This document shows positions 1-64,000 of a stretch of 64,000 bases of DNA, one piece after another. The DNA is taken from contig JAFDDG010000006.1 of assembly GCA_019310965.1 (NCBI GenBank), positions 1 to 64,000 of the forward strand. The letters run 5' to 3'. A program made the translations under genes and the position numbers. The notes under the pieces were generated by a model. The model was not told the DNA's origin. It did not search any database and saw only the letters and a program-made list of their open reading frames with translations. The DNA comes from Deltaproteobacteria bacterium (GTDB taxonomy: Bacteria; Myxococcota_A; UBA9160; SMWR01). Position 1 is the stretch's first letter. The number at the start of each line of letters is the position of its first letter.

Positions 1-8
1 CGCCCCCA

Positions 9-1814
9 ATGGCAGAGCCTCGCAAAGACATCAGAAACGTCGCGATCATCGCGCACGTCGACCACGGCAAAACCACGCTCGTCGATGGCCTGCTGCGCCA
101 GACCGGTGCCTTCCGCGCCGGCCAGCAGGTCCAAGAGCGCGTCATGGACAGCGAGGATCTCGAGCGCGAGCGCGGCATCACCATCCACGCCAAGGATACG
201 GCCATCGAGTTCGAGGGCGTGCGCATCCATCTGGTCGACACCCCGGGCCACGCCGATTTCGGTGGCGAGGTCGAGCGCGTGCTCGGCATGGTGGACGGTG
301 TGCTGCTGTTGGTCGATTCGGTCGAGGGCGTCATGCCGCAGACCCGCTTCGTGGTGGGCAAGGCGCTCGCCCACGGGCTCGAGCCCATCCTGGTGGTGAA
401 CAAGATCGACCGCGCCGAGCAGCGGGCCGAGGGCGTCATCGACGAGGTCTTCGACCTGCTGGTCGAGCTCGGCGCCACGGATGCGCAGCTCGATTTTCCG
501 GTGGTCTACGCTTCGGCCAAGGAGGGCGCGGCCAGCCGGGCGCTGGGCGAGCCGCGCGAAGATCTGCGGCCGCTGCTCGAAGTGCTGCTCGAGTCGGTGC
601 CGGCGCCGCAGGTGGATCTCGAGGCGCCGCTCCAGTTCCAGGCCGTCACCCTCGGCTACGACGATTACCTGGGCCGGCTCGTGATCGGCCGGGTCGAGCG
701 CGGACGCCTCTCCCGGGGCGAAACGGTCGTGCGCCTGTCCGCCGACGGCGGTGCCCAGCCCTTCCGCGTGACCAAGCTGCTCGGCGCGCGCGGTCTCGAG
801 CGGGTCGAGCTGACACAGGCCACGGCCGGAGAGATCGCCGTCATCGCCGGCGTCGACACGATCGAGATCGGCGACACGATCGCGGACCCCAAACGGCAGG
901 AGGCGCTGCCCCGCATCACCATCGATCCGCCGACCCTGCGCGTGCGCTTCTCGGTGAATACATCGCCCTTCTCCGGCCGGGACGGCAGGTTTCTCACCAG
1001 TCGCCAGATCGGCGACCGGCTCGAGCGCGAGTCGCTCGGCAACGTCTCGATCGACATCGCCGCCGCCGAGACTCCGGACACCTTCGAGGTGGCGGGCCGC
1101 GGCGAGTTGCAGATCGCTGTGCTGATCGAGACCCTGCGCCGCGAGGGCTACGAGTTCAGCGTTTCGCGCCCCGAGATCATCAAGCGCACGGTCGACGGCA
1201 AGCCTTGCGAGCCCGTCGAAGACGTCGTGGCCGAGGTGCCCGAGGCCTTCACGGGCGTCGTGATGGAGAAGCTCTCCGCACGCAAGGGGCGCATGGTGCA
1301 GATGGAGTCGCGTGGCGATCGCGTGCGTCTGAGCTTCGTGGCGCCGAGTCGGGGGCTCTTCGGCTACCGCAGCGAGTTCCTGTCCGACACGCGGGGCGAC
1401 GGCGTGCTGCATCGCACGGTGCGGGGTTGGGAGCCCTGGGCCGGGGATCTTCCGACGCGGGGCTTCGGCGCCATCGTTGCAACCGAGGTGGGCAAGGCCA
1501 CTCCCTACAGCCTCTTCAACATCCAGGAGCGCGCGACGCTCTTCATCGGCGCCACCACGCCGGTCTACGAGGGCATGATCTTCGGTGAGAATCGGCGTGT
1601 GGGCGACATGAACGTGAATGCCGTGCGCGCCAAGAAGCTCACCAATGTGCGCGCCGCCGGCAAAGACGAAGCCGCGATTCTGAGTCCGCCGCGCAGCGTT
1701 GCCATCGAGTGGGCCCTCGAGTGGCTCGCAGAAGACGAGCTTCTCGAAGTCACACCCGCCGCTCTGCGCCTGCGCAAGCGCGTCCTGCCCAGCAACCTGC
1801 GCAAGCGCAGCTAA
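9..1814 (+). CDS. typA: TypA/BipA translational GTPase
   Basis: Ribosome-associated GTPase of the EF-G/LepA superfamily, linked in other bacteria to late 50S assembly and to growth under stress or cold. The P-loop AHVDHGKT lies at residues 15-22, followed by the switch I segment RERGITI, the G3 motif DTPGH and the G4 motif NKID. Domain II and EF-G-like domains follow, then the TypA-specific C-terminal region with the motifs GRGELQ and TRGFG. The 601-residue length is normal for the family. The ATG is only 8 nt from the window edge, so any ribosome binding site is mostly out of view. The stop codon abuts a palindromic repeat. Identification is secure. Confidence 0.97.
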   Translation: MAEPRKDIRNVAIIAHVDHGKTTLVDGLLRQTGAFRAGQQVQERVMDSEDLERERGITIHAKDTAIEFEGVRIHLVDTPGHADFGGEVERVLGMVDGVLLLVDSVEGVMPQTRFVVGKALAHGLEPILVVNKIDRAEQRAEGVIDEVFDLLVELGATDAQLDFPVVYASAKEGAASRALGEPREDLRPLLEVLLESVPAPQVDLEAPLQFQAVTLGYDDYLGRLVIGRVERGRLSRGETVVRLSADGGAQPFRVTKLLGARGLERVELTQATAGEIAVIAGVDTIEIGDTIADPKRQEALPRITIDPPTLRVRFSVNTSPFSGRDGRFLTSRQIGDRLERESLGNVSIDIAAAETPDTFEVAGRGELQIAVLIETLRREGYEFSVSRPEIIKRTVDGKPCEPVEDVVAEVPEAFTGVVMEKLSARKGRMVQMESRGDRVRLSFVAPSRGLFGYRSEFLSDTRGDGVLHRTVRGWEPWAGDLPTRGFGAIVATEVGKATPYSLFNIQERATLFIGATTPVYEGMIFGENRRVGDMNVNAVRAKKLTNVRAAGKDEAAILSPPRSVAIEWALEWLAEDELLEVTPAALRLRKRVLPSNLRKRS

Positions 1815-1972
1815 GAGCCTGACCCAAGACTGACGCGACGCCCAGACGCCGATGCATCACCGCTAGCTGCGTTGCGCTCAATCGCCCTAGCTCCGCCAGG
1901 GCTCAATCGCGCGCCTTGCCAGCGGCGCGCCTCGACGCCTGGAGCTTTCCGCGTCAGTCTTGGGTCAGGCTC
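1815..1972. repeat. 158-bp imperfect palindrome with perfect 23-bp terminal inverted repeats
   Basis: Arms 1815-1837 and 1950-1972 are exact reverse complements over 23 nt. The interior is also partly self-complementary: 1842-1853 roughly pairs with 1931-1942, and GCCCT/AGGGC (1884-1888 and 1898-1902) sits at the centre. The whole unit could therefore fold into one long cruciform or hairpin. A 10-nt direct repeat GCTCAATCGC occurs at 1876-1885 and 1901-1910. GCGCAGC occurs 3 nt outside both ends (1805-1811, 1976-1982). It has no coding capacity. It could be a palindromic MITE or REP-like repeat, or a large terminator after typA. No second copy was seen in this window. Confidence 0.8.
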
Positions 1973-2001
1973 CGAGCGCAGCGCTGCGATAGCGTTGGGG
2001 C

Positions 2002-3489
2002 ATGCCGCCGGGCTGGTGCCCGGCGTGCTGCGGGGGGAGCGTGAGCGAACCGCAGGGCGTTCGTTACGAGCGGGCTCCGGAGGGCTACTTCGAGCGGCGC
2101 GGCCTGCGCCGCTACGCCGGGGTGGGCTCGCTCTGGGCGCTCGGTGTCGGTGCCGTCATCTCGGGCGACTTCTTCGGCTGGAATTTTGGCATCGCGGCGG
2201 GCGGCTTCGGCGGCCTGTTGATTGCGACTGTGATCATCACGCTGCTCTACGTCGGGTTGTGCTTCAGCGTGGCGGAGATGACCGCGGCGCTGCCGCACAC
2301 GGGCGGCGCCTATTCTTTCGCGCGCTCGTCGATGGGTCCGTGGGGCGCCTACGTGACAGGTCTCGCCGAGAACATGGAGTACATCCTCACGCCGGCGGTG
2401 ATCGTCGTGGCGATCGGCAGCTACCTCGGTGCCGTTTTCGAGACGCCCGAGGCCTGGGCGCCGGCCTGGTGGCTGGGCGCCTACGTCGTCTTCGTAGGGC
2501 TCAACATCGTCGGCGTGGAGGCCTCGTTTCGCTTCACGGTCTTCATCACGCTGCTCGCCCTGGCGATCCTGGGCGTCTTCTGGATCGGCGCACTCGCTCA
2601 CTTCGATCTTGCGCACTTTGCCTTCGACATCGCGCCAGACGCCGGGGGCAGCGCTTTCCTGCCCCGGGGCTGGAAGGGGGTGCTGGCCGCGCTGCCCTTC
2701 GCGATCTGGTTCTACCTGGCCATCGAGCAGCTACCGCTGGCGGCGGAGGAGGCGCACACGCCCCAGCGCGATCTGCCGCGGGGCATCCTGCTGGGGCTGG
2801 CGACGCTGGTGCTGTGTGCCTTCCTGACGTTGATCCTCTCCACCGGCATGGCACCCGGTGCAGCCGCGCTCGGTGTTTCGGAGGCGCCGCTCTTCGAGGG
2901 CTTTCGCACCATCTTCGGCGCCGGGCTCGGGGCCCGACTGTTGGCGCTGGTCGCGGTGGCGGGCCTGGTCGCCAGCTTCCACACCATCATCTTTGCCTAC
3001 GGTCGGCAGATCTACTCGCTCTCTCGCGCCGGCTACTTTCCGCGTTGGCTGTCGCTCACCCACGGCACGCGCCAGACCCCGCACGTGGCGCTGGTTGCCG
3101 GCGCTGCGATCGGTTACGTCGTGGCGCTCACCGTGCACGGGTTGGGCTCCGATCACCCGGTGGGCGCCGTGTTGCTCAACATGGCGGTCTTCGGAGCGGT
3201 GATCTCCTACGGGCTGCAGATGGCGTCCTTCGTGCTCCTGCGCCGCAAGCGGCCGGAGATCGAGCGCCCGTATCGCAGCCCGCTCGGCGTGCCGGGCGCG
3301 CTGGTTGCCTTGGGCATCTCGGCACTGACGCTGGCGGCGCTCTTTTATGTGGATGACGTGTATCGAAACGTCGTGTTCGGAGCCCTCGTCTGGTTCGCGC
3401 TCGGGCTGCTCTGGTTCGCCGGGGTCGGCCGACACCGTCTCGTGTACTCGCCGGAAGAGGCCTTCGCGCTGCGGGTGAGTGGCGACTGA
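2002..3489 (+). CDS. APC-family amino acid permease, ethanolamine permease-like
   Basis: Polytopic inner-membrane transporter of the APC superfamily with about 12 hydrophobic segments. The N-terminal stretch with ISGDF, GWNFG and GGFGG matches the conserved first helices of ethanolamine permeases (Eat type), and the segment with TGGAYSFAR is also typical. It probably imports ethanolamine or a related amine or amino acid by symport. The start is ambiguous: ATG 2002 gives 495 residues, while GTG 2041 gives 482 and begins nearer the usual N-terminus; neither has a well-spaced ribosome binding site. No ethanolamine ammonia-lyase genes are nearby, so the substrate is inferred from sequence alone. 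Confidence 0.85.
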   Translation: MPPGWCPACCGGSVSEPQGVRYERAPEGYFERRGLRRYAGVGSLWALGVGAVISGDFFGWNFGIAAGGFGGLLIATVIITLLYVGLCFSVAEMTAALPHTGGAYSFARSSMGPWGAYVTGLAENMEYILTPAVIVVAIGSYLGAVFETPEAWAPAWWLGAYVVFVGLNIVGVEASFRFTVFITLLALAILGVFWIGALAHFDLAHFAFDIAPDAGGSAFLPRGWKGVLAALPFAIWFYLAIEQLPLAAEEAHTPQRDLPRGILLGLATLVLCAFLTLILSTGMAPGAAALGVSEAPLFEGFRTIFGAGLGARLLALVAVAGLVASFHTIIFAYGRQIYSLSRAGYFPRWLSLTHGTRQTPHVALVAGAAIGYVVALTVHGLGSDHPVGAVLLNMAVFGAVISYGLQMASFVLLRRKRPEIERPYRSPLGVPGALVALGISALTLAALFYVDDVYRNVVFGALVWFALGLLWFAGVGRHRLVYSPEEAFALRVSGD

Positions 3490-3550
3490 CGCAAGGAGGA
3501 GCCTCGGAGATTCGCCCCCGGCTACCCGCGCCGAGCGGTTCAGCAGCCCG

Positions 3551-4018
3551 CTAGCCGATCGGGTCCGGTCGGCCCGCCAGGTCGTGGCTGCCCTGCGAGT
3601 CCGTGATGGCCGCAGCGCGCGGCGCGTGCAGCAGCATGAGCAATGCGCTGCCAGCCACGAAGGGCAGCATGGTCCTCGCGTCGGTGGTCAGGAAGTAGAG
3701 CACCAGGCCGTAGATGCCGATCGACTCGGCCAGCATCCAGGCGAAGATGTATCCCGTCTGGATGCGCTGGGCGCCAGCCGGCGTGCAGGGGTCAATGGCG
3801 TGGCGCGCGATCGGGGCGAGCACCAGTATGCGCTTGAGCACGAAGGATGCGGCGGCGCTGGCGATCGAGACGAGCCCGAGACCTAGCTGCAAGGCCTCCG
3901 CGCCGCGCTCCATCCCCTCGCCGGGCGGCGCCACGACCAGCGGCAGCGCGGCGTAGAGGGCCACCGAGGCCAGCAGCGTCCCCCAGATCACCCAGAGCGT
4001 GAACCTCGCTGCCTGCAT
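3551..4018 (-). CDS. Small polytopic membrane protein of unknown function
   Basis: A 155-residue protein with about four hydrophobic segments, roughly at residues 5-28, 42-66, 85-112 and 117-135. The third contains an acidic residue inside the membrane stretch (WMLAESIGIYG), which superficially recalls the carboxylate helix of rotary ATPase c-subunits. That resemblance is not enough for a functional call. A good Shine-Dalgarno (AAGGAGG) sits about 9 nt before the ATG at 4018. It is divergent from the SDR gene at 4180. Family not recognised. Confidence 0.75.
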   Translation of the reverse strand: MQAARFTLWVIWGTLLASVALYAALPLVVAPPGEGMERGAEALQLGLGLVSIASAAASFVLKRILVLAPIARHAIDPCTPAGAQRIQTGYIFAWMLAESIGIYGLVLYFLTTDARTMLPFVAGSALLMLLHAPRAAAITDSQGSHDLAGRPDPIG

Positions 4019-4179
4019 CGTCTCGGCCTCCTTCGGGATTGGGATCGGCGCGACACGGATCGGCCTTGAGGCGCCCCGCCGGAGCCTGGCTGCCCCCCCG
4101 CCTTCGGCGTGGCAGCCGTGTCTCGAACGCAGTACAACGCGATGTTGCGAATCTTGACACGCACACCCGGGAGGATGAG

Positions 4180-4947
4180 ATGGACGCGAATGGATCCGTG
4201 GCCCTGACGGTGGGGGGCGCGTCGGGAATGGCCAATGCGACGGCCAGGCTGTTGGCGAGCAAGGGCGCCCAGGTTGCGATTCTCGATCTCGAGAGCAGCC
4301 GCGGCGAGCAGGCCGCCGCAGAGATCGGTGGGGGGACGATCTTCTGCCCCGTCGACGTCCGGGACTCGGCCTCGATCGCCGCGGCGCTCGATGCAGCCTG
4401 CGAGGCGTTCGGGGCCGTCCACATCGTGGTGAACACGGCCGGCGGCGGCATGGCCAGGCGCACGCTCTCGAAGCAGGGGCCGCACCCGTTGGAAGATTTC
4501 CGCAACACGGTCGAGCTCAACCTGATCGGAACGTTCGATCTGCTGCGCCAAGCGGCGGAGCGCATGGCCGCCAACGAGCCGAACGCAGACGGCGAGCGCG
4601 GCGTCGTGATCAACACGGCGTCGATCGCCGCCTTCGAGGGGCAGATCGGCCAGGTGGCCTACGCATCGGCCAAGGCCGGCATCGTCGGCATGACCTTCAC
4701 GGCGGCCCGCGAGCTCGGGGGCCTCGGCATCCGTGTGCTCGCCATCGCGCCGAGTCTCTTCGAGACGGGCATCACCCAGGGCATCCCCGATGAGTTTGCC
4801 GCCGCGCTCACGAAGGATGCCGCCTTCCCCAAGCGCATGGGGCGTCCGGAAGAGTATGCGAAGCTCGCGCTCGCCATCGTCGAGAACCCGATGCTGAACG
4901 CATCGACGCTGCGGCTCGACGGCGGGCAGCGTTTCGCGCCACGCTGA
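4180..4947 (+). CDS. SDR oxidoreductase, 3-hydroxyacyl-CoA dehydrogenase type 2 (HSD10)-like
   Basis: Short-chain dehydrogenase of 255 residues that most resembles 17beta-HSD10/3-hydroxyacyl-CoA dehydrogenase type 2. Shared features are INTASIAAFEGQIGQ, the active-site Tyr and Lys in YASAK, and RVLAIAPSLF. It would oxidise a hydroxyacyl-CoA or similar alcohol with NAD. The start was set at ATG 4180 because GGGAGG precedes it at a normal distance; the frame is open upstream to 4039 but that stretch does not look like SDR. The dinucleotide-binding loop is unusual: the normal TGGASGLG reads TVGGASGMA, so the first residues are swapped and the last Gly is replaced. Confidence 0.88.
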   Translation: MDANGSVALTVGGASGMANATARLLASKGAQVAILDLESSRGEQAAAEIGGGTIFCPVDVRDSASIAAALDAACEAFGAVHIVVNTAGGGMARRTLSKQGPHPLEDFRNTVELNLIGTFDLLRQAAERMAANEPNADGERGVVINTASIAAFEGQIGQVAYASAKAGIVGMTFTAARELGGLGIRVLAIAPSLFETGITQGIPDEFAAALTKDAAFPKRMGRPEEYAKLALAIVENPMLNASTLRLDGGQRFAPR

Positions 4948-5012
4948 GGGCGTTCGAGAGGGCGAAGCAGGGCCTCGAGGGCCCCTGTAGCAGGGAGCGC
5001 GAACCCGGCTCG

Positions 5013-5723
5013 CTAGGCCGACCAGCGATCGTCGAAGAGTGCCGAGGCGTAGTAGTCCGGGAGGTTGGCTCGCGCCTCGCTGCCGACCGCCAGGCCGCGC
5101 TCGACCGCCGGTCTCCTCCGTACCGCGTCGTACCAGCGCGCCAGGTTCGGCAACCGGGAGAGGTCATCGACGCCGTGGAGCAGGAGCGGCACCGTGGACC
5201 CGATCGCCGCGATGTCGACGATCGAGTAGTCGCCACAGACGAACTCGCGATCTGCGAGACGCTCGTCGAGCTTGGCATGGGCCTCGACGCTGGCGCTCGT
5301 GAAGAACTCGTAGGTCGCATTGCCATAGTCGGTCTTGTCGAAGAGACGGTATTTCGGGTCCGCATGGAACATCGCTCCGGGCCAACCCAACGCGGGCCCA
5401 TAGCTGTTCACGACCCAGAAGAACCAGGTCAAGAACTCGGCGCGCTCGCGCGGATCGCGTGGCATCAGCCTCCCGGTCTTCTCGGCGAGGTAGAAGAGGA
5501 TCGCGCCGGTCTCGAAGACACGGATGGCGTCGCCGCCGTCGACCGGGTCGTGGTCGATGATCACGGGGACCTTCTGCATCGGGTTGCGAGCGCTGTGCTC
5601 CGGCGTGAACTGCTCTCCGGCGCCGATGTTCACGGAGGTGAAGCGATAGTCGAGGTCGAGCTCCTCCAGCGCGATCGAGACCCGCCAGCTCATGGTCGTG
5701 ATGTAGCCGAAATAGTCGATCAT
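5013..5723 (-). CDS. Glutathione S-transferase, Ure2p-like (paralog 1)
   Basis: Cytosolic GST of 236 residues: a thioredoxin-like N-terminal domain (about 1-85) with the cis-Pro KVPVI and the glutathione-binding ESGAIL-type segment (here FETGAILFYLAEK), then an all-helical C-terminal domain with the N-capping-box region GDYSIVDIA. The region where the catalytic residue sits reads TTMSWR, so Ser rather than Cys follows the first beta strand. The start at ATG 5723 is supported by GGAGGTGA just upstream; the frame extends to 5780 without a ribosome binding site. It is divergent from another GST at 5920 and probably shares a control region with it. Substrate unknown. Confidence 0.9.
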   Translation of the reverse strand: MIDYFGYITTMSWRVSIALEELDLDYRFTSVNIGAGEQFTPEHSARNPMQKVPVIIDHDPVDGGDAIRVFETGAILFYLAEKTGRLMPRDPRERAEFLTWFFWVVNSYGPALGWPGAMFHADPKYRLFDKTDYGNATYEFFTSASVEAHAKLDERLADREFVCGDYSIVDIAAIGSTVPLLLHGVDDLSRLPNLARWYDAVRRRPAVERGLAVGSEARANLPDYYASALFDDRWSA

Positions 5724-5773
5724 CTTCACCTCCGCGGCGTCAGCGTGGCCTCGGACCCGCCCGGACCGAGATA

Positions 5774-5822
5774 TTCTCAACCACGAGAACGAAAAATGTG
5801 AGAGATTTCTCCCAGATAGAAT
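5774..5822. promoter_or_regulatory. Candidate control region between divergent GST genes
   Basis: This A+T-richer stretch lies between divergent genes starting at 5723 (minus) and 5920 (plus). It holds two small palindromes, TTCTC-N6-GAGAA (5774-5789) and GAGA-TT-TCTC (5802-5811). A TAGAAT hexamer at 5817-5822 could be a -10 element for the plus gene, but no convincing -35 is visible. The repeated TTCTC/GAGAA half-sites may be an operator. This is inference only. Confidence 0.3.
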
Positions 5823-5919
5823 GATCTGGATGGGTGCTCTGGATGGAGTCTGTCCTTTGGGGCTCTCTTCTGTCTGGCCGGCGCCCCCCCCGTGTTCGAC
5901 ATTTCTCGAGGAGACGAGA

Positions 5920-6615
5920 GTGATTCAGCTTTACACCGACATGAGTCCTCATTCATGGAAGGCGCCCATTGCGTTGGAGGAGATGGGCCTGCCCTATGCG
6001 GTCCATCACATCAGCCTGGGAGCGGGGGCACAGAAATCACCGGAGTATCTGAAGATTTCGCCATGGGGTGTCGTGCCGACGATTGTCGACCCGGAGATGG
6101 ACGATCTCGTCGTCATCGAGTCGGGCGCCATCCTGATCTACCTGGCGGAGAAGAGCGGAAAGCTCTTGCCGACCTCCGTGCCGGAGCGCAGCAAGGTGCT
6201 GCAGTGGCTGATGTTCCACACGGCGAACATGGGCCCGGCGCAGAGTGTCATGGATCTACTGACGTACGAAATAGAGAAGCCGATCCCGGAGGCGGTGGAG
6301 TTCTATCGACAGCGCGCCCTGGGGATGTACGAGGTGTTCGACAGGCAGCTGGCCGAGAACGAGTACGTGGCGGGTGATTTCAGCATTGCCGACATCGCCC
6401 ACTGGGTCTACGTGGGCACCCACGAGTGGGTGGGTCTGAACATCGACGCGTTCCCGAACGTCCAGCGCTGGCTCTCCACGATGGCCAAGCGCCCCGGCTG
6501 TTGCAGGGGCTTGGACGTGCCAGCTCCGGTCACGCCGGATCTGGTTCCCGAGGGCGAGGAGTTTCAGAAGTACCGCCGCTATCTGGAGATCGTGGCGTCC
6601 ATGAAGACCCGCTAG
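5920..6615 (+). CDS. Glutathione S-transferase, Ure2p-like (paralog 2)
   Basis: GST of 231 residues with a thioredoxin-fold N-terminal half (GVVPTIVDP with cis-Pro, then ESGAILIYLAEKSG) and a helical C-terminal half (GDFSIADIAHW). The catalytic-loop motif is MSPHSWK, again Ser at the position where two other paralogs here have Cys. The chosen start is GTG 5920, preceded by GAGGAGACGAG; the open frame upstream to 5821 encodes no GST sequence. It heads a plus-strand run of four genes (GST, PPOX-fold protein, racemase-fold enzyme, NmrA-like reductase) with 34-77-nt gaps, probably one operon. Substrate unknown. Confidence 0.9.
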   Translation: MIQLYTDMSPHSWKAPIALEEMGLPYAVHHISLGAGAQKSPEYLKISPWGVVPTIVDPEMDDLVVIESGAILIYLAEKSGKLLPTSVPERSKVLQWLMFHTANMGPAQSVMDLLTYEIEKPIPEAVEFYRQRALGMYEVFDRQLAENEYVAGDFSIADIAHWVYVGTHEWVGLNIDAFPNVQRWLSTMAKRPGCCRGLDVPAPVTPDLVPEGEEFQKYRRYLEIVASMKTR

Positions 6616-6692
6616 CCCGCCCGAGGCGACACCGGGGCCTGGCCCGACGGCCTTCATGTGGGCAGCCGAGCCGCAGAGATCAGGAGAAGAGG

Positions 6693-7175
6693 ATGACCGG
6701 CATCGCCGATCGCGTACCGCCGAATCCGATTTCGCAAGGCGTATTGGACGAGGCCGACCTGTGCACGTTCAACTGGAATACCCAGGATGGGTGGCCGATG
6801 GGGACCACCGTGGCGTTCCAGTGGATCGACGAGAAGTTGTGGTTCTCCATGGACAAGTCAGAAGCGCGGGTCAGGGCGATTCGACGCGATCCGCGCGTCG
6901 CTCTCGTCCTGAGAACGCCGGGTCAGAGCGTGACGGTCAAAGGTCGCTGCGAATTCACCGATGACCTGGAAGTGAAACGGCTCGTGTACCGGGTCACCGC
7001 CGAGAAAGTGGCGCGGCTCTCCGAAGACATGCCCGATCCAGATGAATATGCTCGGTACCTGGAGGGGAAGGGCAGCGTCGTGTTCGAGGTGATCCCCGAG
7101 AAGTGGATCGCCTTCGACGGGAGCGATGGATCGGTATCGACCTCGCCGCCATCGCCGCCGAGGAGCGGCGACTAG
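6693..7175 (+). CDS. PPOX-class flavin/F420-type split-barrel oxidoreductase
   Basis: A 160-residue protein resembling the pyridoxamine 5'-phosphate oxidase-like split beta-barrel family. It has the typical order of a short N-terminal helix, the pattern LCTFNWNTQDGWPMGT, then strands with LWFSMDKSEARVRAIRRDPRVALVL and VKGRCEF. Such proteins bind FMN or F420 and reduce small molecules; which cofactor is used here is not visible. The start at ATG 6693 is supported by AGGAGAAG 4-11 nt upstream, although the frame is open back to 6426 through the preceding GST gene. The Ser/Pro-rich C-terminal tail is probably disordered. Confidence 0.82.
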   Translation: MTGIADRVPPNPISQGVLDEADLCTFNWNTQDGWPMGTTVAFQWIDEKLWFSMDKSEARVRAIRRDPRVALVLRTPGQSVTVKGRCEFTDDLEVKRLVYRVTAEKVARLSEDMPDPDEYARYLEGKGSVVFEVIPEKWIAFDGSDGSVSTSPPSPPRSGD

Positions 7176-7226
7176 CCACCGACGAGATGGTCGTGGAGCG
7201 GACGAGCCTGCCCTGCGACGCGAGAG

Positions 7227-7985
7227 ATGATTCGCATGTCCCAGGACCGGAACTCTTCGATGGCTGAGGGCGGTGAGCCCGCGATCGGCATCTTGCTGCT
7301 CGACTACGGTGGTCCGATCATCCGGGGCAGTACGGGCGACGTGACCACGCCGCGCAAGCTGGGAGATATCGGCAACGCGGCCAGCTACCGCTATCCGGTG
7401 TTCTTCCACACGGTGAAGGGCCTGACGTTCGACCGGGTGCTGGCCGGCGGGGCGGAGTGCGAGAGGTTGGTGGTCGAGGCTGCGAAAGAGCTCGAGACCT
7501 GCGGTGTGCGCGGAATCAGCAGCGACTGCGGGTTCCTCATCAGCTTTCAGCAGGCCGTGAGCCAGGCACTGCGCATCCCGGTGCTCCTGTCCAGCATGCT
7601 GCAGCTCCCGATGGTCGCTGCGGCGTCCGGTTCGCGGCGCCCCGTGGCGCTCATCACTGCCACCGACGCAGCGTTCGGCAGAAGCATGCTGGAGCTGGCC
7701 GGCGTGCCGGCCGACACTCCGATCATCGTCAGGGGCCTGCAGCGTGAACCACACTTCAAGGAGGCGATTCTCGAAGGAAGCGCCGACACGCTCGACTGGG
7801 ATGTGATCGGGCAGGAGGTGGTGAAGGTCGTGCAGGAGACGATCGAAGAGCAGCCGGAGACCGGCGCAATCGTATTCGAGTGCTCGCTACTGCCACCCTA
7901 TAGTGGGTTGGTGCGGGAGACGACGGGGCTACCCGTGTTCGATTTCATTACGCTGATCGACTTCCTCTACGCCGGCACACAGTAG
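7227..7985 (+). CDS. Aspartate/glutamate racemase-fold family protein
   Basis: A 252-residue protein of the Asp/Glu/hydantoin racemase superfamily. The paired catalytic cysteines expected for a two-base mechanism appear to be present: Cys101 in SSDCGFL and Cys219 in FECSLLPPY, each at the end of one pseudo-symmetric half. The glycine-rich start GILLLDYGGPIIRGSTGDV is typical of the less-studied subfamily annotated only as Asp/Glu racemase family. Related folds include maleate isomerase and arylmalonate decarboxylase, so racemase activity is not certain. Start codons at 7227, 7236 and 7260 are all possible. It lies in the GST-led operon. Confidence 0.8.
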   Translation: MIRMSQDRNSSMAEGGEPAIGILLLDYGGPIIRGSTGDVTTPRKLGDIGNAASYRYPVFFHTVKGLTFDRVLAGGAECERLVVEAAKELETCGVRGISSDCGFLISFQQAVSQALRIPVLLSSMLQLPMVAAASGSRRPVALITATDAAFGRSMLELAGVPADTPIIVRGLQREPHFKEAILEGSADTLDWDVIGQEVVKVVQETIEEQPETGAIVFECSLLPPYSGLVRETTGLPVFDFITLIDFLYAGTQ

Positions 7986-8019
7986 GCGGCTGGGGTGCGT
8001 TAGCTCGCGAGGACGTCGG

Positions 8020-8916
8020 GTGAATCCAGTGCAGATTCTCGTCACGGGTTTCACGGGTCAATTGGGGCGGCTCGTAGCGGGTGCGCTGCGGGATCAACAC
8101 CAGATCTGCCCACGCGTTCTGGTGCGACCGCAACACCTGTCGCAGGACTGGGAAGCACCTCGTGGCATGGAGGTGCGATCCGGTGATTTCACCGATCCTG
8201 CCTCGCTATCCGCCGCGCTGGAGGGGTGCGACGCGGTCTTTCTCGTCTCTCCCGTCCATCCGGAAATGCGCAGCAGGGAAATGGCACTGGTCGAGCAGGC
8301 GGCTGCAATGCCCAGGCCGCCTCACATCGTGAAGATATCCGGTCTCGGTACACGGCTGGATTCATTTGTGGACAGCGGGCGCTGGCACGCGGAGATCGAG
8401 CAGCGCGCGAGAGAGCTGAGGCTTCCAGCAACATTCCTGAGGCCCATGTTCTTCATGCAGAATATGGGACGGCAGATTCCCGGAGTGCTCGCGACAGGGA
8501 TTCTGCACGGTGCGGTCGAGGCTGCGGCAATCGCAATGGTCGATGCGCGAGACATCGCCGAAGTGGCCGCCGCCGTGCTGATTGGCGATTCGCCGATTCA
8601 GGGGCAGGCCGTGCCACTGACTGGATCGCATGCCTTTACGCATGAGGAGATCGCACAGGCTCTGGCTGTGGCCTTCGGACAGGAGGTGAAATACGAACGC
8701 CAATCCTCCGAGGAGATGAGGGCCCTGCTATCGAGCCTCGGCATGCCCGACTGGCATAGCGAGATCGTGCTGCAGTACAACCGGGCGTTCATCCAAGGCT
8801 GGGCCAGTCAGGTCAGCGATACCGTCGAGCAAGTGCTCGGCCGCGCACCGCGCAGGCTCGAGGACTACTTCGCCGAGCTGGCCACCGCTTCCGTGTCTCC
8901 CGACGATCCACGCTAG
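8020..8916 (+). CDS. NmrA-like NAD(P)-binding protein (atypical SDR)
   Basis: A 298-residue Rossmann protein with an N-terminal NAD(P) motif GFTGQLG (about residues 10-16) directly after a hydrophobic strand, then DFTDPASLSAALEGCDAVFLVSP, which is characteristic of NmrA/NAD(P)H:quinone reductase-like atypical SDRs. These either reduce quinone-type substrates or act as redox sensors. It begins with GTG 8020, only 34 nt after the racemase-fold gene, so it is likely the last gene of that operon. It converges on the selenoprotein gene, with only 7 nt between the two stop codons. Confidence 0.85.
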   Translation: MNPVQILVTGFTGQLGRLVAGALRDQHQICPRVLVRPQHLSQDWEAPRGMEVRSGDFTDPASLSAALEGCDAVFLVSPVHPEMRSREMALVEQAAAMPRPPHIVKISGLGTRLDSFVDSGRWHAEIEQRARELRLPATFLRPMFFMQNMGRQIPGVLATGILHGAVEAAAIAMVDARDIAEVAAAVLIGDSPIQGQAVPLTGSHAFTHEEIAQALAVAFGQEVKYERQSSEEMRALLSSLGMPDWHSEIVLQYNRAFIQGWASQVSDTVEQVLGRAPRRLEDYFAELATASVSPDDPR

Positions 8917-8923
8917 GCCTATT

Positions 8924-10141
8924 TCACTCCCACGAGGAGCGCGCGACCGGCACGATCATGAAGTTGGCGATCATCGCGAGGGCCGGGTCCTGGCTCTTCA
9001 CGCAGTGACGCTTGATCTCCATCAAGAGCTGGCCGGCGTGGGTCTCCTGCCAGAACCAATCGTCCAGTGCGGCCGGTGTGGGGGATGCGTCGCCGGGCTG
9101 TGCCGTGACCGCCTCGAAGTAGAGGGTTTTGAGATCCTCGGCTGCGGCCTTGAGTGCGAGCTCCAGGGGCAGCTGTGTGCACGGGTTCGTCGGTGCGGTG
9201 TCTTCGAGGAAGGCCAGCAGGAACTCCGCGAGATCCGAGATGCCGAGTCCACTCGCGCCGACCGTGGTGTGACCTCGTTGCTCGCACGCCCGGTCGTACC
9301 ACGGCTGCAGGCCACGAAGCTCGCGCCGAAAGACCGTCGCCGGCCCGTCGTCGGCCTCTGGCTCGCGCTGGAGGGGGATTGGACAGGCCCACGGCGCCTC
9401 CGCGCCGTCGTCCTTGCCCCCGGCAGCCTCGTCGGGAAAATCCTCGAGCACGGGACCCTCGGGAGCTTCCAGCAGGGCCAGGGCGGCGCGCAGCACCCGG
9501 AGCTGAAGTGCGGGGTCGTTGGCGGCGCCCAGCGGCCGGCCCAGCGGGAAGGGCACCCAGAGTGCCCGCGGTGGACGCATCACCTCGGTGTGCTCCCGCA
9601 CCAGGCTGATCTGCGTCGTCGGAATTCCGTCGCTCTCCAGGTAGTGCCCGAGCCCGCCCACGGCGCGCGTGCAGTACGGTCAGACAGGGACGAGCAGCAC
9701 GGCGTCGACGCGGTCCTTCCGGAGCAGGAGCGCCAGCTCGTGGGCCGCCGGCTCGGCGAGGTCGGGCGTCGAGGCGATCATGAATGAGTAGTGGAAGTCC
9801 GCGACGCTTCCGATTTCGCCGGCACGCTCCAGCTCGCGGAGGCGATCGAGAGGGAAGACGATGTTCCAGTCCTGGGCGAAGCCGGTTCGGTCGAAGTTCG
9901 GCGAGACGTGGGTCGACACCAGATCGCCCGCCTGGGCGTCCCCGGGGAGGACTCGATAGTCCGCCGAATCGAGCACGAAGGGACGGTCGCTGCGCGTGTG
10001 CAGCCCGGCCGTCGTGACGATCGCGACCCGCCGTTGCCGAAGCGGCGGTCCCGTCACCCAGGGCTGCGTGTCGAAGCCGTGGCACTCCGCTTCGAGCAGA
10101 TGATCCCTCAGCTCTCCTGCGAGATCGCTCAGACGAACCAT
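8924..10141 (-). CDS. GrdB-family selenoprotein (glycine/sarcosine/betaine reductase B-like), TGA at 9680-9682 read as Sec
   Basis: One gene interrupted by an in-frame TGA. Codons 1-153 (10141 down to 9683) and 155-405 (9679 down to 8924) lie in the same frame and together match the GrdB-like selenoprotein B family. The first part carries GLHTRSDRPF, STHVSPNFDRTGF and VADFHYSFM; the second carries GGLGHYLE, TTQISLVREHTE and RPPRALWVPF. The TGA falls exactly at the redox motif VPV-U-PYCTRAVGG, giving Sec154 and Cys157 in UxxC. The ATG at 10141 has AAGGAGAGG upstream. Readthrough gives 405 residues. A stem-loop can be drawn just after the TGA. It lies downstream of the phytanoyl-CoA dioxygenase gene on the same strand. 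The reaction is unknown; aerobic relatives are not proven glycine reductases. Confidence 0.88.
9641..9682 (-). promoter_or_regulatory. Candidate bacterial SECIS stem-loop after the Sec codon
   Basis: Reading the minus strand from TGA 9682-9680, GUACUGC (9677-9671) can pair with GCACUAC (9647-9641) with one C-C mismatch. CGCC (9665-9662) pairs with GGCG (9658-9655), closing a GUG apical loop. The loop G lies 18 nt after the UGA, a distance compatible with SelB-dependent SECIS elements, which lie within the coding region directly downstream of the codon. Drawn by hand; no energy was computed. Confidence 0.5.
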
Positions 10142-10245
10142 CGCTCTGCCTCTCCTTCAGGGTCACACCCGTGCGTCAGTCCGCGACGGCGACCGAGGAC
10201 TCGGCGAGGCGCGGAGGAACGGCCCGCCCAGAGGACTTCGGGGCA

Positions 10246-11412
10246 CTATCGCAGATCGCTCGCGTCGACGTCGTGCATGAGCTGGTCGTAGTGCTCCTGG
10301 CCCTGCTCGAAGCGACGTCCCGGGCGACCGTACTCGAAGACCACGCTCATCCGAAACGGGCCTTCTTCTGCGACGGGCGGCGTACCCGCGTGCATGCCGC
10401 AGCCGTAATGCAGTGAGAAATCGCCCGGGTTGGTCTCGATCCCCACGCCCAGCGTGTCGCTTTGATCCACCACGGAGCAGCCCGCGGTATTCCAGGAGCC
10501 GGGCAGGAGGCGCAGCTCACCCGTGTCGAGATTCGCCGGACGCAGGTAGAGAATTCCGTTCATCAGAGGACACATGAACTTGTGGCCCCCCAGCCCGCAG
10601 TCCCGATGCCAGGGCTGATCCGCCTTCCCGTCGAAGACCATGCGCGAATGCTTGTACAAGACCGCGATCGCATCGGTGTCGGTCGGCTCGAGCTTGAAAT
10701 CCGACAGCGCGACGATCCGCAGCAGCCGCGGGTCGGCCGGCAATCTGCGCATCCGTGGATCGATGCCCGCGTTGAGGACGCGCGTGAGCATCGTTCGCCC
10801 GTCTTCGTGCTGCGACCACCAGGAGGTTTCGTCGCCCTCGCGGGCCGCCTCGCGCACGATTTCGGCGGCGTCGAGGAGACCGTCGATTTCGTCGGGTGGC
10901 AAGACCTCGCGCACCAGGATGTAGCCGGTGACGCGGAGGAAGTCCGCCATGCGCTCGGGATCGTCATCGAGATGGAAGGAGAGAGTCGGATCGATCTCGC
11001 GCCCGTCGCGCCCGATGAGCGGCGCGTCTGCGTCGTAGGGCGGCAGCTCTTCGTAGAGCACTCGGAGCGCGGGCTCCCAATGCATGAAGTCGCTGACTTC
11101 GCCGGAGACGGCCCGGGCGCGCTGCGAGAGGACGAGCCCGGGAGGGGTCTCGGTCGAATCGCGGAGCCCCTGCCAGCACGCCTCGTCGAGTTCGACGACG
11201 GTCGCTGCGGCGCCGTCGCCCTTCACGATCGCGACCGTCGACGCCTCGGGCACATAGGAGTAGGCGCGACCATCGGGCAGGCGGATCGCGAGTGGCGACA
11301 ATCCCCGGGCCCCTTTCGCCGCAAGCTCGCCCCACTCTCCGGCGAGGCGATCGGGAAGCGAGCGTTCATGATAGGCGTCGAAGGACTCGTTTGTCTTTTC
11401 GCTTGTCTGCAT
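10246..11412 (-). CDS. Phytanoyl-CoA dioxygenase (PhyH) family Fe(II)/2-oxoglutarate oxygenase
   Basis: A 388-residue protein with a jelly-roll oxygenase domain in its C-terminal two thirds. The iron triad is visible: HxD in PWHRDCG near residue 267 and the distal His in GMHAG near residue 339, followed by Arg in FRMSVVFEYGR as the 2-oxoglutarate anchor. The N-terminal ~120 residues are not recognised. GGAGA precedes the ATG at 11412. It is divergent from a TetR regulator at 11656 and 104 nt upstream of the selenoprotein gene on the same strand, suggesting a regulated two-gene unit. The hydroxylated substrate is unknown. Confidence 0.88.
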   Translation of the reverse strand: MQTSEKTNESFDAYHERSLPDRLAGEWGELAAKGARGLSPLAIRLPDGRAYSYVPEASTVAIVKGDGAAATVVELDEACWQGLRDSTETPPGLVLSQRARAVSGEVSDFMHWEPALRVLYEELPPYDADAPLIGRDGREIDPTLSFHLDDDPERMADFLRVTGYILVREVLPPDEIDGLLDAAEIVREAAREGDETSWWSQHEDGRTMLTRVLNAGIDPRMRRLPADPRLLRIVALSDFKLEPTDTDAIAVLYKHSRMVFDGKADQPWHRDCGLGGHKFMCPLMNGILYLRPANLDTGELRLLPGSWNTAGCSVVDQSDTLGVGIETNPGDFSLHYGCGMHAGTPPVAEEGPFRMSVVFEYGRPGRRFEQGQEHYDQLMHDVDASDLR

Positions 11413-11565
11413 CGGTCAATCTCCGTTTCTGGCGCCGTTTCGGAAGCGCGTGGGTTCACCCGGAGCCGCGCTGCGGGAGACGTCGATGTGGCCGCTGTCG
11501 TGGGCGATTGCTCGGACCGGCTCATCGTGGTCGCCTCCCGCTTCGCGCACAGGGCCGCGCCAGGG

Positions 11566-11597
11566 TTGACGGGAGCATGCACTAATGGGAATATATT
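11566..11597 (+). promoter_or_regulatory. Candidate promoter/operator for the tetR gene
   Basis: TTGACG (11566-11571) is followed 17-20 nt later by the A+T-rich block AATATATTAT (11590-11599), the most A+T-rich spot in the intergenic region. The block includes the palindrome AATATATT. Spacing to the best -10 match TATATT (11592) is 20 nt, longer than ideal; GAATAT (11589) would give 17. As TetR genes often autoregulate and control a divergent neighbour, an operator here is plausible. Low confidence. Confidence 0.3.
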
Positions 11598-11655
11598 ATC
11601 AATAGAGATCGGGCGTCCGGGACCCAAAGAGGATTCGAGGCGAGGCGTATTCGAA

Positions 11656-12288
11656 ATGATGGAGTCAGCCAGCCGCTCTGTGCAGACTGTGGCGCGATCG
11701 AGCGCCTCGCCCGGAACGGTCCGACCGGGTGGCCGGACCGAGCGCACGCGCCGGGCGGTGGCCGCCGCGGCCTTGGCGCTGCTTCGCCGCGGCGAGACCG
11801 ACCTGAGTCCCGCCACCGTGGCCGTGGAGGCGGGCGTGGGCCTGAGCACCGTCTACCGGCGCTGGCCCACCCGCGTGGACCTGCTCCGCGAGGCCTTCAC
11901 GTTGCATACCCGCACGCTTCGGGTGCCCGATACGGGCGACTTCGAGTCCGACATCCACGCCCTCGCCCGTCGCCTGGCTCGTTTCTTCTCGGGTCCGACC
12001 GAGGTCGCGATGTCCGTCGCCATGGCGGCGCACACCGATCCAGAGTTCAACGCCTGGCAGATCGAGTACTGGGAGCAGCTGGCGGGCGAATTGGCTCGAC
12101 CCGTCGAGAACGCCATCGCACGAGGAGAGCTCGCGGACGATGTCGACGCGGCTCTCCTGATCGAGATGCTGATCGGACCGATGGTGACCCGCACCGCCAT
12201 CGTGAAGCAGCGCCTGGGACGAAAATTCGCGAGCGACCTTGCAGACCTCGTCATACGGAGCGCGGCGAAAGCAAGCGCGGCCGAATAG
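11656..12288 (+). CDS. TetR/AcrR-family transcriptional regulator
   Basis: A 210-residue regulator. The N-terminal helix-turn-helix domain (about residues 25-75) shows the family pattern RTRRAVAAAALALL, then VAVEAGVGLSTVYRRWP with the recognition helix, then LLREAF. The C-terminal ligand/dimer domain is all-helical and includes the TetR_C-type pattern GELADDVDAALLIEMLIGPM. Start at tandem ATGs 11656/11659. It is divergent from the phytanoyl-CoA dioxygenase gene across a 243-bp gap, so it probably represses that gene and the selenoprotein gene behind it. The inducer is unknown. Confidence 0.92.
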   Translation: MMESASRSVQTVARSSASPGTVRPGGRTERTRRAVAAAALALLRRGETDLSPATVAVEAGVGLSTVYRRWPTRVDLLREAFTLHTRTLRVPDTGDFESDIHALARRLARFFSGPTEVAMSVAMAAHTDPEFNAWQIEYWEQLAGELARPVENAIARGELADDVDAALLIEMLIGPMVTRTAIVKQRLGRKFASDLADLVIRSAAKASAAE

Positions 12289-12350
12289 TTTCTGCTCGCG
12301 ATCCCACCACCATGGGGAAATCGAAGCCGCGACCGCACCGGCTCCCCGCG

Positions 12351-12389
12351 ATCACCCGCTCGCTGCACGGCACTGCGGAATCGGGTGAT
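12351..12389. terminator. Weak inverted repeat between convergent genes
   Basis: ATCACCCG (12351-12358) and CGGGTGAT (12382-12389) are exact reverse complements, 23 nt apart, between the convergent tetR (ends 12288) and GST (ends 12448) genes. There is no T-tract on either side, so termination is only a guess; the long loop makes it a poor intrinsic terminator. The rest of the 159-bp gap shows nothing recognisable. Confidence 0.2.
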
Positions 12390-12447
12390 TCGGCCGCAGG
12401 AGGCAGCGTCCATGCAGCCGGCTGACGCCGTAGCCTGGATCTCGAAC

Positions 12448-13155
12448 CTACTGGTCGAGGAACGGTATGCGAAACTCGTCCACTATCGTGGCGAGCATTT
12501 CCTCGTCCAGCGCCAATCCCCGTTGCACCGCTGGCCGTGCTCGGAGACTCTGGTACCAACGCTGAGTATTGGGAAACTCGGACAGGTCCTCGATGACCTC
12601 ATAGACCCTTCGGGGGATGACGTGGCCGAGCACTGCGATGTCGGCGATGGAGTACTCGCCACAGAGATAATCCTTTCCCGAGAGCTGCTTTTCCAATTGC
12701 TTGTAGAGATCACGGATCTTCCCGGCCAGAAAATCGGCCGCCATCGTATTGGGCTCAGCCCCTTTCTTGGTGATCGAGCCGGGAGAACCGGGCTCTGCAA
12801 TGAAAGCCAGTCGGGTTGAGTGCGGCTCCCCCACATTGCTGGCGTCCCAAAACAGCCACTGAATGACTTCGAAGCGATTGCGTCCTTGCCGAGGAAGCAG
12901 CTGGCCGGTCTTCTCGGCGAGATAGAGCAATATCGCGTCGGACTCGAAAACCCGTTGCGGCTCGCCACGATCGAGTGGGGCATGGTCGATGATCAGAGGA
13001 ATCTTGTTGTTCGGGCTGAGCCTGTCGAATTCCGCCTCGAACTGGTCACCGTCGCCGATGCTGATCCGCGTATAGCGATAGTCCAACCCCAGCTCCTCCA
13101 GGGCAATACTGGTCTTCCAGCAATTGGGCGTCGGCAGGCCGAAGAAATCGATCAT
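12448..13155 (-). CDS. Glutathione S-transferase, Ure2p-like (paralog 3)
   Basis: GST of 235 residues. The N-terminal thioredoxin-like domain begins MIDFFGLPTPNCWK, so Asn and Cys occupy the catalytic-loop positions, as in paralog 4 but unlike paralogs 1 and 2. NKIPLIIDH supplies the cis-Pro and ESDAILLYLAEKTGQLLP the glutathione-contact segment. The C-terminal helical domain contains GEYSIADIAVLG. Start at ATG 13155 (GAGGAGAGAG just upstream); the open frame continues to 13200 without GST sequence. It follows the GNAT gene on the same strand after 56 nt. Substrate unknown. Confidence 0.9.
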   Translation of the reverse strand: MIDFFGLPTPNCWKTSIALEELGLDYRYTRISIGDGDQFEAEFDRLSPNNKIPLIIDHAPLDRGEPQRVFESDAILLYLAEKTGQLLPRQGRNRFEVIQWLFWDASNVGEPHSTRLAFIAEPGSPGSITKKGAEPNTMAADFLAGKIRDLYKQLEKQLSGKDYLCGEYSIADIAVLGHVIPRRVYEVIEDLSEFPNTQRWYQSLRARPAVQRGLALDEEMLATIVDEFRIPFLDQ

Positions 13156-13211
13156 CACTCTCTCCTCGCTGTGTTCCTGGATCGATCGACAATTGTCCAC
13201 AAGGTACTGAC

Positions 13212-13931
13212 TCAGCCTTCGAATCTCGCGGCAACCACCTCGACGGGTCGCCGCACCTCGAAGCCCAGTGACTGATAGAGCCGCAGCGCGCTCTCGTTTT
13301 CCGCTGCAACGTGAAGGAAGGCCTCGTCTCCCCGCGAACGGATCTCGCGTGCGAGCCCGAGGGTAAGTGCCGTGGCCAGCCCCTGACGCCGGGCGCTCGG
13401 ATGAGTGCAGACCGCCGAGATCTCCGCATGACCGGGAACGCGCATGCGTTCTCCCGCCATCGCGACCAGCTGGCCCTCACGACGCACACCGACGTAGGTT
13501 CCCAGCTCGTGGGTCCGAGGCAGGAAAGGGCCGGGCACGGTCAGCCGGACGAGCTCGATCATCTCCGGCACGTCCGCCGCCGACAGCTCCTCGAGTGCGG
13601 GGGCGGAAGCGTTCGCAAGATTGCCGGCCACGAGCTGCACGCCTGTGCCGCGATACACCTCCAGCCAACCAGTTGGGGCCGCCGGCACCACATCACGGGA
13701 GAGGATGGCGACGCCCCCGGCTCCGACCAGCTCCGCCAGAGCGGCCCAGTCCGCCTCTTCGAGCTGGTCGGCGGCGCTGAAGATGTTGACCTCTGGGTGG
13801 TAGCGAAGCGCTCGACCTCCTCGGGCCGACACCGCGAGCGCGCGCTGAGTGCCGCGCAGCGCGTGCCATACCGGGTTGCCAAGCACTGCGTCGCGTTCCG
13901 GCTCGACGGGACGGCGGGTAGCGGGGATCAT
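13212..13931 (-). CDS. GNAT-family N-acetyltransferase
   Basis: A 239-residue protein whose C-terminal half is a GNAT domain. The acetyl-CoA pyrophosphate-binding loop ARRQGLATAL follows AEISAVCTHPS, and the last motif AENESALRLYQSLGFEVR is the classical end of GNAT folds. The N-terminal ~110 residues are less conserved and resemble the first half of FR47-like two-domain acetyltransferases. No clear ribosome binding site is seen before ATG 13931, so the start is tentative. It lies between two GST genes on the minus strand. The acyl acceptor is unknown. Confidence 0.88.
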   Translation of the reverse strand: MIPATRRPVEPERDAVLGNPVWHALRGTQRALAVSARGGRALRYHPEVNIFSAADQLEEADWAALAELVGAGGVAILSRDVVPAAPTGWLEVYRGTGVQLVAGNLANASAPALEELSAADVPEMIELVRLTVPGPFLPRTHELGTYVGVRREGQLVAMAGERMRVPGHAEISAVCTHPSARRQGLATALTLGLAREIRSRGDEAFLHVAAENESALRLYQSLGFEVRRPVEVVAARFEG

Positions 13932-14010
13932 TGAATGAAGCCCTCGATCTACAGCTGGCGCGTGGCAAGGACGCAGCGAATTCGTCCCACACTGATGTCG
14001 GCGGGTCCGA

Positions 14011-14739
14011 TCAAGAGGCGGGTGCCTCTTCGTCGCGCAGCTGCCTCCGGAACCCCGCAGGCAGACCAGCCAGCACTTCCGGGTCGATCCCGAAGCCGCG
14101 TTGGACGGCGGGCCGCGCTTTCAAGGCTTCGTACCAACGACGCAGATTCGGGTACGCCCCCAGGTCTCCGACCGTGTAGAGGCGGTGCGGGGGAATGTGT
14201 GGCCAGACGGACATGTCGACGATCGAGTAGTCGTTGCAGATGTACTCGCGGCCCTCGAGACGCGCCTCGAGCAGAGCGTAGAGGTCGCGGCTCTTCGCTC
14301 CGAAATAATCCGCCGCCTCCTTGCCCGTCGGTCGCGCGACCTCCTGTCCCTCGCCGGTTCCCACATTAGGCGTGGATCCGCCGTTGAACGCGTGACACAT
14401 TCCCAGGTAGGGGCCGAAGCCGCTGAGGTCCCACATCAGCCACTGGAGCACGTCGAAACGCTCGCGTGTGTCCTCGGGAAGGAAGCGTCCGGCCTTCTCG
14501 GCCAGGTAGAGGAGAATGGCACCGGACTCGAAGACCTGAATCGGCTCACCGCCGCCGGCAGGCCCGCGGTCTCTGATCGCGGGGATCTTCGCGATCGGAT
14601 TGATCGCGCGATAGGCCGGCTCGAATTGCTCGCCCGCTGCAATGTCCACTCGCCGATACTCGTAGTCGAGGCCCATCTCCTCCAGCGCGATGGAGACCCG
14701 CCAGCAGTTGGGCGTCGGCATGGCGTAGAAGTCGATCAT
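14011..14739 (-). CDS. Glutathione S-transferase, Ure2p-like (paralog 4)
   Basis: GST of 242 residues starting MIDFYAMPTPNCWR, so it shares the TPNC catalytic-loop sequence with paralog 3. AKIPAIRD holds the cis-Pro, ESGAILLYLAEKAGRFLP the glutathione-binding part, and NDYSIVDMSVWPHI the C-terminal domain. An insertion of about 15 residues (around GGSTPNVGTGEGQEVARP) separates helices of the C-terminal domain. GGAGAGAAG lies ahead of ATG 14739. It follows an SDR gene after 53 nt on the same strand, so SDR-GST-GNAT-GST (15566 to 12448) may be one transcript. Confidence 0.9.
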   Translation of the reverse strand: MIDFYAMPTPNCWRVSIALEEMGLDYEYRRVDIAAGEQFEPAYRAINPIAKIPAIRDRGPAGGGEPIQVFESGAILLYLAEKAGRFLPEDTRERFDVLQWLMWDLSGFGPYLGMCHAFNGGSTPNVGTGEGQEVARPTGKEAADYFGAKSRDLYALLEARLEGREYICNDYSIVDMSVWPHIPPHRLYTVGDLGAYPNLRRWYEALKARPAVQRGFGIDPEVLAGLPAGFRRQLRDEEAPAS

Positions 14740-14792
14740 CAGGTCTTCTCTCCTCGGGCATCCGGACCGGGGTCGTACGGGTTCGGCGCATT

Positions 14793-15566
14793 TCAGGGCA
14801 TGTAGTCGCCACCGGTGACGTGCAGGCTGGATCCATTCATGCCGGAGGCGGCGTCGCTGCAGAGAAAGACGATTGCCTCCGCGACCTCTTCGGGCTGGAT
14901 CAGTCGACCGGGAACCAACATGGCCCCATGCGCCGCCCGGTCCTCCTCCGAAACGACCGCCTTGATGCCATCCGATTCGGTGTAGCCCGGTGCGACGACG
15001 TTCACGCGGACGCCGTGGCGCGCTCCCTCGAGGGCCAGGGAGCGGCTCATGCCCACGATCCCTCCCTTGGCCGCACTGTAGGCGGAGGCATTGGGTTGCA
15101 CGGCACGGTAGGCCGAGCCCGACGAGACGTTCACGATCGCACCGCTGCCCTGCTCGAACATTTTCCGCAATGCTTCCTGGCAGCAGAAGAAGACCCCGCG
15201 CAGATCGAGCGAGTGGATCGCGTCCCAATGCTCCTCGGTCACCTCGAGTACGGGGGCGACCGGGTAGATCGCGGCCACGTTCGCCAGTGCGTCGAAGCGG
15301 CCGTAGCTGTCCCAGATGCGCGCGAAGACCGTTCGGATCTCCGACACGCGCGCGAGATCCGCAACGAAGGGCTCGGCCCGCACGCCCGTCGCTTTGAGCT
15401 CGCCGGCGACTTGCTCGAGCGCCCCCGCGTCGACGTCGATGAGTGCGAGGTCTGCCCTCGATTGCGCAAAGGCAGTCGCCGTCGCCCGTCCGATGCCTCG
15501 GGCCGCCCCCGTTACGATCGCGACGCGCCCCGTCAGGTCGCTCTTGTCGAGATGCTGGCCGGACAT
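14793..15566 (-). CDS. SDR-family oxidoreductase
   Basis: Classical short-chain dehydrogenase, 257 residues. The NAD(P) motif TGAARGIG is near residue 20, and an acidic residue after the second strand (LIDVD) suggests NAD preference. The usual NNAG is replaced by NVAA. The catalytic Ser lies in NVSSGSAYR and Tyr/Lys in YSAAK. The C-terminus ends LHVTGGDYMP. Start at ATG 15566, preceded by AAAGGGGT. It is divergent from the phospholipase-D-like gene (15740). The pairing with a GST directly downstream recalls, only by analogy, dehydrogenase-plus-GST pathways such as bacterial aryl-ether cleavage. Confidence 0.88.
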   Translation of the reverse strand: MSGQHLDKSDLTGRVAIVTGAARGIGRATATAFAQSRADLALIDVDAGALEQVAGELKATGVRAEPFVADLARVSEIRTVFARIWDSYGRFDALANVAAIYPVAPVLEVTEEHWDAIHSLDLRGVFFCCQEALRKMFEQGSGAIVNVSSGSAYRAVQPNASAYSAAKGGIVGMSRSLALEGARHGVRVNVVAPGYTESDGIKAVVSEEDRAAHGAMLVPGRLIQPEEVAEAIVFLCSDAASGMNGSSLHVTGGDYMP

Positions 15567-15739
15567 GCGACCCCTTTCGGCCCACAGTACACGCAGCCCA
15601 CTGGAGAAGCACGCCGGGCGATGGGCTCGGCGGGGCTTGCTACCGTGCAACTCGAGTCTGGCGAGGGGCCCGATCCGTGAAGCTCTCCGAACGATGCGCG
15701 AGATCCGGTTGATCCAGAACCGCCCAGCGGACTGCTGAC

Positions 15740-16804
15740 GTGGCTTTTTGCCGGGTGCATTTCGGTGGGCCGGGTCGCCCGGACGGCAGCTTGCGTGACT
15801 TGTTGGCCGAGCGTGTTGCCCGGGTGCCCGCGGGCGGCTCCATCGATTGGGTGACCTACTACTTCCGCGATCGCCGACTCGCCGGAGAGCTCGTGGCGGC
15901 ACGGCGTCGGGGCGTCGCCGTGCGCGTCACTCTGGAAGGCCGGCCGCGGTCGAGAGGCGCCAACGCTGCGGTGATCGCCCTGTTGGAAGAGGCGCTCGGT
16001 GATGGACTCCGCGTGGTCGCTGCCGCGACCGATGGGCTTCCGATGGGCAAGGCCCTGCGGCCCCGCCTGCACGAGAAGCTCTACTGCTTCTCCCATCCGC
16101 AGCCCACGGCCTGGGTCGGCTCCTTCAACCCGTCCGGCGACGAGCCCGAGCTGGCGCCCGAGGTGATCCGGCAGATCGGCGACCACGACCACGCCTTCAA
16201 TCTGCTGGTGGAGCTCTGCGACGAGCCGCTGGTCGCGGCGCTGGCCGCTCACGCCCGGCAGCTCCACAGCGCCCGCCACGGTCCCTTCGATCGTTTCGGT
16301 CCCGCTGCCAACCGAAGCCTCGCGGTCGGAGACGCCGGCGTGCACTTCTGGCCGCGGATCGCTCCGGACCCGGTGAATCGGCTGCTATTCGGTCTCCCGA
16401 GCGGCAGTCGGGTGCGCCTGGCCGCCTCCCACCTGAGCGGGCCCACGGCGCGGCGCGTGTTGACGGGCATCGCCCGGAGCGGTGTGACACTCGAGATTCT
16501 GGTCGACTCGACGCATCGCCGCGTCCCTGCGGCCATGCTGCGCCAGCTCTCGGAAGTGGGGGGCGTGATCCGGCGCATCGGCCAGGGCGAGAGCTGGATC
16601 CCAATGCACGACAAGTTCGCGCTGGTGGAGACACCGACCCGGCGCAGCGCGGTCTTCGGGAGCTTCAACTGGAGCAGGCCCTCGCGAAGCTTCAACCGCG
16701 AGATCGGTGTCGTCAGCGGGGACGCTCCACTCTTCGCAGCCCTCGCGGAGCGCTGGGAGGAGTTGGGCCAGCACGCCTCTCCGGCAGCGCCCGGCTCGGA
16801 TTGA
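15740..16804 (+). CDS. Phospholipase D-like (HKD) phosphodiesterase/transferase
   Basis: A 354-residue protein with two HKD half-sites typical of the PLD superfamily: LHEKLYCF...GSFNPSG near residue 109 and MHDKFALV...GSFNWS near residue 288. Both keep the His and Lys, and the GSFN element follows each. It begins with GTG 15740 and has no obvious signal peptide. Downstream lies a CDP-alcohol phosphotransferase, so a role in phospholipid synthesis or turnover is plausible (compare PLD-type cardiolipin synthases), but cardiolipin synthases usually carry N-terminal membrane helices that are absent here. Confidence 0.87.
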   Translation: MAFCRVHFGGPGRPDGSLRDLLAERVARVPAGGSIDWVTYYFRDRRLAGELVAARRRGVAVRVTLEGRPRSRGANAAVIALLEEALGDGLRVVAAATDGLPMGKALRPRLHEKLYCFSHPQPTAWVGSFNPSGDEPELAPEVIRQIGDHDHAFNLLVELCDEPLVAALAAHARQLHSARHGPFDRFGPAANRSLAVGDAGVHFWPRIAPDPVNRLLFGLPSGSRVRLAASHLSGPTARRVLTGIARSGVTLEILVDSTHRRVPAAMLRQLSEVGGVIRRIGQGESWIPMHDKFALVETPTRRSAVFGSFNWSRPSRSFNREIGVVSGDAPLFAALAERWEELGQHASPAAPGSD

Positions 16805-16868
16805 CGCCATCTGGGCATTGATTCACAATCGCGTGACTTCGCCGCGGGCCCGCGGATCGGACGGACAC

Positions 16869-18218
16869 GTGCGAATCTGGATCGACGCTTCACAACAAGA
16901 CAGCTCGATCCGCGTGTTCGGCATGACGTTGCTGGAGCGTTTGCTCCACGCCGTGCGAACAGCGGGCGCTGAGCTGGAAGAGGTCCGGGTCGAGTTGCCC
17001 GACGGCGCCCCCGTGCCGTCGGACCTGCCCGCCGAGCTCGGCGACACGCTCCCCCTGTGCTGGTCGCGGGGAGAGGGGGCGATGTCTTCGTGGCTGGACC
17101 GCGCCTTCGAAGACGGGGGCCCGCTGGTGGTGCTCTCTGCGGACACGGTGGTCGACACCCGCGTCGTCCACCACCTCTGTGCCGCCAATGGCAGCCTGGC
17201 CTTCCGGAGCGGCGAGGGCGAAGAGCGCGGTGCTGCACTGCGCCTGGAGGGAGGCCTGACGAGCGAGGGGCTGGGCGCCACGCCGCGAACCGAGCTCCCG
17301 TCCGTGCTGAGCCTGGCAGACGATCTGGTCGAGCGCGGCATCGCCAAGGAGCTCGTCGAGGGCGACTTCGACACCTACCTGACGATGCTGCGGCGCTCGC
17401 TGCCGCCCTATCTCTTCAAAGTCGCCAGCCCCGCCGCTCGCGGCCGGGTCGAGCGCTTCCTCTTCTGGTCGAACTACAAGGGCTCCACCGACTTCCTGAC
17501 CCGCCACGTCTACCCGCCCCTGGTCTGGAGGATGCTGCGGCCCCTGGCGCGCCGGCGCGTCCATCCGAACTGGATCACCGGCATCAGCTGGCTCGCGACG
17601 GCCGCGTCGCTGCCGCTGTTCGCCGCCGGAGCGTGGTTGCCAGCCCTGGCCCTGTCTTACCTGATGAGCGTGCTCGACTCGGTGGACGGCAAGCTCGCCC
17701 GGCTCACCTACAAGTCGTCCAGCTTTGGGCAGTACTTCGATCACGTGCTCGACATCCTTCACCCGCCCCTCTGGTACATGGCCTGGGGCTACGCGCTCGG
17801 TGGCGGCAGCTTGACGGCCGCGCCGTTCCAGTGGTCCCTGTGGATGCTGGGGTTCTACGTGGCCGACCGCATCATCACCGGAGTCTTCAAGGGCCGCACC
17901 GGGCGATCCATTCACGGGTTCACGCCGCTCGACGCGCGCATGCGCACCTTCATCTCCCGGCGCAACGTCAACCTCGCCTTCTTCACCGCGGCGCTGGCCC
18001 TCGACTGGGTGATTCCTGGTCAGCGCGTTGCCGAGTACGGCCTCTGCGCCATCGTGATCTGGCAGGTGCTCTGTCTCGCCTGGCACTGCGGGCGCCTCGT
18101 TGCATGGGAAAAGAGTGCGATCAAGCCCTGCTTGCCGAATGGGGTCGCAGGATGCGATGACTCCACGGAGCTTCGCCTCGTCGTCGAGCGGGTGCGAAAC
18201 CCATCCGGCCGGGGTTGA
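16869..18218 (+). CDS. CDP-alcohol phosphatidyltransferase with N-terminal nucleotidyltransferase-like domain
   Basis: The C-terminal half is a polytopic CDP-alcohol phosphotransferase with a complete family motif at about residues 269-295 (DSVDGKLAR, then G and two Asp in GQYFDHVLD). The N-terminal ~190 residues contain FGMTLLERLLHAVRTAGAEL and GPLVVLSADTVVD, which look like a divergent MobA/IspD-type nucleotidyltransferase. This is the layout of bifunctional inositol-phosphate cytidylyltransferase/phosphotransferases, though the Gly-rich NTP loop is not evident. The start is uncertain: GTG 16869 is chosen, while ATG 16707 would overlap the upstream gene by 98 nt. The product is a phospholipid or phosphodiester headgroup lipid; identity unknown. 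Confidence 0.83.
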   Translation: MRIWIDASQQDSSIRVFGMTLLERLLHAVRTAGAELEEVRVELPDGAPVPSDLPAELGDTLPLCWSRGEGAMSSWLDRAFEDGGPLVVLSADTVVDTRVVHHLCAANGSLAFRSGEGEERGAALRLEGGLTSEGLGATPRTELPSVLSLADDLVERGIAKELVEGDFDTYLTMLRRSLPPYLFKVASPAARGRVERFLFWSNYKGSTDFLTRHVYPPLVWRMLRPLARRRVHPNWITGISWLATAASLPLFAAGAWLPALALSYLMSVLDSVDGKLARLTYKSSSFGQYFDHVLDILHPPLWYMAWGYALGGGSLTAAPFQWSLWMLGFYVADRIITGVFKGRTGRSIHGFTPLDARMRTFISRRNVNLAFFTAALALDWVIPGQRVAEYGLCAIVIWQVLCLAWHCGRLVAWEKSAIKPCLPNGVAGCDDSTELRLVVERVRNPSGRG

Positions 18219-18244
18219 GACCAGCACGAGCGGGTGAAGACAGA

Positions 18245-19168
18245 GTGACCGCCATTAGCCGATCCAGCGTCGCAGAGACGCTGGACCGGATTCGTTCGGA
18301 GGGTGACCGAATCGTGTCGGGGCAGGCTGGGCTCGAGGGAACGGTTGCGATCGTCACGGGGGCGAGCCGTGGCATCGGTCGTGGCTGTGCGATCGAATTG
18401 GGTGCACGTGGCGCAACCGTATACTGCACGGGTCGACGAAGCTGCGCGGGCGATCCGCCCGAAGCCGGGACGGTCGAGGCGATTGCGGCGGAGGTCGATG
18501 CGTCCGGGGGGCACGGAATCTCCGTCGCCTGTGATCATCGTGACGACGCTGCGGTCGAAGCACTCTTCGCCCGCGTCCGCGACGAGCAGGGTCGTCTCGA
18601 TGTGCTCGTGAACAATGCCTTCATCATCCCCAAAGAGCTGGCCTCGGGCCGACCCTTTTGGGAGCTCCCGCTCTCGAATTGGGACGACATGGTCGACGTC
18701 GGCACGCGTTCGGCCTATGCCGCGAGCCGGCTGGCTGCACCGATGATGATCGAGCAGCGTTCGGGCCTGATCGCAAATATCAGCTCTTCCGGTGCGCGCG
18801 AGTACGCCTGGCACGTGGCCTACGGTGTGGGCAAGGCGGCCCTCGACCGTCTCACGGTCGACATGGCACATGAACTGAGGCGTCATCGCGTCACGGTCGT
18901 CTCCCTCTGGCCGGGCCTCGTCTTGACCGAGCGCAACCAGAGCAATCTGGATCGCGTGCCGGGACTCGACTTCAGTACGGCGGAATCGCTGCGCTTCACG
19001 GGGCGCGCCGTCGCGGCGCTGGCCGCTGATTCGGGAGTCTTCGAGCGCACGGGGCGGGTCTTCCCTTCGCGTGATCTCGCCGACGAATATGGTTTCACCG
19101 ATGTCGACGGAACGCTGCCCAAGGGTCCACTCCACGATCGACCGGGGCGGACGGATAGCGAGGCGTGA
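18245..19168 (+). CDS. SDR-family oxidoreductase (DHRS1-like)
   Basis: A 307-residue SDR with TGASRGIG near residue 50, VNNAF in place of NNAG, catalytic Ser in ISSSGAREY, and Tyr/Lys in YGVGKAALDR. The GRRS after the second strand suggests NADP. The long N-terminal extension and the segment PLSNWDDMVDVG resemble DHRS1-type dehydrogenases. GTG 18245 is chosen as start; TTG 18215 is also in frame, and GTG 18313 would begin nearer the fold. It overlaps the aldo/keto reductase gene by one base (TGATG), indicating translational coupling. Confidence 0.85.
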   Translation: MTAISRSSVAETLDRIRSEGDRIVSGQAGLEGTVAIVTGASRGIGRGCAIELGARGATVYCTGRRSCAGDPPEAGTVEAIAAEVDASGGHGISVACDHRDDAAVEALFARVRDEQGRLDVLVNNAFIIPKELASGRPFWELPLSNWDDMVDVGTRSAYAASRLAAPMMIEQRSGLIANISSSGAREYAWHVAYGVGKAALDRLTVDMAHELRRHRVTVVSLWPGLVLTERNQSNLDRVPGLDFSTAESLRFTGRAVAALAADSGVFERTGRVFPSRDLADEYGFTDVDGTLPKGPLHDRPGRTDSEA

Positions 19169-20100
19169 TGTCCCAGCAGAAGAACCCCCTCGGTCGGACC
19201 GGCTTCGAGACGACCCGGCTTGGATTCGGCGCAATGGAGCTCGCCGGTTCTGCTGGGGCGACCGCCGACAAGGCAGCCAACAGGCTGCTGGGCTCGGTTC
19301 TCGACTCCGGCATCAATTTGATCGATACCGCGCCCGACTACGGTCTCTCTGAGGAGTTGATCGGGAAGCACCTGTCACACCGACGACAGGAGTTCTTTCT
19401 GGCGAGCAAGTGCGGCTGTCTGGTGGGTCGCGAGCCGGCATTCAAGGACGGGAAGCTCGAGCACGACTTCAGTGCGGAGAATATCCGCGCGGGTGTCGAG
19501 CAGAGCCTTCGTCGCTTGAAGACCGACCACCTCGATCTCGTGCAGATTCACTCGAGCCCCTCGCGGGCGCTCGTCGAGGAGCAGGGGACAGTCGAGGCGA
19601 TGATCGAGCTTCGCAAAGAGGGAAAGGTGCGTTTCCTCGGCATGTCGAGCGTGCTGCCCGACCTCGCCGACCACATCGAGATGGGGGTCTTCGACGTGTT
19701 TCAGCTGCCGTATTCGGCGCTGCAGCCCGAGCACGAGGCGATGATCACGCGTGCGGCCGAGGCGGGTGCGGGGACGATCGTGCGGGGTGGGGTCGCGCGC
19801 GGTGCGACGGCGCCCGATCACGATGACGAGAAGGATCACGATTTCTGGCGCGGCTTCGTCCGCGACCGGCGCGACCTGTGGACGCGGGCGGGGCTCGACG
19901 ATCTGCTCGAGGGCTTGCCGCGGATGGAGTTCATGCTCCGCTTTGCGCTGGGGCATCCGGACCTTCACACGACGATCGTGGGAACGGCGAAGTCCGAACA
20001 CCTCGCCTCGAACGTGGCGGCCGCGCGCAAGGGTCCCTTGCCGGAGGCGCTCCGCAGCGAGGCCCGCCGCCGAATCGCGGCGGCTGCGCGAGCGCGGTGA
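19168..20100 (+). CDS. Aldo/keto reductase
   Basis: A 310-residue (beta/alpha)8 NADPH-dependent reductase. The AKR catalytic residues are visible: Asp and Tyr in DTAPDYGLSEELIG, Lys in LASKCG and His in LVQIHSS. Near the C-terminus GTAKSEHLASNVAA is the NADPH-binding segment. The start ATG overlaps the previous stop (TGATG); GTG 19165 is one codon further upstream. Together with the preceding SDR it suggests a two-step carbonyl/alcohol conversion, with substrate unknown. Confidence 0.9.
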   Translation: MSQQKNPLGRTGFETTRLGFGAMELAGSAGATADKAANRLLGSVLDSGINLIDTAPDYGLSEELIGKHLSHRRQEFFLASKCGCLVGREPAFKDGKLEHDFSAENIRAGVEQSLRRLKTDHLDLVQIHSSPSRALVEEQGTVEAMIELRKEGKVRFLGMSSVLPDLADHIEMGVFDVFQLPYSALQPEHEAMITRAAEAGAGTIVRGGVARGATAPDHDDEKDHDFWRGFVRDRRDLWTRAGLDDLLEGLPRMEFMLRFALGHPDLHTTIVGTAKSEHLASNVAAARKGPLPEALRSEARRRIAAAARAR

Positions 20101-20179
20101 TCTGCTCCCCAGCGGGCTGGAACGCTGGGCTACGCTGCCGGCGGATGCGCGATGGCGGCGCGATTCGCGAGGAGACTTC

Positions 20180-20617
20180 ATGCGCTCTCTGACCCTGCTC
20201 ATGCTGTGCTTGCTGACGATCGGCTGTGAGCCGATCGTCATGATTCCGGGGGGCGCGCTCTCCGGAGAGGTCCAGCGCACTCCGGAGAGCTGGGCGTTCA
20301 CGGATGCCGTAAAGGTCGTTCAGCTCGAGACCCGCCCGGTGGACCCCTATTCCGTCAACATCTGGGTCACCGCGATGGAGGAGGCCCTCTATATCGCTGC
20401 CGGCGGCGGCGAGGAAACTGAATGGGTGCACCACCTGAGGGAGGACCCGTTCGTCCGGCTGCGAGTGGGCGAGGCGATCTACGAGCTACGCGTAGCAAGG
20501 GCGGACGATGCTGCGACCCGCGCCGCCTTCCTGGAGGCGGCCAAGAAGAAGTACAACTTCGATCCCGAGGACGAGGGCGCGAGCAAAGCCATCCTCTACC
20601 GTCTCGATCGGCGCTAG
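20180..20617 (+). CDS. Small lipoprotein of unknown function
   Basis: A 145-residue precursor with a lipoprotein signal (residues 1-15, LLTIG followed by lipidated Cys16), so it is probably anchored to the inner or outer membrane. The mature part contains IWVTAMEEALYIAAGGGEE and VRLRVGEAIYELRV, a pattern that recalls the split-barrel nitroreductase-like (DUF385/DUF2255-like) proteins, but the match is loose. GAGGAG precedes ATG 20180. It follows the aldo/keto reductase gene and converges on the glutaryl-CoA dehydrogenase gene with a 20-nt gap. Confidence 0.75.
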   Translation: MRSLTLLMLCLLTIGCEPIVMIPGGALSGEVQRTPESWAFTDAVKVVQLETRPVDPYSVNIWVTAMEEALYIAAGGGEETEWVHHLREDPFVRLRVGEAIYELRVARADDAATRAAFLEAAKKKYNFDPEDEGASKAILYRLDRR

Positions 20618-20637
20618 ATCGATCGGGACGCCGCCGC

Positions 20638-21804
20638 TCACAGCGCCGAGAGCCCCGTGATCTCCTTGCCGAGGATCAGGGTGTGCACGTCGTGGGTGCC
20701 CTCGTAGGTGCGCACGGTCTCCAGGTTCAGCATGTGGCGCATGGCCTGGTAGTCGTCGACGATGCCGTTGGCGCCGAGCAGGTCTCGCGCGAGCCGCGCG
20801 ACCGAGAGCGCGATGTCGACGTTGTTGCGCTTGGCCAGCGATACCATCGAGTGGTGCAGCTCGCCCTGGTCCTTGAGCTGCGCCACGCGCAGGGCCAGCA
20901 GCTGCGCCTTGGTGATCTCGCTCAGCATGAAGACGAGTTTCTCCTGCGTGAGCTGCTTGCCGGCGAGCGGTCCGCCCTGCACCATCCGATCGCGCGTGTA
21001 GCGCACCACCTCGTCGTAGCAGGCCATGGCCGCGCCGATGGCGCCCCAGGCGATGCCGTAGCGCGCCTGGGTGAGGCACGAGAGCGGTGCCTTCAGCCCC
21101 TCGGCCCCGGGCAGTCGGTTTGCCTCCGGAAGCTCCACGTCCTGCAGAAAGAGCTCGGAGGTGATCGACGCGCGCAGCGAGAACTTGCCCTTCATGTCGC
21201 GCGCCTCGAAGCCCTTGCGATCGGTCTCGACCAGGAAGCCGCGAATCCCGGCATCGGTGCGCGCCCACACCAGCGCGACGTCGGCGACGCTGCCATTGGT
21301 GATCCAACGCTTGGTGCCGTTCAGCAGCCAGCCGTCGCCGTGGCGGACGGCCCTGCAGAGCATGCCGCCGGCATGGCTGCCGAAGTCGGGCTCGGTCAGG
21401 CCGAAGCAGCCGATGGCGCGGCCCGCGGCGAGCTCCGGCAGCCAGCGATCCTTCTGCTCGTCGCTGCCGTAGGTGCGGATCGGGTACATGACGAGGCCGC
21501 CCTGCACCGAGGCAAAGGAGCGCAGCCCCGAGTCGCCGCGCTCGAGCTCCTGCATGACCAGGCCGTAGGCCACGTTGTTCATGCCGGCGCAGCCGTAGCC
21601 GTGCAGGTTGGCGCCAAAGAGCCCGAGCTCCGCGAGCTGCGGGACGAGATCCATCGGGAAGGCGCCGTCCTGCCGCACGAACTCCTGGATGCGGGGCAGG
21701 AACTCCCGGCTCACGAACTCGCGCACGCTGTCCCGGGCCAGTTTCTCCTCGTCGGAGAGCAGCGCGTCGAGCCGCAGGAAGTCGACGCCGTCGAAGCCAG
21801 CCAT
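20638..21804 (-). CDS. gcdH: Glutaryl-CoA dehydrogenase
   Basis: FAD-dependent acyl-CoA dehydrogenase, 388 residues, which oxidises and decarboxylates glutaryl-CoA to crotonyl-CoA in lysine/tryptophan and benzoyl-CoA breakdown. Family features are GCFGLTEPDFGSHAGGM, RWITNG and QARYGIAWGAIGAA. The C-terminal TYEGTHDVHTLILGKEITG carries the catalytic Glu in the arrangement specific to glutaryl-CoA dehydrogenases rather than general acyl-CoA dehydrogenases. ATG 21804 is chosen; the frame is open to 21921 but that part overlaps a hairpin. Electrons would pass to ETF. No ETF or crotonase genes are nearby. Confidence 0.93.
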   Translation of the reverse strand: MAGFDGVDFLRLDALLSDEEKLARDSVREFVSREFLPRIQEFVRQDGAFPMDLVPQLAELGLFGANLHGYGCAGMNNVAYGLVMQELERGDSGLRSFASVQGGLVMYPIRTYGSDEQKDRWLPELAAGRAIGCFGLTEPDFGSHAGGMLCRAVRHGDGWLLNGTKRWITNGSVADVALVWARTDAGIRGFLVETDRKGFEARDMKGKFSLRASITSELFLQDVELPEANRLPGAEGLKAPLSCLTQARYGIAWGAIGAAMACYDEVVRYTRDRMVQGGPLAGKQLTQEKLVFMLSEITKAQLLALRVAQLKDQGELHHSMVSLAKRNNVDIALSVARLARDLLGANGIVDDYQAMRHMLNLETVRTYEGTHDVHTLILGKEITGLSAL

Positions 21805-21841
21805 GGAGTCTCCCGTCGCGGCACAGGCTATCAGACGCGAA

Positions 21842-21871
21842 ACGGCCCGGTGGCATGTGCCACCGGGCCGT
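21842..21871 (-). terminator. Strong GC-rich hairpin after the phasin-like gene
   Basis: A perfect 14-nt inverted repeat (21842-21855 against 21858-21871) with a 2-4-nt loop lies just downstream of the minus-strand phasin-like gene (ends 21932) and 38 nt before the gcdH start codon. There is only a short TT after the stem on the minus strand, so it may be an intrinsic terminator of low-U type or an mRNA-stabilising hairpin. Confidence 0.6.
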
Positions 21872-21931
21872 CGTGTGGTTGGGGCCCGAGCGTTCCCGGG
21901 CCAGGCCCATGCGGGCCTCATCCCGTCGGAG

Positions 21932-22321
21932 TTACTGGGACTCGGGGCTCTGCTTGCTGGCGTCCAGTTCCTTCAGCTGCCTGCTGATCTTGGAGAGCCT
22001 GCGGTCGATCTTCTTCACGTCCGACTGCGTGGCAATCTGCAACGAGCCGAGCAGGCTCCCCAGCACGTCCTCGAACTGATCCTCGGCGTCGTTGCGCCAA
22101 CGGTTCAGCTGCTTGACGATGCTGTTCTTCTCGAGGTCCTTGCGCAGCTGCTTGGTCTGCTTCTCGAAGCCCTTGCGGTTCTTCGAGAGCTGCTTCTCGA
22201 GGCGTTTGCGGCGGCCTTCCAGGTCTTTCTGGGCCTTCTTGAATTCGCTGTCGATGCGCTCGCGGGCCGAATGGATGCGCTCGCGGCTCTCGTCGACGAA
22301 GCTGGTGGCGGGTTGCGCCAT
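21932..22321 (-). CDS. Phasin-like coiled-coil protein
   Basis: A 129-residue, highly charged, almost wholly helical protein. Residues 8-75 form a Lys/Glu/Arg-rich coiled coil. The C-terminal part (LGSLLGSLQIATQSDVKKIDRRLSKI, split here as two overlapping motifs GSLQIATQSDV and KKIDRRLSKI) resembles the end of PhaF/PhaI-type phasins, where a short apolar stretch precedes TKADVxxLxxRIxxL. It may coat polyhydroxyalkanoate granules or act as a small structural coiled coil. AGGAGA precedes ATG 22321 at good spacing. No PHA synthase gene is in the window. Confidence 0.72.
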   Translation of the reverse strand: MAQPATSFVDESRERIHSARERIDSEFKKAQKDLEGRRKRLEKQLSKNRKGFEKQTKQLRKDLEKNSIVKQLNRWRNDAEDQFEDVLGSLLGSLQIATQSDVKKIDRRLSKISRQLKELDASKQSPESQ

Positions 22322-22529
22322 GCTGATTTCTCCTAGTTTGAGTGAGCCCGGCTGGGCGCGCGTCTGGCTGCGCGGGGCTCGGGATCGTTTTGGACGCGGC
22401 GAAATTTAACACGGTGCGTCATGGAGTCAAGGGCCCCACTGGGTCGCCCGTGAATGGAAATTGACCCTGTAAATTCAAGTATTTGAATGAATTTCTGCGC
22501 CTCGCGCTTCACCGCGGCGCGTCAAGAAA

Positions 22530-23537
22530 TCAGTAGCGCGCCACCGCGCAGGACCAGGAGAAGCCGGACCCGAAGGTGGTCATCGCCACCACCTGGCCGC
22601 GCTCCAGCTGCCCCTCGCGGACCGCTTCGTCGAGCAGGATCGGGATCGAGGCCGCGGAGCAGTTGCCGTAGCGCTGGATGTTGTTGAGGCACTTCTCCGG
22701 CGGGATTTCGAGCTGCTGGGCGACGTAATCGTTGATGCGCAGGTTGGCCTGGTGGAAGAGGAAGAGGTCGACGTCGTCGAGCTTCAGGCTCGTCGCGTTC
22801 AGGGCTTCGATGAGCACCTCGGGCATGCGTGTCACCGCGTTCTTGAAGACGAACTTGCCCTGCATGTGCGGGAAGTGGCGGCCCTGGTCGATGAGTTCGT
22901 GGGTCATGCGTGCGGGAGCGATGCCGGAGCCGGGTGCTTCCACCCAGAGCTTCTTTGCGAATTTGCCCTGGGCGTGCAGGCGGATCTCGAGCAGCGCCGA
23001 GGTGTCGGAAGCGTCCTCGTTCGCCTCGAGCACGACGGCGCCGGCGCCGTCGCCGAAGAGAACCGCCACGTCGCGCCCGGCGTCCGTGAAGTCGAGGCCC
23101 GTCGAATGCACCTCGCAGCCGAGCAGGAGAATGCGCCGGAACTGTCCGGCCTCGATGAAGCTCTTGGCGACCGAGAGCGCGTACCCGAAGCCGCTGCACT
23201 GGGCGCGCAGGTCGAAGCACGGGGTGTCTCCGGCCTCGAGTTTGTCCTGGAGGAAGAACGAGGTGCCGGGGAAGTCGGCCTCCGGCGAGAGCGTCGCGAG
23301 CACGATGCAATCGATGTCGCTGGCGTCGAGACCGGCGGCGTCGAGGGCGCGGCGAGAAGCCGCGAGCGCGAGATCCGACGGTGTTTGACCGGGCTCGATG
23401 TGGCGGCGCTCGGCGATGCCGGAGCGTTGCCGGATCCACTCGTCACTCGTGTCCATCAGCTTCGCGAGGTCTTCATTGGTGACGACGCGCTCGGGGACGT
23501 ACATGCCGGTGCCGGTGATCTTTGCTCGTCGTGCCAT
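22530..23537 (-). CDS. fabH: Beta-ketoacyl-ACP synthase III (FabH-like)
   Basis: A 335-residue thiolase-fold condensing enzyme that normally joins acetyl-CoA (or another acyl-CoA) to malonyl-ACP to start fatty-acid synthesis. The Cys-His-Asn triad is present: DLRAQCSGFGYAL near residue 112, FLFHQANLRI and GNCSAASIPI. The opening TGTGMYVPERVVTN and RSGIAERR are family hallmarks. It is 3 nt downstream of hflX on the same strand, so the two are co-transcribed. The acyl primer is unknown; several FabH paralogs often coexist, so this need not be the main one. Confidence 0.92.
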   Translation of the reverse strand: MARRAKITGTGMYVPERVVTNEDLAKLMDTSDEWIRQRSGIAERRHIEPGQTPSDLALAASRRALDAAGLDASDIDCIVLATLSPEADFPGTSFFLQDKLEAGDTPCFDLRAQCSGFGYALSVAKSFIEAGQFRRILLLGCEVHSTGLDFTDAGRDVAVLFGDGAGAVVLEANEDASDTSALLEIRLHAQGKFAKKLWVEAPGSGIAPARMTHELIDQGRHFPHMQGKFVFKNAVTRMPEVLIEALNATSLKLDDVDLFLFHQANLRINDYVAQQLEIPPEKCLNNIQRYGNCSAASIPILLDEAVREGQLERGQVVAMTTFGSGFSWSCAVARY

Positions 23538-23540
23538 GGC

Positions 23541-25253
23541 CTATCCCCCGTACGCTTCCTGGCGGGGGCCCGGAAGCCCCTTCGCGTTCGGCTGCGATTT
23601 GCCCAGAAGTTCGTCCGCGCGATGGAGCAGATCCGCGAGGCCGCGGCGTTTGAGCGCGCAGACCGCCGCCGCGCCGTGACGCTCCGCGATGGCTGTGCCG
23701 ACGCCCGGCGGCAGACGATCGATCTTGTTGAAGACGAGCAGCTCTGGAGTGTCGCCGTGGCCGATCTTCGCCAGCACCTCGCGCACCGCCGCGATGCGCC
23801 GCTCGAAGTCCGGCGCGGCGACGTCGACGACGTGGAGCAGCAGCGAGGCCTCTGAGATCTCCTCGAGGGTGGCACGGAATGCCTCGACGAGATCCGCCGG
23901 CAGGTCGCGAATGAAGCCCACCGTGTCGGTGACGATCACCTCTCGATCCTGCGGGAAGCGCAGGCGTCGCGAGGTGGGGTCGAGGGTGGCGAACATCTTG
24001 TCCTCGACGTGCACTTCCGTGCGGGTCAGCGCGCGCAGCAGCGTGCTCTTGCCGGCGTTCGTGTAGCCGACGATCGAGAGGATCGGCAGCTCTCGGCGCT
24101 CGCGGCGGCGTCTCCGGGCGGTGCGCTGCTTGCGCAGCTTGTCGAGCTCCTTCTCGAGGCGGCGGATGCGGTCGCGGGTGCGGCGGCGGTCGATCTCGAG
24201 CTTCTGCTCACCGGGGCCGCGCCCGCCGATGCCGCCGGCGAGCCGTGACAGGGAAAGGTCGGCGCGCTGCGCGAGCCGCGGCAGCCGATACTTGAGCTGC
24301 GCGAGCTCGACCTGGAGCTTGCCGTCCCGCGTGCGCGCGTGCTGCGCAAAGATGTCGAGGATCAGCTGCGTGCGGTCCATGACCCGCAGGTCGAGCTTCT
24401 CGCCCAGATTGCGCGCCTGCGCCGGCGTCAGGTTCTGGTCGAAGATCACGAGATCCACGTCAGCCTGGAAGGCGCGAATCACCAGGTCCTGCAGGCGCCC
24501 GGAGCCGATCAGCGTCTTCGGGTCCACCCGCGGGCGCTGCTGGGTCACCACCTCCGCCACTTCGACATCCGCCGAACGCGCCAGCTCCTTCAGCTCGTCG
24601 AGCTGTGCGTCGACGTCGGCGCGCTGCCGCCCGCCGGTCACCGACACCAGGATCGCGCGTTCCGCGCCGGCGACCTCGCGCGTCTGGCTCTGGCGCGCCA
24701 GCTCTTCTTCCAGCGCGTCGATCCATTCGCGGAAGTCGAGGTCGAGCTGTGCCGGATGGGTCGGCTCGAGCTTCTCGATCGCCGTGCCGGCTTCGTTGGC
24801 GGGCTTGAGCGACGCGACGTGGGCGAGCCCGGGCAGCCCGTCGTCCAGCGTCTCGATGCTCACCATTGCGTCGAGACGCAGCAGCGCCAGGTCCGTCAGG
24901 TCGTCGCGGGTCAGCCCGTCGTCCCCGAGGCAGGTGTGGATGCAGCGCAGGCCCCGCAGGCGCCCGCGCCCGGCGCGCATGCGTCCCCAGTCGGGCATCT
25001 CGAGCGAACGCGAGTCGCCCACCATCACGTGGGTCACGTCTCCGCGGCGATCCACGAGCACCCCGACCAGCCGGCCGGTTTCGTGGCTCAGTGCCGTCAG
25101 CTGACGAGCGAAATCCTGGGTAACCAGGCGTTCGGCCGGCAGGCGCCGGTTGCCGAGCCGCTCGAGCTGACGGACGTGGCTCGCCTTGAGCCCCTTGCTG
25201 TTGCCGAAGATCTGGATCGGATGTGCCTCGTGGGCAGCGTGGCCCGTCGGCAA
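23541..25253 (-). CDS. hflX: GTPase HflX, long N-terminal form
   Basis: Ribosome-splitting/rescue GTPase of the Obg-HflX superfamily. At 570 residues it is longer than typical HflX (~430); the extra N-terminal ~190 residues (with IFGNSKGLKASHVRQLERL and HVMVGDSRSLEMPDW) occur in deltaproteobacterial-type homologs. The HflX domain starts around TQQRPRVDPKTLIGSGR, followed by a basic coiled coil, then G1 GYTNAGKST near 395, DTVGFIRDLP and NKID. Start is TTG 25253 with GGAG 9 nt upstream; no closer ATG exists. It is divergent from glmU. Confidence 0.93.
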   Translation of the reverse strand: MPTGHAAHEAHPIQIFGNSKGLKASHVRQLERLGNRRLPAERLVTQDFARQLTALSHETGRLVGVLVDRRGDVTHVMVGDSRSLEMPDWGRMRAGRGRLRGLRCIHTCLGDDGLTRDDLTDLALLRLDAMVSIETLDDGLPGLAHVASLKPANEAGTAIEKLEPTHPAQLDLDFREWIDALEEELARQSQTREVAGAERAILVSVTGGRQRADVDAQLDELKELARSADVEVAEVVTQQRPRVDPKTLIGSGRLQDLVIRAFQADVDLVIFDQNLTPAQARNLGEKLDLRVMDRTQLILDIFAQHARTRDGKLQVELAQLKYRLPRLAQRADLSLSRLAGGIGGRGPGEQKLEIDRRRTRDRIRRLEKELDKLRKQRTARRRRRERRELPILSIVGYTNAGKSTLLRALTRTEVHVEDKMFATLDPTSRRLRFPQDREVIVTDTVGFIRDLPADLVEAFRATLEEISEASLLLHVVDVAAPDFERRIAAVREVLAKIGHGDTPELLVFNKIDRLPPGVGTAIAERHGAAAVCALKRRGLADLLHRADELLGKSQPNAKGLPGPRQEAYGG

Positions 25254-25290
25254 TATAGCGTTCTCCGGCCCCGCGGCGGCTGCTACCCTT

Positions 25291-25316
25291 GGTTGTCCCC
25301 TCGGGGAGGGACAATC
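25291..25316 (+). promoter_or_regulatory. Hairpin in the glmU leader
   Basis: TTGTCCC (25293-25299) and GGGACAA (25308-25314) are perfect reverse complements around a CTCGGGGA loop; G-C and G-T pairs extend the stem at the base. It lies 43 nt before the glmU start in the 105-bp gap between divergent hflX and glmU. It could shape the glmU leader or act as a binding site. Function unknown. Confidence 0.4.
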
Positions 25317-25358
25317 CGGGTTCAGGAACCGGCAAGAACGCGCCGAAGAGAGAGGGCC

Positions 25359-26696
25359 ATGTCACGAATCCCGTCGCTCGCCGTGCTGGTGCTCGCCGCG
25401 GGGCAGGGCACGCGCATGCGGTCGCGCCTGGCGAAGGTGCTTCACCCGCTGTGTGGGCGCCCGCTGCTCCACCACACGCTCGCCGCCGGCGAGGCGCTGG
25501 GCGCCGAGCGCCTGGTCGTGGTGGTGGGGCGAGACTCCGACAACGTGCGGCAGCGTTTCGCCGGTCGCGCCCGTTTTGCGCAGCAGGACCAGCAGCTCGG
25601 CACCGGCCATGCGGTGCTCCAGAGCGAGGCCGAGCTCGCCGGCTTCAGCGGCGACGTGCTGGTGCTCAACGGCGATCTGCCGCTCGTGCGCGCCGAGACC
25701 CTCGAACGCATGTTGGCCTTCAAGCAGGAGACCGCCGCCGACCTGGTAATCCTCTCCGGCGAGATCGACGTTCCCGGCATCCTCGTGCGCGCGCCCGACG
25801 GTGCGTTGGCCCGCGTGGTCGAGGCCACCGACGCGACGCCCGCAGAGCTCGCGATTGCCGAGCGCAATACCGGCGTGTACCTCATCGAGCGGGACCTTCT
25901 CTGGAAGTGTCTGGCCCAGGTCGACGCCGAGAACGCCCAGGGCGAGATCTACCTCACCAGCATCGTCGAGATCCTGCTCGCCGAAGGCCGCCGGGTCGAA
26001 GTGCTGCGGCTCCAGGACGACAGCGAGGGCATCGGGGTCAACACCCGGGTGGATCTCGCCGAGGCCGCGGCGCTGATGCGCGCCCGGATCCTGAACCGTC
26101 TGATGCTCGCGGGTGTCACTGTTGTGGATCCCGCCACGACCTACATCGACGTCGACGTCGAGGTCGGGCAGGACACCGTGATCGAGCCGAATTGTGTCAT
26201 CCAGGGGCAGACGAGCATCGGAGAGGGCTGCCACGTGAAGGCGAATTGCGTGATCGAGGATTCCTCGCTCGCGAACGACGTGGAGATCGGGCCCTCGGCG
26301 CACCTGCGTCCGGGAACTTCCCTCGGCGAGGGTGTGCGCATTGGCAATTACGTCGAGGTGAAGAACAGCCAGCTCGCGGCTGGAGTGAAGGCGGACCACC
26401 TCTCCTACATCGGGGATGCCGATGTGGGCGAGGGAGCGAGCTTCGGCTGTGGCGCCATTACGGTGAACTATGACTGGCGGGGCAAACACCGCACGCGCGT
26501 TGCCCCGGGCGCCGTGGTCGGCTGCAACGTCAACCTGATCGCCCCGGTCTCGGTGGGACGCAACGCGGCCATCGCTGCCGGATCCACGATCACCAAAGAC
26601 GTCCCGGACGATTCGCTTGCCCTCGGCCGCAGCCGCGATCAGAAACACGTCGCAGGCTGGAGCCGACGGAAGCGGCCTGAGGACAAGCTCAAGTAG
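25359..26696 (+). CDS. glmU: Bifunctional GlcNAc-1-P uridyltransferase / GlcN-1-P acetyltransferase
   Basis: Makes UDP-GlcNAc for peptidoglycan and lipid A in two steps. The N-terminal pyrophosphorylase domain (1-225) has VLAAGQGTRMRS, QQLGTGHAV and NGDLPLV. The C-terminal left-handed beta-helix (230-445) has hexapeptide repeats, RPGTSLGEGVRIGNYVEVKNS, and the active-site region YIGDADVG and NYDW. Its 445 residues are slightly short of the ~456 usual. ATG 25359 follows AGAGAGAGGG. glmS follows after 9 nt, giving a glmU-glmS operon for amino-sugar nucleotide supply. Confidence 0.96.
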   Translation: MSRIPSLAVLVLAAGQGTRMRSRLAKVLHPLCGRPLLHHTLAAGEALGAERLVVVVGRDSDNVRQRFAGRARFAQQDQQLGTGHAVLQSEAELAGFSGDVLVLNGDLPLVRAETLERMLAFKQETAADLVILSGEIDVPGILVRAPDGALARVVEATDATPAELAIAERNTGVYLIERDLLWKCLAQVDAENAQGEIYLTSIVEILLAEGRRVEVLRLQDDSEGIGVNTRVDLAEAAALMRARILNRLMLAGVTVVDPATTYIDVDVEVGQDTVIEPNCVIQGQTSIGEGCHVKANCVIEDSSLANDVEIGPSAHLRPGTSLGEGVRIGNYVEVKNSQLAAGVKADHLSYIGDADVGEGASFGCGAITVNYDWRGKHRTRVAPGAVVGCNVNLIAPVSVGRNAAIAAGSTITKDVPDDSLALGRSRDQKHVAGWSRRKRPEDKLK

Positions 26697-26705
26697 GAGC
26701 CCGCC

Positions 26706-28541
<1,836 letters not shown>

Positions 28542-28578
28542 CTTCCGGTTTCCCCAGTCCTCCTCCTGGGAGAAAAAG

Positions 28579-30768
28579 TTGCTGCAGGGCGGAGCGGGCT
28601 CGTTGCTCGACGGGTTGAACCCCGGGCAACGGCGCGCGGTAGAGACGACTGAAGGGCCGTTGCTGGTGCTCGCGGGTGCGGGCAGCGGCAAGACGCGGGT
28701 GTTGGTGCACCGCATCGCCTACCTGATCGGCGTCTGCGGCATCGCCCCGGAGAGCATTCTCGCCGTCACCTTCACCAACAAGGCCGCCGGCGAGATGCGC
28801 GAGCGCGTCGTCAAGTTGCTGGGCCCCGGTGCGGAAGAGGTATGGCTCGGCACCTTCCACTCCACCTGTGTGCGCATTCTGCGCCGGGAGATCGGCCACC
28901 TGGGCTTCTCTCGCGGCTTCGCCATCTACGACCAGACCGACAGCCTGGCGCTGGTGAAGGAAGCGTTGCGCAAACACGGTCTCGATCCGAAGGAGACCGA
29001 TCCGCGTCGCATGGCCTGGCGCATCGACCAGTGGAAGAACGCCGGCGTCGGCACCGCCGCAGCCCACGACCAGGCCTACGACTTCGAGGCCCAGCGCGCC
29101 GCCGAGATCTACGCCACATACCAGCGCCTGCTGGTCGATGCCAATGCCCTCGACTTCGGTGACCTCCTGGTCAAGACCGTCGAGCTCTTCGATCGCTTTC
29201 CCGACGTGCTCGATTGGTATCGCAAGCGCTGGCAGTACGTTCTCGTGGACGAGTACCAGGACACCAACCGCGTCCAGTACCGCCTGGTGCAACAGATTGC
29301 CGGTGAGCATCGGAACCTATGTGTCGTGGGAGATCCCGATCAGTCGATCTACGCATGGCGTGGTGCCGATGTGCGCAACATCCTCGATTTCGAGGAGGAC
29401 TACGACGACGCGGAGGTGGTGCGCCTCGAGCAGAATTATCGCTCGGCCCAGCCCATCCTAGACGGGGCGAGTGCCGTCATCGCCCACAACGTCGCACGCA
29501 AGGAAAAGCGGCTCTTCACCGATCGCAAAGGCGGCGACAAGATCTCGATCTACGAGGCCAGCGACGACCGCGAGGAAGCCGCCTTCGTCGTGCGAAAGCT
29601 CCTGACCGCCGTGCGCGAATCCGATCGCAGCTACGGGCAGTGCGCGATCTTCTATCGCACGAACGCGCAATCGCGGGTCTTCGAGGACGAGCTGCTCAAG
29701 TACGACGTGCCCCATATGGTGGTGGGGGGAGTGCGCTTCTACGAGCGCGCCGAGGTGAAGGATGCGCTGGCCTGGCTGCGCCTGCTGGTGAACCCGGCCG
29801 ACCCGATGGCGCTGCGCCGCGTGTTGGCGCGGCCGTCCCGGGGGATCGGGCGCACGACCCTCGAGCGCGCCGTGGCGCTCGCCGACGAGGCACAGCTGAC
29901 GCTCCTCGAAGGACTACGGCGCATGGGCGAGCAGGGGGGTGGGCGCACGGGCCCGAAGATTCGCGATTTTCTGGAGCTCATCGACGGGCTTCAGGATGAG
30001 ACCCGGGGCTGCACGACGTCCGAAACTCTCGCGCTCACGCTGCAACGCTCGGGCTACGTGAAGGCGCTCGAGAAGGAGGGCTCGCCCGAGGCCGAGGGGC
30101 GGCTCGAGAACCTGCGGGAGCTGATCTCCGCCGCCGAGGACTTCGGTCGCGAGCTCGGCGGTGAGGCAGAAGAGCGCAGCGAGATCGAGCTCTTCCTGGA
30201 TCAGGTGGCGCTGGTCTCGGACATCGACGCCTGGAGCGACCGGGACGAGTGCGTGTCGCTGATGACGGTGCATACCGCGAAGGGGCTCGAGTTTCCCGTC
30301 GTCTTCGTGGTGGGGCTCGAAGAGGGCGTGTTCCCGCACGCGGGCTCCCTGCGCGACGAGGTGGGCATCGAGGAGGAGCGACGGCTGTGCTACGTCGCCA
30401 TGACCCGCGCGATGGAGGAGCTCACCCTTACGAGCGCGCGCGAGCGGCTGCGCTACGGCTCGCGCACCTACGGCGTGCCGTCGCGCTTCCTGCGCGAGAT
30501 TCCAGATGAGGTGCTCGCGGCGCCGGCTCGGACGCAGCGCGCGAGTGCCGGTGACTCGAGCCTCGACTACTCCTATGCCCAGGATGCACCGGGTGACGTG
30601 GCCGATGGCGAACTCGCGGCGGGCCTGCACGTGCGTCACCCGATCTTCGGGCCGGGTACGGTGTTGCAGGTGATCGGCCAGGGGGGCGGCCAGAAGCTGC
30701 GCATCAAGTTCGAGCGCGCCGGAGTGAAGACCATCGTGCTGCGCTACGCGAATCTCGAGCTCGGCTGA
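28579..30768 (+). CDS. pcrA: ATP-dependent DNA helicase PcrA/UvrD
   Basis: Superfamily 1A 3'-5' DNA helicase acting in repair and replication-fork maintenance. Motifs in order: Q-motif LNPGQRRAV, Walker A AGAGSGKT, TFTNKAAGEMRERV, DEYQDTN (Walker B), GDPDQSIYAWRGA, TVHTAKGLEFPVVFVVGLEEG, and YVAMTRAMEEL. The C-terminal ~50 residues (HPIFGPGTVLQVIGQG) form the Tudor-like RNA-polymerase-binding fold of PcrA. TTG 28579, with GGGAG 8 nt ahead, gives 729 residues; the frame is open to 28474, but that overlaps glmS. Confidence 0.95.
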   Translation: MLQGGAGSLLDGLNPGQRRAVETTEGPLLVLAGAGSGKTRVLVHRIAYLIGVCGIAPESILAVTFTNKAAGEMRERVVKLLGPGAEEVWLGTFHSTCVRILRREIGHLGFSRGFAIYDQTDSLALVKEALRKHGLDPKETDPRRMAWRIDQWKNAGVGTAAAHDQAYDFEAQRAAEIYATYQRLLVDANALDFGDLLVKTVELFDRFPDVLDWYRKRWQYVLVDEYQDTNRVQYRLVQQIAGEHRNLCVVGDPDQSIYAWRGADVRNILDFEEDYDDAEVVRLEQNYRSAQPILDGASAVIAHNVARKEKRLFTDRKGGDKISIYEASDDREEAAFVVRKLLTAVRESDRSYGQCAIFYRTNAQSRVFEDELLKYDVPHMVVGGVRFYERAEVKDALAWLRLLVNPADPMALRRVLARPSRGIGRTTLERAVALADEAQLTLLEGLRRMGEQGGGRTGPKIRDFLELIDGLQDETRGCTTSETLALTLQRSGYVKALEKEGSPEAEGRLENLRELISAAEDFGRELGGEAEERSEIELFLDQVALVSDIDAWSDRDECVSLMTVHTAKGLEFPVVFVVGLEEGVFPHAGSLRDEVGIEEERRLCYVAMTRAMEELTLTSARERLRYGSRTYGVPSRFLREIPDEVLAAPARTQRASAGDSSLDYSYAQDAPGDVADGELAAGLHVRHPIFGPGTVLQVIGQGGGQKLRIKFERAGVKTIVLRYANLELG

Positions 30769-30850
30769 GCCTTTCTGCCGGCGGAGTTCGACGCTTCGTT
30801 CGGATGCAGCGGCGGTCGGCTCACCCTCGGGGCGCGCAGCTGGCTCGCGC

Positions 30851-32527
30851 TCATCGCAGCGTTACGTCGAAGCTGCCCCGGTACGAGAGTGTATGCGGCC
30901 TCGCGAAGCGCACGGCGTGAAACGCCGGCGCGCCGCTGGCGTCCGCCACGCTCTCGATGCGCGCGACGCCCTGCGGCAGCTCGCGAACGGCTTCGAGCAG
31001 CGCCGCTCCGATCTCGAAGACCTCGTAGCCCGGCAGCTGCACCAGGTAGACGTGTCGCGGCGTGCCGCGCAGCGTGGCCCCGGGGCCCGCTGGGGCGGCG
31101 CTGGACAGCCGCCAGACGGGTTCTTCGAGCGCGAGCTCGGGCCGCAGCAGCATCAGCGGCGCGTGAAAGCCCCAGTCGAGGCTGACGACGACGGTCTCCG
31201 CCGGCAGCTCACCGGCGAAACGCTCGAGAGCACCCGACCAGCGGCCGCGACCGCCGCTCTCGCGCAGCGTGTCGAGGGTGCGCGCGTCGACGTGGAGGTG
31301 GCCCGCGACTGCCGTAGCCACCGCGGCTACAGCCGCGATACGCCCCAGCGGTGCGAGCCGCCAGAGCTGCAGTGCGGCCAGGGCGACCAGCAGCTGCGGC
31401 AGCGGCATCACGTTCATCACGTGGTGGATGCGCGCCGCCCGCGGCATCGCCAGCAGGCAGGCCGCGGTCAGCAATGTGGCGAGCAGCACGAAGGCTTCAC
31501 GGCGACGCCCTCCGGGATCGCGCGCAACCGTGACGAGGAGCAGCGCGAATGCGGCCACGAAGCACCACAGGAATGCACCGCTCGCCGCGTCCGGCACGTT
31601 CGAGAGTGCGTCGAAGCGCCCGCCGGTCAGCATCAGCCGGTGGAAGTGCGAACCGTCGAGGAGTGCTTGCCAGGTGTCGAGCTTCTCGGCGAACTGACTG
31701 CTGCGGCTGGCCGCACTGCGCAGCATGCCCCGGGTGGCGCCCCACACGCCGGGCAGCGCCAGCAGCATCGGCGACGCGCCGAGCAGCACACCGCCGATCG
31801 AGAGCAGCGCGTGCCGCGGTCGTTCGCGCACCTCGCGGGCCAGCCACGCCGGCGCCACCAGCCAGAGCGCCGCGCCCGCGCCCAGCAGGAACGCCGCGGC
31901 GTCGATCTTGTTCGTCACGCCGAGGCCGAGCAGGCAGGCGCCCAGCGCGATCCGCCAGGCCGCGACGCCCCAACCGCTCGACAGCAACCAGAGGCCGCCT
32001 CCGCGACACATCAGCGCCAGGGAGACCGAGCCCCAGTCGTGGCGCGTCACGAAGACGAAGCTCGGATCGCTCGCCAACAGCAGACCGGTCAGCAGCGCCG
32101 CCGGCGTGCCCCACACGGTCCGCACCCACAGCATGCAGAGCACGAGACCCAGACAGCCCCACACCAGCGTGGTCATGCGCAGGCTGGCTCGGCCGGCGCC
32201 GAAGAGCGCGAAGCTCGGGATCAGCAGCTGGCTCTTCAGCCCGCTCATGTAGGGTTGGGTCATCAGGGGAAACCAGCCGCCGAAGAGCCGCGCGTTGCGG
32301 GCGCCGGGAATTTCGAGCGGGCGGCCGCCGTCGCGCAGAAACTCGGCTGCTGGCGCCGCCTGGACCGCTTCGTCGTAGTAGAGGCCGGGAGTCTCCAGCT
32401 GTCGACCGGCGAAGCCGAGGAGGGCCGCACACAGGAGTGCCGCAGCGGTGGCGAAGGCCAGCGTCTGTCGACTCAACTGCAGCTCCCGAACGGACTCGCG
32501 CTTGACGTTTGTGCGCCGCCACCGCAC
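30851..32527 (-). CDS. Polytopic GT-C-like glycosyltransferase family membrane protein
   Basis: A protein of about 558 residues with ten or more hydrophobic segments, then a soluble C-terminal domain of about 130 residues. The first periplasmic loop contains LYYDEAVQAAP; an acidic pair at this place is typical of GT-C (ArnT/PMT-like) lipid-sugar glycosyltransferases. TRHDWGSVSL and RIHHVMNVMPLP are further conserved-looking loops. The start is uncertain: GTG 32527 gives a basic N-terminus before the first helix but lacks a clear ribosome binding site. It is divergent from the methyltransferase gene. The substrate is likely a polyprenyl-linked sugar; inferred only. Confidence 0.7.
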   Translation of the reverse strand: MRWRRTNVKRESVRELQLSRQTLAFATAAALLCAALLGFAGRQLETPGLYYDEAVQAAPAAEFLRDGGRPLEIPGARNARLFGGWFPLMTQPYMSGLKSQLLIPSFALFGAGRASLRMTTLVWGCLGLVLCMLWVRTVWGTPAALLTGLLLASDPSFVFVTRHDWGSVSLALMCRGGGLWLLSSGWGVAAWRIALGACLLGLGVTNKIDAAAFLLGAGAALWLVAPAWLAREVRERPRHALLSIGGVLLGASPMLLALPGVWGATRGMLRSAASRSSQFAEKLDTWQALLDGSHFHRLMLTGGRFDALSNVPDAASGAFLWCFVAAFALLLVTVARDPGGRRREAFVLLATLLTAACLLAMPRAARIHHVMNVMPLPQLLVALAALQLWRLAPLGRIAAVAAVATAVAGHLHVDARTLDTLRESGGRGRWSGALERFAGELPAETVVVSLDWGFHAPLMLLRPELALEEPVWRLSSAAPAGPGATLRGTPRHVYLVQLPGYEVFEIGAALLEAVRELPQGVARIESVADASGAPAFHAVRFARPHTLSYRGSFDVTLR

Positions 32528-32604
32528 GCTGCCGAGCCAGCGACCGGGCCGTGGCGCCGCGGCCCGGCCAAGGGCCGGCCGCTCCTGGCCCGACCCGAGG
32601 TTCT

Positions 32605-33621
32605 GTGTCCGTCGCGAAAGACCTGCACGCGTGCTCCGTTCGAGAGATCGCATCCGCGACACGCGAGGCCGTGGTCGTTTCGCCGTGTCCCGTGTGCGGC
32701 GTTCGCGAGGCCCGGCCCCGCTTCGGGGTCGAGGGCTGCAGCGCGCCGGTCGTCGTGTGTTCCCAATGTGGACTCGGCCGCTACGAGCCGATGCCCGGCG
32801 CCAACGAGGTGCTCTCCTATTACCCGGAGGAATACTACGGCCAGCAGGGGACGAAATTCCAGCGAGTGATCGAGAGTCTCGTCCGGGTGGCGGCGGCGCG
32901 CCACATCGCGTTCCTGTCGCGGGGTCTGCCCGCGCGCGCGCGTGTGCTCGATGTCGGCTGTGGCCGGGGCGTGATCCTCGGACCGCTCGCCGAGCGCGAC
33001 TTCGAGGTGCATGGCGTCGAGCTGCGGGTGGAGGCAGCACTCGGCGTGGACCCCCGCGCCGAGGTGCGCGTCGCACCACGCCTGGCCGACGCCGGCTATG
33101 CCGGGGATCATTTCCACGAGGTCGTACTCTGGCACGTGCTCGAGCACCTGGAGGATCCGCGCGGCGCACTGGCCGAGGCGTTCCGGGTGCTCCGGCCCGG
33201 CGGGCGCCTGGTCGTTGCCGTCCCCAATTTTTCGAGCCTGCAGGCGCGCTGGGCGGGTGCGGCCTGGTTTCACCTGGATGCGCCACGTCACCTCTTCCAC
33301 TTCCCGCGTGAGGCGCTGCTGCGGCTGCTCGAAGAGCTCGGCTTCGCCGTCGAGTCGGAGCATCACTTCTCGTTGCGGCAGAACCCCTTTGGCTGGATCC
33401 AGAGCGGCCTGAACCGCTCGCGCCGGCTGCCCCGCAACGGGCTCTACACCCTGCTCCACGAGCGATCAAGCCGAGCGCCAGCGCCGTATTCGCGCGGCAT
33501 GCGGTGCTGGCTGCTGATCTGTGGGCTCCTCGCCGCGCCGTTTGCCCTCGCTGCGTCGGTGATTGCCGCGAAGCTGCGGCGCGGAGCCACGCTGCACGTG
33601 GTGGCGCGCAAGCCCGGCTAG
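32605..33621 (+). CDS. SAM-dependent methyltransferase with N-terminal zinc ribbon
   Basis: A 338-residue protein: an N-terminal Cys4 module (CPVCG near 25 and CSQCG near 50), a Rossmann methyltransferase domain with motif I VLDVGCGRGVIL, then HVLEHLEDPRGALAEAFRVLRPGG, and a C-terminal hydrophobic segment (WLLICGLLAAPFALAASVI) that may tether it to the membrane. Such zinc-ribbon methyltransferases are common in polysaccharide and nucleotide-sugar loci. Start GTG 32605 follows GAGG at short spacing. Its TAG stop overlaps the TAG stop of the convergent peptidase gene within CTAG. Confidence 0.85.
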   Translation: MSVAKDLHACSVREIASATREAVVVSPCPVCGVREARPRFGVEGCSAPVVVCSQCGLGRYEPMPGANEVLSYYPEEYYGQQGTKFQRVIESLVRVAAARHIAFLSRGLPARARVLDVGCGRGVILGPLAERDFEVHGVELRVEAALGVDPRAEVRVAPRLADAGYAGDHFHEVVLWHVLEHLEDPRGALAEAFRVLRPGGRLVVAVPNFSSLQARWAGAAWFHLDAPRHLFHFPREALLRLLEELGFAVESEHHFSLRQNPFGWIQSGLNRSRRLPRNGLYTLLHERSSRAPAPYSRGMRCWLLICGLLAAPFALAASVIAAKLRRGATLHVVARKPG

Positions 33622-35306
33622 TCGAGCTCCAGGCTGTGGGAGATGCGTCTGGCGATGTCGGCCAACGCGTCCGCATCGAACGGGGAGCGTACGTTGCCCG
33701 CTTCGAGCATTTCGCCAAACGAGACGCTGCCGCCGACCTCGCAGATCGCCATGTAGTCGGCGAGTGCCTTGTCGTGGTCCTCTTGCGCCCTCATCCAGAA
33801 CTGCAGCGCACACACCTGGGCGAGCGCGTAGTCGATGTAATAGAAGGGCATCAAGTAGATGTGCCTCTGGCGCTGCCAGAACGTTCCGCTCTGCAGGTAC
33901 GGGAACTGCCCGCCGTAGTCGCGGTGGGGCAAGTAGCGCGCCTCGTGCTCGAGCCAACGCGCGTTGCGGTCGGCTGGCGACATGCCGGGTTCGGCGTAGA
34001 CGTCGTGTTGGAAGTGATCGACGCACGTCAGATACGACAGGCCCGCGACGGCGCGCTCGAAGTGACTGCGGCGGTAGGCCTTCCCGCCCTCGTCGCCGAA
34101 GAACAGGTGCATCCACGGGTAGGTGAGGAACTCCATGCTCATGGAGTGGACCTCGCACGCCTCGTACGTGGGGAACGCATACTCCATGCGCGGTTCGTGG
34201 TGGCGGCTCGTGTAGCACTGGAATGCGTGGCCGAGCTCGTGGGTGATCACCATGATGTCACCGTCGGAGCCGTTGAAATTGGCGAACACGAACGGAACAC
34301 CGAGGTCGTGGAAATTGGCGCAGAACCCGCCGCCGGCCTTGCCGTCGCGCAGCTCGAGATCGAGCAGGCCGCGGTCGTCCATCAGCTTCATGAACTCGCC
34401 GAGCTTGGGGTGCACCTCGCTGTACATCGTCTTGGCGCGGTCGACCACGAACGCCGCGTCGCCCTCCGGCCGCGGGTTGCCCTCGGCATCCCACAGCGGC
34501 TCGTCATGGAACTGCAGTGCGTCGAGGCCGAGGCGCTTGGCTTGCATCCCGTGCAGCCTGTTGGCGATGGGGAGGAAGTGTTCGTAGATCGCGTCACGAA
34601 ACGCCGCGACCTCATCGGGTCCGTACGAGGCGCGCGTCATCAGCTGGTAGCCCACCGGCGTGTAGCTGTCGTGGCCGAGGGCGCGGCCCATGCGATCGCG
34701 CAGTGTCGTCAGCTGGTCGTAGATCGAATCGAGCTCCTCTGCGTGCGAGCCGAGGAACGCGTCGCGCGCCTGCTGTGCTTCGCGGCGGGTATCGCGGTCG
34801 GCGTGGTCGTAGAACTTGATCAGCTCGGACAGCGAGTAGGTGTTGCCGCGGAACGACACATCGGGTTTGGCCAGCAGCTCTACGTAGCGGCTCTTGAGCT
34901 TCGCCTCCTCTGCGACATCGGCTCGGATCTCATCGATGAACGTCGTCGCGAGGCACTTCTTGAGTGCGAGGAACTGCGGCCCGTAAGCCTCGTCGAGAGT
35001 GTTGCGGTACTCGCTGTCCAGCAGCGTCTTGGCGTGGAGTACCTCGAGTTCGCGCAGCGTGGCGGCCGACTCGTCCCAGAAGTCCTGCTCGGCCTTCGCA
35101 GACTCGTCCGTCGTGCACTGGCTGTAGCGAACGGAGGCGATCTGCGCGTGCGTATCGAGCGTGGCGCGGGCCTCGTTCCACTTCTGCACCGCTGCGAGGA
35201 AAGTCTCGGCACTGTCAGCCGCGGCGACCCGTCCCGCCATTGCGCGTTCGGCGGCGGCGTGGGCCTCGAGATCCGGTCGCTGGTAGAAAGCGGCGAATGA
35301 GCTCAT
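33618..35306 (-). CDS. M3-family oligoendopeptidase (PepF-like)
   Basis: A 562-residue zinc metallopeptidase of family M3, cytosolic, cleaving short peptides. The zinc motif HELGH lies in VITHELGHAFQ near residue 355, with the third ligand Glu expected in TYEACEVHSMSMEF about 25 residues later. The C-terminal MPFYYIDYALAQ includes the conserved His/Tyr region upstream (HIYLMPFYYIDY). The N-terminal half is helical, as in oligoendopeptidase F. It stands alone on the minus strand and shares its stop codon bases with the convergent methyltransferase gene. Confidence 0.93.
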   Translation of the reverse strand: MSSFAAFYQRPDLEAHAAAERAMAGRVAAADSAETFLAAVQKWNEARATLDTHAQIASVRYSQCTTDESAKAEQDFWDESAATLRELEVLHAKTLLDSEYRNTLDEAYGPQFLALKKCLATTFIDEIRADVAEEAKLKSRYVELLAKPDVSFRGNTYSLSELIKFYDHADRDTRREAQQARDAFLGSHAEELDSIYDQLTTLRDRMGRALGHDSYTPVGYQLMTRASYGPDEVAAFRDAIYEHFLPIANRLHGMQAKRLGLDALQFHDEPLWDAEGNPRPEGDAAFVVDRAKTMYSEVHPKLGEFMKLMDDRGLLDLELRDGKAGGGFCANFHDLGVPFVFANFNGSDGDIMVITHELGHAFQCYTSRHHEPRMEYAFPTYEACEVHSMSMEFLTYPWMHLFFGDEGGKAYRRSHFERAVAGLSYLTCVDHFQHDVYAEPGMSPADRNARWLEHEARYLPHRDYGGQFPYLQSGTFWQRQRHIYLMPFYYIDYALAQVCALQFWMRAQEDHDKALADYMAICEVGGSVSFGEMLEAGNVRSPFDADALADIARRISHSLELD

Positions 35307-35346
35307 CGGCCAGGGAAGCTACCAAGGCTGCGGTGCCGAGGCTGCA

Positions 35347-37023
35347 CTAGCTCCCGCTGCGGCTCGGCTCCCGCCAGGCTCGGCCCGAGCGGTAGCGCGC
35401 CAGCCGCGTCTCGATCTGCGCCGCCAGCTGCTCCTGTCCGGCGGCGCGAGCGCTGCTCAGGGCGCGCTCGGCGGTGGCGATGGCGGCGTCCCCACGACCG
35501 GCTTCTGCGTAGGCCGCTGCCAGGGTGTCGAGGGTCGTCGCTGTGTCGCCGCTGAGCGCGGCGGCGCGCTCGGCGAGCCGCACGGCTTCGTCGCCGTCGC
35601 GAAGCGTCGCATCGGGGTGCGTTGCCAGCAGCCAGGCCAGGTTGTTTGCCACGGTTGCGTAGCGGGGCTCGACGCGCGCCGCGTCGCGCCAGTGCGCGGC
35701 GGCGCCGGCCGCGTCGCCCTGTGCGAGCCGGGCCTCCCCCAGGTGGCTGTAGGCCACGTAGTTCTCGCCGGTGACGTCGAGGGCGTGCTGCATCAGCGTT
35801 TCGCTGGTTCGCCAGTGGGCCAGCTGCCGCGATGTGGTCCAGGCCAATGCGGCCAAGACGCACAGGCCGGCGACCGCGAGGACGTTGCGGCGCAGGAGCT
35901 CCGGGCGACCGCGCAGCAGGAGCTCCGGCACGCCCCAGGTGGCGGCGATCGCAAGGCCCACCAGCGGCAGGTACATGTAGCGGTCCGCCAGGGCCTGGTC
36001 GCCCACCTGGACGATGCCGAGCACTGGAACGAGCATGCCTGCGAACCAGAGAGCGCCCACCGTGAGGGCCGGAGCGCGTTGTCGGCAGCGCCAAGCGCCG
36101 GTGCCGAGGCCCGCCAGAGTGAGGAGCGCCAGCGCGACGCGCAGCGCGGAGAGGCTGTCGCCGGGATGCGGATAGAAGACGGCCAACCCCACCGGTGCGA
36201 CGCTGTTGCCGAGGTAGGTGACCAGCGCGACGGCGGCGTTGCCGAGGCGCTGGGCCAGGGGCAGGCGTTCCAGGTCTGCGACGATGCCGGTGCTGCTCTG
36301 CGCCACCAGGGTGACGACACTGAAGGCGGCGACCAGCGCGAAGAGCGGCAGCTTTTCGAGCAGCGCACGCCGCAGCTCGCCGCGGTCCCAGCTCTCGGCT
36401 CGCCGCAAGCGGCCCAGCGGCCAGACGTCGAGCAGCAGCAGCACGAACGGAAACGTCACCAGCGTCTGCTTCGAAAGCAGTCCGAGCAACAGCAGCAGGA
36501 AGACCGGCGCGACGCGCAGTGGGCCACGCAGCCGGCCGTCCTGGGCAGCGTAGGCCCAGAGTGCGAGGGCGAAGAAGAGGCCGGCCAGCGGGTCCTTGCG
36601 CCCCGCGGCCCAGGCCACCGGCTCCACGGCCAGCGGGTGCAGGCCGAAGACAGCGGCCGCGAAAGCGCTGCGCCAGCGGGCGCCCGTCAAGCGCGAGAGG
36701 GCGAGAAACAGCACGGCGGCGGCCAGCGCGTGCAGCAGCAGGTTCGTGGTGTGGAAGCGTTTCGCGTCGAGTCCCGCCAGCTCGTAGTCGAGCATCCACG
36801 ACAGCCGGGTGAGCGGGAACCAGTTGCTGCCCTGGAAGGTCGAGAACGCCCAGGCCACACCCTCGCGGGAGATGCCGAGTGTGATCTCCGGGAGCGCCGT
36901 CACGTAGACGTCGTCGTCGTAGTTCAGCCACTCGTGCTGACGCGCCGGCCAGTAGAGCGCCGCCACCAGCGCACAGAGAGCCAGGGCCGTCGCGATGCGC
37001 GGAGTGCCGCCGGCTAGTGCCAA
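35347..37023 (-). CDS. TMTC-like membrane protein with C-terminal TPRs (paralog A)
   Basis: A protein of about 558 residues: roughly ten membrane segments followed by TPR-like helices (residues ~410-540; VAYSHLGEARLAQGDAAGAAAHWR and YATVANNLAWLLA). The first periplasmic loop has the acidic motif NYDDDVYV, and LHPLAVEPVAWAAGRKD follows later. This layout matches TMTC/PMT-like GT-C proteins, which in eukaryotes transfer mannose to proteins. The start is TTG 37023, overlapping the preceding gene's stop by 10 nt; no clean ribosome binding site. Homologous to the two tandem genes at 38085 and 39749. Substrate unknown. Confidence 0.78.
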   Translation of the reverse strand: MALAGGTPRIATALALCALVAALYWPARQHEWLNYDDDVYVTALPEITLGISREGVAWAFSTFQGSNWFPLTRLSWMLDYELAGLDAKRFHTTNLLLHALAAAVLFLALSRLTGARWRSAFAAAVFGLHPLAVEPVAWAAGRKDPLAGLFFALALWAYAAQDGRLRGPLRVAPVFLLLLLGLLSKQTLVTFPFVLLLLDVWPLGRLRRAESWDRGELRRALLEKLPLFALVAAFSVVTLVAQSSTGIVADLERLPLAQRLGNAAVALVTYLGNSVAPVGLAVFYPHPGDSLSALRVALALLTLAGLGTGAWRCRQRAPALTVGALWFAGMLVPVLGIVQVGDQALADRYMYLPLVGLAIAATWGVPELLLRGRPELLRRNVLAVAGLCVLAALAWTTSRQLAHWRTSETLMQHALDVTGENYVAYSHLGEARLAQGDAAGAAAHWRDAARVEPRYATVANNLAWLLATHPDATLRDGDEAVRLAERAAALSGDTATTLDTLAAAYAEAGRGDAAIATAERALSSARAAGQEQLAAQIETRLARYRSGRAWREPSRSGS

Positions 37024-38057
37024 GGGGGCATCCAGTCCGGCATCACGCCCGGCACATCGAGCAGTACGACGCCGGCGCGATCCACCACCACCACCCGGCT
37101 GCTTGCCAGCGACGCCTGATCCGCGAGCCGTGGCTCCGCGGTCCCAGGGGGTGCCACGGTCATGGCGATGCACTCGCCGTCCGGAGACCAGCGCGGCCCG
37201 AAGGCCGCGCCGTCGATCTCGGCCAGGCGTTGCGCGTTTTCGCCGTCGATGCCGGTCAGGTGGATCTGCGGGCGCCCGCTGCGCGTCGAGACGAAGGCGA
37301 TCTCGTCGCGGGTGGGCGAGGGGCGCGCCGAGTGATCGCTCGCCCCCGCGGAGGCCGCCAGCTGCACGCGCTCTCCGCTGTCGAGCGTGAGCCGCGCGAT
37401 CTGGCCGGTCCCTCCGCCGGCGCGGCGCCGCGAGAACACGATGTATCGGGCGTCGCGGGTGAAGTGCGGCTTGAACTCGAACCAGCTCGCGCCTTGGCTC
37501 AGCTGCTTCGGAGGCGCCCCCGAGCGCAGGAGCCAGAGCCGCGAGCCCGCGCCGGATGCCAGGCGTCGCTGGGCCACCAGGCGATCGCCGGCCGGCGCCC
37601 AGCTCGGACGCAGGAACACGTCCACGTCGCCGCTGCGGGCCAGCACCTCCTGGCTGCCGGACCTGAAGTCGCCGACGGCCACGCCCGCGGGCAGATCGCC
37701 GCCGCGAAACGCGTAGGCCAGCTTGGCGCTGCGCGGGGCCCACGCCGGCCAGCGCTCTTCGCGTGCGGCCGTGGTGCCGAGCGGTCGCTCGCCGTGCTCC
37801 TCCGACCAGACGACGAGGTCGGATTCGCCCGCCTCGCGGCGCACCTGGAAGACGAGTCGCTGCGCGATGGAGGACCAATAGGGCCAGCTCTCTTCGCGCT
37901 GCGGCGTTTCGGTCAGCTGCCGGGTGGCACGGTCCTCGATGCGCACGCGCACGAGCTCCGCCGAGCCCTCGATGATCTGGACCAGCACCAGTCCATCGGA
38001 GGCGCTGATCGGCCGCAAGGCTTCCGGGCTGCAGCCCGCCGCCGCGAACAGAAGCAG
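37014..38057 (-). CDS. TolB-like beta-propeller protein, probable lipoprotein, 5' end unclear
   Basis: About 347 residues of repeated PD40/WD-like blades: WPYWSSIAQRLVFQ, ERWPAWAPRSAKLAY, FLRPSWAPAGDRLVA, FKPHFTRDARYIVF, ARPSPTRDEIAFVS and FGPRWSPDGECIAM. Each has the SPDG-like turn of TolB propellers, so it is probably periplasmic. Just before the first blade the frame encodes ALLLFAAAGCSPEAL, which reads as a lipoprotein signal and lipobox. However, there is no ATG, GTG or TTG upstream of it in this frame for a long way. CTG 38057 is given as nominal start; the first normal start is GTG 37988, after the lipobox. Either a rare start codon or a sequence error is possible. Confidence 0.7.
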   Translation of the reverse strand: MLLFAAAGCSPEALRPISASDGLVLVQIIEGSAELVRVRIEDRATRQLTETPQREESWPYWSSIAQRLVFQVRREAGESDLVVWSEEHGERPLGTTAAREERWPAWAPRSAKLAYAFRGGDLPAGVAVGDFRSGSQEVLARSGDVDVFLRPSWAPAGDRLVAQRRLASGAGSRLWLLRSGAPPKQLSQGASWFEFKPHFTRDARYIVFSRRRAGGGTGQIARLTLDSGERVQLAASAGASDHSARPSPTRDEIAFVSTRSGRPQIHLTGIDGENAQRLAEIDGAAFGPRWSPDGECIAMTVAPPGTAEPRLADQASLASSRVVVVDRAGVVLLDVPGVMPDWMPPWH

Positions 38058-38084
38058 CGCCGCGGTTGGGTAGACTCTGGCGCG

Positions 38085-39752
38085 ATGACGGCTCCTGACG
38101 TTGCGGGTTCCGAATCGGGCGCCGAGGGGCCGCCGGCTTCTGGAAGCGGTCGGACGGGTTGGCCGCGCGGCTGGCCGCTGCTGCTCTACGCCGCGTTCGC
38201 CGTGCTCTCGCTCTCGCTGCTGCGCGGTGCCCTCGAGGGTCGCTTCGTTTCGGACGATGGCGGCTACATCGTCGCCAATCTCTATCTGCGCGAGATCAAT
38301 CTGGAGAACGTCACGGCGTTCTTCGACCCCGCGAGTCCGGCCCAGCTTCACGCCGTTGGAAACTACTCTCCGATTCACCTGCTGCTCCACGCCGTCGAGT
38401 GGCAGATATTCGCGGACCACACGTTCGGCTACCACCTCGTGAACATTCTGGTGCACGCGCTGGTGGGCGTGCTCTTCCTGGCCCTGCTGCTGGCCTCCCG
38501 GGCGCCGCCGCTGGCCGCCCTGGCGGCGGCACTGCTCTTCGTCGTGCACCCCGGCAACGTGCAGGCCGTCGCCTGGATCTCGCAGCTCAAGAGCACCGCC
38601 GGGCTGGCGTTTGCCTTCGGCGCCCTCCTGTGTTTCGAGCGTCGGCCGTGGCTCGCGCTCGGGCTCTTCGCGCTGGCGCTGCTCACGAAGGCCGCGGCCG
38701 CCTTCGCGATTCCGATGGGGGCGGCGCTCCTCTGGGCGCGCGCGGCGCCGCGCCGAGCCTGGCTGCACCTCGGCCTGTGGCTGTTGGGCCTTCTCGCGTA
38801 CTCCGTGGTCGAGTTCGCCGAGTTTCGCGGCACGGGCTGGGTGGAGGTTCCGGCGTACGCGGACCCGCTGGTGCAGCTGCGCAGCATCGCGGCCTACGCC
38901 GCTCGCTATCTCGTGATGGCAGCGACTTCCTGGGGCGTGTCCGCCTATCACGAGCCGGACCCCGTGCTCTCGTGGTTCGACCCTTGGTGGCTGGCCGCTC
39001 TTCCGCTGGGTGCGCTGCTGGCCTGGCGCACGCTCGCGACCCTCGTGCGCCGCGAAGAGGAGGCGGCCTGGTGGCTGGCTGCCGCCGCGGCCTGGTTCCC
39101 CATCTCGCAGCTGTTTCCATTTCCGCACGCCATGGCGGATCACTATCTCTACTTCATGCTGCCCGGCTTGCTGGGCGGGAGCGTGCTGGCGCTGGCGCCC
39201 CGGATCGAGCGCGCCTCGCAATCGGCGCGGCACGCGCTGGCGGGTGGCGTGCTGGTCGTCGCGGTGTTGTTCGGCTGGCACTCGAGCGAGCGTGCGAAGT
39301 TGTGGGAGAACGACCTGCTGCTCACGCTCGACGCCGCGGCGAACTATCCCAATGGACGCAATGCGCGTCTGCTGCGCGCGCGCTCGGCGGCCCAGACCGG
39401 GGATGTGGCGCGCGCCATCGAGGAGCTGCGCGGCGCCGAGGCGCGCGGCATGTTCGAGTTCCGTCTGCTGGACGCCGATCCGGGGCTGGCGCCGCTGCGC
39501 GGGCGTCCGCAGTTCGAGCAGCTGGTGCGCGATTGGGCCGCGCTCTGGATCGACTACGCCGAGCGCACCGGGGCGAATACGCAGACGGAGCAGCACGTCG
39601 TGGCTCAGGCTCACCGGCGTCGCGGCGAGCTCGCAGCGGCCGAGGCCAGCTACCAGCGGGCGCTTGCCGCCGAGGGGTCGCAAGGGACGGAAATTCGCCA
39701 GGAGCTCGAATCGCTGCGGCGCCTGCGCCGCTTGCAAGACGAGGCGCCGTGA
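38085..39752 (+). CDS. TMTC-like membrane protein with C-terminal TPR-like helices (paralog B)
   Basis: A 555-residue protein with about ten membrane segments. The acidic first-loop motif is VSDDGGYIV. HLVNILVHALVG and VHPGNVQAVAWISQLKS follow, equivalent to segments of paralogs A and C. The soluble C-terminal ~170 residues contain TPR-like repeats (ARLLRARSAAQTGDVARAIEEL; RRRGELAAAEASYQRAL). Such GT-C proteins sit in the inner membrane and move sugars from a lipid carrier. ATG 38085 lies in the narrow gap from the divergent propeller gene. The next gene starts inside its stop codon (GTGA overlap), so both are translated together. Confidence 0.8.
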   Translation: MTAPDVAGSESGAEGPPASGSGRTGWPRGWPLLLYAAFAVLSLSLLRGALEGRFVSDDGGYIVANLYLREINLENVTAFFDPASPAQLHAVGNYSPIHLLLHAVEWQIFADHTFGYHLVNILVHALVGVLFLALLLASRAPPLAALAAALLFVVHPGNVQAVAWISQLKSTAGLAFAFGALLCFERRPWLALGLFALALLTKAAAAFAIPMGAALLWARAAPRRAWLHLGLWLLGLLAYSVVEFAEFRGTGWVEVPAYADPLVQLRSIAAYAARYLVMAATSWGVSAYHEPDPVLSWFDPWWLAALPLGALLAWRTLATLVRREEEAAWWLAAAAAWFPISQLFPFPHAMADHYLYFMLPGLLGGSVLALAPRIERASQSARHALAGGVLVVAVLFGWHSSERAKLWENDLLLTLDAAANYPNGRNARLLRARSAAQTGDVARAIEELRGAEARGMFEFRLLDADPGLAPLRGRPQFEQLVRDWAALWIDYAERTGANTQTEQHVVAQAHRRRGELAAAEASYQRALAAEGSQGTEIRQELESLRRLRRLQDEAP

Positions 39753-41398
39753 ACGAGCGCAGTGCGGAAGCGTTCGGACCCGCGGAGCTGGCGCTGCTCT
39801 TCGTCGCCTGCGTGGGCCTGGCCCTCGTGCTCTACCGGCCGGCGCTGCACGGACCGTTCGTCTCCGATGACCTCCACTACGTTGCGCAGAACCGGCGCGT
39901 GCACGATCTCTCGCTCGAAAACCTGAAGGCACTCGCCGATCCGCGCGGCGCCGTCGCCATCGACGTGGTGAACTACGCGCCGCTGCAGATGCTGGGACAC
40001 GCCCTGGCATGGCGTGCGTTCGGGCCCGAGACGTTCGGGCATCACGTGGTGAATGTGGTGCTGCACGTCATCTCGGCGATGCTCCTGTCGTGGCTTCTGG
40101 TCACCACCGGTGTGCCACGCAGCGCGGCTCTCGTGGCGGGGGCGATCTTCCTCGTGCACCCGGCGAACGTGGAAGCGGTGGCGTGGGTGTCTCAGCTCAA
40201 GAGCGCGTTGGCTCTGCCACTGGCGATCGGAGCGCTGTTGGCGCTGCCGCGGCGGGCGTGGCTCGCCACGTGGCTCTTCGCCGCGGCGCTGCTCGCCAAG
40301 GCGACGGCGGTCTGCGTGCTGCCGGCCGCCGCATTGCTGGAATGGAGCCGTACCGGGCGCGTGCGAGCGCCGTGGCTGGTGGCCTGGCTGGTGTGCTTCG
40401 CCGTCTACGCCGTCGTCGAGTTTGGCATGCACCAGCGCACGGGCGCAGCCGATGCCGCGCTCTACGGGACGCCTTTCGTGTTGCTGCGCACCGTCGCCGC
40501 ACTCGGCGCGCGGTACGCGGTGCTCGCCGTGAGCGGCTGGCCGACGTCGACATTCCACGAGCCCGAGCCGGCGTTCTCGCTCCTCGATCCGTGGTGGTTG
40601 TTGGCGCTGCCGCTGCTGGGAATCGCGCTCTGGCGTGTGGCCGCAGCACTGCGTGCGCGCAGCGCGGAGGCGGCCTACTGGGTGTGGGCGGCGGTGGCCT
40701 TTGCACCGATCTCCCAGGTGTTTCCCTTCCTCTATCCGTTTGCGGACCGCTACCTGTACTTCATCCTGCCCGGTCTGCTCGGCGCAGTGTTGCTCGCCGG
40801 GCAGCGGGTCCTCGTGCAGTCGCCCGCGGCCCACAGGCAGGCGCTCGCCCGGGTGGGGTTGCTCGTGGGTCTGGTGCTGATCGTCGGGTTTGCGGCGCGC
40901 ACGCCGGGGCGGGCTGCGGTGTGGCGATCGAACACGGCGTTGCTGTTGGATGCCGCGGAGCACTACCCCGACGGGAAGGTGGCGAGCGTGCTGGAGGCCA
41001 AGCGGGCGGCTCGAGTCGGGGACGTGCAGACGGCGATCGCGGCGCTGCGGCGCGCCGTCTCGCGCGGCTTCAATCGCTTCGAGCAGCTGGAAACCGACCC
41101 CTCTTACGCGCCCATCCGCGAAGCGCCGCAGTTTCGCGCGCTGGTGGCCGAACTCGCGTCGACCTGGATCGAGTCGGCCCGCGAGAAGAGGGGGCTGACT
41201 CCGTCGGAGCTGCGTTCGGTCGCGCACGCCCATATCGCGCGCGGCGAGCCGGAGCAGGCGCTGTCGCTGCTCGACGCCGCGGGTGTGCGAGGCGGACCGT
41301 ATGCCGCGGAGTTCGAGGCCGAAGCGCGGGCGATTCGCGCCGGCTTGGCCATCGGGGAGCCGGGGCGCATCCGCTTGCGGGCTAACGGGCCTCGCTGA
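39749..41398 (+). CDS. TMTC-like membrane protein with C-terminal TPR-like helices (paralog C)
   Basis: A 549-residue tandem homolog of the preceding gene with the same order of elements: VSDDLHYVA in the first loop, HHVVNVVLHVISAM, VHPANVEAVAWVSQLKS, FHEPEPAFSLLDPWWL, and a C-terminal helical region ending in GEPEQALSLLDAAGV. Start GTG 39749 overlaps the upstream TGA by 4 nt. The pair look like a local duplication that has diverged. Its 3' end overlaps the convergent gene at 41382 by 17 nt. Probably an inner-membrane glycosyltransferase; substrate unknown. Confidence 0.8.
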   Translation: MNERSAEAFGPAELALLFVACVGLALVLYRPALHGPFVSDDLHYVAQNRRVHDLSLENLKALADPRGAVAIDVVNYAPLQMLGHALAWRAFGPETFGHHVVNVVLHVISAMLLSWLLVTTGVPRSAALVAGAIFLVHPANVEAVAWVSQLKSALALPLAIGALLALPRRAWLATWLFAAALLAKATAVCVLPAAALLEWSRTGRVRAPWLVAWLVCFAVYAVVEFGMHQRTGAADAALYGTPFVLLRTVAALGARYAVLAVSGWPTSTFHEPEPAFSLLDPWWLLALPLLGIALWRVAAALRARSAEAAYWVWAAVAFAPISQVFPFLYPFADRYLYFILPGLLGAVLLAGQRVLVQSPAAHRQALARVGLLVGLVLIVGFAARTPGRAAVWRSNTALLLDAAEHYPDGKVASVLEAKRAARVGDVQTAIAALRRAVSRGFNRFEQLETDPSYAPIREAPQFRALVAELASTWIESAREKRGLTPSELRSVAHAHIARGEPEQALSLLDAAGVRGGPYAAEFEAEARAIRAGLAIGEPGRIRLRANGPR

Positions 41399-42497
41399 TT
41401 GCCCAGCGGAAGGTGCAGCGGTCGACGTGGGTGTGGGCGACCCGTTCCCAGTCGACAGGTACGCGCTGGCACGAGCCAGGCAGAGCAAGCCAGGTGCTGC
41501 CGAGTGCCCAGAGCACCACGGCGACCCACAGAGCGGGTGCCACCCGCGGTCGATTCGCGATGAAGACGCCGGCGGCGCAGGCCACGGGAACGGCGAGGAG
41601 CGTGAGGCCGCGCAGGAGGTTGAGCGTGGTGCGCGCGCCGAAGGGCGCCAGCCACAGCTCGTTGCTCCAGAGTGCGAGGATGGCGATGCACAGCCACGCC
41701 ACAGTGCGCTCTCGGTGCCACAGCTCTCGCGCGCCCGGTAGTGCACAAGCAACGGCAACCGGGCCGGCCAGCACGGCGATGCGCGGCAGGGCATCGAGGC
41801 TGCTCCAGCCCTCGGTGCTGCGCAGGTAGTCGCCCGCCGAGAGCAGCAACGCCTGTGCCCAGCTGCAGCCGGCCACCACGTGCGCTGCCCAGAGGGGAGC
41901 GGCGAGTGCACTGCCGAATGCCAGCGCGCCGAGCGCGCGTCGATCGCGTCGGGCCAGGGCGGCGATGCCGCCGGCGAGGCCGAGAAATAGCGCCGCCCCG
42001 GTGTGCACCCAGAACGTCGCGGCCAGCGCTACCGCCAGCCGTAGGTGACGTCCCTGCCACAGCCAGGCCAGCGCGAAGAAGGCGAGTCCGTAGCCGGCGG
42101 CTTCGACCTTCGGCAAGCACCAGGACAGCGCGAATCCGTAGGGTGCCCACGCGAAGAGCGAAGCGCAGGCATCGGGCAGCTGCGCGGCGCGTTGCCAATG
42201 GCGGAAGCCGAACAGCAACGCTGCCGCCGACGCCAGGGCGAGCAGCTCGGCTGCCAGATCCCATCCGATGCGGCTGCCGAGCAGCGCGCCGGCCGCGTGA
42301 AACGCCGGTGCGTAGACGTTGCGCAGCGCCGGTGCATCCGCCATCTGCTGCATCAGGCGCAGGTGCGGCGTGAGGTCGGACCCGCCCGACAGCGGACCCG
42401 AGAGCAAAATGAGGGCGTGAAGGCCGAGAGCGCCGCCGGCGCTCCAGCGGAAGGCGGAAGCGCCTTCAGGAGGCGCTTCCGGCATCCGTTCCGGCAT
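41382..42497 (-). CDS. Polytopic membrane protein, possibly GT-C type
   Basis: A 371-residue, strongly hydrophobic protein with about nine or ten membrane segments. It resembles the membrane halves of GT-C glycosyltransferases (a SDLTPHLRLM loop after the first helix, RNVYAPAFH next), but no DD/DE motif is clear, so the family is not certain. Two in-frame ATGs, 42497 and 42485, both lie inside the end of the upstream TPR lipoprotein gene (stop at 42466), so it overlaps and is probably translationally coupled to that gene. The stop overlaps the convergent paralog C gene by 17 nt. Confidence 0.7.
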   Translation of the reverse strand: MPERMPEAPPEGASAFRWSAGGALGLHALILLSGPLSGGSDLTPHLRLMQQMADAPALRNVYAPAFHAAGALLGSRIGWDLAAELLALASAAALLFGFRHWQRAAQLPDACASLFAWAPYGFALSWCLPKVEAAGYGLAFFALAWLWQGRHLRLAVALAATFWVHTGAALFLGLAGGIAALARRDRRALGALAFGSALAAPLWAAHVVAGCSWAQALLLSAGDYLRSTEGWSSLDALPRIAVLAGPVAVACALPGARELWHRERTVAWLCIAILALWSNELWLAPFGARTTLNLLRGLTLLAVPVACAAGVFIANRPRVAPALWVAVVLWALGSTWLALPGSCQRVPVDWERVAHTHVDRCTFRWAISEAR

Positions 42498-44916
42498 GGC
42501 GCGTCGCCTCGAGCTGCTGCCTCGCATCTTCGGCCTCGGGGAACTCGCCGGCGGCGAGTGCCTGCTCGAACGCGGCGGCGGCATCTGTTTCGCGCGCGAG
42601 TGCCCGCAGAGCCAGGCCGCGATGGTAGTGGAGCGTGGGTGGCACGCGGACGCCCTCCGCCTCGATGGCCGTTTCGAAGTGCTGCAGTGCCGATGCTGCG
42701 CGTCCGGCGCGCAAGTCGACCCAGCCGGCGGCATTGCGTGCGTAGGTGGCGCCGGTGGAGTCAGCCAGCGCGCTGCTGGCCATCTCGAGGGCGGTGGCGA
42801 TCGTTGCCTCGTCCTCGGCCAGCAGGTACGCCAGGTCGGCCCGCGCCGTCCACAGGTCCGGGGCTTCCTGCACCACGCGCTCCAGCATCTCGAGAGCGCG
42901 CTGGGTCTCGCCGTCTTCCCGGTAGAAGCGTGCGAGCAGCTGGCGCGCACCCGCGTGCAGGACGCCGGCGTTGTCCGCCTGCTCGAATGAACGCCGCGCT
43001 TCCTCGAGCTTGCCCTGTGCGGTGTAGAGCTCGTGCAGCAGGTCGATCGTACCGGGCAGCGCAGGGTTGGCTTCGAGCGCGCGCAGCACATCGGCCTCGG
43101 CTTCGGGGTAGGCTCCGAGCGTGGCGAGCACCTCGGCCCGCAGCAACAGCACGTAGGGGCTGGCCAGCCGTTCGTCGACCAGGCGGGTGAGGCGCGCGTG
43201 GGAAGTGCCGGGGTGCCCCGCGGCCAGGTCGATGTCGGTGAGCAGTGCCAGCAGCTCCGGCTGGATGGGCGCCGCGCTGTGCGCGCGGGACAGCAAGCGA
43301 TACGCGCGCTCGGCCTGCCGCTCGCCCTCGAGCTTCCAGAAGATGAGGGCAGCGTGCGGGGCGGGCGGTTGCGCTTCGGCGAGCTCGTCGAGAATCTCGC
43401 TGCCTTCGTCCGCGCGCTCGCTGCGATACAGCGCGAGCGCGTGGTCGGCGCGCTCCGACGGCGCCAGGGTCAGGCCGGACTGAAGCAACTCCTCGTACGC
43501 TTGGATCGCTCGGCGCCAATCGTGACTGTCGATGTCGATGCTCGCGCGCAGCCGCAGGGCAGCCGTCTTCGGCGGGGGTGCGAGCTCCATGGCGCGGTCG
43601 ATGTGGTGGCGCGCCGCGGCAAGATCTTTGCGCTGATGATGGGTCAGCGCGAGCAGCCGCTCCGTCTCGTAGTGGGGCCGGGCCCGGGAAAGCGCCGTGA
43701 GCAACTCGACGGCATCGGACAGACGCTGCTCCGCCATGGCGATGCGTGCCGCTGCGAGCTGCGTGACGGGTGACGTCTCGTCCTCTTCAGCCATCTCCAC
43801 CCAGGCCGCGCGCGCGCTGGCCAGGTCGCCGCGCCGCAGCGCCAGCCGCACCAGGGCCTCACCGAGCAGCGGGTCGTCGATGCCCTCGCCGCGGGCAGTC
43901 TCGAGGTGGGCTTCGGCGTCCGCCTCGCGGCCCTGATGCACGAGCCACGCCGAATACAGAACGTGGGCGCGCGCCTCCCCCGGGTCGCGCTCCAGTAGCT
44001 CCAGGTGGACCTCTTCGCCGGTGTGCCCCGGGAACGAGTCGTAGGCCCGTCCGAGGGCCGCCCAGGCGGCGTAGTCCGCCGGGCTCAGCGTCACCTGCTC
44101 GCGCAGCATGCGGCGGATCAGATCGTCGTCGCCGACGCGCTGGGCGTAGTCGATGGTGGTGCTGATCGCGAACTTCGTCTCCGATGCCTTCCCCTGCTCC
44201 CGCGCGAGATTGACCGCATCGATGAAGTGAAGCCGGGCTCGTTTGTGGGCCCCATTGAACCAGTGCACCCGCGCCGTCTCGAGACGCGCTCGCGGGTACG
44301 CGCCGCCTTTCAGCTCTTCGACCTTGTCGAATGCGCCGAGGGCCAGTCCATAGAGCAGCTCACCCGGGTCTTCGCCGCGCAGCTTGCGCCTGTTGATCTT
44401 CGCGATGTAGACCGTTCCCAGCTGCGCCCAACCCGGCGGCGACGTGTCGTCGATCCTCACCGCTTCGCGCGCCGAGATGAGCGCCTGGTCGTACTTGCCC
44501 TCGATCAGCGCCAGATGTGCGTCGGCAAGCAGCACTGGTGGGTCCACCGTGCGGCGGTACAGCAGTTCCGAATTGATCAGCTTGCGCGCTCGCTCCGGAT
44601 TGCGGAACGCGACGAGCCGTGCCTCGCGCATCTTTGCGTGGATGAAATCGGGATCGATGCGGCGCGCCTCCTGGTAGTAGGGGAGCGCTTCCTGGTACGC
44701 CTGGCGGTCCTCGTAGAGAATGTCGCCGATCTGGGAGTAGAGCGTGGCGTCGCCCGGGCGCAGCTTCAGCGCGCTTTGAAACTCGAGCAGCGCTGCTTCC
44801 ACGTTGTCGTCGGCCAGCTCCTGCTCGCCACGAGTGATGTGTTCCGCTGCGCGGTCTTCCGGCGACATGCAGGCTGCGAGAAGCAGCGCCAGGATCGAGA
44901 ACCAGCGTCTATGCAC
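42466..44916 (-). CDS. Large TPR lipoprotein (PrsT-like)
   Basis: An 816-residue precursor with a short lipoprotein signal and Cys16 in LALLLAAC, then TPRs from near residue 30 to the end (e.g. ELADDNVEAALLEFQSALKLRP; GATYARNAAGWVDLRAGRAASAL, each split over two helices). It is probably an outer- or inner-membrane lipoprotein that scaffolds assembly or export of an envelope polymer; PrsT proteins of exosortase loci have a similar build, but no exosortase is seen here. Start GTG 44916, 10 nt after the stop of the upstream TPR lipoprotein gene. The last repeat shares the signature AGEFPEAEDAR with that neighbour, pointing to common origin. Confidence 0.83.
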   Translation of the reverse strand: MHRRWFSILALLLAACMSPEDRAAEHITRGEQELADDNVEAALLEFQSALKLRPGDATLYSQIGDILYEDRQAYQEALPYYQEARRIDPDFIHAKMREARLVAFRNPERARKLINSELLYRRTVDPPVLLADAHLALIEGKYDQALISAREAVRIDDTSPPGWAQLGTVYIAKINRRKLRGEDPGELLYGLALGAFDKVEELKGGAYPRARLETARVHWFNGAHKRARLHFIDAVNLAREQGKASETKFAISTTIDYAQRVGDDDLIRRMLREQVTLSPADYAAWAALGRAYDSFPGHTGEEVHLELLERDPGEARAHVLYSAWLVHQGREADAEAHLETARGEGIDDPLLGEALVRLALRRGDLASARAAWVEMAEEDETSPVTQLAAARIAMAEQRLSDAVELLTALSRARPHYETERLLALTHHQRKDLAAARHHIDRAMELAPPPKTAALRLRASIDIDSHDWRRAIQAYEELLQSGLTLAPSERADHALALYRSERADEGSEILDELAEAQPPAPHAALIFWKLEGERQAERAYRLLSRAHSAAPIQPELLALLTDIDLAAGHPGTSHARLTRLVDERLASPYVLLLRAEVLATLGAYPEAEADVLRALEANPALPGTIDLLHELYTAQGKLEEARRSFEQADNAGVLHAGARQLLARFYREDGETQRALEMLERVVQEAPDLWTARADLAYLLAEDEATIATALEMASSALADSTGATYARNAAGWVDLRAGRAASALQHFETAIEAEGVRVPPTLHYHRGLALRALARETDAAAAFEQALAAGEFPEAEDARQQLEATRHAGTDAGSAS

Positions 44917-44926
44917 GAGGCGTCGC

Positions 44927-47329
44927 CTACTCCGTGAGCTGCGCCAGCTCGCGTCGTGCGTCTTCGGCCTCGGGGAAGGAGCCGGCTTCGAGGGCGGTCT
45001 CGAACTCGTCCCGCGCCCGCTCCGTATCGCCGGCACGGCTCAGCGCGAGGCCCAGGCGGTAACGTATGGAGGGTGAATCCGGGCGCTGTTCGACTGCCTG
45101 ATCGAGCACGGCGGCTGCGCCCGAGTACTCGGTGCGCTGGAAGCGCACCCAGCCCAGCGTGTCGAGGAAATCCGGTTTCGTCTCAATGCGCAGGGCTTCT
45201 TCGGCCAGCTGCAGCGCCCAGTCGAGATCCTTGCCCTGCTCGGCCAGCAGCCAGGCCAGGTCGTTGCGCGCGCCGGCGTGGTTCGGGTGCTTGCGCACCA
45301 CTTCGCGCAGCCGCGTTTCCGCGTCGTCGCGATTGCCGGAGGCCAGCGTCAGCTGTGCCGCCGAATAGGGGTAGGAACTAGCGCCCGGTGCCAACTCCGC
45401 GGCCTTGTCGAAGAGCTCGACGGCTTTGGCGAGGTCGTTCTTGCGGGCGGCGAGTGTTGCCAGACCGGCGAACCCTGCCGCATGCTCCGCGTCCAACTCG
45501 ATCGACTTCTCGAGGGCGGACTGCCCCTCGTCGTCGCGGCCGAGGCGGGTGAGCACCACGCCGCGCAGCTCGTGGTTGGAGGCCAGCTCGGGCTGGCGCG
45601 CCAAGATCGATTCCATTCGCGCGAGTGCCGCTGCGCCTCTCCCGGCCGCCAGCATCGCGTCGACCCAGGTGCGCAGCAGCTCGGCGTTTTCTGCCGCCGC
45701 CAGGTCGAGGCCGCTGGTCTCTATGGAGGCGATGGCCGCCTTCGGCCCCTCGGCCTCGAGCTCGAGGCCCGCGAGCTCGACGTGGGCCAGAAGACGCGTG
45801 TCCGGTCGCTGGCGCAGGGCTTCGAGCATGCTGCGTGCGTCGTCGTACTGGCCGAGGCGGGCGAACGAACGCGCCACCACCACCATCACGTTCCGCGGGT
45901 CCATGTCGCGCTGGCGCTGCGCGATCTTTGCCACCCGCAGGGCCTCGGCGTACTCCCCGCGTTCGTAGAGCACCTGCGCCAACAGTGCCGCCGCCGGCGT
46001 GGACTGGTTGTCGGCGCGCATGGCTTCGCGCAGCTCGGAGATGGCACGGTCGACGTCCCCGAGCTCGAGCGCGGCGCGGCCCGCCAGGAAACGAGCGCCG
46101 GCGTTCGAGGGCCAGGCACGCACGCCGTCTTCGAACAGATGCAGTGCCTCCTTCGCATCGCCCTGTTCGAGCGCGATGCGGCCCTTCAGGAGCTTCGTGT
46201 AGGTGCGCTCTTCGATGTTCGCGGCGATCTCGGCGGCGCGATCGTATTCGCCGAGATCGATCAGAATGTCCGCCCGGGTGAAGTGCAACGCGTCGTTGCC
46301 GCCGCCGGAGAGCTCCAGCACATTGTCGAGCGCCCGCAGTGCGTCGTCGGCGCGTTTCTCCAGACGGTAGAAGTTGGCGAGCAGGTTCCAGGCTCCGGCG
46401 GATTCGAAGCTCTCCGCAGCGTCGATCAGGATCTGCTCGGCGCCCGCGACGTCGCCCCGGATGCGCAAACGCGAAGCGAGTTGCGAGCGCAACGAGAGAT
46501 TGTCCGAAGCTTCCTCCACGGCGCGGCGAATCAGCTTCGTTGCCTTCTCGGGTTGGTTGGTGTTGTCGTAGAAACGCATCGCCTCGCCGATCACGAACGC
46601 GTTCGTGGGGAAGAGCTCGGTGCATTCGTCGAAGAGCTCGCTGGCGCGCTCCATGTCCCGGCGCTGGTCACGCTGGAATAAGGCGGGGGCCAGGCAGCCG
46701 CGGTGCGCGATCGAGCTATCGCCTCCCTCGAGTGCGATCTCCTTCAGCTTGTCGTGCGCTACCTCGGCCTCGTCCATGCGCTTGAGGTCGCCGAGCACGG
46801 TTGCCAGAATCACGTACACGCCGTAGTCGTCGGGGTAGGCCTCGAGCAGCCGCTCGGCGTCGACGAGAGCTTCTTCCAGGCGTCCTGCGCCCACGTTCGC
46901 GCGCGCGCGCAGGCGCAGCGCCACGTGCTGCTGCGGGTCGAGTTCGATGGCGCGATCCGAGGCGCGGATCGCGGCCTCGAAGTTCCGCTGGGCGAAGTGC
47001 GCCGAAGCCAGCAGCAGCGACGCCGAGATCGCGTACTCTCTGAATTCGGTGGCCTTCTCGAGTGCCCACACGGCTCGGCTCGGCTCGCCGGTCTGCACGA
47101 GCGCCACGCCGAGGCGATAGGTGGCTTCGGGGTGGTCGGGGACGATGGCGAGAATCTGGCGGAGCTCGTCGATCGAAGCTTCGTGCTGGCCGACGTCCTG
47201 GAGGGCGCGCACCTCGGCCAGGCGGCCATCGATGTCGCCTCCGCACCCGGAGAAGGCGAAAATCGCGAGCACCAGGAGAGCCAAGCTGCGCATTTGCCCG
47301 GCGATGGGGGTGCGATTGGTTTCGAACAT
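44927..47329 (-). CDS. Large TPR lipoprotein (PrsT-like)
   Basis: An 800-residue precursor with a basic N-terminus, one hydrophobic segment and lipidated Cys29 (FAFSGC). More than fifteen TPR-like units follow (for example DHPEATYRLGVALVQTGEPS, NHAGARNDLAWLLAEQGKD and SIRYRLGLALSRAGDTERA). It ends AGSFPEAEDARRELAQL, nearly the same as the downstream TPR lipoprotein. Start ATG 47329 has GGAGG about 12 nt upstream; ATG 47293 would also keep the signal peptide. First gene of a three-gene minus-strand run (two TPR lipoproteins, membrane protein), divergent from the sulfatase-TPR gene by 70 bp. Confidence 0.85.
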   Translation of the reverse strand: MFETNRTPIAGQMRSLALLVLAIFAFSGCGGDIDGRLAEVRALQDVGQHEASIDELRQILAIVPDHPEATYRLGVALVQTGEPSRAVWALEKATEFREYAISASLLLASAHFAQRNFEAAIRASDRAIELDPQQHVALRLRARANVGAGRLEEALVDAERLLEAYPDDYGVYVILATVLGDLKRMDEAEVAHDKLKEIALEGGDSSIAHRGCLAPALFQRDQRRDMERASELFDECTELFPTNAFVIGEAMRFYDNTNQPEKATKLIRRAVEEASDNLSLRSQLASRLRIRGDVAGAEQILIDAAESFESAGAWNLLANFYRLEKRADDALRALDNVLELSGGGNDALHFTRADILIDLGEYDRAAEIAANIEERTYTKLLKGRIALEQGDAKEALHLFEDGVRAWPSNAGARFLAGRAALELGDVDRAISELREAMRADNQSTPAAALLAQVLYERGEYAEALRVAKIAQRQRDMDPRNVMVVVARSFARLGQYDDARSMLEALRQRPDTRLLAHVELAGLELEAEGPKAAIASIETSGLDLAAAENAELLRTWVDAMLAAGRGAAALARMESILARQPELASNHELRGVVLTRLGRDDEGQSALEKSIELDAEHAAGFAGLATLAARKNDLAKAVELFDKAAELAPGASSYPYSAAQLTLASGNRDDAETRLREVVRKHPNHAGARNDLAWLLAEQGKDLDWALQLAEEALRIETKPDFLDTLGWVRFQRTEYSGAAAVLDQAVEQRPDSPSIRYRLGLALSRAGDTERARDEFETALEAGSFPEAEDARRELAQLTE

Positions 47330-47399
47330 CGGGCGCAAAGACCTCCAGGAACTGAGAGAAACCGCGAGTATAGGCGTAGCGCCGGCGGCGTCGACGCTC

Positions 47400-49535
47400 G
47401 TGGGTGGCCAGCGACGCCGTGCGGGGTACCTGTTTTCTGGGTCCGTTTGCATTTTCTCCGGGTGGCGGGCTGTCGCCTGGGGACTTGCACTCATCTGGCT
47501 GGTGTCCTGCGCGCCGAGCCCGGTGCCGGGGCCGGCGCGCATCGTCCTCATCAGCGTGGATACACTGCGGGCCGATCACCTCGGCTGCTACGGGGCAGCT
47601 TCGGCCCACACCCCCCACTTGGACGCCCTGGCCGCGCGCGGAGTTCGCTTTGAGGCAGCTCTCTCGCCGGTGCCGCTGACGCTGCCGGCCCACGCCTCGC
47701 TGATGACTGGTGTCGACCCGCCTCAGCACGGCGTGCGCCACAACTCGATCCACCGGCTCGGCACCGAGCTGCCCACGCTGGCCGAGGGGTTGCACGCTGC
47801 CGGCTACGCCACCGCCGCCTTCGTGGGCGCGCTGGTGCTCGATGCGCGCTTTGGCCTGGATCGTGGCTTCGACGTCTACGACGACCGCACCTCGGGGCGC
47901 GTCTCGGGTGCGACGGGCTATGCGGAACGCCGTGCTGACGCCGTGGTGGACGGTGCGCTGGCCTGGCTGGCCAGCGCACCGGATCGGTTCTTCCTGTGGG
48001 TGCACTTCTACGATCCGCACGCGGCCTACACGCCGCCGCCCGGCTTTGCCAGCGCGTTCCCCGGCGATCCGTACGCCGGCGAGATCGCCTTCGTCGACGC
48101 CGAGATCGGCCGTCTGCTCGCCGCCATCGAAGCGCGCTTCGGCGCCCGGGACTTGCTGGTGGTCGCCACCGCGGACCACGGCGAGAGCCTCGGCGAGCAC
48201 GGCGAGCCCACCCATTCCTACTCGCTCTACGAAGCGACACAGCGGGTTCCACTGCTCATGGCGGGTGCCGGGTTGCCGGCGGGACACGAAGTGCTGGATC
48301 CCGCGAGCCTCGTCGACATTGCGCCGACTCTGTTGGCTTGGGTGGGGGCGCCGCCGTTGCCCGCGGCCCGCGGCCGCGATCTGCGGAGCGCGGTGCGTGG
48401 CGCGCAGCTCGCTGAACGTCCGATCTACATGGAGACGCTCGCACCGCAGTTCGACTTCGGGTGGAGCCCACTGCTCGGGCTGCGGGTCGGGCGCTTCAAG
48501 CTGGTACGCGCGCCGCGCCCCGAGCTCTACGACCTGGTCGAGGACCCGGGCGAGACTCGCAACCTGGCGCACGAGCAACCGGAGCGCCTGGCGCGCCTCG
48601 ATGCGCAGCTCGATGCCTGGGGCGACGCGGCGACGGTGTCGCGGAGCGTGTCGGTGTCGGCCGAGGACCGCGAGCGATTGCGCTCGCTTGGCTATGTGGT
48701 GCCCGAGGCATTGCCTCCGGACGCCGCCTGGGGACGCGTCGGCGGCCCCGACCCCAAGGACCGCATCGCATTGCTCGGCGAGCTCGCACACGCCGAGGAG
48801 GAGATCCGGGCCGGTCGCCCCGCCGCGGCGTTGGCTCGGCTCGATGCGCTGGACGAGGGTGGCAGCCACGTGGCGCTGCAACGGGCCGCGGCTGCTCTGG
48901 CCTCCGGCGACGCCCTGCGCGCCGAGCACGAGGCGCTGGCCGTGCTCGAGGCCGAGCCGGCCCGCACCGATGCGCGCATTCTGGTTGCGCGGGCCCTAGA
49001 AGCCCAGGGCCGCAAGCAAGCCTCGGACCGCGCACTTGCCGGTCTGCCGATGGAGGTGGCACCGGCGCCGTGGGTGGCGCTGCGCGCCGCGCGCGCCGAG
49101 CTGGTGGCGGGAGACGCCGCCTCGGCCGCGGGTCGGCTGGCGGCCGCGCGCAGGCGTCACCCCGACGACCCACGCCTGGCGCTACGGCACGCCTCTGCTC
49201 TCGAGGCGCTCGGTCGGCCGGAGGAGGCCCTGCGTGCGCGAGAGGCGGCGCACGCCGCGGCGCCGGATGCGGTGGAGCCCGCCAACGACCTGGCCTGGAG
49301 CCTGGCTGGCCTGGGTCGCGATCTCGACCGCGCCCTTGCACTGGCCCAGGCGGCGGTCGCGCGCGGTGGTGACGACCCGGCGTTGCTCGACACTCTGGCG
49401 ACGGTGCAGCTGGCGCGGGGCGAGGAGCAGGCCGCGCGCGCCACACTTGCGCGTGCGTTGCCGGCGGCGCGCGGCACGACGCGGGAGCACCTGCTCGAGC
49501 TCGAGAGGCGGCTTGGGCTCGCCGCGCTGCCGTGA
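47400..49535 (+). CDS. Sulfatase-like hydrolase with C-terminal TPRs, lipoprotein
   Basis: A 711-residue precursor: signal anchor with Cys37 in WLVSC, an alkaline-phosphatase-superfamily sulfatase-like domain (about 45-420), and TPR-like helices (about 470-705). Metal-binding motifs are present (SVDTLRADHLGCYG; TADHGESLGEHGEPTHS). The nucleophile site reads VPLTLPAHASLMTG, so Thr94 stands where sulfatases have the Cys/Ser that becomes formylglycine, and the following Arg is His. It may be a phosphodiesterase or phosphotransferase rather than a sulfatase. Start GTG 47400 lacks a clear ribosome binding site. Confidence 0.85.
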   Translation: MGGQRRRAGYLFSGSVCIFSGWRAVAWGLALIWLVSCAPSPVPGPARIVLISVDTLRADHLGCYGAASAHTPHLDALAARGVRFEAALSPVPLTLPAHASLMTGVDPPQHGVRHNSIHRLGTELPTLAEGLHAAGYATAAFVGALVLDARFGLDRGFDVYDDRTSGRVSGATGYAERRADAVVDGALAWLASAPDRFFLWVHFYDPHAAYTPPPGFASAFPGDPYAGEIAFVDAEIGRLLAAIEARFGARDLLVVATADHGESLGEHGEPTHSYSLYEATQRVPLLMAGAGLPAGHEVLDPASLVDIAPTLLAWVGAPPLPAARGRDLRSAVRGAQLAERPIYMETLAPQFDFGWSPLLGLRVGRFKLVRAPRPELYDLVEDPGETRNLAHEQPERLARLDAQLDAWGDAATVSRSVSVSAEDRERLRSLGYVVPEALPPDAAWGRVGGPDPKDRIALLGELAHAEEEIRAGRPAAALARLDALDEGGSHVALQRAAAALASGDALRAEHEALAVLEAEPARTDARILVARALEAQGRKQASDRALAGLPMEVAPAPWVALRAARAELVAGDAASAAGRLAAARRRHPDDPRLALRHASALEALGRPEEALRAREAAHAAAPDAVEPANDLAWSLAGLGRDLDRALALAQAAVARGGDDPALLDTLATVQLARGEEQAARATLARALPAARGTTREHLLELERRLGLAALP

Positions 49536-49606
49536 GGGAATGGCTTGGTGGTTTCACTGCCGCGGGCAGCTGTTAGGATCACCGCTTCTCGGAGGTTCCA
49601 CGCCCG

Positions 49607-51034
49607 ATGCTTCGCCGATTGATCGATTCGCCGCTTACCTACTTCGTGGGCGCCGGGTTGCTGGTCGTCGTCGCGATCGCGACGCAGATCGAAGTGCGCG
49701 TTCCGCCGCTGCCCGAAGGCACGCCGCAGGATGTTGCCGAGTTGCCACAGCGGGGCGATCTCAATGTCGTGTTCGTCGTGATCGACACCCTGCGCGCGGA
49801 CCATCTCGATGTGTACGGCTACGGACGGGAGACGAGCCCAAACCTCGCGGCGCTCGCGAGCCAGGGCATCCGCTTCGAGAAGGTGCTCGCGCAATCGTCC
49901 TGGACCAAGACCTCGATGGCGTCGCTTTGGACCGGCGCGCAGCCCTTGAATCACGGCTTGCTGCGCTTCGACGATGCTCTGCCGGCAGAGGCGCGGATGC
50001 CAGCGGAGACCCTGAAGCAGGCCGGGTATCGCACGGCGGGGATATACCGGAACGGCTGGGTGGCGCCGAACTTCGGCTTCGCTCAGGGGTTCGACACGTA
50101 CATACGTCCGCGTCCCGGCCGCGCGCGCCAGCGGGCACAGTCGCAACACCCGGCCGGTGCGCTGCTCGAGGGCACCGACGAGGACGCATTGGTCTCCGCC
50201 AATGAGTTTCTCGATGCGTTCGGGAACGAGAAATTCCTGCTGTACCTCCACCTCATGGACGTGCACCAGTACGTCTTCGATCAGGACTCGCCGCCGTTCG
50301 GAGTCGGCTATCTCGACCTCTACGATCAGGCGATCCACTGGACGGATCGCGTCATTGCGCACCTGTACGGAAAGCTCGAAGAGATCGGGGTGCTGGATCG
50401 CACGCTTTTCGTGATCACCTCGGATCACGGCGAAGCCTTCCGCGAGCACGGCTTCGAAGGGCACGCGCGCAATCTCTACTCCGAGGTGACGAGAGTGCCG
50501 TGGATCATCGGCTTGCCGTTTCGACTGATGCCGGGGGTCGTCGTCGAGCAGCCCGTCTCGAACGTCGATGTCTGGCCGACGCTCCTCGAGCTGTTGGGGC
50601 TGTCGCCCCTCGAGGGCATCGATGGGCGATCTGCCGTCCCGCTCATTCGTGCCGCCGCCGGGCTCGATGCCGAGCCGCTCGCGCCGACGCCGCGACTGGC
50701 CTTCCTCGATCGCGGCTGGGGTCATCGCACGCGCCAAACGCCGATCTTTGCCGTCGAGGATGCCGGCAAGCGCATCATGTGGTGGCCGCAGACAGATGAG
50801 TCTCCCGAGCGCGTGCATCTCTTCGACACCGAGGGCGATCCCTCGGAGCAGCACGACATCTATAGCCCTGGCGACGACCCCGACGCAGAGCGCCTGCTGG
50901 GCATCGTGCGGGAGCACTCCGAGAGCGCCGAGAGCCCCTGGGGCGTCGACGCGCGTCAGATCGAGCTCGACGAGATGCGGCTGAACCAGCTGCGGGCGCT
51001 CGGGTATGTGTTGCCGGGAGCGGAGCGGCGGTAA
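49607..51034 (+). CDS. Membrane-anchored sulfatase-like hydrolase
   Basis: A 475-residue protein with an N-terminal transmembrane anchor (about 11-27) and a periplasmic sulfatase-like domain (VVIDTLRADHLDVYGYG; TSDHGEAFREHGFEGHA). The nucleophile position in SSWTKTSMASLWTG is Thr100, and both the Pro and Arg of the CxPxR signature are missing, so formylglycine-dependent sulfatase activity is unlikely. GGAGG precedes ATG 49607. It is 71 nt behind the TPR-sulfatase gene on the same strand, so the two may act on the same surface molecule. It ends RALGYVLPG, similar to RSLGYVVPE near the end of the sulfatase domain of its neighbour. Confidence 0.88.
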   Translation: MLRRLIDSPLTYFVGAGLLVVVAIATQIEVRVPPLPEGTPQDVAELPQRGDLNVVFVVIDTLRADHLDVYGYGRETSPNLAALASQGIRFEKVLAQSSWTKTSMASLWTGAQPLNHGLLRFDDALPAEARMPAETLKQAGYRTAGIYRNGWVAPNFGFAQGFDTYIRPRPGRARQRAQSQHPAGALLEGTDEDALVSANEFLDAFGNEKFLLYLHLMDVHQYVFDQDSPPFGVGYLDLYDQAIHWTDRVIAHLYGKLEEIGVLDRTLFVITSDHGEAFREHGFEGHARNLYSEVTRVPWIIGLPFRLMPGVVVEQPVSNVDVWPTLLELLGLSPLEGIDGRSAVPLIRAAAGLDAEPLAPTPRLAFLDRGWGHRTRQTPIFAVEDAGKRIMWWPQTDESPERVHLFDTEGDPSEQHDIYSPGDDPDAERLLGIVREHSESAESPWGVDARQIELDEMRLNQLRALGYVLPGAERR

Positions 51035-51041
51035 CAGGCTC

Positions 51042-52139
51042 CTAGCTGCGTCGGTACACCGTCTCCAGCACTTCGCATTCCCGCTGTCTCTCGAGTGCCA
51101 GCTCGATCAGGCGGTCGAGGAGCGCCGGGTAGGGCAGCCCGCTGGCCTCCCAGAGGCGCGGGTACATGGAGGCGTCGGTGAAGCCGGGCAGGCTGTTCAC
51201 CTCGTTGATGTGGAATTCGCCGGACCCGCGCTCGAGCAGGAAGTCGACGCGACCGAGGCCGGCGCCCTCGAGTGCTTGCATGGCCCGCACGGCCAGATCC
51301 CGAACGTGCTCGCTCGCGGTGCTTTCGAGCGGAGCGGGGACCAGCAACTCCGTGTCCTCGTCGACGTACTTCGCTTCGTAGTCGTAGAACTCGCGTTGCG
51401 TGCGGATCTCGCCGGGCACCGACGCCTCGATCGGATCGTTGCCGAGCAGCGCCACTTCGATCTCGCGGGCGTCGACGGCGCGTTCGCACAGGATCTTGGC
51501 GTCGTAGCGCGCCGCATCGCGCAACGCAGGCAGGAGTTCGTCGGCGGCCTTGACCTTGTGGATGCCCACGGATGAGCCCTGGTTGGCGGGTTTCACGAAC
51601 AGCGGCAGCCCGATGTCGCGCAGCGCGCGCTCGGCGGCGGCCTGGGCGTTGGCTTCGCGTCCGAGCTCACGGCTGCGCACCAGGACCCAGTCGAGGACCG
51701 GCAGTCCCGCCGTGCGCAACAGGCGCTTGGAGGCTTCCTTGTCCATCTGGAGCGCCGAGCCCAGCACGCCGGAGCCGACGTAGGGCACGCCCGCCATTTC
51801 GAGCAGGCCCTGGAGCGCTCCGTCCTCGCCACCGCGTCCGTGAACGATCGGGAAGATGACATCGACCTTGCCGGCGGCTGCGACATCGCCGGTCTCTGCG
51901 GAAACCAGTCCTCGCGCACCCCCCGCCACCGGCAGGTGTACGCTCTCACCGTCGACAGAAGCTTCGGGCGGCAAGCCGGGTGGGCCGAGGTGCCAACGCC
52001 CCTCGCGATCGACGCCGATCAGGCTGACGTCGTAGCGCGCGGGGTCGAGGGCCCGGTGGATCGACGTCGCCGAAGCGATCGAAACCTCGTGCTCGACCGA
52101 GCGCCCCCCGAACAAGAGTCCGACGCGAAGCTTGCTCAT
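51042..52139 (-). CDS. ddl: D-alanine--D-alanine ligase
   Basis: A 365-residue ATP-grasp enzyme that makes D-Ala-D-Ala for peptidoglycan. Recognisable elements: LLFGGRSVEHEVSIASA at the N-terminus, HGRGGEDGALQG, VKPANQGSSVGI in the ATP-binding region, and FHINEVNSLPGFTDASMYP at the metal/product site. ATG 52139 is preceded by GGAGGGGG; the frame continues open to 52187. It stands alone, convergent with the sulfatase-like gene (7-nt gap) and divergent from larE. Confidence 0.95.
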   Translation of the reverse strand: MSKLRVGLLFGGRSVEHEVSIASATSIHRALDPARYDVSLIGVDREGRWHLGPPGLPPEASVDGESVHLPVAGGARGLVSAETGDVAAAGKVDVIFPIVHGRGGEDGALQGLLEMAGVPYVGSGVLGSALQMDKEASKRLLRTAGLPVLDWVLVRSRELGREANAQAAAERALRDIGLPLFVKPANQGSSVGIHKVKAADELLPALRDAARYDAKILCERAVDAREIEVALLGNDPIEASVPGEIRTQREFYDYEAKYVDEDTELLVPAPLESTASEHVRDLAVRAMQALEGAGLGRVDFLLERGSGEFHINEVNSLPGFTDASMYPRLWEASGLPYPALLDRLIELALERQRECEVLETVYRRS

Positions 52140-52225
52140 CCCCCCTCCTGCGCCGAGCATAGCTCGCTGCAGGCCGCGGACCGCCACCGCTTGACCGCCT
52201 CGGAGGCCCTTCGTAAGCTCGGCAG

Positions 52226-53062
52226 GTGTCCCCCATCTCCGCGGAACTCCAGCGAAAAGAGGCCGCCCTGGAGCAGGTGCTGCGGCGCGGCGGGCGGCTG
52301 CTGGTGGCTTTCTCGGGCGGTGTCGATTCGAGCTACCTCGCCTACGCGGCGCGCCGCGCGCTGGGCGATGGAGTGCTCGCCGTGACGGCGGATTCCCCGT
52401 CCTTCCCGCGCAGTCATCGGGCCATGGCCGAGCGCATCGTCGCGGAGTTCGACATCCCCCACCGCTTCGTCGAAACCGCCGAGATGGAACGTGACGACTA
52501 TCGCAAGAACACGGCGGATCGTTGCTACCACTGCAAGACGGAGCTCTTCGAGGTGCTGGGCCGGGTGCGCGAGGATCTCGGCTTCGACTCCATCGCCTAC
52601 GGCATCAACACGGACGACACCGGCGATTATCGGCCCGGGCATCGGGCTGCGGACGAGCACGCGGTGCTGTCGCCCTTCCTCGTTGCGGGGCTATCGAAGG
52701 GTGAGATCCGCGAGCTGTCTCGCGTGGCGGGTCTGCCCACCGCCGAGCTGCCGGCGTCGGCCTGTCTCTCGTCCCGGCTGCCCTACGGCACCGAGGTGAC
52801 GCCGGAGCGGTTGCGCCAGGTCGACGAGGGCGAGCAGCGGCTGCGCGGGCTCGGCTTCCGGCAGGTGCGTCTGCGTCATCACGGGGTGGTCGCGCGCATC
52901 GAGATCGCGCCGGACGAGCTGCCGGCTGCTCTCGACCCGGAGATGGCGGTGCGAATCGTGGCCGCCATCAAGCCGCTCGGTTTCCGCTGGGTGTCACTCG
53001 ATCTCGAGGGGTATCGGCTGGGGTCGCTGAACGAAGTGCTCCCGCTGGCGAAATCGCGTTGA
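52226..53062 (+). CDS. larE: LarE-like ATP-dependent sacrificial sulfur transferase
   Basis: A 278-residue PP-loop enzyme. SGGVDSSYL (about 30-38) is the adenylating loop, RCYHCKTELF (about 99-108) and ASACLSSRLPYG (Cys near 180) match LarE-family cysteine sites. LarE donates its own sulfur to build the nickel-pincer cofactor of lactate racemase and related enzymes; some homologs use other sulfur routes. LarB, LarC and LarA are not in the window, so the end use is unknown. Start GTG 52226. The next gene begins within its stop codon (TTGA overlap). Confidence 0.88.
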   Translation: MSPISAELQRKEAALEQVLRRGGRLLVAFSGGVDSSYLAYAARRALGDGVLAVTADSPSFPRSHRAMAERIVAEFDIPHRFVETAEMERDDYRKNTADRCYHCKTELFEVLGRVREDLGFDSIAYGINTDDTGDYRPGHRAADEHAVLSPFLVAGLSKGEIRELSRVAGLPTAELPASACLSSRLPYGTEVTPERLRQVDEGEQRLRGLGFRQVRLRHHGVVARIEIAPDELPAALDPEMAVRIVAAIKPLGFRWVSLDLEGYRLGSLNEVLPLAKSR

Positions 53063-53880
53063 TCCCGATCGTCGAGTGTGAGGGGGCGCCCCGCGACCTG
53101 GGTCGCGATCAGGGTGCGGTGTGCTGCACGGCGTTGGCCGCGCGCTTTGCCCGGGCCAGCCGACTCGCGCGTTGGCGCAACTGGTTGGGCCTTGTCGATC
53201 CCGAGGCGCGGGAGCTGGATTGCAGCCTGTGGCGCAGCTTTCCGCACCAGGCCGAGAGCCTGCGCGGGCTGGGAGCCGCCGCCGGCGTGCCCGCCGCCTG
53301 GTTGGTGTCGGAGCTGACCCGCCTGCGCGCCGACGCGGTGCCCGCTGCTGCGTTGGAGCGGCCGTCGGGTCTGCTCGGCCGCGGGCTCGACGGGGCCTGG
53401 ATCCTGAGGCGCAGCCGTCCGCAGGGTTTGTTTGCGTCGGTCGAGGTGGCGCGTCACGGGGTCGCTGCTCCGCTGGTCGGCGTGAACGAACGCGGGCTGG
53501 CGGCGGCGGTGTTGCCCGGTCGCAGCGACCGGCGCGTGGCCCCCGCCTGGCTCCTCGTGCAGGATTGTCTCCAGCGCTTCGAATCCCTCGAGCCTGCTCT
53601 CGACTGGTGTCGGGTTCGGCCCGGTGGCAGCGGCGGCGGGCTGTTGCTGATGGATGCCAGCGGCGCCGCGGCGGCTGTGTCGTTCGAAGTCGAGCGTCGC
53701 GTGCTGCGCCCGCGTGCCGGGCGGCTGCTGCAGCCACTGGATGCCGGCAGCGAGGCGCTCGAGTCATCCCTCGCCGCTTGCGCTGGCGACGTCGCTGCGC
53801 TGGCGAAGGCGCTCGGTGGCGCAGCGATCGACGTGGCGTCGCGCACGCTCTGCGTCGATGGCGAGCGCTTCAGCCTCTGA
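53059..53880 (+). CDS. C45/Ntn-hydrolase-like protein lacking the usual nucleophile Cys
   Basis: A 273-residue protein. The opening VECEGAPRDLGRDQG is typical of C45-family (acyl-CoA:6-APA acyltransferase-like) precursors, and LLGRGLDG...PLVGVNERGLAAAVLP matches their core strands. In the family a Cys just before the LLGxNxD strand is exposed by self-cleavage; here that place reads PAAALERPSG and holds no Cys or Ser acting in its place. It may be inactive, use another residue, or be a separate subfamily. TTG start overlaps larE by 4 nt. The C-terminus overlaps the convergent LOG gene by 11 nt. Confidence 0.65.
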   Translation: MIPIVECEGAPRDLGRDQGAVCCTALAARFARASRLARWRNWLGLVDPEARELDCSLWRSFPHQAESLRGLGAAAGVPAAWLVSELTRLRADAVPAAALERPSGLLGRGLDGAWILRRSRPQGLFASVEVARHGVAAPLVGVNERGLAAAVLPGRSDRRVAPAWLLVQDCLQRFESLEPALDWCRVRPGGSGGGLLLMDASGAAAAVSFEVERRVLRPRAGRLLQPLDAGSEALESSLAACAGDVAALAKALGGAAIDVASRTLCVDGERFSL

Positions 53881-54415
53881 TCGACGCTTCGCACAGGTCG
53901 ACCGCCGCGGCGACTTCGTCGGTCACCGCGAAGTAGCCGCGCACCTCTGCGGCGTCGAAGCCCGCCGTGATGCCGCGCTCGATCTGCGCGATCAGTCCCG
54001 CGAAGAAACCGTCCATGTCGAAGAGCACCAGCTGCCGCCGGTGCAAGCCGATCTTGCGCAGCGACAGGATCTCCGTCACCTCCTCGAGCGTGCCGTAGCC
54101 CCCGGGCAGGGCCACGAAGGCTTCGGCGCGCTCGTCGAGGCCGGCCTTGCGCGCGCGCATGTCGTCCACCGTGTGCATGAGATCGATGCCCGGGTGGTGG
54201 ACGTCCTGTTCGACGAAGCGATCCAGGATCACGCCCTCCACCCGGCCGCCGGCCGCGAGCGCCGAGTCGGCGACGCAGCCCATCAGCCCGGTGCGGCCAC
54301 CGCCGTACACCAGCGTGTGTCCACGGCGCGCAATCTCGCTGCCCAGGGTGCGGGCGGGCTCCATGAAGTGAGCCTCTGCGTGCCGGCTCGACCCGCAGAA
54401 GACCGCGATGTTCAC
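53870..54415 (-). CDS. LOG-family protein (cytokinin riboside 5'-monophosphate phosphoribohydrolase-like)
   Basis: A 181-residue Rossmann-like protein starting IAVFCGSSRHAE, then LVYGGGRTGLMG, ARKAGLDERAEAFVALPGG and the hallmark PGGYGTLEE (about 104-112), where Glu and the nearby Arg catalyse cleavage of N-glycosidic bonds of nucleoside 5'-monophosphates. In bacteria the physiological role is nucleotide salvage or unknown; cytokinin production is not implied. GTG start overlaps the DEAD-box helicase stop (GTGA), so the two are co-translated. Confidence 0.93.
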   Translation of the reverse strand: MNIAVFCGSSRHAEAHFMEPARTLGSEIARRGHTLVYGGGRTGLMGCVADSALAAGGRVEGVILDRFVEQDVHHPGIDLMHTVDDMRARKAGLDERAEAFVALPGGYGTLEEVTEILSLRKIGLHRRQLVLFDMDGFFAGLIAQIERGITAGFDAAEVRGYFAVTDEVAAAVDLCEASIRG

Positions 54416-55851
54416 CCCGGTCCGCCGCGTTTACCGCCGCCGCGCTTCGGGCGCCGGGGCCTGCGCTGGGGTGCTTGTTCACGCCGCTCGTCCCGCGACT
54501 CGGGAGCCTTCGCCGGTGCCTCGTCGGAGACGTTGGTCGTCGGCTTGTGCTCCTTCATGTAGGCGGCGCAGATGGCGGCCAGGTCGTTGCGGCCGTCCTC
54601 GGTCTTGGCGAGCTCTTCGACGATGGGCACGAAGCGCTCCACCAGGAAGCGCTGTTCCTTGTCCGGCAGCTGCCGCACTTCCTGCTCGATCTTCACCATC
54701 AGCCGCTCGCGCACGCGCTCGCGCATGTTGGCGGCCGTGGGCGCCTTGCGCTCGCGGATCTCGATGCGGTTGACCTTCTGGAGGTGGCGGAAGTTTCCGA
54801 TGTCCAACCCGGATACGAGAGAGATGGCGACGCCCGCCTTGCCGGCGCGTCCGGTGCGTCCGGTGCGGTGCACGTAGACTTCGGGCGACTCGGGCGCCGA
54901 ATAGCTCAGTACGTGGGAGAGGTCGCTGATGTCGATGCCGCGGGCGGCGACATCGGTGGCGACGAGGAAGCGCAGCTTGCCCGCCTTGATCTTCCCCATG
55001 GCCACCTCGCGCGCGGCCTGGGAGAGATCGCCGGAAATCTGGTCGGCATCGATGCCGCGACGCTGGAGAAAGGCCGTCACGTAGCGCACGTCGGCCTTCG
55101 TGTTGCAGAAGATGATGGCGCTCTCGGGATCTTCGTGCTCGATGAGGCGGGCGAGCACGCCCTCCTTCTCCTGCGCCGTGGTCACGATGTAGAAGTGCTC
55201 GATCTGCTGCGGCGCGAGCTGACCCTCGTCCGGCGAGACGTACTCCGGGTCGTTGAGGAAGGAGCGCGCCAGCGAGCGCACGCGCTCCGGGATCGTCGCC
55301 GAAAACAGGCACGACTGGCGCTCCTTCGGTATGTACTTCTGGATCTCGCGCATGTCGGGCCAGAAGCCCAGCGAGAGCATCTCGTCCGCCTCGTCGAAAA
55401 CGAGTATGCCCAGCCGATCGAGATTCAAGCGCCCGGCGCCCAGGTGATCGAGGATGCGGCCCGGGGTGCCGACCACCAGATGTGCGCCGGCTTCGATGGC
55501 TTCGAGCTGTTGCTGGTAGCCGACGCCGCCGTAGATCGGAACGGTGCGCAGGCCCTTGCCCTCGAGCAAGACCGCCGCCTCTTCCGCCACCTGGTTGGCG
55601 AGCTCGCGGGTCGGGACGAGTACCATCGCCTGGCACTCGTCCAGATCCGGATCCAGTGCCTCGGCAATCGGGATGCCGAAGGCGCCGGTCTTGCCGCTGC
55701 CGGTGTGGGACTGGACGATCAGGTCGCGGCCCGAGCGCATGATCGGCAGCACCTTGGCCTGGACCGGGGTGGCCTGGGTCCAGCCGAGCTTGCGGATCCC
55801 GAGCTGGATCGACTCCGAGAGGGACGCAAAGGGTTCTTCGAGTTGTGTCAT
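54412..55851 (-). CDS. DEAD-box ATP-dependent RNA helicase
   Basis: A 479-residue RNA helicase with all core motifs: Q-motif region [13 protein letters not shown], Walker [31 protein letters not shown] in [15 protein letters not shown] in [10 protein letters not shown], then the second RecA domain with [22 protein letters not shown] and [11 protein letters not shown] further ~110 residues lead to a basic, Arg/Lys/Gly-rich tail ([15 protein letters not shown]), typical for RNA contact in DeaD/CshA-like proteins. Likely acts in ribosome assembly or RNA decay. First gene of a two-gene unit with LOG. Confidence 0.95.
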
Positions 55852-55973
55852 GGAAGCGCGGAAGCTAGCGCGGTTGAGTAGCCGGGGCCCGGCGGGCGCG
55901 ATTCAGGGCGCGTCCGGCCGTCCCGGCGACTCGAGGGGCCCCCGGTCGCGGGAACGAGTACGTTGGGGCCTCC

Positions 55974-56279
55974 ATGGCCCGGATCTCACGACAGGAAGTG
56001 GAGCACGTCGCTGCACTCGCGCGTCTTGTGCTCGAAGAGTCGGAGGCCGAGCGGGCCGTCGGCGAGCTGGAGGCCCTGCTCGACTACGCGGCCTTGCTCG
56101 AGAGCGTAGATACCGAGGGCGTGCCGCCCACCAGCCACGTGCTGGCGCTGGCGACGCCGATGCGCGACGACACCGCCAGCGAGTCTCTCGAGCCGGAGTC
56201 CGCCCTCGCCAACGCGCCGGAGCGGGAGGGGTCGGCGTTCGTGGTGCCGAGGGTGATCGACGACGAGGACGCGGGATGA
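55974..56279 (+). CDS. gatC: Asp/Glu-tRNA(Asn/Gln) amidotransferase subunit C
   Basis: A 101-residue small subunit of GatCAB, which converts misacylated Glu-tRNA(Gln) and Asp-tRNA(Asn) to the correct forms. [17 protein letters not shown] at the N-terminus and the C-terminal [11 protein letters not shown] are the family landmarks; it wraps around GatA and stabilises it. The gatA start overlaps its stop by ATGA. Its presence implies that the organism lacks one or both of GlnRS and AsnRS, which is usual for this type of bacterium. Confidence 0.93.
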
Positions 56280-57748
56280 GTGCGCCGCCTCCCCTCGTGG
56301 GACTATCCGAGCTGCGCGCCGAGCTTGACGCCGGTCGCACCTCGTCGGCGCAGCTCGTGGACCGCGCGCTCGAGCGCGCGGAGGCGCTGCAACCCCGGCT
56401 GCGCAGCTTCATCGGTCTGCGCGGGGAGTCGGCGCGCGCCGAGGCGGAGCAGGCCGACGCGCGCCGGCTGCGCGGTGACCCGCGCAGCGCACTCGACGGC
56501 ATTCCCGTTGCGATCAAGGACAATATGGTTCAGCGCGGCGAGCCGACCACCTGCGGCTCGCGCATTCTGGAGGGCTTCGTCTCTCCCTACTCTTCGACGC
56601 TGGTCGAGAAGCTCGAGGCGGCGGGTGCCGTCATCATCGGGCGAACGAATATGGACGAGTTCGCCATGGGCTCGTCGACGGAGCACTCGACCCTCGGTGC
56701 TTCGAGCAACCCCTGGGATGTGTCGCGCACGGCGGGCGGCTCGTCCGGCGGCTCCGCGGTGGCTGTGGCCGCGGGTATCGTGCCGGCCGCCTTCGGCAGC
56801 GACACCGGTGGCTCGATTCGTCAGCCGGCCAGCTTCTGTGGCGTCGTCGGCATGAAGCCGACATACGGACGCGTGTCGCGTTGGGGGCTGGTGGCCTTTG
56901 CATCCTCCCTCGATCAGATCGGCGTATTTGCGCGCGACGCGCGCGACGCGGCGCTGCTGCTGGAGCTGATCTCGGGACACGATCCCCGCGATTCGACCTC
57001 CGCACCGGAGCCGGCACCTGACCTTCGCGCTTCGCTCGACGGCGACGTCTCGGGCCTGGTGCTGGGGGTTCCGCGTGAGTACTTCGTGAGCGACGGGGTC
57101 GATCCCGAAGTGTTGGCCCGGGTGCACGCGGCCATTGCCGAGCTCGAAGCCGCCGGCGCCAAGCTGCGCGAGGTATCGTTGCCGCACACATACACCGCGG
57201 TGGCGACCTACTATCTGCTGGCTACCGCCGAGGCATCGAGCAACCTCGCTCGCTACGACGGGGTGCGCTATGGACGCCGCGCCGAGGGCGCGCAGAGTCT
57301 CGGCGACATGTACGTGCGCAGTCGCACCGAAGGCTTCGGGGCAGAGGTGAAGCGGCGCATCCTGCTCGGCACCTACGTGTTATCGGCCGGTTACTACGAT
57401 GCCTACTACCGCAAGGCACAGCAGGTGCGCACGCTGCTGCGAAGGGATTTCGACGAGGCCTTCGCCGGCTGCGATGTCATCGTCACACCCACGAGTCCCG
57501 AAGTGGCGTTCTCGCTCGGCTCGCGAACCGAAGATCCGCTGCGCATGTATCTGTCCGACGTGTACACCGTGTCGTGCAATCTGGCTGGGCTGCCCGGCGT
57601 GTCGCTGCCCTGCGGATTCTCCGACGGCATGCCGGTCGGTCTGCAGCTGCTGGGTCCGCCGCTGGAGGAAGGGCGCCTGCTGCGCGTCGCCGACGCCTTT
57701 CAGCGTCGCACCGGATTCCACTCGGAACGCCCCCCGGAGCTCGCATGA
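56276..57748 (+). CDS. gatA: Asp/Glu-tRNA(Asn/Gln) amidotransferase subunit A
   Basis: A 490-residue amidase-signature subunit of GatCAB that releases ammonia from glutamine. The Lys-cisSer-Ser triad is visible: Lys in IPVAIKDN, and the two Ser in [10 protein letters not shown] and [30 protein letters not shown] is strongly conserved. ATG 56276 overlaps gatC (ATGA), and its own stop overlaps gatB in the same way, so the three subunits are translationally coupled for 1:1:1 assembly. Confidence 0.97.
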
Positions 57749-59205
57749 GCGAGGGCCACCCGCGCTACGACGTCGTCATCGGCCTCGAGGTGCACGCCCA
57801 GCTGTGCACCGAGTCGAAGCTCTTCAGCCCGGCTCCGGTGGCCTACGGCGAGCCGGCCAACCACTGCGTGCATCCGATCTGTCTCGGCTTGCCGGGGGTG
57901 CTGCCCGTCTTGAACGCTCGCGCCGTCGAGTTCGCCATCCTCGCGGGCCTGGCGACTCATTGCACGGTGCAGCTGCATTCTGTCTTCGCGAGGAAGAATT
58001 ACTTCTATCCGGATCTGCCCAAGGGCTACCAGATTTCCCAGTACGAGGAGCCGATCTGCACGGAGGGCTGGATCGACGTCGTGGTCGAGCCGGGCGCCGC
58101 GCCGCGCCGCATCCGGCTCACGCGCATCCACATGGAAGAGGATGCTGGCAAGTTGATTCACGAGGCGGGCGCAGCTGGGAGCGACGGCACCCGAGTCGAT
58201 CTGAACCGGGCCGGTGTGCCCCTGCTCGAGATCGTCTCGGAGCCCGACCTGCGCTCGCCGAGCGAGGCCGCTGCCTACCTGCGCACGCTGCGCGGGATCC
58301 TGCGTTACATCGGTGTTTCCGACGCCGATCTCGAGAAGGGGCATTTCCGTTGCGACGCGAACGTGTCGCTGAAGCCGCGTGGCACGGCTGAGCTCGGTAC
58401 TCGTACGGAGCTGAAGAACCTGAACTCGTTTCGCTTCGTCGAAGAGGCGATCTCTGCAGAGATCGCGCGCCAGGCCGAACTCCACGATGAAGGCACACCG
58501 GTGCAGCAGGCGACCATGGCGTACGACCCCCATACTTCCCGCACTCGAGTGCTGCGGCTCAAGGAGAATGCCGACGACTATCGCTACTTTCCCGACCCGG
58601 ATCTGGTGCCGCTCGCGATCTCGGCGGAGCAGATCGAGACGGCGCGGGCGAGTTTGCCAGAGCTGGCGGATGCAAAGTGTGCGCGCTTCCAGAGCCAGTA
58701 CGCGCTGACCGCACAGGATGCCGAGCAATTGACCGAGAGCCGGCCGCTCGCCGATTACTTCGAGGCGGCAGTGGCGGCCTATGGCCTTGCCAAGCCCGTC
58801 GCCAACTGGCTGCTGCGCGATGTGCTGCAGGCGCTGGGCGAGTTGGAGCTCGGCATCGAGGCCGCACGCCTGGCGCCGGAAAGCTTGGCGGCGTTGATCC
58901 GGCTGGTCGATGCAGGGAGCACGAACGCGAAGAGCGCGCGCGGCCTGGTGAAGGAGCTCGTGGCGAATGGCGGCGACCCGGCCGCGCTCGTGCACGAACG
59001 CGGACTCGAGGCGCTGTCGGATTCCGGCGAGCTCGAGGCTGCCGTCGAGGCCGTGCTCGGCGAGCACCCGGACGACGCCGAGAAATTCCGGGCCGGTGAG
59101 AAGAAGGTGCTGAACTTCTTGATGGGTCAGGTGATGAGGCGCACCGCCGGCAAGGCGGACCCCAAGGCCGTGCGCGAGCTGCTGGCTCGCAAGCTCGGCG
59201 CCTAG
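57745..59205 (+). CDS. gatB: Asp/Glu-tRNA(Asn/Gln) amidotransferase subunit B
   Basis: A 486-residue kinase-like subunit of GatCAB that phosphorylates the misacylated aminoacyl end and performs amidation. The N-terminal IGLEVHAQL and [22 protein letters not shown] and [13 protein letters not shown] are hallmark segments, followed by [16 protein letters not shown] and, at the C-terminus, the YqeY-like tail domain ([12 protein letters not shown]) that binds the tRNA elbow. ATG 57745 overlaps gatA by 4 nt. Confidence 0.97.
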
Positions 59206-59302
59206 CGCGTCGCGGGGCCGCGATCGACTGGCGTCCCCGGGGGGAAGCCCAGGGAGCCTGGCGGGCCCGAACCCATCAAGCCCGGCCTCGTGTCCGGTCG
59301 AT

Positions 59303-59323
59303 AGGCCCCTGACGAGGGGGCCT
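59303..59323 (+). promoter_or_regulatory. Hairpin covering the ribosome binding site of the receiver-DUF4388 gene
   Basis: AGGCCCCT (59303-59310) can pair with AGGGGGCCT (59315-59323, one bulged G) around a GACG loop. The 3' arm contains the only Shine-Dalgarno-like sequence, AGGGGG (59315-59320), a few bases before ATG 59325. Folding would hide the ribosome binding site, so translation may depend on a factor or on ribosomes arriving from gatB 119 nt upstream. Confidence 0.45.
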
Positions 59324-59324
59324 C

Positions 59325-61226
59325 ATGGGTTTCAGCATCCTCTGCGTCGACGCCGACCGGAACCTCTGCCAGGTGATGGCGAAGGCTCTGGAGGCCGTCG
59401 GCCATACGGTCGAAACGGAACACGACGGCGAACGCGCGCTGGCGTTGATTGCGGAAGAGGCGCCGGATCTCGTGTTGCTCGATCTCTTCCTACCCGGCCG
59501 CGACGGCTTCTCCGTGCTCGAGGCCGTTCGCAAGCTTCCGGGGCCCGCTCAGGCGACGCCAGTGCTGCTGCTGTCGGGTTGCTCGGTGACTCCCGAGTAC
59601 CAGCAGCGCGCCGCGCGCCTAGCAGCCGCGGCTCTGTTGACCAAGCCGGTGCCGCTCGCAGAACTCACGGCCTGCGTGTCGCGCGAGCTGGGGACGTCGA
59701 AGTCTCTAGAGAGTGTGGCGCAGCGCGGAGCTTTCGCCGCGGTGCGGTCGGAATTCTCCGGCGAACTCGAGCGGTTCTCGTTCGCGGCGCTGCTGCATCA
59801 CCTGCACGGCTCCCGTGCAACCGGCGTCCTGCATCTGCAGGCCGGGCGCAAACGCAAATGGGTGCAACTGCGGGATGGCTATCCCGTGGGTGTGCGCTCG
59901 AACTTGCTGGGCGAGACCCTCGGCAACTTGCTCGAGCGGAGAGGGCGCGTGAGCGCGGCGGTCGTCAGGGAATCCAGGGAGCGCCTCGGGGATGGACAGC
60001 TCCAGGGCGAGATGCTCGTCGCCATGGAGGTGCTGTCCGAGGAAGAGCTGTCGGCGGTGCTGCGCGAGCAGGCCGACGCCAAGCTCCACGAGATCTTCGA
60101 GTGGAGCTCCGGCCGCTTCCGCTTCGAATTCGGTGGGCAGCTACACCGCGCCAGCGGGATGGTGCGCCGCAGCCCCGCCAACATCATTCTGGGTGGCGTG
60201 CGCTCGCGCATGTCACTCGAGCGCATCGATAGCTGGCTGGAGGCGCAGCGACACCTTCTGTTGGCACGTGCCGAAGAGCCCTTCTACCGCTTCCAGGAGG
60301 TCGAGCTCGAGCCGGAGTACCGATGCCTGGTCGAAGGGCTCGGGAGCGGGCGCGCGCTGGAGGAGTTCCTGTCTGCTGACGAAGGAACGCGACGCACGCT
60401 CTTCGGCTTGCTGCGGGCGGGACTGCTCGATGTCCACGCGGCGGGTTCGCCGCGTCCCGAGCCGACGCCGGCAAGCGCCGAGGCGACGACCGGGTTGGAG
60501 CGGGAGGTCCAGCGCGCAGATCTCGCGGCCATGGTCGAGCGGTTTGCGAACGAATCGGCGTTTGAAATTCTCGACGTGCCCGAGGACGTCGGTGCGAAGG
60601 AGCTGCAGGCGGCCTATGAGCGCATGTCTGCCCGCACGCATCCGGATCGCGTCAGCTCCCACGGTGCCGCCGTGCGCCGGCTCGCAGCCGAGACCTTTGC
60701 ACACGTAGAGCGTGCGTACGAGAGGCTGCGCGATCCCGAGTTGCGCCAGCGGTACATCAGCGAGCACCGGAGCCTGCAACGCGTCGACCGGGAGCAGGCG
60801 GCAGGGCGCCGAGCACATCTGGCCGAGCAGCACTTCCAGCAAGGCAAGGGTGCCGTGGAGCAGCGGCAGCATCAGAACGCGCTGGCGCACTTCGGCAAGG
60901 CGCTCGAGCTATTCCCGGAAGAGGGCGAGTACCACGCGTACTACGCGTGGGCTCTGCACTTGTGCCACCCCGACGACGTGACCATGACGGAAGAGGCCAT
61001 CGAGCACTGCAAGCGCGGCATGAAGCTGGCGAGCGATCGCGAGAAGCCCTACCTCTTCATGGGTCGCCTGTGCAAGGTGACGGGGCGCGCGGGTGTCGCC
61101 GAGCGGATGTTCACGCGTGCGGTGCAAATCCAACCGGACTGCGTCGAGGCGCTGCGCGAGCTGCGCCTGATCAACATGCGGCGAGAGAAGGAGAAGGGCT
61201 TGATCCGGCGGTTGTTGCGCCGCTGA
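59325..61226 (+). CDS. Receiver - DUF4388 - J-domain - TPR fusion protein
   Basis: A 633-residue multidomain protein. Residues 1-125 are a CheY-like receiver with an acidic pair (VDAD), phosphoacceptor Asp53 in LLDLFLPG and Lys in LLTKPV. Residues ~145-330 hold a DUF4388/PATAN-type segment (SGELERFSFAALLHHLHG, ATGVLHLQAG, IFEWSSGRFRFE). Residues ~415-480 form a J-domain with its HPD (RTHPDRVS). The rest is TPR-like. It would link phosphorylation to Hsp70 recruitment or protein assembly; partners are unknown. No histidine kinase is adjacent. This domain mix is typical of myxobacterial-type lineages. Confidence 0.9.
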   Translation: MGFSILCVDADRNLCQVMAKALEAVGHTVETEHDGERALALIAEEAPDLVLLDLFLPGRDGFSVLEAVRKLPGPAQATPVLLLSGCSVTPEYQQRAARLAAAALLTKPVPLAELTACVSRELGTSKSLESVAQRGAFAAVRSEFSGELERFSFAALLHHLHGSRATGVLHLQAGRKRKWVQLRDGYPVGVRSNLLGETLGNLLERRGRVSAAVVRESRERLGDGQLQGEMLVAMEVLSEEELSAVLREQADAKLHEIFEWSSGRFRFEFGGQLHRASGMVRRSPANIILGGVRSRMSLERIDSWLEAQRHLLLARAEEPFYRFQEVELEPEYRCLVEGLGSGRALEEFLSADEGTRRTLFGLLRAGLLDVHAAGSPRPEPTPASAEATTGLEREVQRADLAAMVERFANESAFEILDVPEDVGAKELQAAYERMSARTHPDRVSSHGAAVRRLAAETFAHVERAYERLRDPELRQRYISEHRSLQRVDREQAAGRRAHLAEQHFQQGKGAVEQRQHQNALAHFGKALELFPEEGEYHAYYAWALHLCHPDDVTMTEEAIEHCKRGMKLASDREKPYLFMGRLCKVTGRAGVAERMFTRAVQIQPDCVEALRELRLINMRREKEKGLIRRLLRR

Positions 61227-61252
61227 GGTCATCTCCGGAGGGTGGAGAGGCG

Positions 61253-62182
61253 ATGGCGGCGAGCCAGGGCATTCGGGGTGAGGCGATCTGGCTCGATGGG
61301 ACATTCGTCCCGTGGGGAGACGCCAACGTCCACATCCTCACTCACACGCTCCACTATGGTCTCGGCGTCTTCGAAGGAATCCGCTGCTATCGAACCGATG
61401 CCGGCGCCTCAGCGGTGTTTCGTCTGACGGAACACATGCGCCGGCTCTACGAATCGGCCCATATCAACTTGATGCAGATCCCCTTCGAGCAGGCGCAGCT
61501 CGAGGAGGCCACCCTCGAGTGTTTGCGACGCAACCACCTCGAGGAGGGCTACATCCGACCGCTGGCCTTCATCGGCGATGGCGAGATGGGGCTCAACCCA
61601 GGCAACAACCCGGTGCGCGTCGCGATCGTCGTCTGGCCCTGGGGCAAGTACCTGGGCGAGGAGGGGCTCGAACGCGGCATCCGCGCAAAGATCTCGTCGT
61701 TCAGCCGCCACCACGTCAACAGCAAGATGACCAAAGGCAAGACCTGTGGCGACTACGTGAACTCGATCCTTGCGAAGCGTGAGGCGCTGCTCGACGGCTA
61801 CGACGAAGCCATCATGCTGGACACGCAGGGCCTGGTTTCCGAGGCCAGCGGCGAGAACGTCTTTCTGGTCAAGGACGGCGAGATCTGCACGCCGCCGTTG
61901 CCGACGGTGCTTGCGGGTATTACTCGTTCGAGCCTCATCGAGGTGGCCCGGGAGAAGGGCATCACCGTCGTCGAGCGCAACATCGGCAGGGACGAGCTGT
62001 ATCTGGCCGACGAGGTCTTTCTGACCGGTACCGCTGCTGAGGTGACGCCGATCCGCGAGATCGACCACCGCCAGATCGGTGCGGGTACGCGCGGGCCGGT
62101 GGCCAAGGCACTGCAGTCGGCGTTCTTCGACATCGTCGCCGGCCGCGAGGCCAAGTACCAGCGCTGGCTCACGACCGTCTAG
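61253..62182 (+). CDS. ilvE: Branched-chain amino acid aminotransferase
   Basis: A 309-residue fold-type IV PLP enzyme, catalysing the last step of Leu/Ile/Val synthesis or the first of their breakdown. The start (IWLDGTFVPWGDANVHILTH in part, then HYGLGVFEGIRCY) is typical. The PLP Lys lies in GKTCGDYVNS, and the C-terminal half carries EASGENVFLV, LAGITRSS and FLTGTAAEVTPI. ATG 61253 follows GGTGGAGAGG, 26 nt after the receiver-DUF4388 gene; the frame is open upstream into that gene but without family sequence. Confidence 0.95.
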   Translation: MAASQGIRGEAIWLDGTFVPWGDANVHILTHTLHYGLGVFEGIRCYRTDAGASAVFRLTEHMRRLYESAHINLMQIPFEQAQLEEATLECLRRNHLEEGYIRPLAFIGDGEMGLNPGNNPVRVAIVVWPWGKYLGEEGLERGIRAKISSFSRHHVNSKMTKGKTCGDYVNSILAKREALLDGYDEAIMLDTQGLVSEASGENVFLVKDGEICTPPLPTVLAGITRSSLIEVAREKGITVVERNIGRDELYLADEVFLTGTAAEVTPIREIDHRQIGAGTRGPVAKALQSAFFDIVAGREAKYQRWLTTV

Positions 62183-62196
62183 CGCCGGAGTCCGGC

Positions 62197-63366
62197 ATGA
62201 AGCGACTGAGTCTCGGTCTGTTGGTACTTGTCTGTGGCCTCGGCCTCCTCGTCGGCGCGCACGCCTACGTCGCTCAGCGCATGGTGGTGGAGCCGGGCAT
62301 CGCGGACCCGTGGCGGACGCTCGCCCTGTGCGGGATCGCGCTCGGTGCGCTGAGTCTGGTGCTGCAGCCGATGGGTGAGCGCTGGCTCGAGCTGCCGGCG
62401 TCGCGTTGCATTGCCTGGCCCGCCTCTCTCTGGATGGGCTTTGCATTCCTGGTCCTCGTTCAGCTGCTGGCCAGCGACGCCTTGCTCTGGCTGGCCGGCA
62501 GTGTGGCGCGAGCGGCGACGGGCAGCTCGGTCGAGCCTGGCGCCACGGCCGGCGTGCGCGCGGCGCTGGTGGCCGGCGTCGCTCTCGTGGCCGGGGCGAT
62601 GGCGCTGCGCAACGGTCTGGCGCCTCCGCAGGTCGAGCGAGTGGAGATCGCTCTCTCACGCTGGCCCCATGCGCTCGACGGTTTGCGCATCGTGCAGATC
62701 AGCGACGTTCACATCGGCCCGATCCTCGGGCGCAATTTTGCCGCCCATGTCACCGAGCGCGTCAACGCGTTGCGACCGGACCTGATCGCGGTGACCGGCG
62801 ATCTCGCCGATGGCAGCGCAGAGAAGCTGGCTTCGGAGGTGGCTCCTTTCTCCGCACTGGCGGCGCCGCTCGGCGTCTACTTCGTCGTCGGCAACCACGA
62901 TCACTACTCCGGCGCCCGTGCCTGGGCGGCGAAGGCGGCAGACCTCGGCATGCGCGTGCTGCGCAACGAACGGGTCAGCCTCGAGGCGCGGGGTGAGCAC
63001 TTCGATCTCGTGGGAGTGGATGATCACCGCGGCGACATTTTCGGCGCTGACGGCGGGGAGGATCTCGATGCAGCGCTGGCCGGGCGCGACATGCGCCTGC
63101 CCGCGCTGCTGCTGGCCCACGATCCTTCGACGTTCAAGCGCGCCCACGCCGACGGAATCGATCTGCAGCTCTCCGGACACACCCACGGCGGTCAGATCTT
63201 CCCGTTCCACTGGTTCGTGCGCGCGGTCATTCCCTTCGTGGCGGGCCGCTATCGGTGCGGTGACGCCGAGCTCTACGTGAGCCGCGGTACCGGTTTCTGG
63301 GGCCCCCCGATGCGCCTTGGCTCTCCCGCCGAGATCACCGAGATCGTGTTGCGCGCGCCGCACTAG
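62197..63366 (+). CDS. Membrane-anchored metallophosphoesterase (YkuE/YaeI-like)
   Basis: A 389-residue protein: four or so membrane segments in the first ~145 residues, then a calcineurin-like phosphoesterase domain with all metal motifs: QISDVHIG near 168, TGDLADG, GNHDHY and SGHTHGGQ; the tail RGTGFWGPPMRLG is characteristic of the YkuE-type subfamily, some of which hydrolyse UDP-diacylglucosamine-like or phospholipid substrates. It is 14 nt after ilvE on the same strand. Substrate not identified. Confidence 0.9.
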   Translation: MKRLSLGLLVLVCGLGLLVGAHAYVAQRMVVEPGIADPWRTLALCGIALGALSLVLQPMGERWLELPASRCIAWPASLWMGFAFLVLVQLLASDALLWLAGSVARAATGSSVEPGATAGVRAALVAGVALVAGAMALRNGLAPPQVERVEIALSRWPHALDGLRIVQISDVHIGPILGRNFAAHVTERVNALRPDLIAVTGDLADGSAEKLASEVAPFSALAAPLGVYFVVGNHDHYSGARAWAAKAADLGMRVLRNERVSLEARGEHFDLVGVDDHRGDIFGADGGEDLDAALAGRDMRLPALLLAHDPSTFKRAHADGIDLQLSGHTHGGQIFPFHWFVRAVIPFVAGRYRCGDAELYVSRGTGFWGPPMRLGSPAEITEIVLRAPH

Positions 63367-63451
63367 ATCGCACGCCGTCGCGATCCTCAATCGCTCCCGC
63401 GCAGCGGCCTAACCGCGCGCGAAGTGTTCCGCTGATGGCGGAAGCTTGCAG

Positions 63452-63472
63452 CGCCATGGGCTTGTCATGGCG
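63452..63472 (+). terminator. Hairpin in the gap after the phosphoesterase gene
   Basis: CGCCATG (63452-63458) and CATGGCG (63466-63472) form a 7-bp stem with a 7-nt loop. A T-run follows only 12 nt later (63484-63488), so this is a weak intrinsic-terminator candidate. The rest of the 272-bp gap (63367-63638) shows no recognisable gene or repeat. Confidence 0.3.
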
Positions 63473-63638
63473 TTCTCGCGGCTCTTTTTGCCGTGGGCTT
63501 GCCGTTCAGAGTCAAGCGTTGGTCATGGCCACCCGATGAACCCTTCAGTTGCCCGGAACTGCACGGTCTGGCGTGGGATTTCGCCGATCGACGTTGGCGG
63601 GGCACGACCGGGCCGGGTGGCCCTGAAGGAGTCGTGGG

Positions 63639-64000
63639 ATGGTGAAATCACAGGCGCGAGCGGATCGTTCCCGGAAGCGGGAACGGCTCACGACGCTCTT
63701 GTTCGCGCTCTTTCCGTTGCTGGTTGCCGCCGGCTTCTTTGCTCCGGGGTTCGTGCGCCTTCTCGCGTTCGCGCAGGACGACGACCCGGGCGTGCGCGAG
63801 GTCGTGGTGGATCGCATCGGGCCGTATGGACATCGGCCGCTCCTGGTGCCGCGCGACTTCTCGACCGGCTTCGTTCCCGAACTGCTCGACCTCGATCAGC
63901 TCTTCATGCTCTCGACGACTCACCTGGATCCGAAGGGTCCGCAGGTGGCGCGTGTCTCCGCCTTCGATCGCTCCTACGGCGATTCCATCACCCACGACGG
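63639..64000 (+). CDS. N-terminal part of a membrane-anchored or secreted protein (runs off the window)
   Basis: An open frame of 120 codons that is still open at the window edge. ATG 63639 has AAGGAG 7 nt upstream. The first 16 residues are very basic (MVKSQARADRSRKRER), followed by one hydrophobic segment (about 18-33), then a soluble region with REVVVDRIGPYGHRPLL and LDLDQLFMLSTTHLDP. This fits a single-pass inner-membrane protein with a periplasmic domain or a long signal peptide. No family recognised from the part visible. On the opposite strand a competing open frame exists but has no ribosome binding site. Confidence 0.72.
   Translation, partial: MVKSQARADRSRKRERLTTLLFALFPLLVAAGFFAPGFVRLLAFAQDDDPGVREVVVDRIGPYGHRPLLVPRDFSTGFVPELLDLDQLFMLSTTHLDPKGPQVARVSAFDRSYGDSITHD

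Follow-up and report, generated by a model that had tools for sequence, protein, structure and literature searches.

The minus-strand gene at positions 8924..10141 of the window, by which the whole analysed stretch of 64,000 nt of a Deltaproteobacteria genome is meant, is almost certainly an intact selenoprotein gene, in which the in-frame TGA at 9680-9682 would be read as selenocysteine (Sec154). On sequence grounds, the product is a stand-alone two-domain relative of the reductase subunits PrdB and GrdB, set apart from true PrdB. The gene, which encodes 405 amino acids plus stop, was recognized by the profiles PF07355 and TIGR04483 and by its full-length homologs. With the TGA translated as Sec, the minus strand yields a 405-residue protein from 10141 to 8927, followed by a stop codon at 8924-8926. 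The first-pass annotation had proposed two same-frame segments joined by this TGA, and their coordinates were reproduced exactly. The motif VPVUPYCT occupies residues 151-158, so that Sec154 and Cys157 form the UxxC motif that had been predicted. GC content by codon position is 0.75/0.44/0.84 before and 0.74/0.50/0.85 after the TGA, which is a like coding signature in both halves. Homologs align end to end with the window protein, at 46-52% identity over approximately 400 residues and across the TGA, which bears out the claim of unbroken conservation on either side. An overlapping 415-amino acid ORF in another frame (8919-10166, minus strand) has no Pfam match and was dismissed as a high-GC artefact.

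Homologs were sought in six GTDB contigs and 60 related genomes, and subsequently in 331 genomes of the phylum. They recur in the genomes searched, almost always with a single TGA, while none were found in the viral contigs and phages searched. At the column in question, TGA is present in 93 of 93 distinct readable sites, including Proteobacteria contigs, and Cys in none of the 93; the motif is UPxC in 85 and UPLD in 8 of them. The latter motif is found in a subgroup of short homologs (L149, L152, L159, L168, L171, L174, L176, and L177), where the TGA is kept and UPLD replaces UPxC, which leaves Sec without a resolving Cys three residues on. Outside this set of sites, Sec occupies the column in PrdB of Peptoclostridium, Ligilactobacillus, and Terrisporobacter, and Cys in PrdB of Enterococcus gilvus and in one Roseomonas homolog. 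Thus, in the alignment that had been suggested as a check, every homolog carries Sec or Cys. A frame interrupted by a stop codon could also be taken for the result of a disabling mutation, that is, for a pseudogene or an assembly error. The probability of this is next to nil; it is refuted by the conservation of the TGA at all 93 homologous sites, those on Proteobacteria contigs among them, and both the covarying stem-loop and the complete Sec machinery of the genome, which are described below, speak against it.

Downstream of the TGA, a SECIS-like stem-loop is located at 9651..9669 (minus strand), with the stem formed by 9669-9663 and 9657-9651 and the loop CGTGG. The stem comprises up to 7 bp (nucleotides 14-20 and 26-32, counted from the T of the TGA) and encloses a 5-nt loop, which in homologs mostly reads CGTGA or CGTGG; the stem-loop is common to the subfamilies. 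Among 27 distinct rows, 86.8% of the cells of the stem pair and 41 cells carry a double change, one in each arm; covariation scores 0.581, versus 0.215 for shuffled alignments and at most 0.133 when the stem is slid. The window copy contains one G-G mismatch. Sequence conservation at this site is partly due to coding, the paired double changes going beyond what coding alone would produce. A search of Rfam in the vicinity of the TGA matched no family; the covarying stem-loop behaves as a bacterial SECIS would and is, hence, termed SECIS-like. Of the first-pass description, the presence of a stem-loop stands and is strengthened by covariation, while its start 2 nt after the TGA has to be corrected to 10 intervening nucleotides.

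The genome of the window, a draft of 4.66 Mb in 158 contigs with a completeness of approximately 90%, contains all four components of the Sec machinery for which a search had been recommended, namely tRNA-Sec (70.5 bits, UCA anticodon), selA (515 bits), selB (276 bits), and selD (256 bits). The same genome also has a gene for the formate dehydrogenase alpha subunit, FdhA (L001, G000:C107:10822-12093), in which an in-frame TGA falls at the expected Sec position, SCAATUHAP.

Assignment to the GrdB family, as originally proposed, holds insofar as PF07355 (Pfam GRDB) matches residues 35-151 with 34 bits versus a cut-off of 22; by profile, the protein is nearer to PrdB than to GrdB, yet it falls outside the true PrdB clade. 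The best NCBIfam profile is that of PrdB, TIGR04483 (7e-27), with 94.4 bits versus an equivalog cut-off of 300, while the Grd profiles TIGR01917, TIGR01918, NF040794, and NF040795 score 45-58 bits, all below their cut-offs (65-800). In a tree of 86 N-terminal domains, true PrdB forms a separate clade (100/100) on a long stem, with the window protein outside; the long proteins form a single clade of 24 rows (support 99/97), which divides into A, containing the window protein and also Proteobacteria MAGs, and B. Three GrdB/PrdB-like members are found in the window's genome, namely the window gene, a long B form on contig C152 (L074, G000:C152:25443-26531), and a short form on contig C111 (L076, G000:C111:33213-33887). 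Both further genes are selenoprotein genes, and the one on C152 lies 85 nt after a gene for a luciferase-like monooxygenase.

The PF07355 score above cut-off and the PrdB match would be in line with a true subunit of D-proline reductase or glycine/betaine reductase. This is very improbable, considering the shortfall against the TIGR04483 cut-off and the separate, long-stemmed PrdB clade. Furthermore, the partner family PF09338 (PrdA/GrdE) is absent from the genome, a draft from which at approximately 90% completeness a partner gene could have been missed, while the prdA plasmid control was matched in the same search; the claim of a setting unlike that of the anaerobic amino-acid reductases is thereby upheld. 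Of the four Firmicutes records inspected, three have prdA near prdB, which is not so at the window locus. From the separate PrdB clade and the lack of a PrdA/GrdE partner it follows that the window protein would be neither a proline nor a glycine reductase, but the stand-alone relative introduced above.

The N-terminal α/β domain (approximately residues 29-230; 9452..10057, minus strand) is GrdB/PrdB-like according to Pfam and NCBIfam profiles and the AlphaFold2 model. It is followed by a linker (residues 241-259; 9365..9421, minus strand), which is modelled as disordered with low pLDDT and includes Cys253, a residue invariant in 19 of 19 long rows. The C-terminal domain (approximately residues 260-405; 8927..9364, minus strand) is predicted to be all-helical and has no Pfam or PDB fold match. 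The model of the whole protein has a mean pLDDT of 83, and that of the isolated C-terminal part has one of 87. Neither the whole protein nor the C-terminal domain matched any PDB fold at E < 0.001, so that a suspected Asp/Glu-racemase-like fold is unsupported; neither a thioredoxin-like nor another known redox fold was retrieved in this search. The only PDB match by sequence, to a designed repeat protein, was judged to be due to chance.

Approximately 105 nt upstream of the selenoprotein start, a co-directional gene (10246..11412, minus strand) encodes a PhyH-type Fe(II)/2OG oxygenase (PF05721, 27.8 bits; HxD at residue 269), and a TetR-family regulator (PF16859, 81 bits) is encoded divergently at 11662..12288 (plus strand). 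At six related loci, a TauD oxygenase gene is found 63-69 nt downstream of the selenoprotein gene, and an AraC regulator is divergent from the latter in five of these six loci as well as in L070. In L108, a different TauD gene lies 67 nt downstream, and in L109 a PhyH gene lies approximately 34 nt downstream and a second one 1 kb upstream. Within approximately 13 kb, the contig of L109 (G298:C165) carries three PhyH genes, half of the PhyH set of that genome, in addition to two selenoprotein genes of the GrdB/PrdB-like type. Altogether, 9 of the 24 long loci have a co-directional adjacent Fe(II)/2OG oxygenase (PhyH or TauD), and the remaining 15 lack it. BLASTP gave no alignment between the two PhyH proteins compared, nor between the two TauD types, which suggests more than one origin of the pairing. 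Of 29 sites in eight genomes, 7 have a PhyH or TauD gene less than 2 kb away, where 0.83 would be expected; this enrichment is overstated, since five of the eight genomes were picked after the pairings had been seen.

Around the short forms, neighbouring genes vary widely. Enoyl-CoA hydratase leads with 6 of 101 neighbours, and the leading families include no oxygenase except P450 (3 of 101). A cluster of GST-like genes with SDR dehydrogenases surrounds the selenoprotein gene at 4168-6612 and 12451-15900 of the window; the GST, SDR, NmrA, and TetR neighbours of the window are not conserved around homologs. A 252-amino acid protein encoded at 7227-7985 (plus strand) has no Pfam match and by eye resembles an Asp/Glu-racemase relative. 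SelO, a protein AMPylase, adjoins two very distant GrdB/PrdB-like genes, one with Sec and one with Cys (L064:3342-4769 and L106:6776-8248, both minus strand). A seemingly conserved neighbour cluster (c0) turned out to consist mostly of opposite-strand ORFs of the gene itself, with AraC genes merged in, and the neighbour ORFs beside L071, L074, and L111 (n = 3) were left out as apparent wrong-strand reads.

Catalysis by glycine and proline reductases involves a pyruvoyl partner, which activates a carbon for attack by the Sec of the B protein. Our best guess for the window protein, by contrast, is a stand-alone selenol reductase of an inducible aerobic catabolic pathway, which would work without a partner of the PrdA/GrdE type. 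SelB and tRNA-Sec, both encoded in the genome, would decode the UGA at 9680-9682 as Sec154 with the help of the downstream SECIS-like stem-loop. Given the lack of a pyruvoyl partner, the Sec154 selenolate would directly attack the electrophilic centre of a small substrate, either an activated C-X carbon or an S/O electrophile; a precedent for C-X attack in this superfamily is the Sec attack on a C-F bond proposed for FarB (PMC10838667). The intermediate would then be resolved by Cys157 in the form of a selenenylsulfide, and the invariant Cys253 of the mobile linker may relay electrons from a donor of the thioredoxin/GSH type. The operon would be catabolic and would lie next to an Fe(II)/2OG oxygenase gene, PhyH here and TauD elsewhere; the oxygenase beside it implies that the metabolism is aerobic, and the divergently encoded TetR and AraC regulators suggest induction.

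The UxxC motif is typical of redox proteins, and the protein could instead be a general thiol/selenol oxidoreductase or an antioxidant peroxidase, to which the adjoining oxygenases and GSTs would be incidental. The GST genes around the window copy, the SelO genes beside the homologs in L064 and L106, and the majority of long loci devoid of an oxygenase agree with this; the fold search result, the related UxxD subgroup devoid of a resolving Cys, and the divergent regulators together with the oxygenase pairing, which point to substrate induction, argue against it, and it is regarded as possible but rather unlikely. Alternatively, the selenoprotein might serve reductive dehalogenation or detoxification, its substrate being no nutrient but a product, toxic or reactive, of the adjoining oxygenase or of a xenobiotic. 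The GST cluster of the window would fit, as would the cleavage of a C-F bond by Sec that has been proposed for FarB (PMC10838667), but GSTs are not conserved as neighbours, and this role appears quite improbable. The best explanation as a whole, i.e., a functional UGA-decoded selenoprotein with partner-free Sec/Cys chemistry in an inducible aerobic catabolic operon, is put forward tentatively, its chance of being correct in all its parts being somewhat short of even. A new selenoenzyme class of aerobic bacteria is possible but rather unlikely; its members would be two-domain, partner-free GrdB/PrdB relatives equipped with a selenol and two further thiols, one resolving and the other mobile, and would cooperate with Fe(II)/2OG oxygenases in the inducible breakdown of some compound.

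Reports of PrdB-like UxxC selenoproteins from surface oceans date from 2005 and 2008 (PMC1088965, PMC2398784), ranking them third in abundance among the known selenoprotein families of the Sargasso Sea set and counting 235 of them in GOS; this kind of selenoprotein is, thus, itself already known. The accessible part of a 2026 review (PMC13188914) gives glycine reductase and D-proline reductase for the family and mentions no aerobic role. A literature search, mostly outside subscription journals, turned up neither the long form nor the oxygenase pairing. The long two-domain subfamily, with its helical C-terminal domain, invariant Cys253, and Fe(II)/2OG oxygenase pairing, looks new. The finding matters, as PrdB-like selenoproteins are among the most abundant of the surface ocean (PMC2398784). 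They are named after an anaerobic proline reductase, which the window protein apparently is not. The subfamilies are now separated, with true PrdB excluded for the window protein, and the gene pairing makes the function testable. This could partly explain why aerobic bacteria retain the costly Sec machinery.

Among known systems, D-proline reductase PrdB (TIGR04483) has an N-terminal domain homologous to that of the window protein, with Sec or Cys at the corresponding column and Cys three residues on. It differs in having approximately 241 amino acids, the motif TAGUGTCHR, and usually prdA nearby, whereas the window protein has 405 amino acids and the motif VPVUPYCTR and lacks prdA. With GrdB/GrdF/GrdH (PF07355), the likeness extends to the C-terminal half of GrdB, which matches window residues approximately 78-226 including the UxxC site, while the N-terminal half of GrdB, a subunit of glycine/sarcosine/betaine reductase, is unlike that of the window protein. 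GrdB has approximately 435 amino acids and requires GrdE, GrdA, and GrdC. The marine-metagenome PrdB-like UxxC selenoproteins belong to the same Pfam family and have Sec in UxxC and many Sec members; they come from surface-ocean samples and are named "proline reductase PrdB," and the portions of the two papers at hand (PMC1088965, PMC2398784) neither show proline reductase activity nor describe subfamilies, a C-terminal domain, or gene context. Fluoroacetate reductase FarB (PMC10838667) is similar at the superfamily level, being a GrdB relative for which Sec is proposed as the nucleophile on the C-F bond, but it originates from an anaerobe and has a partner, FarE.
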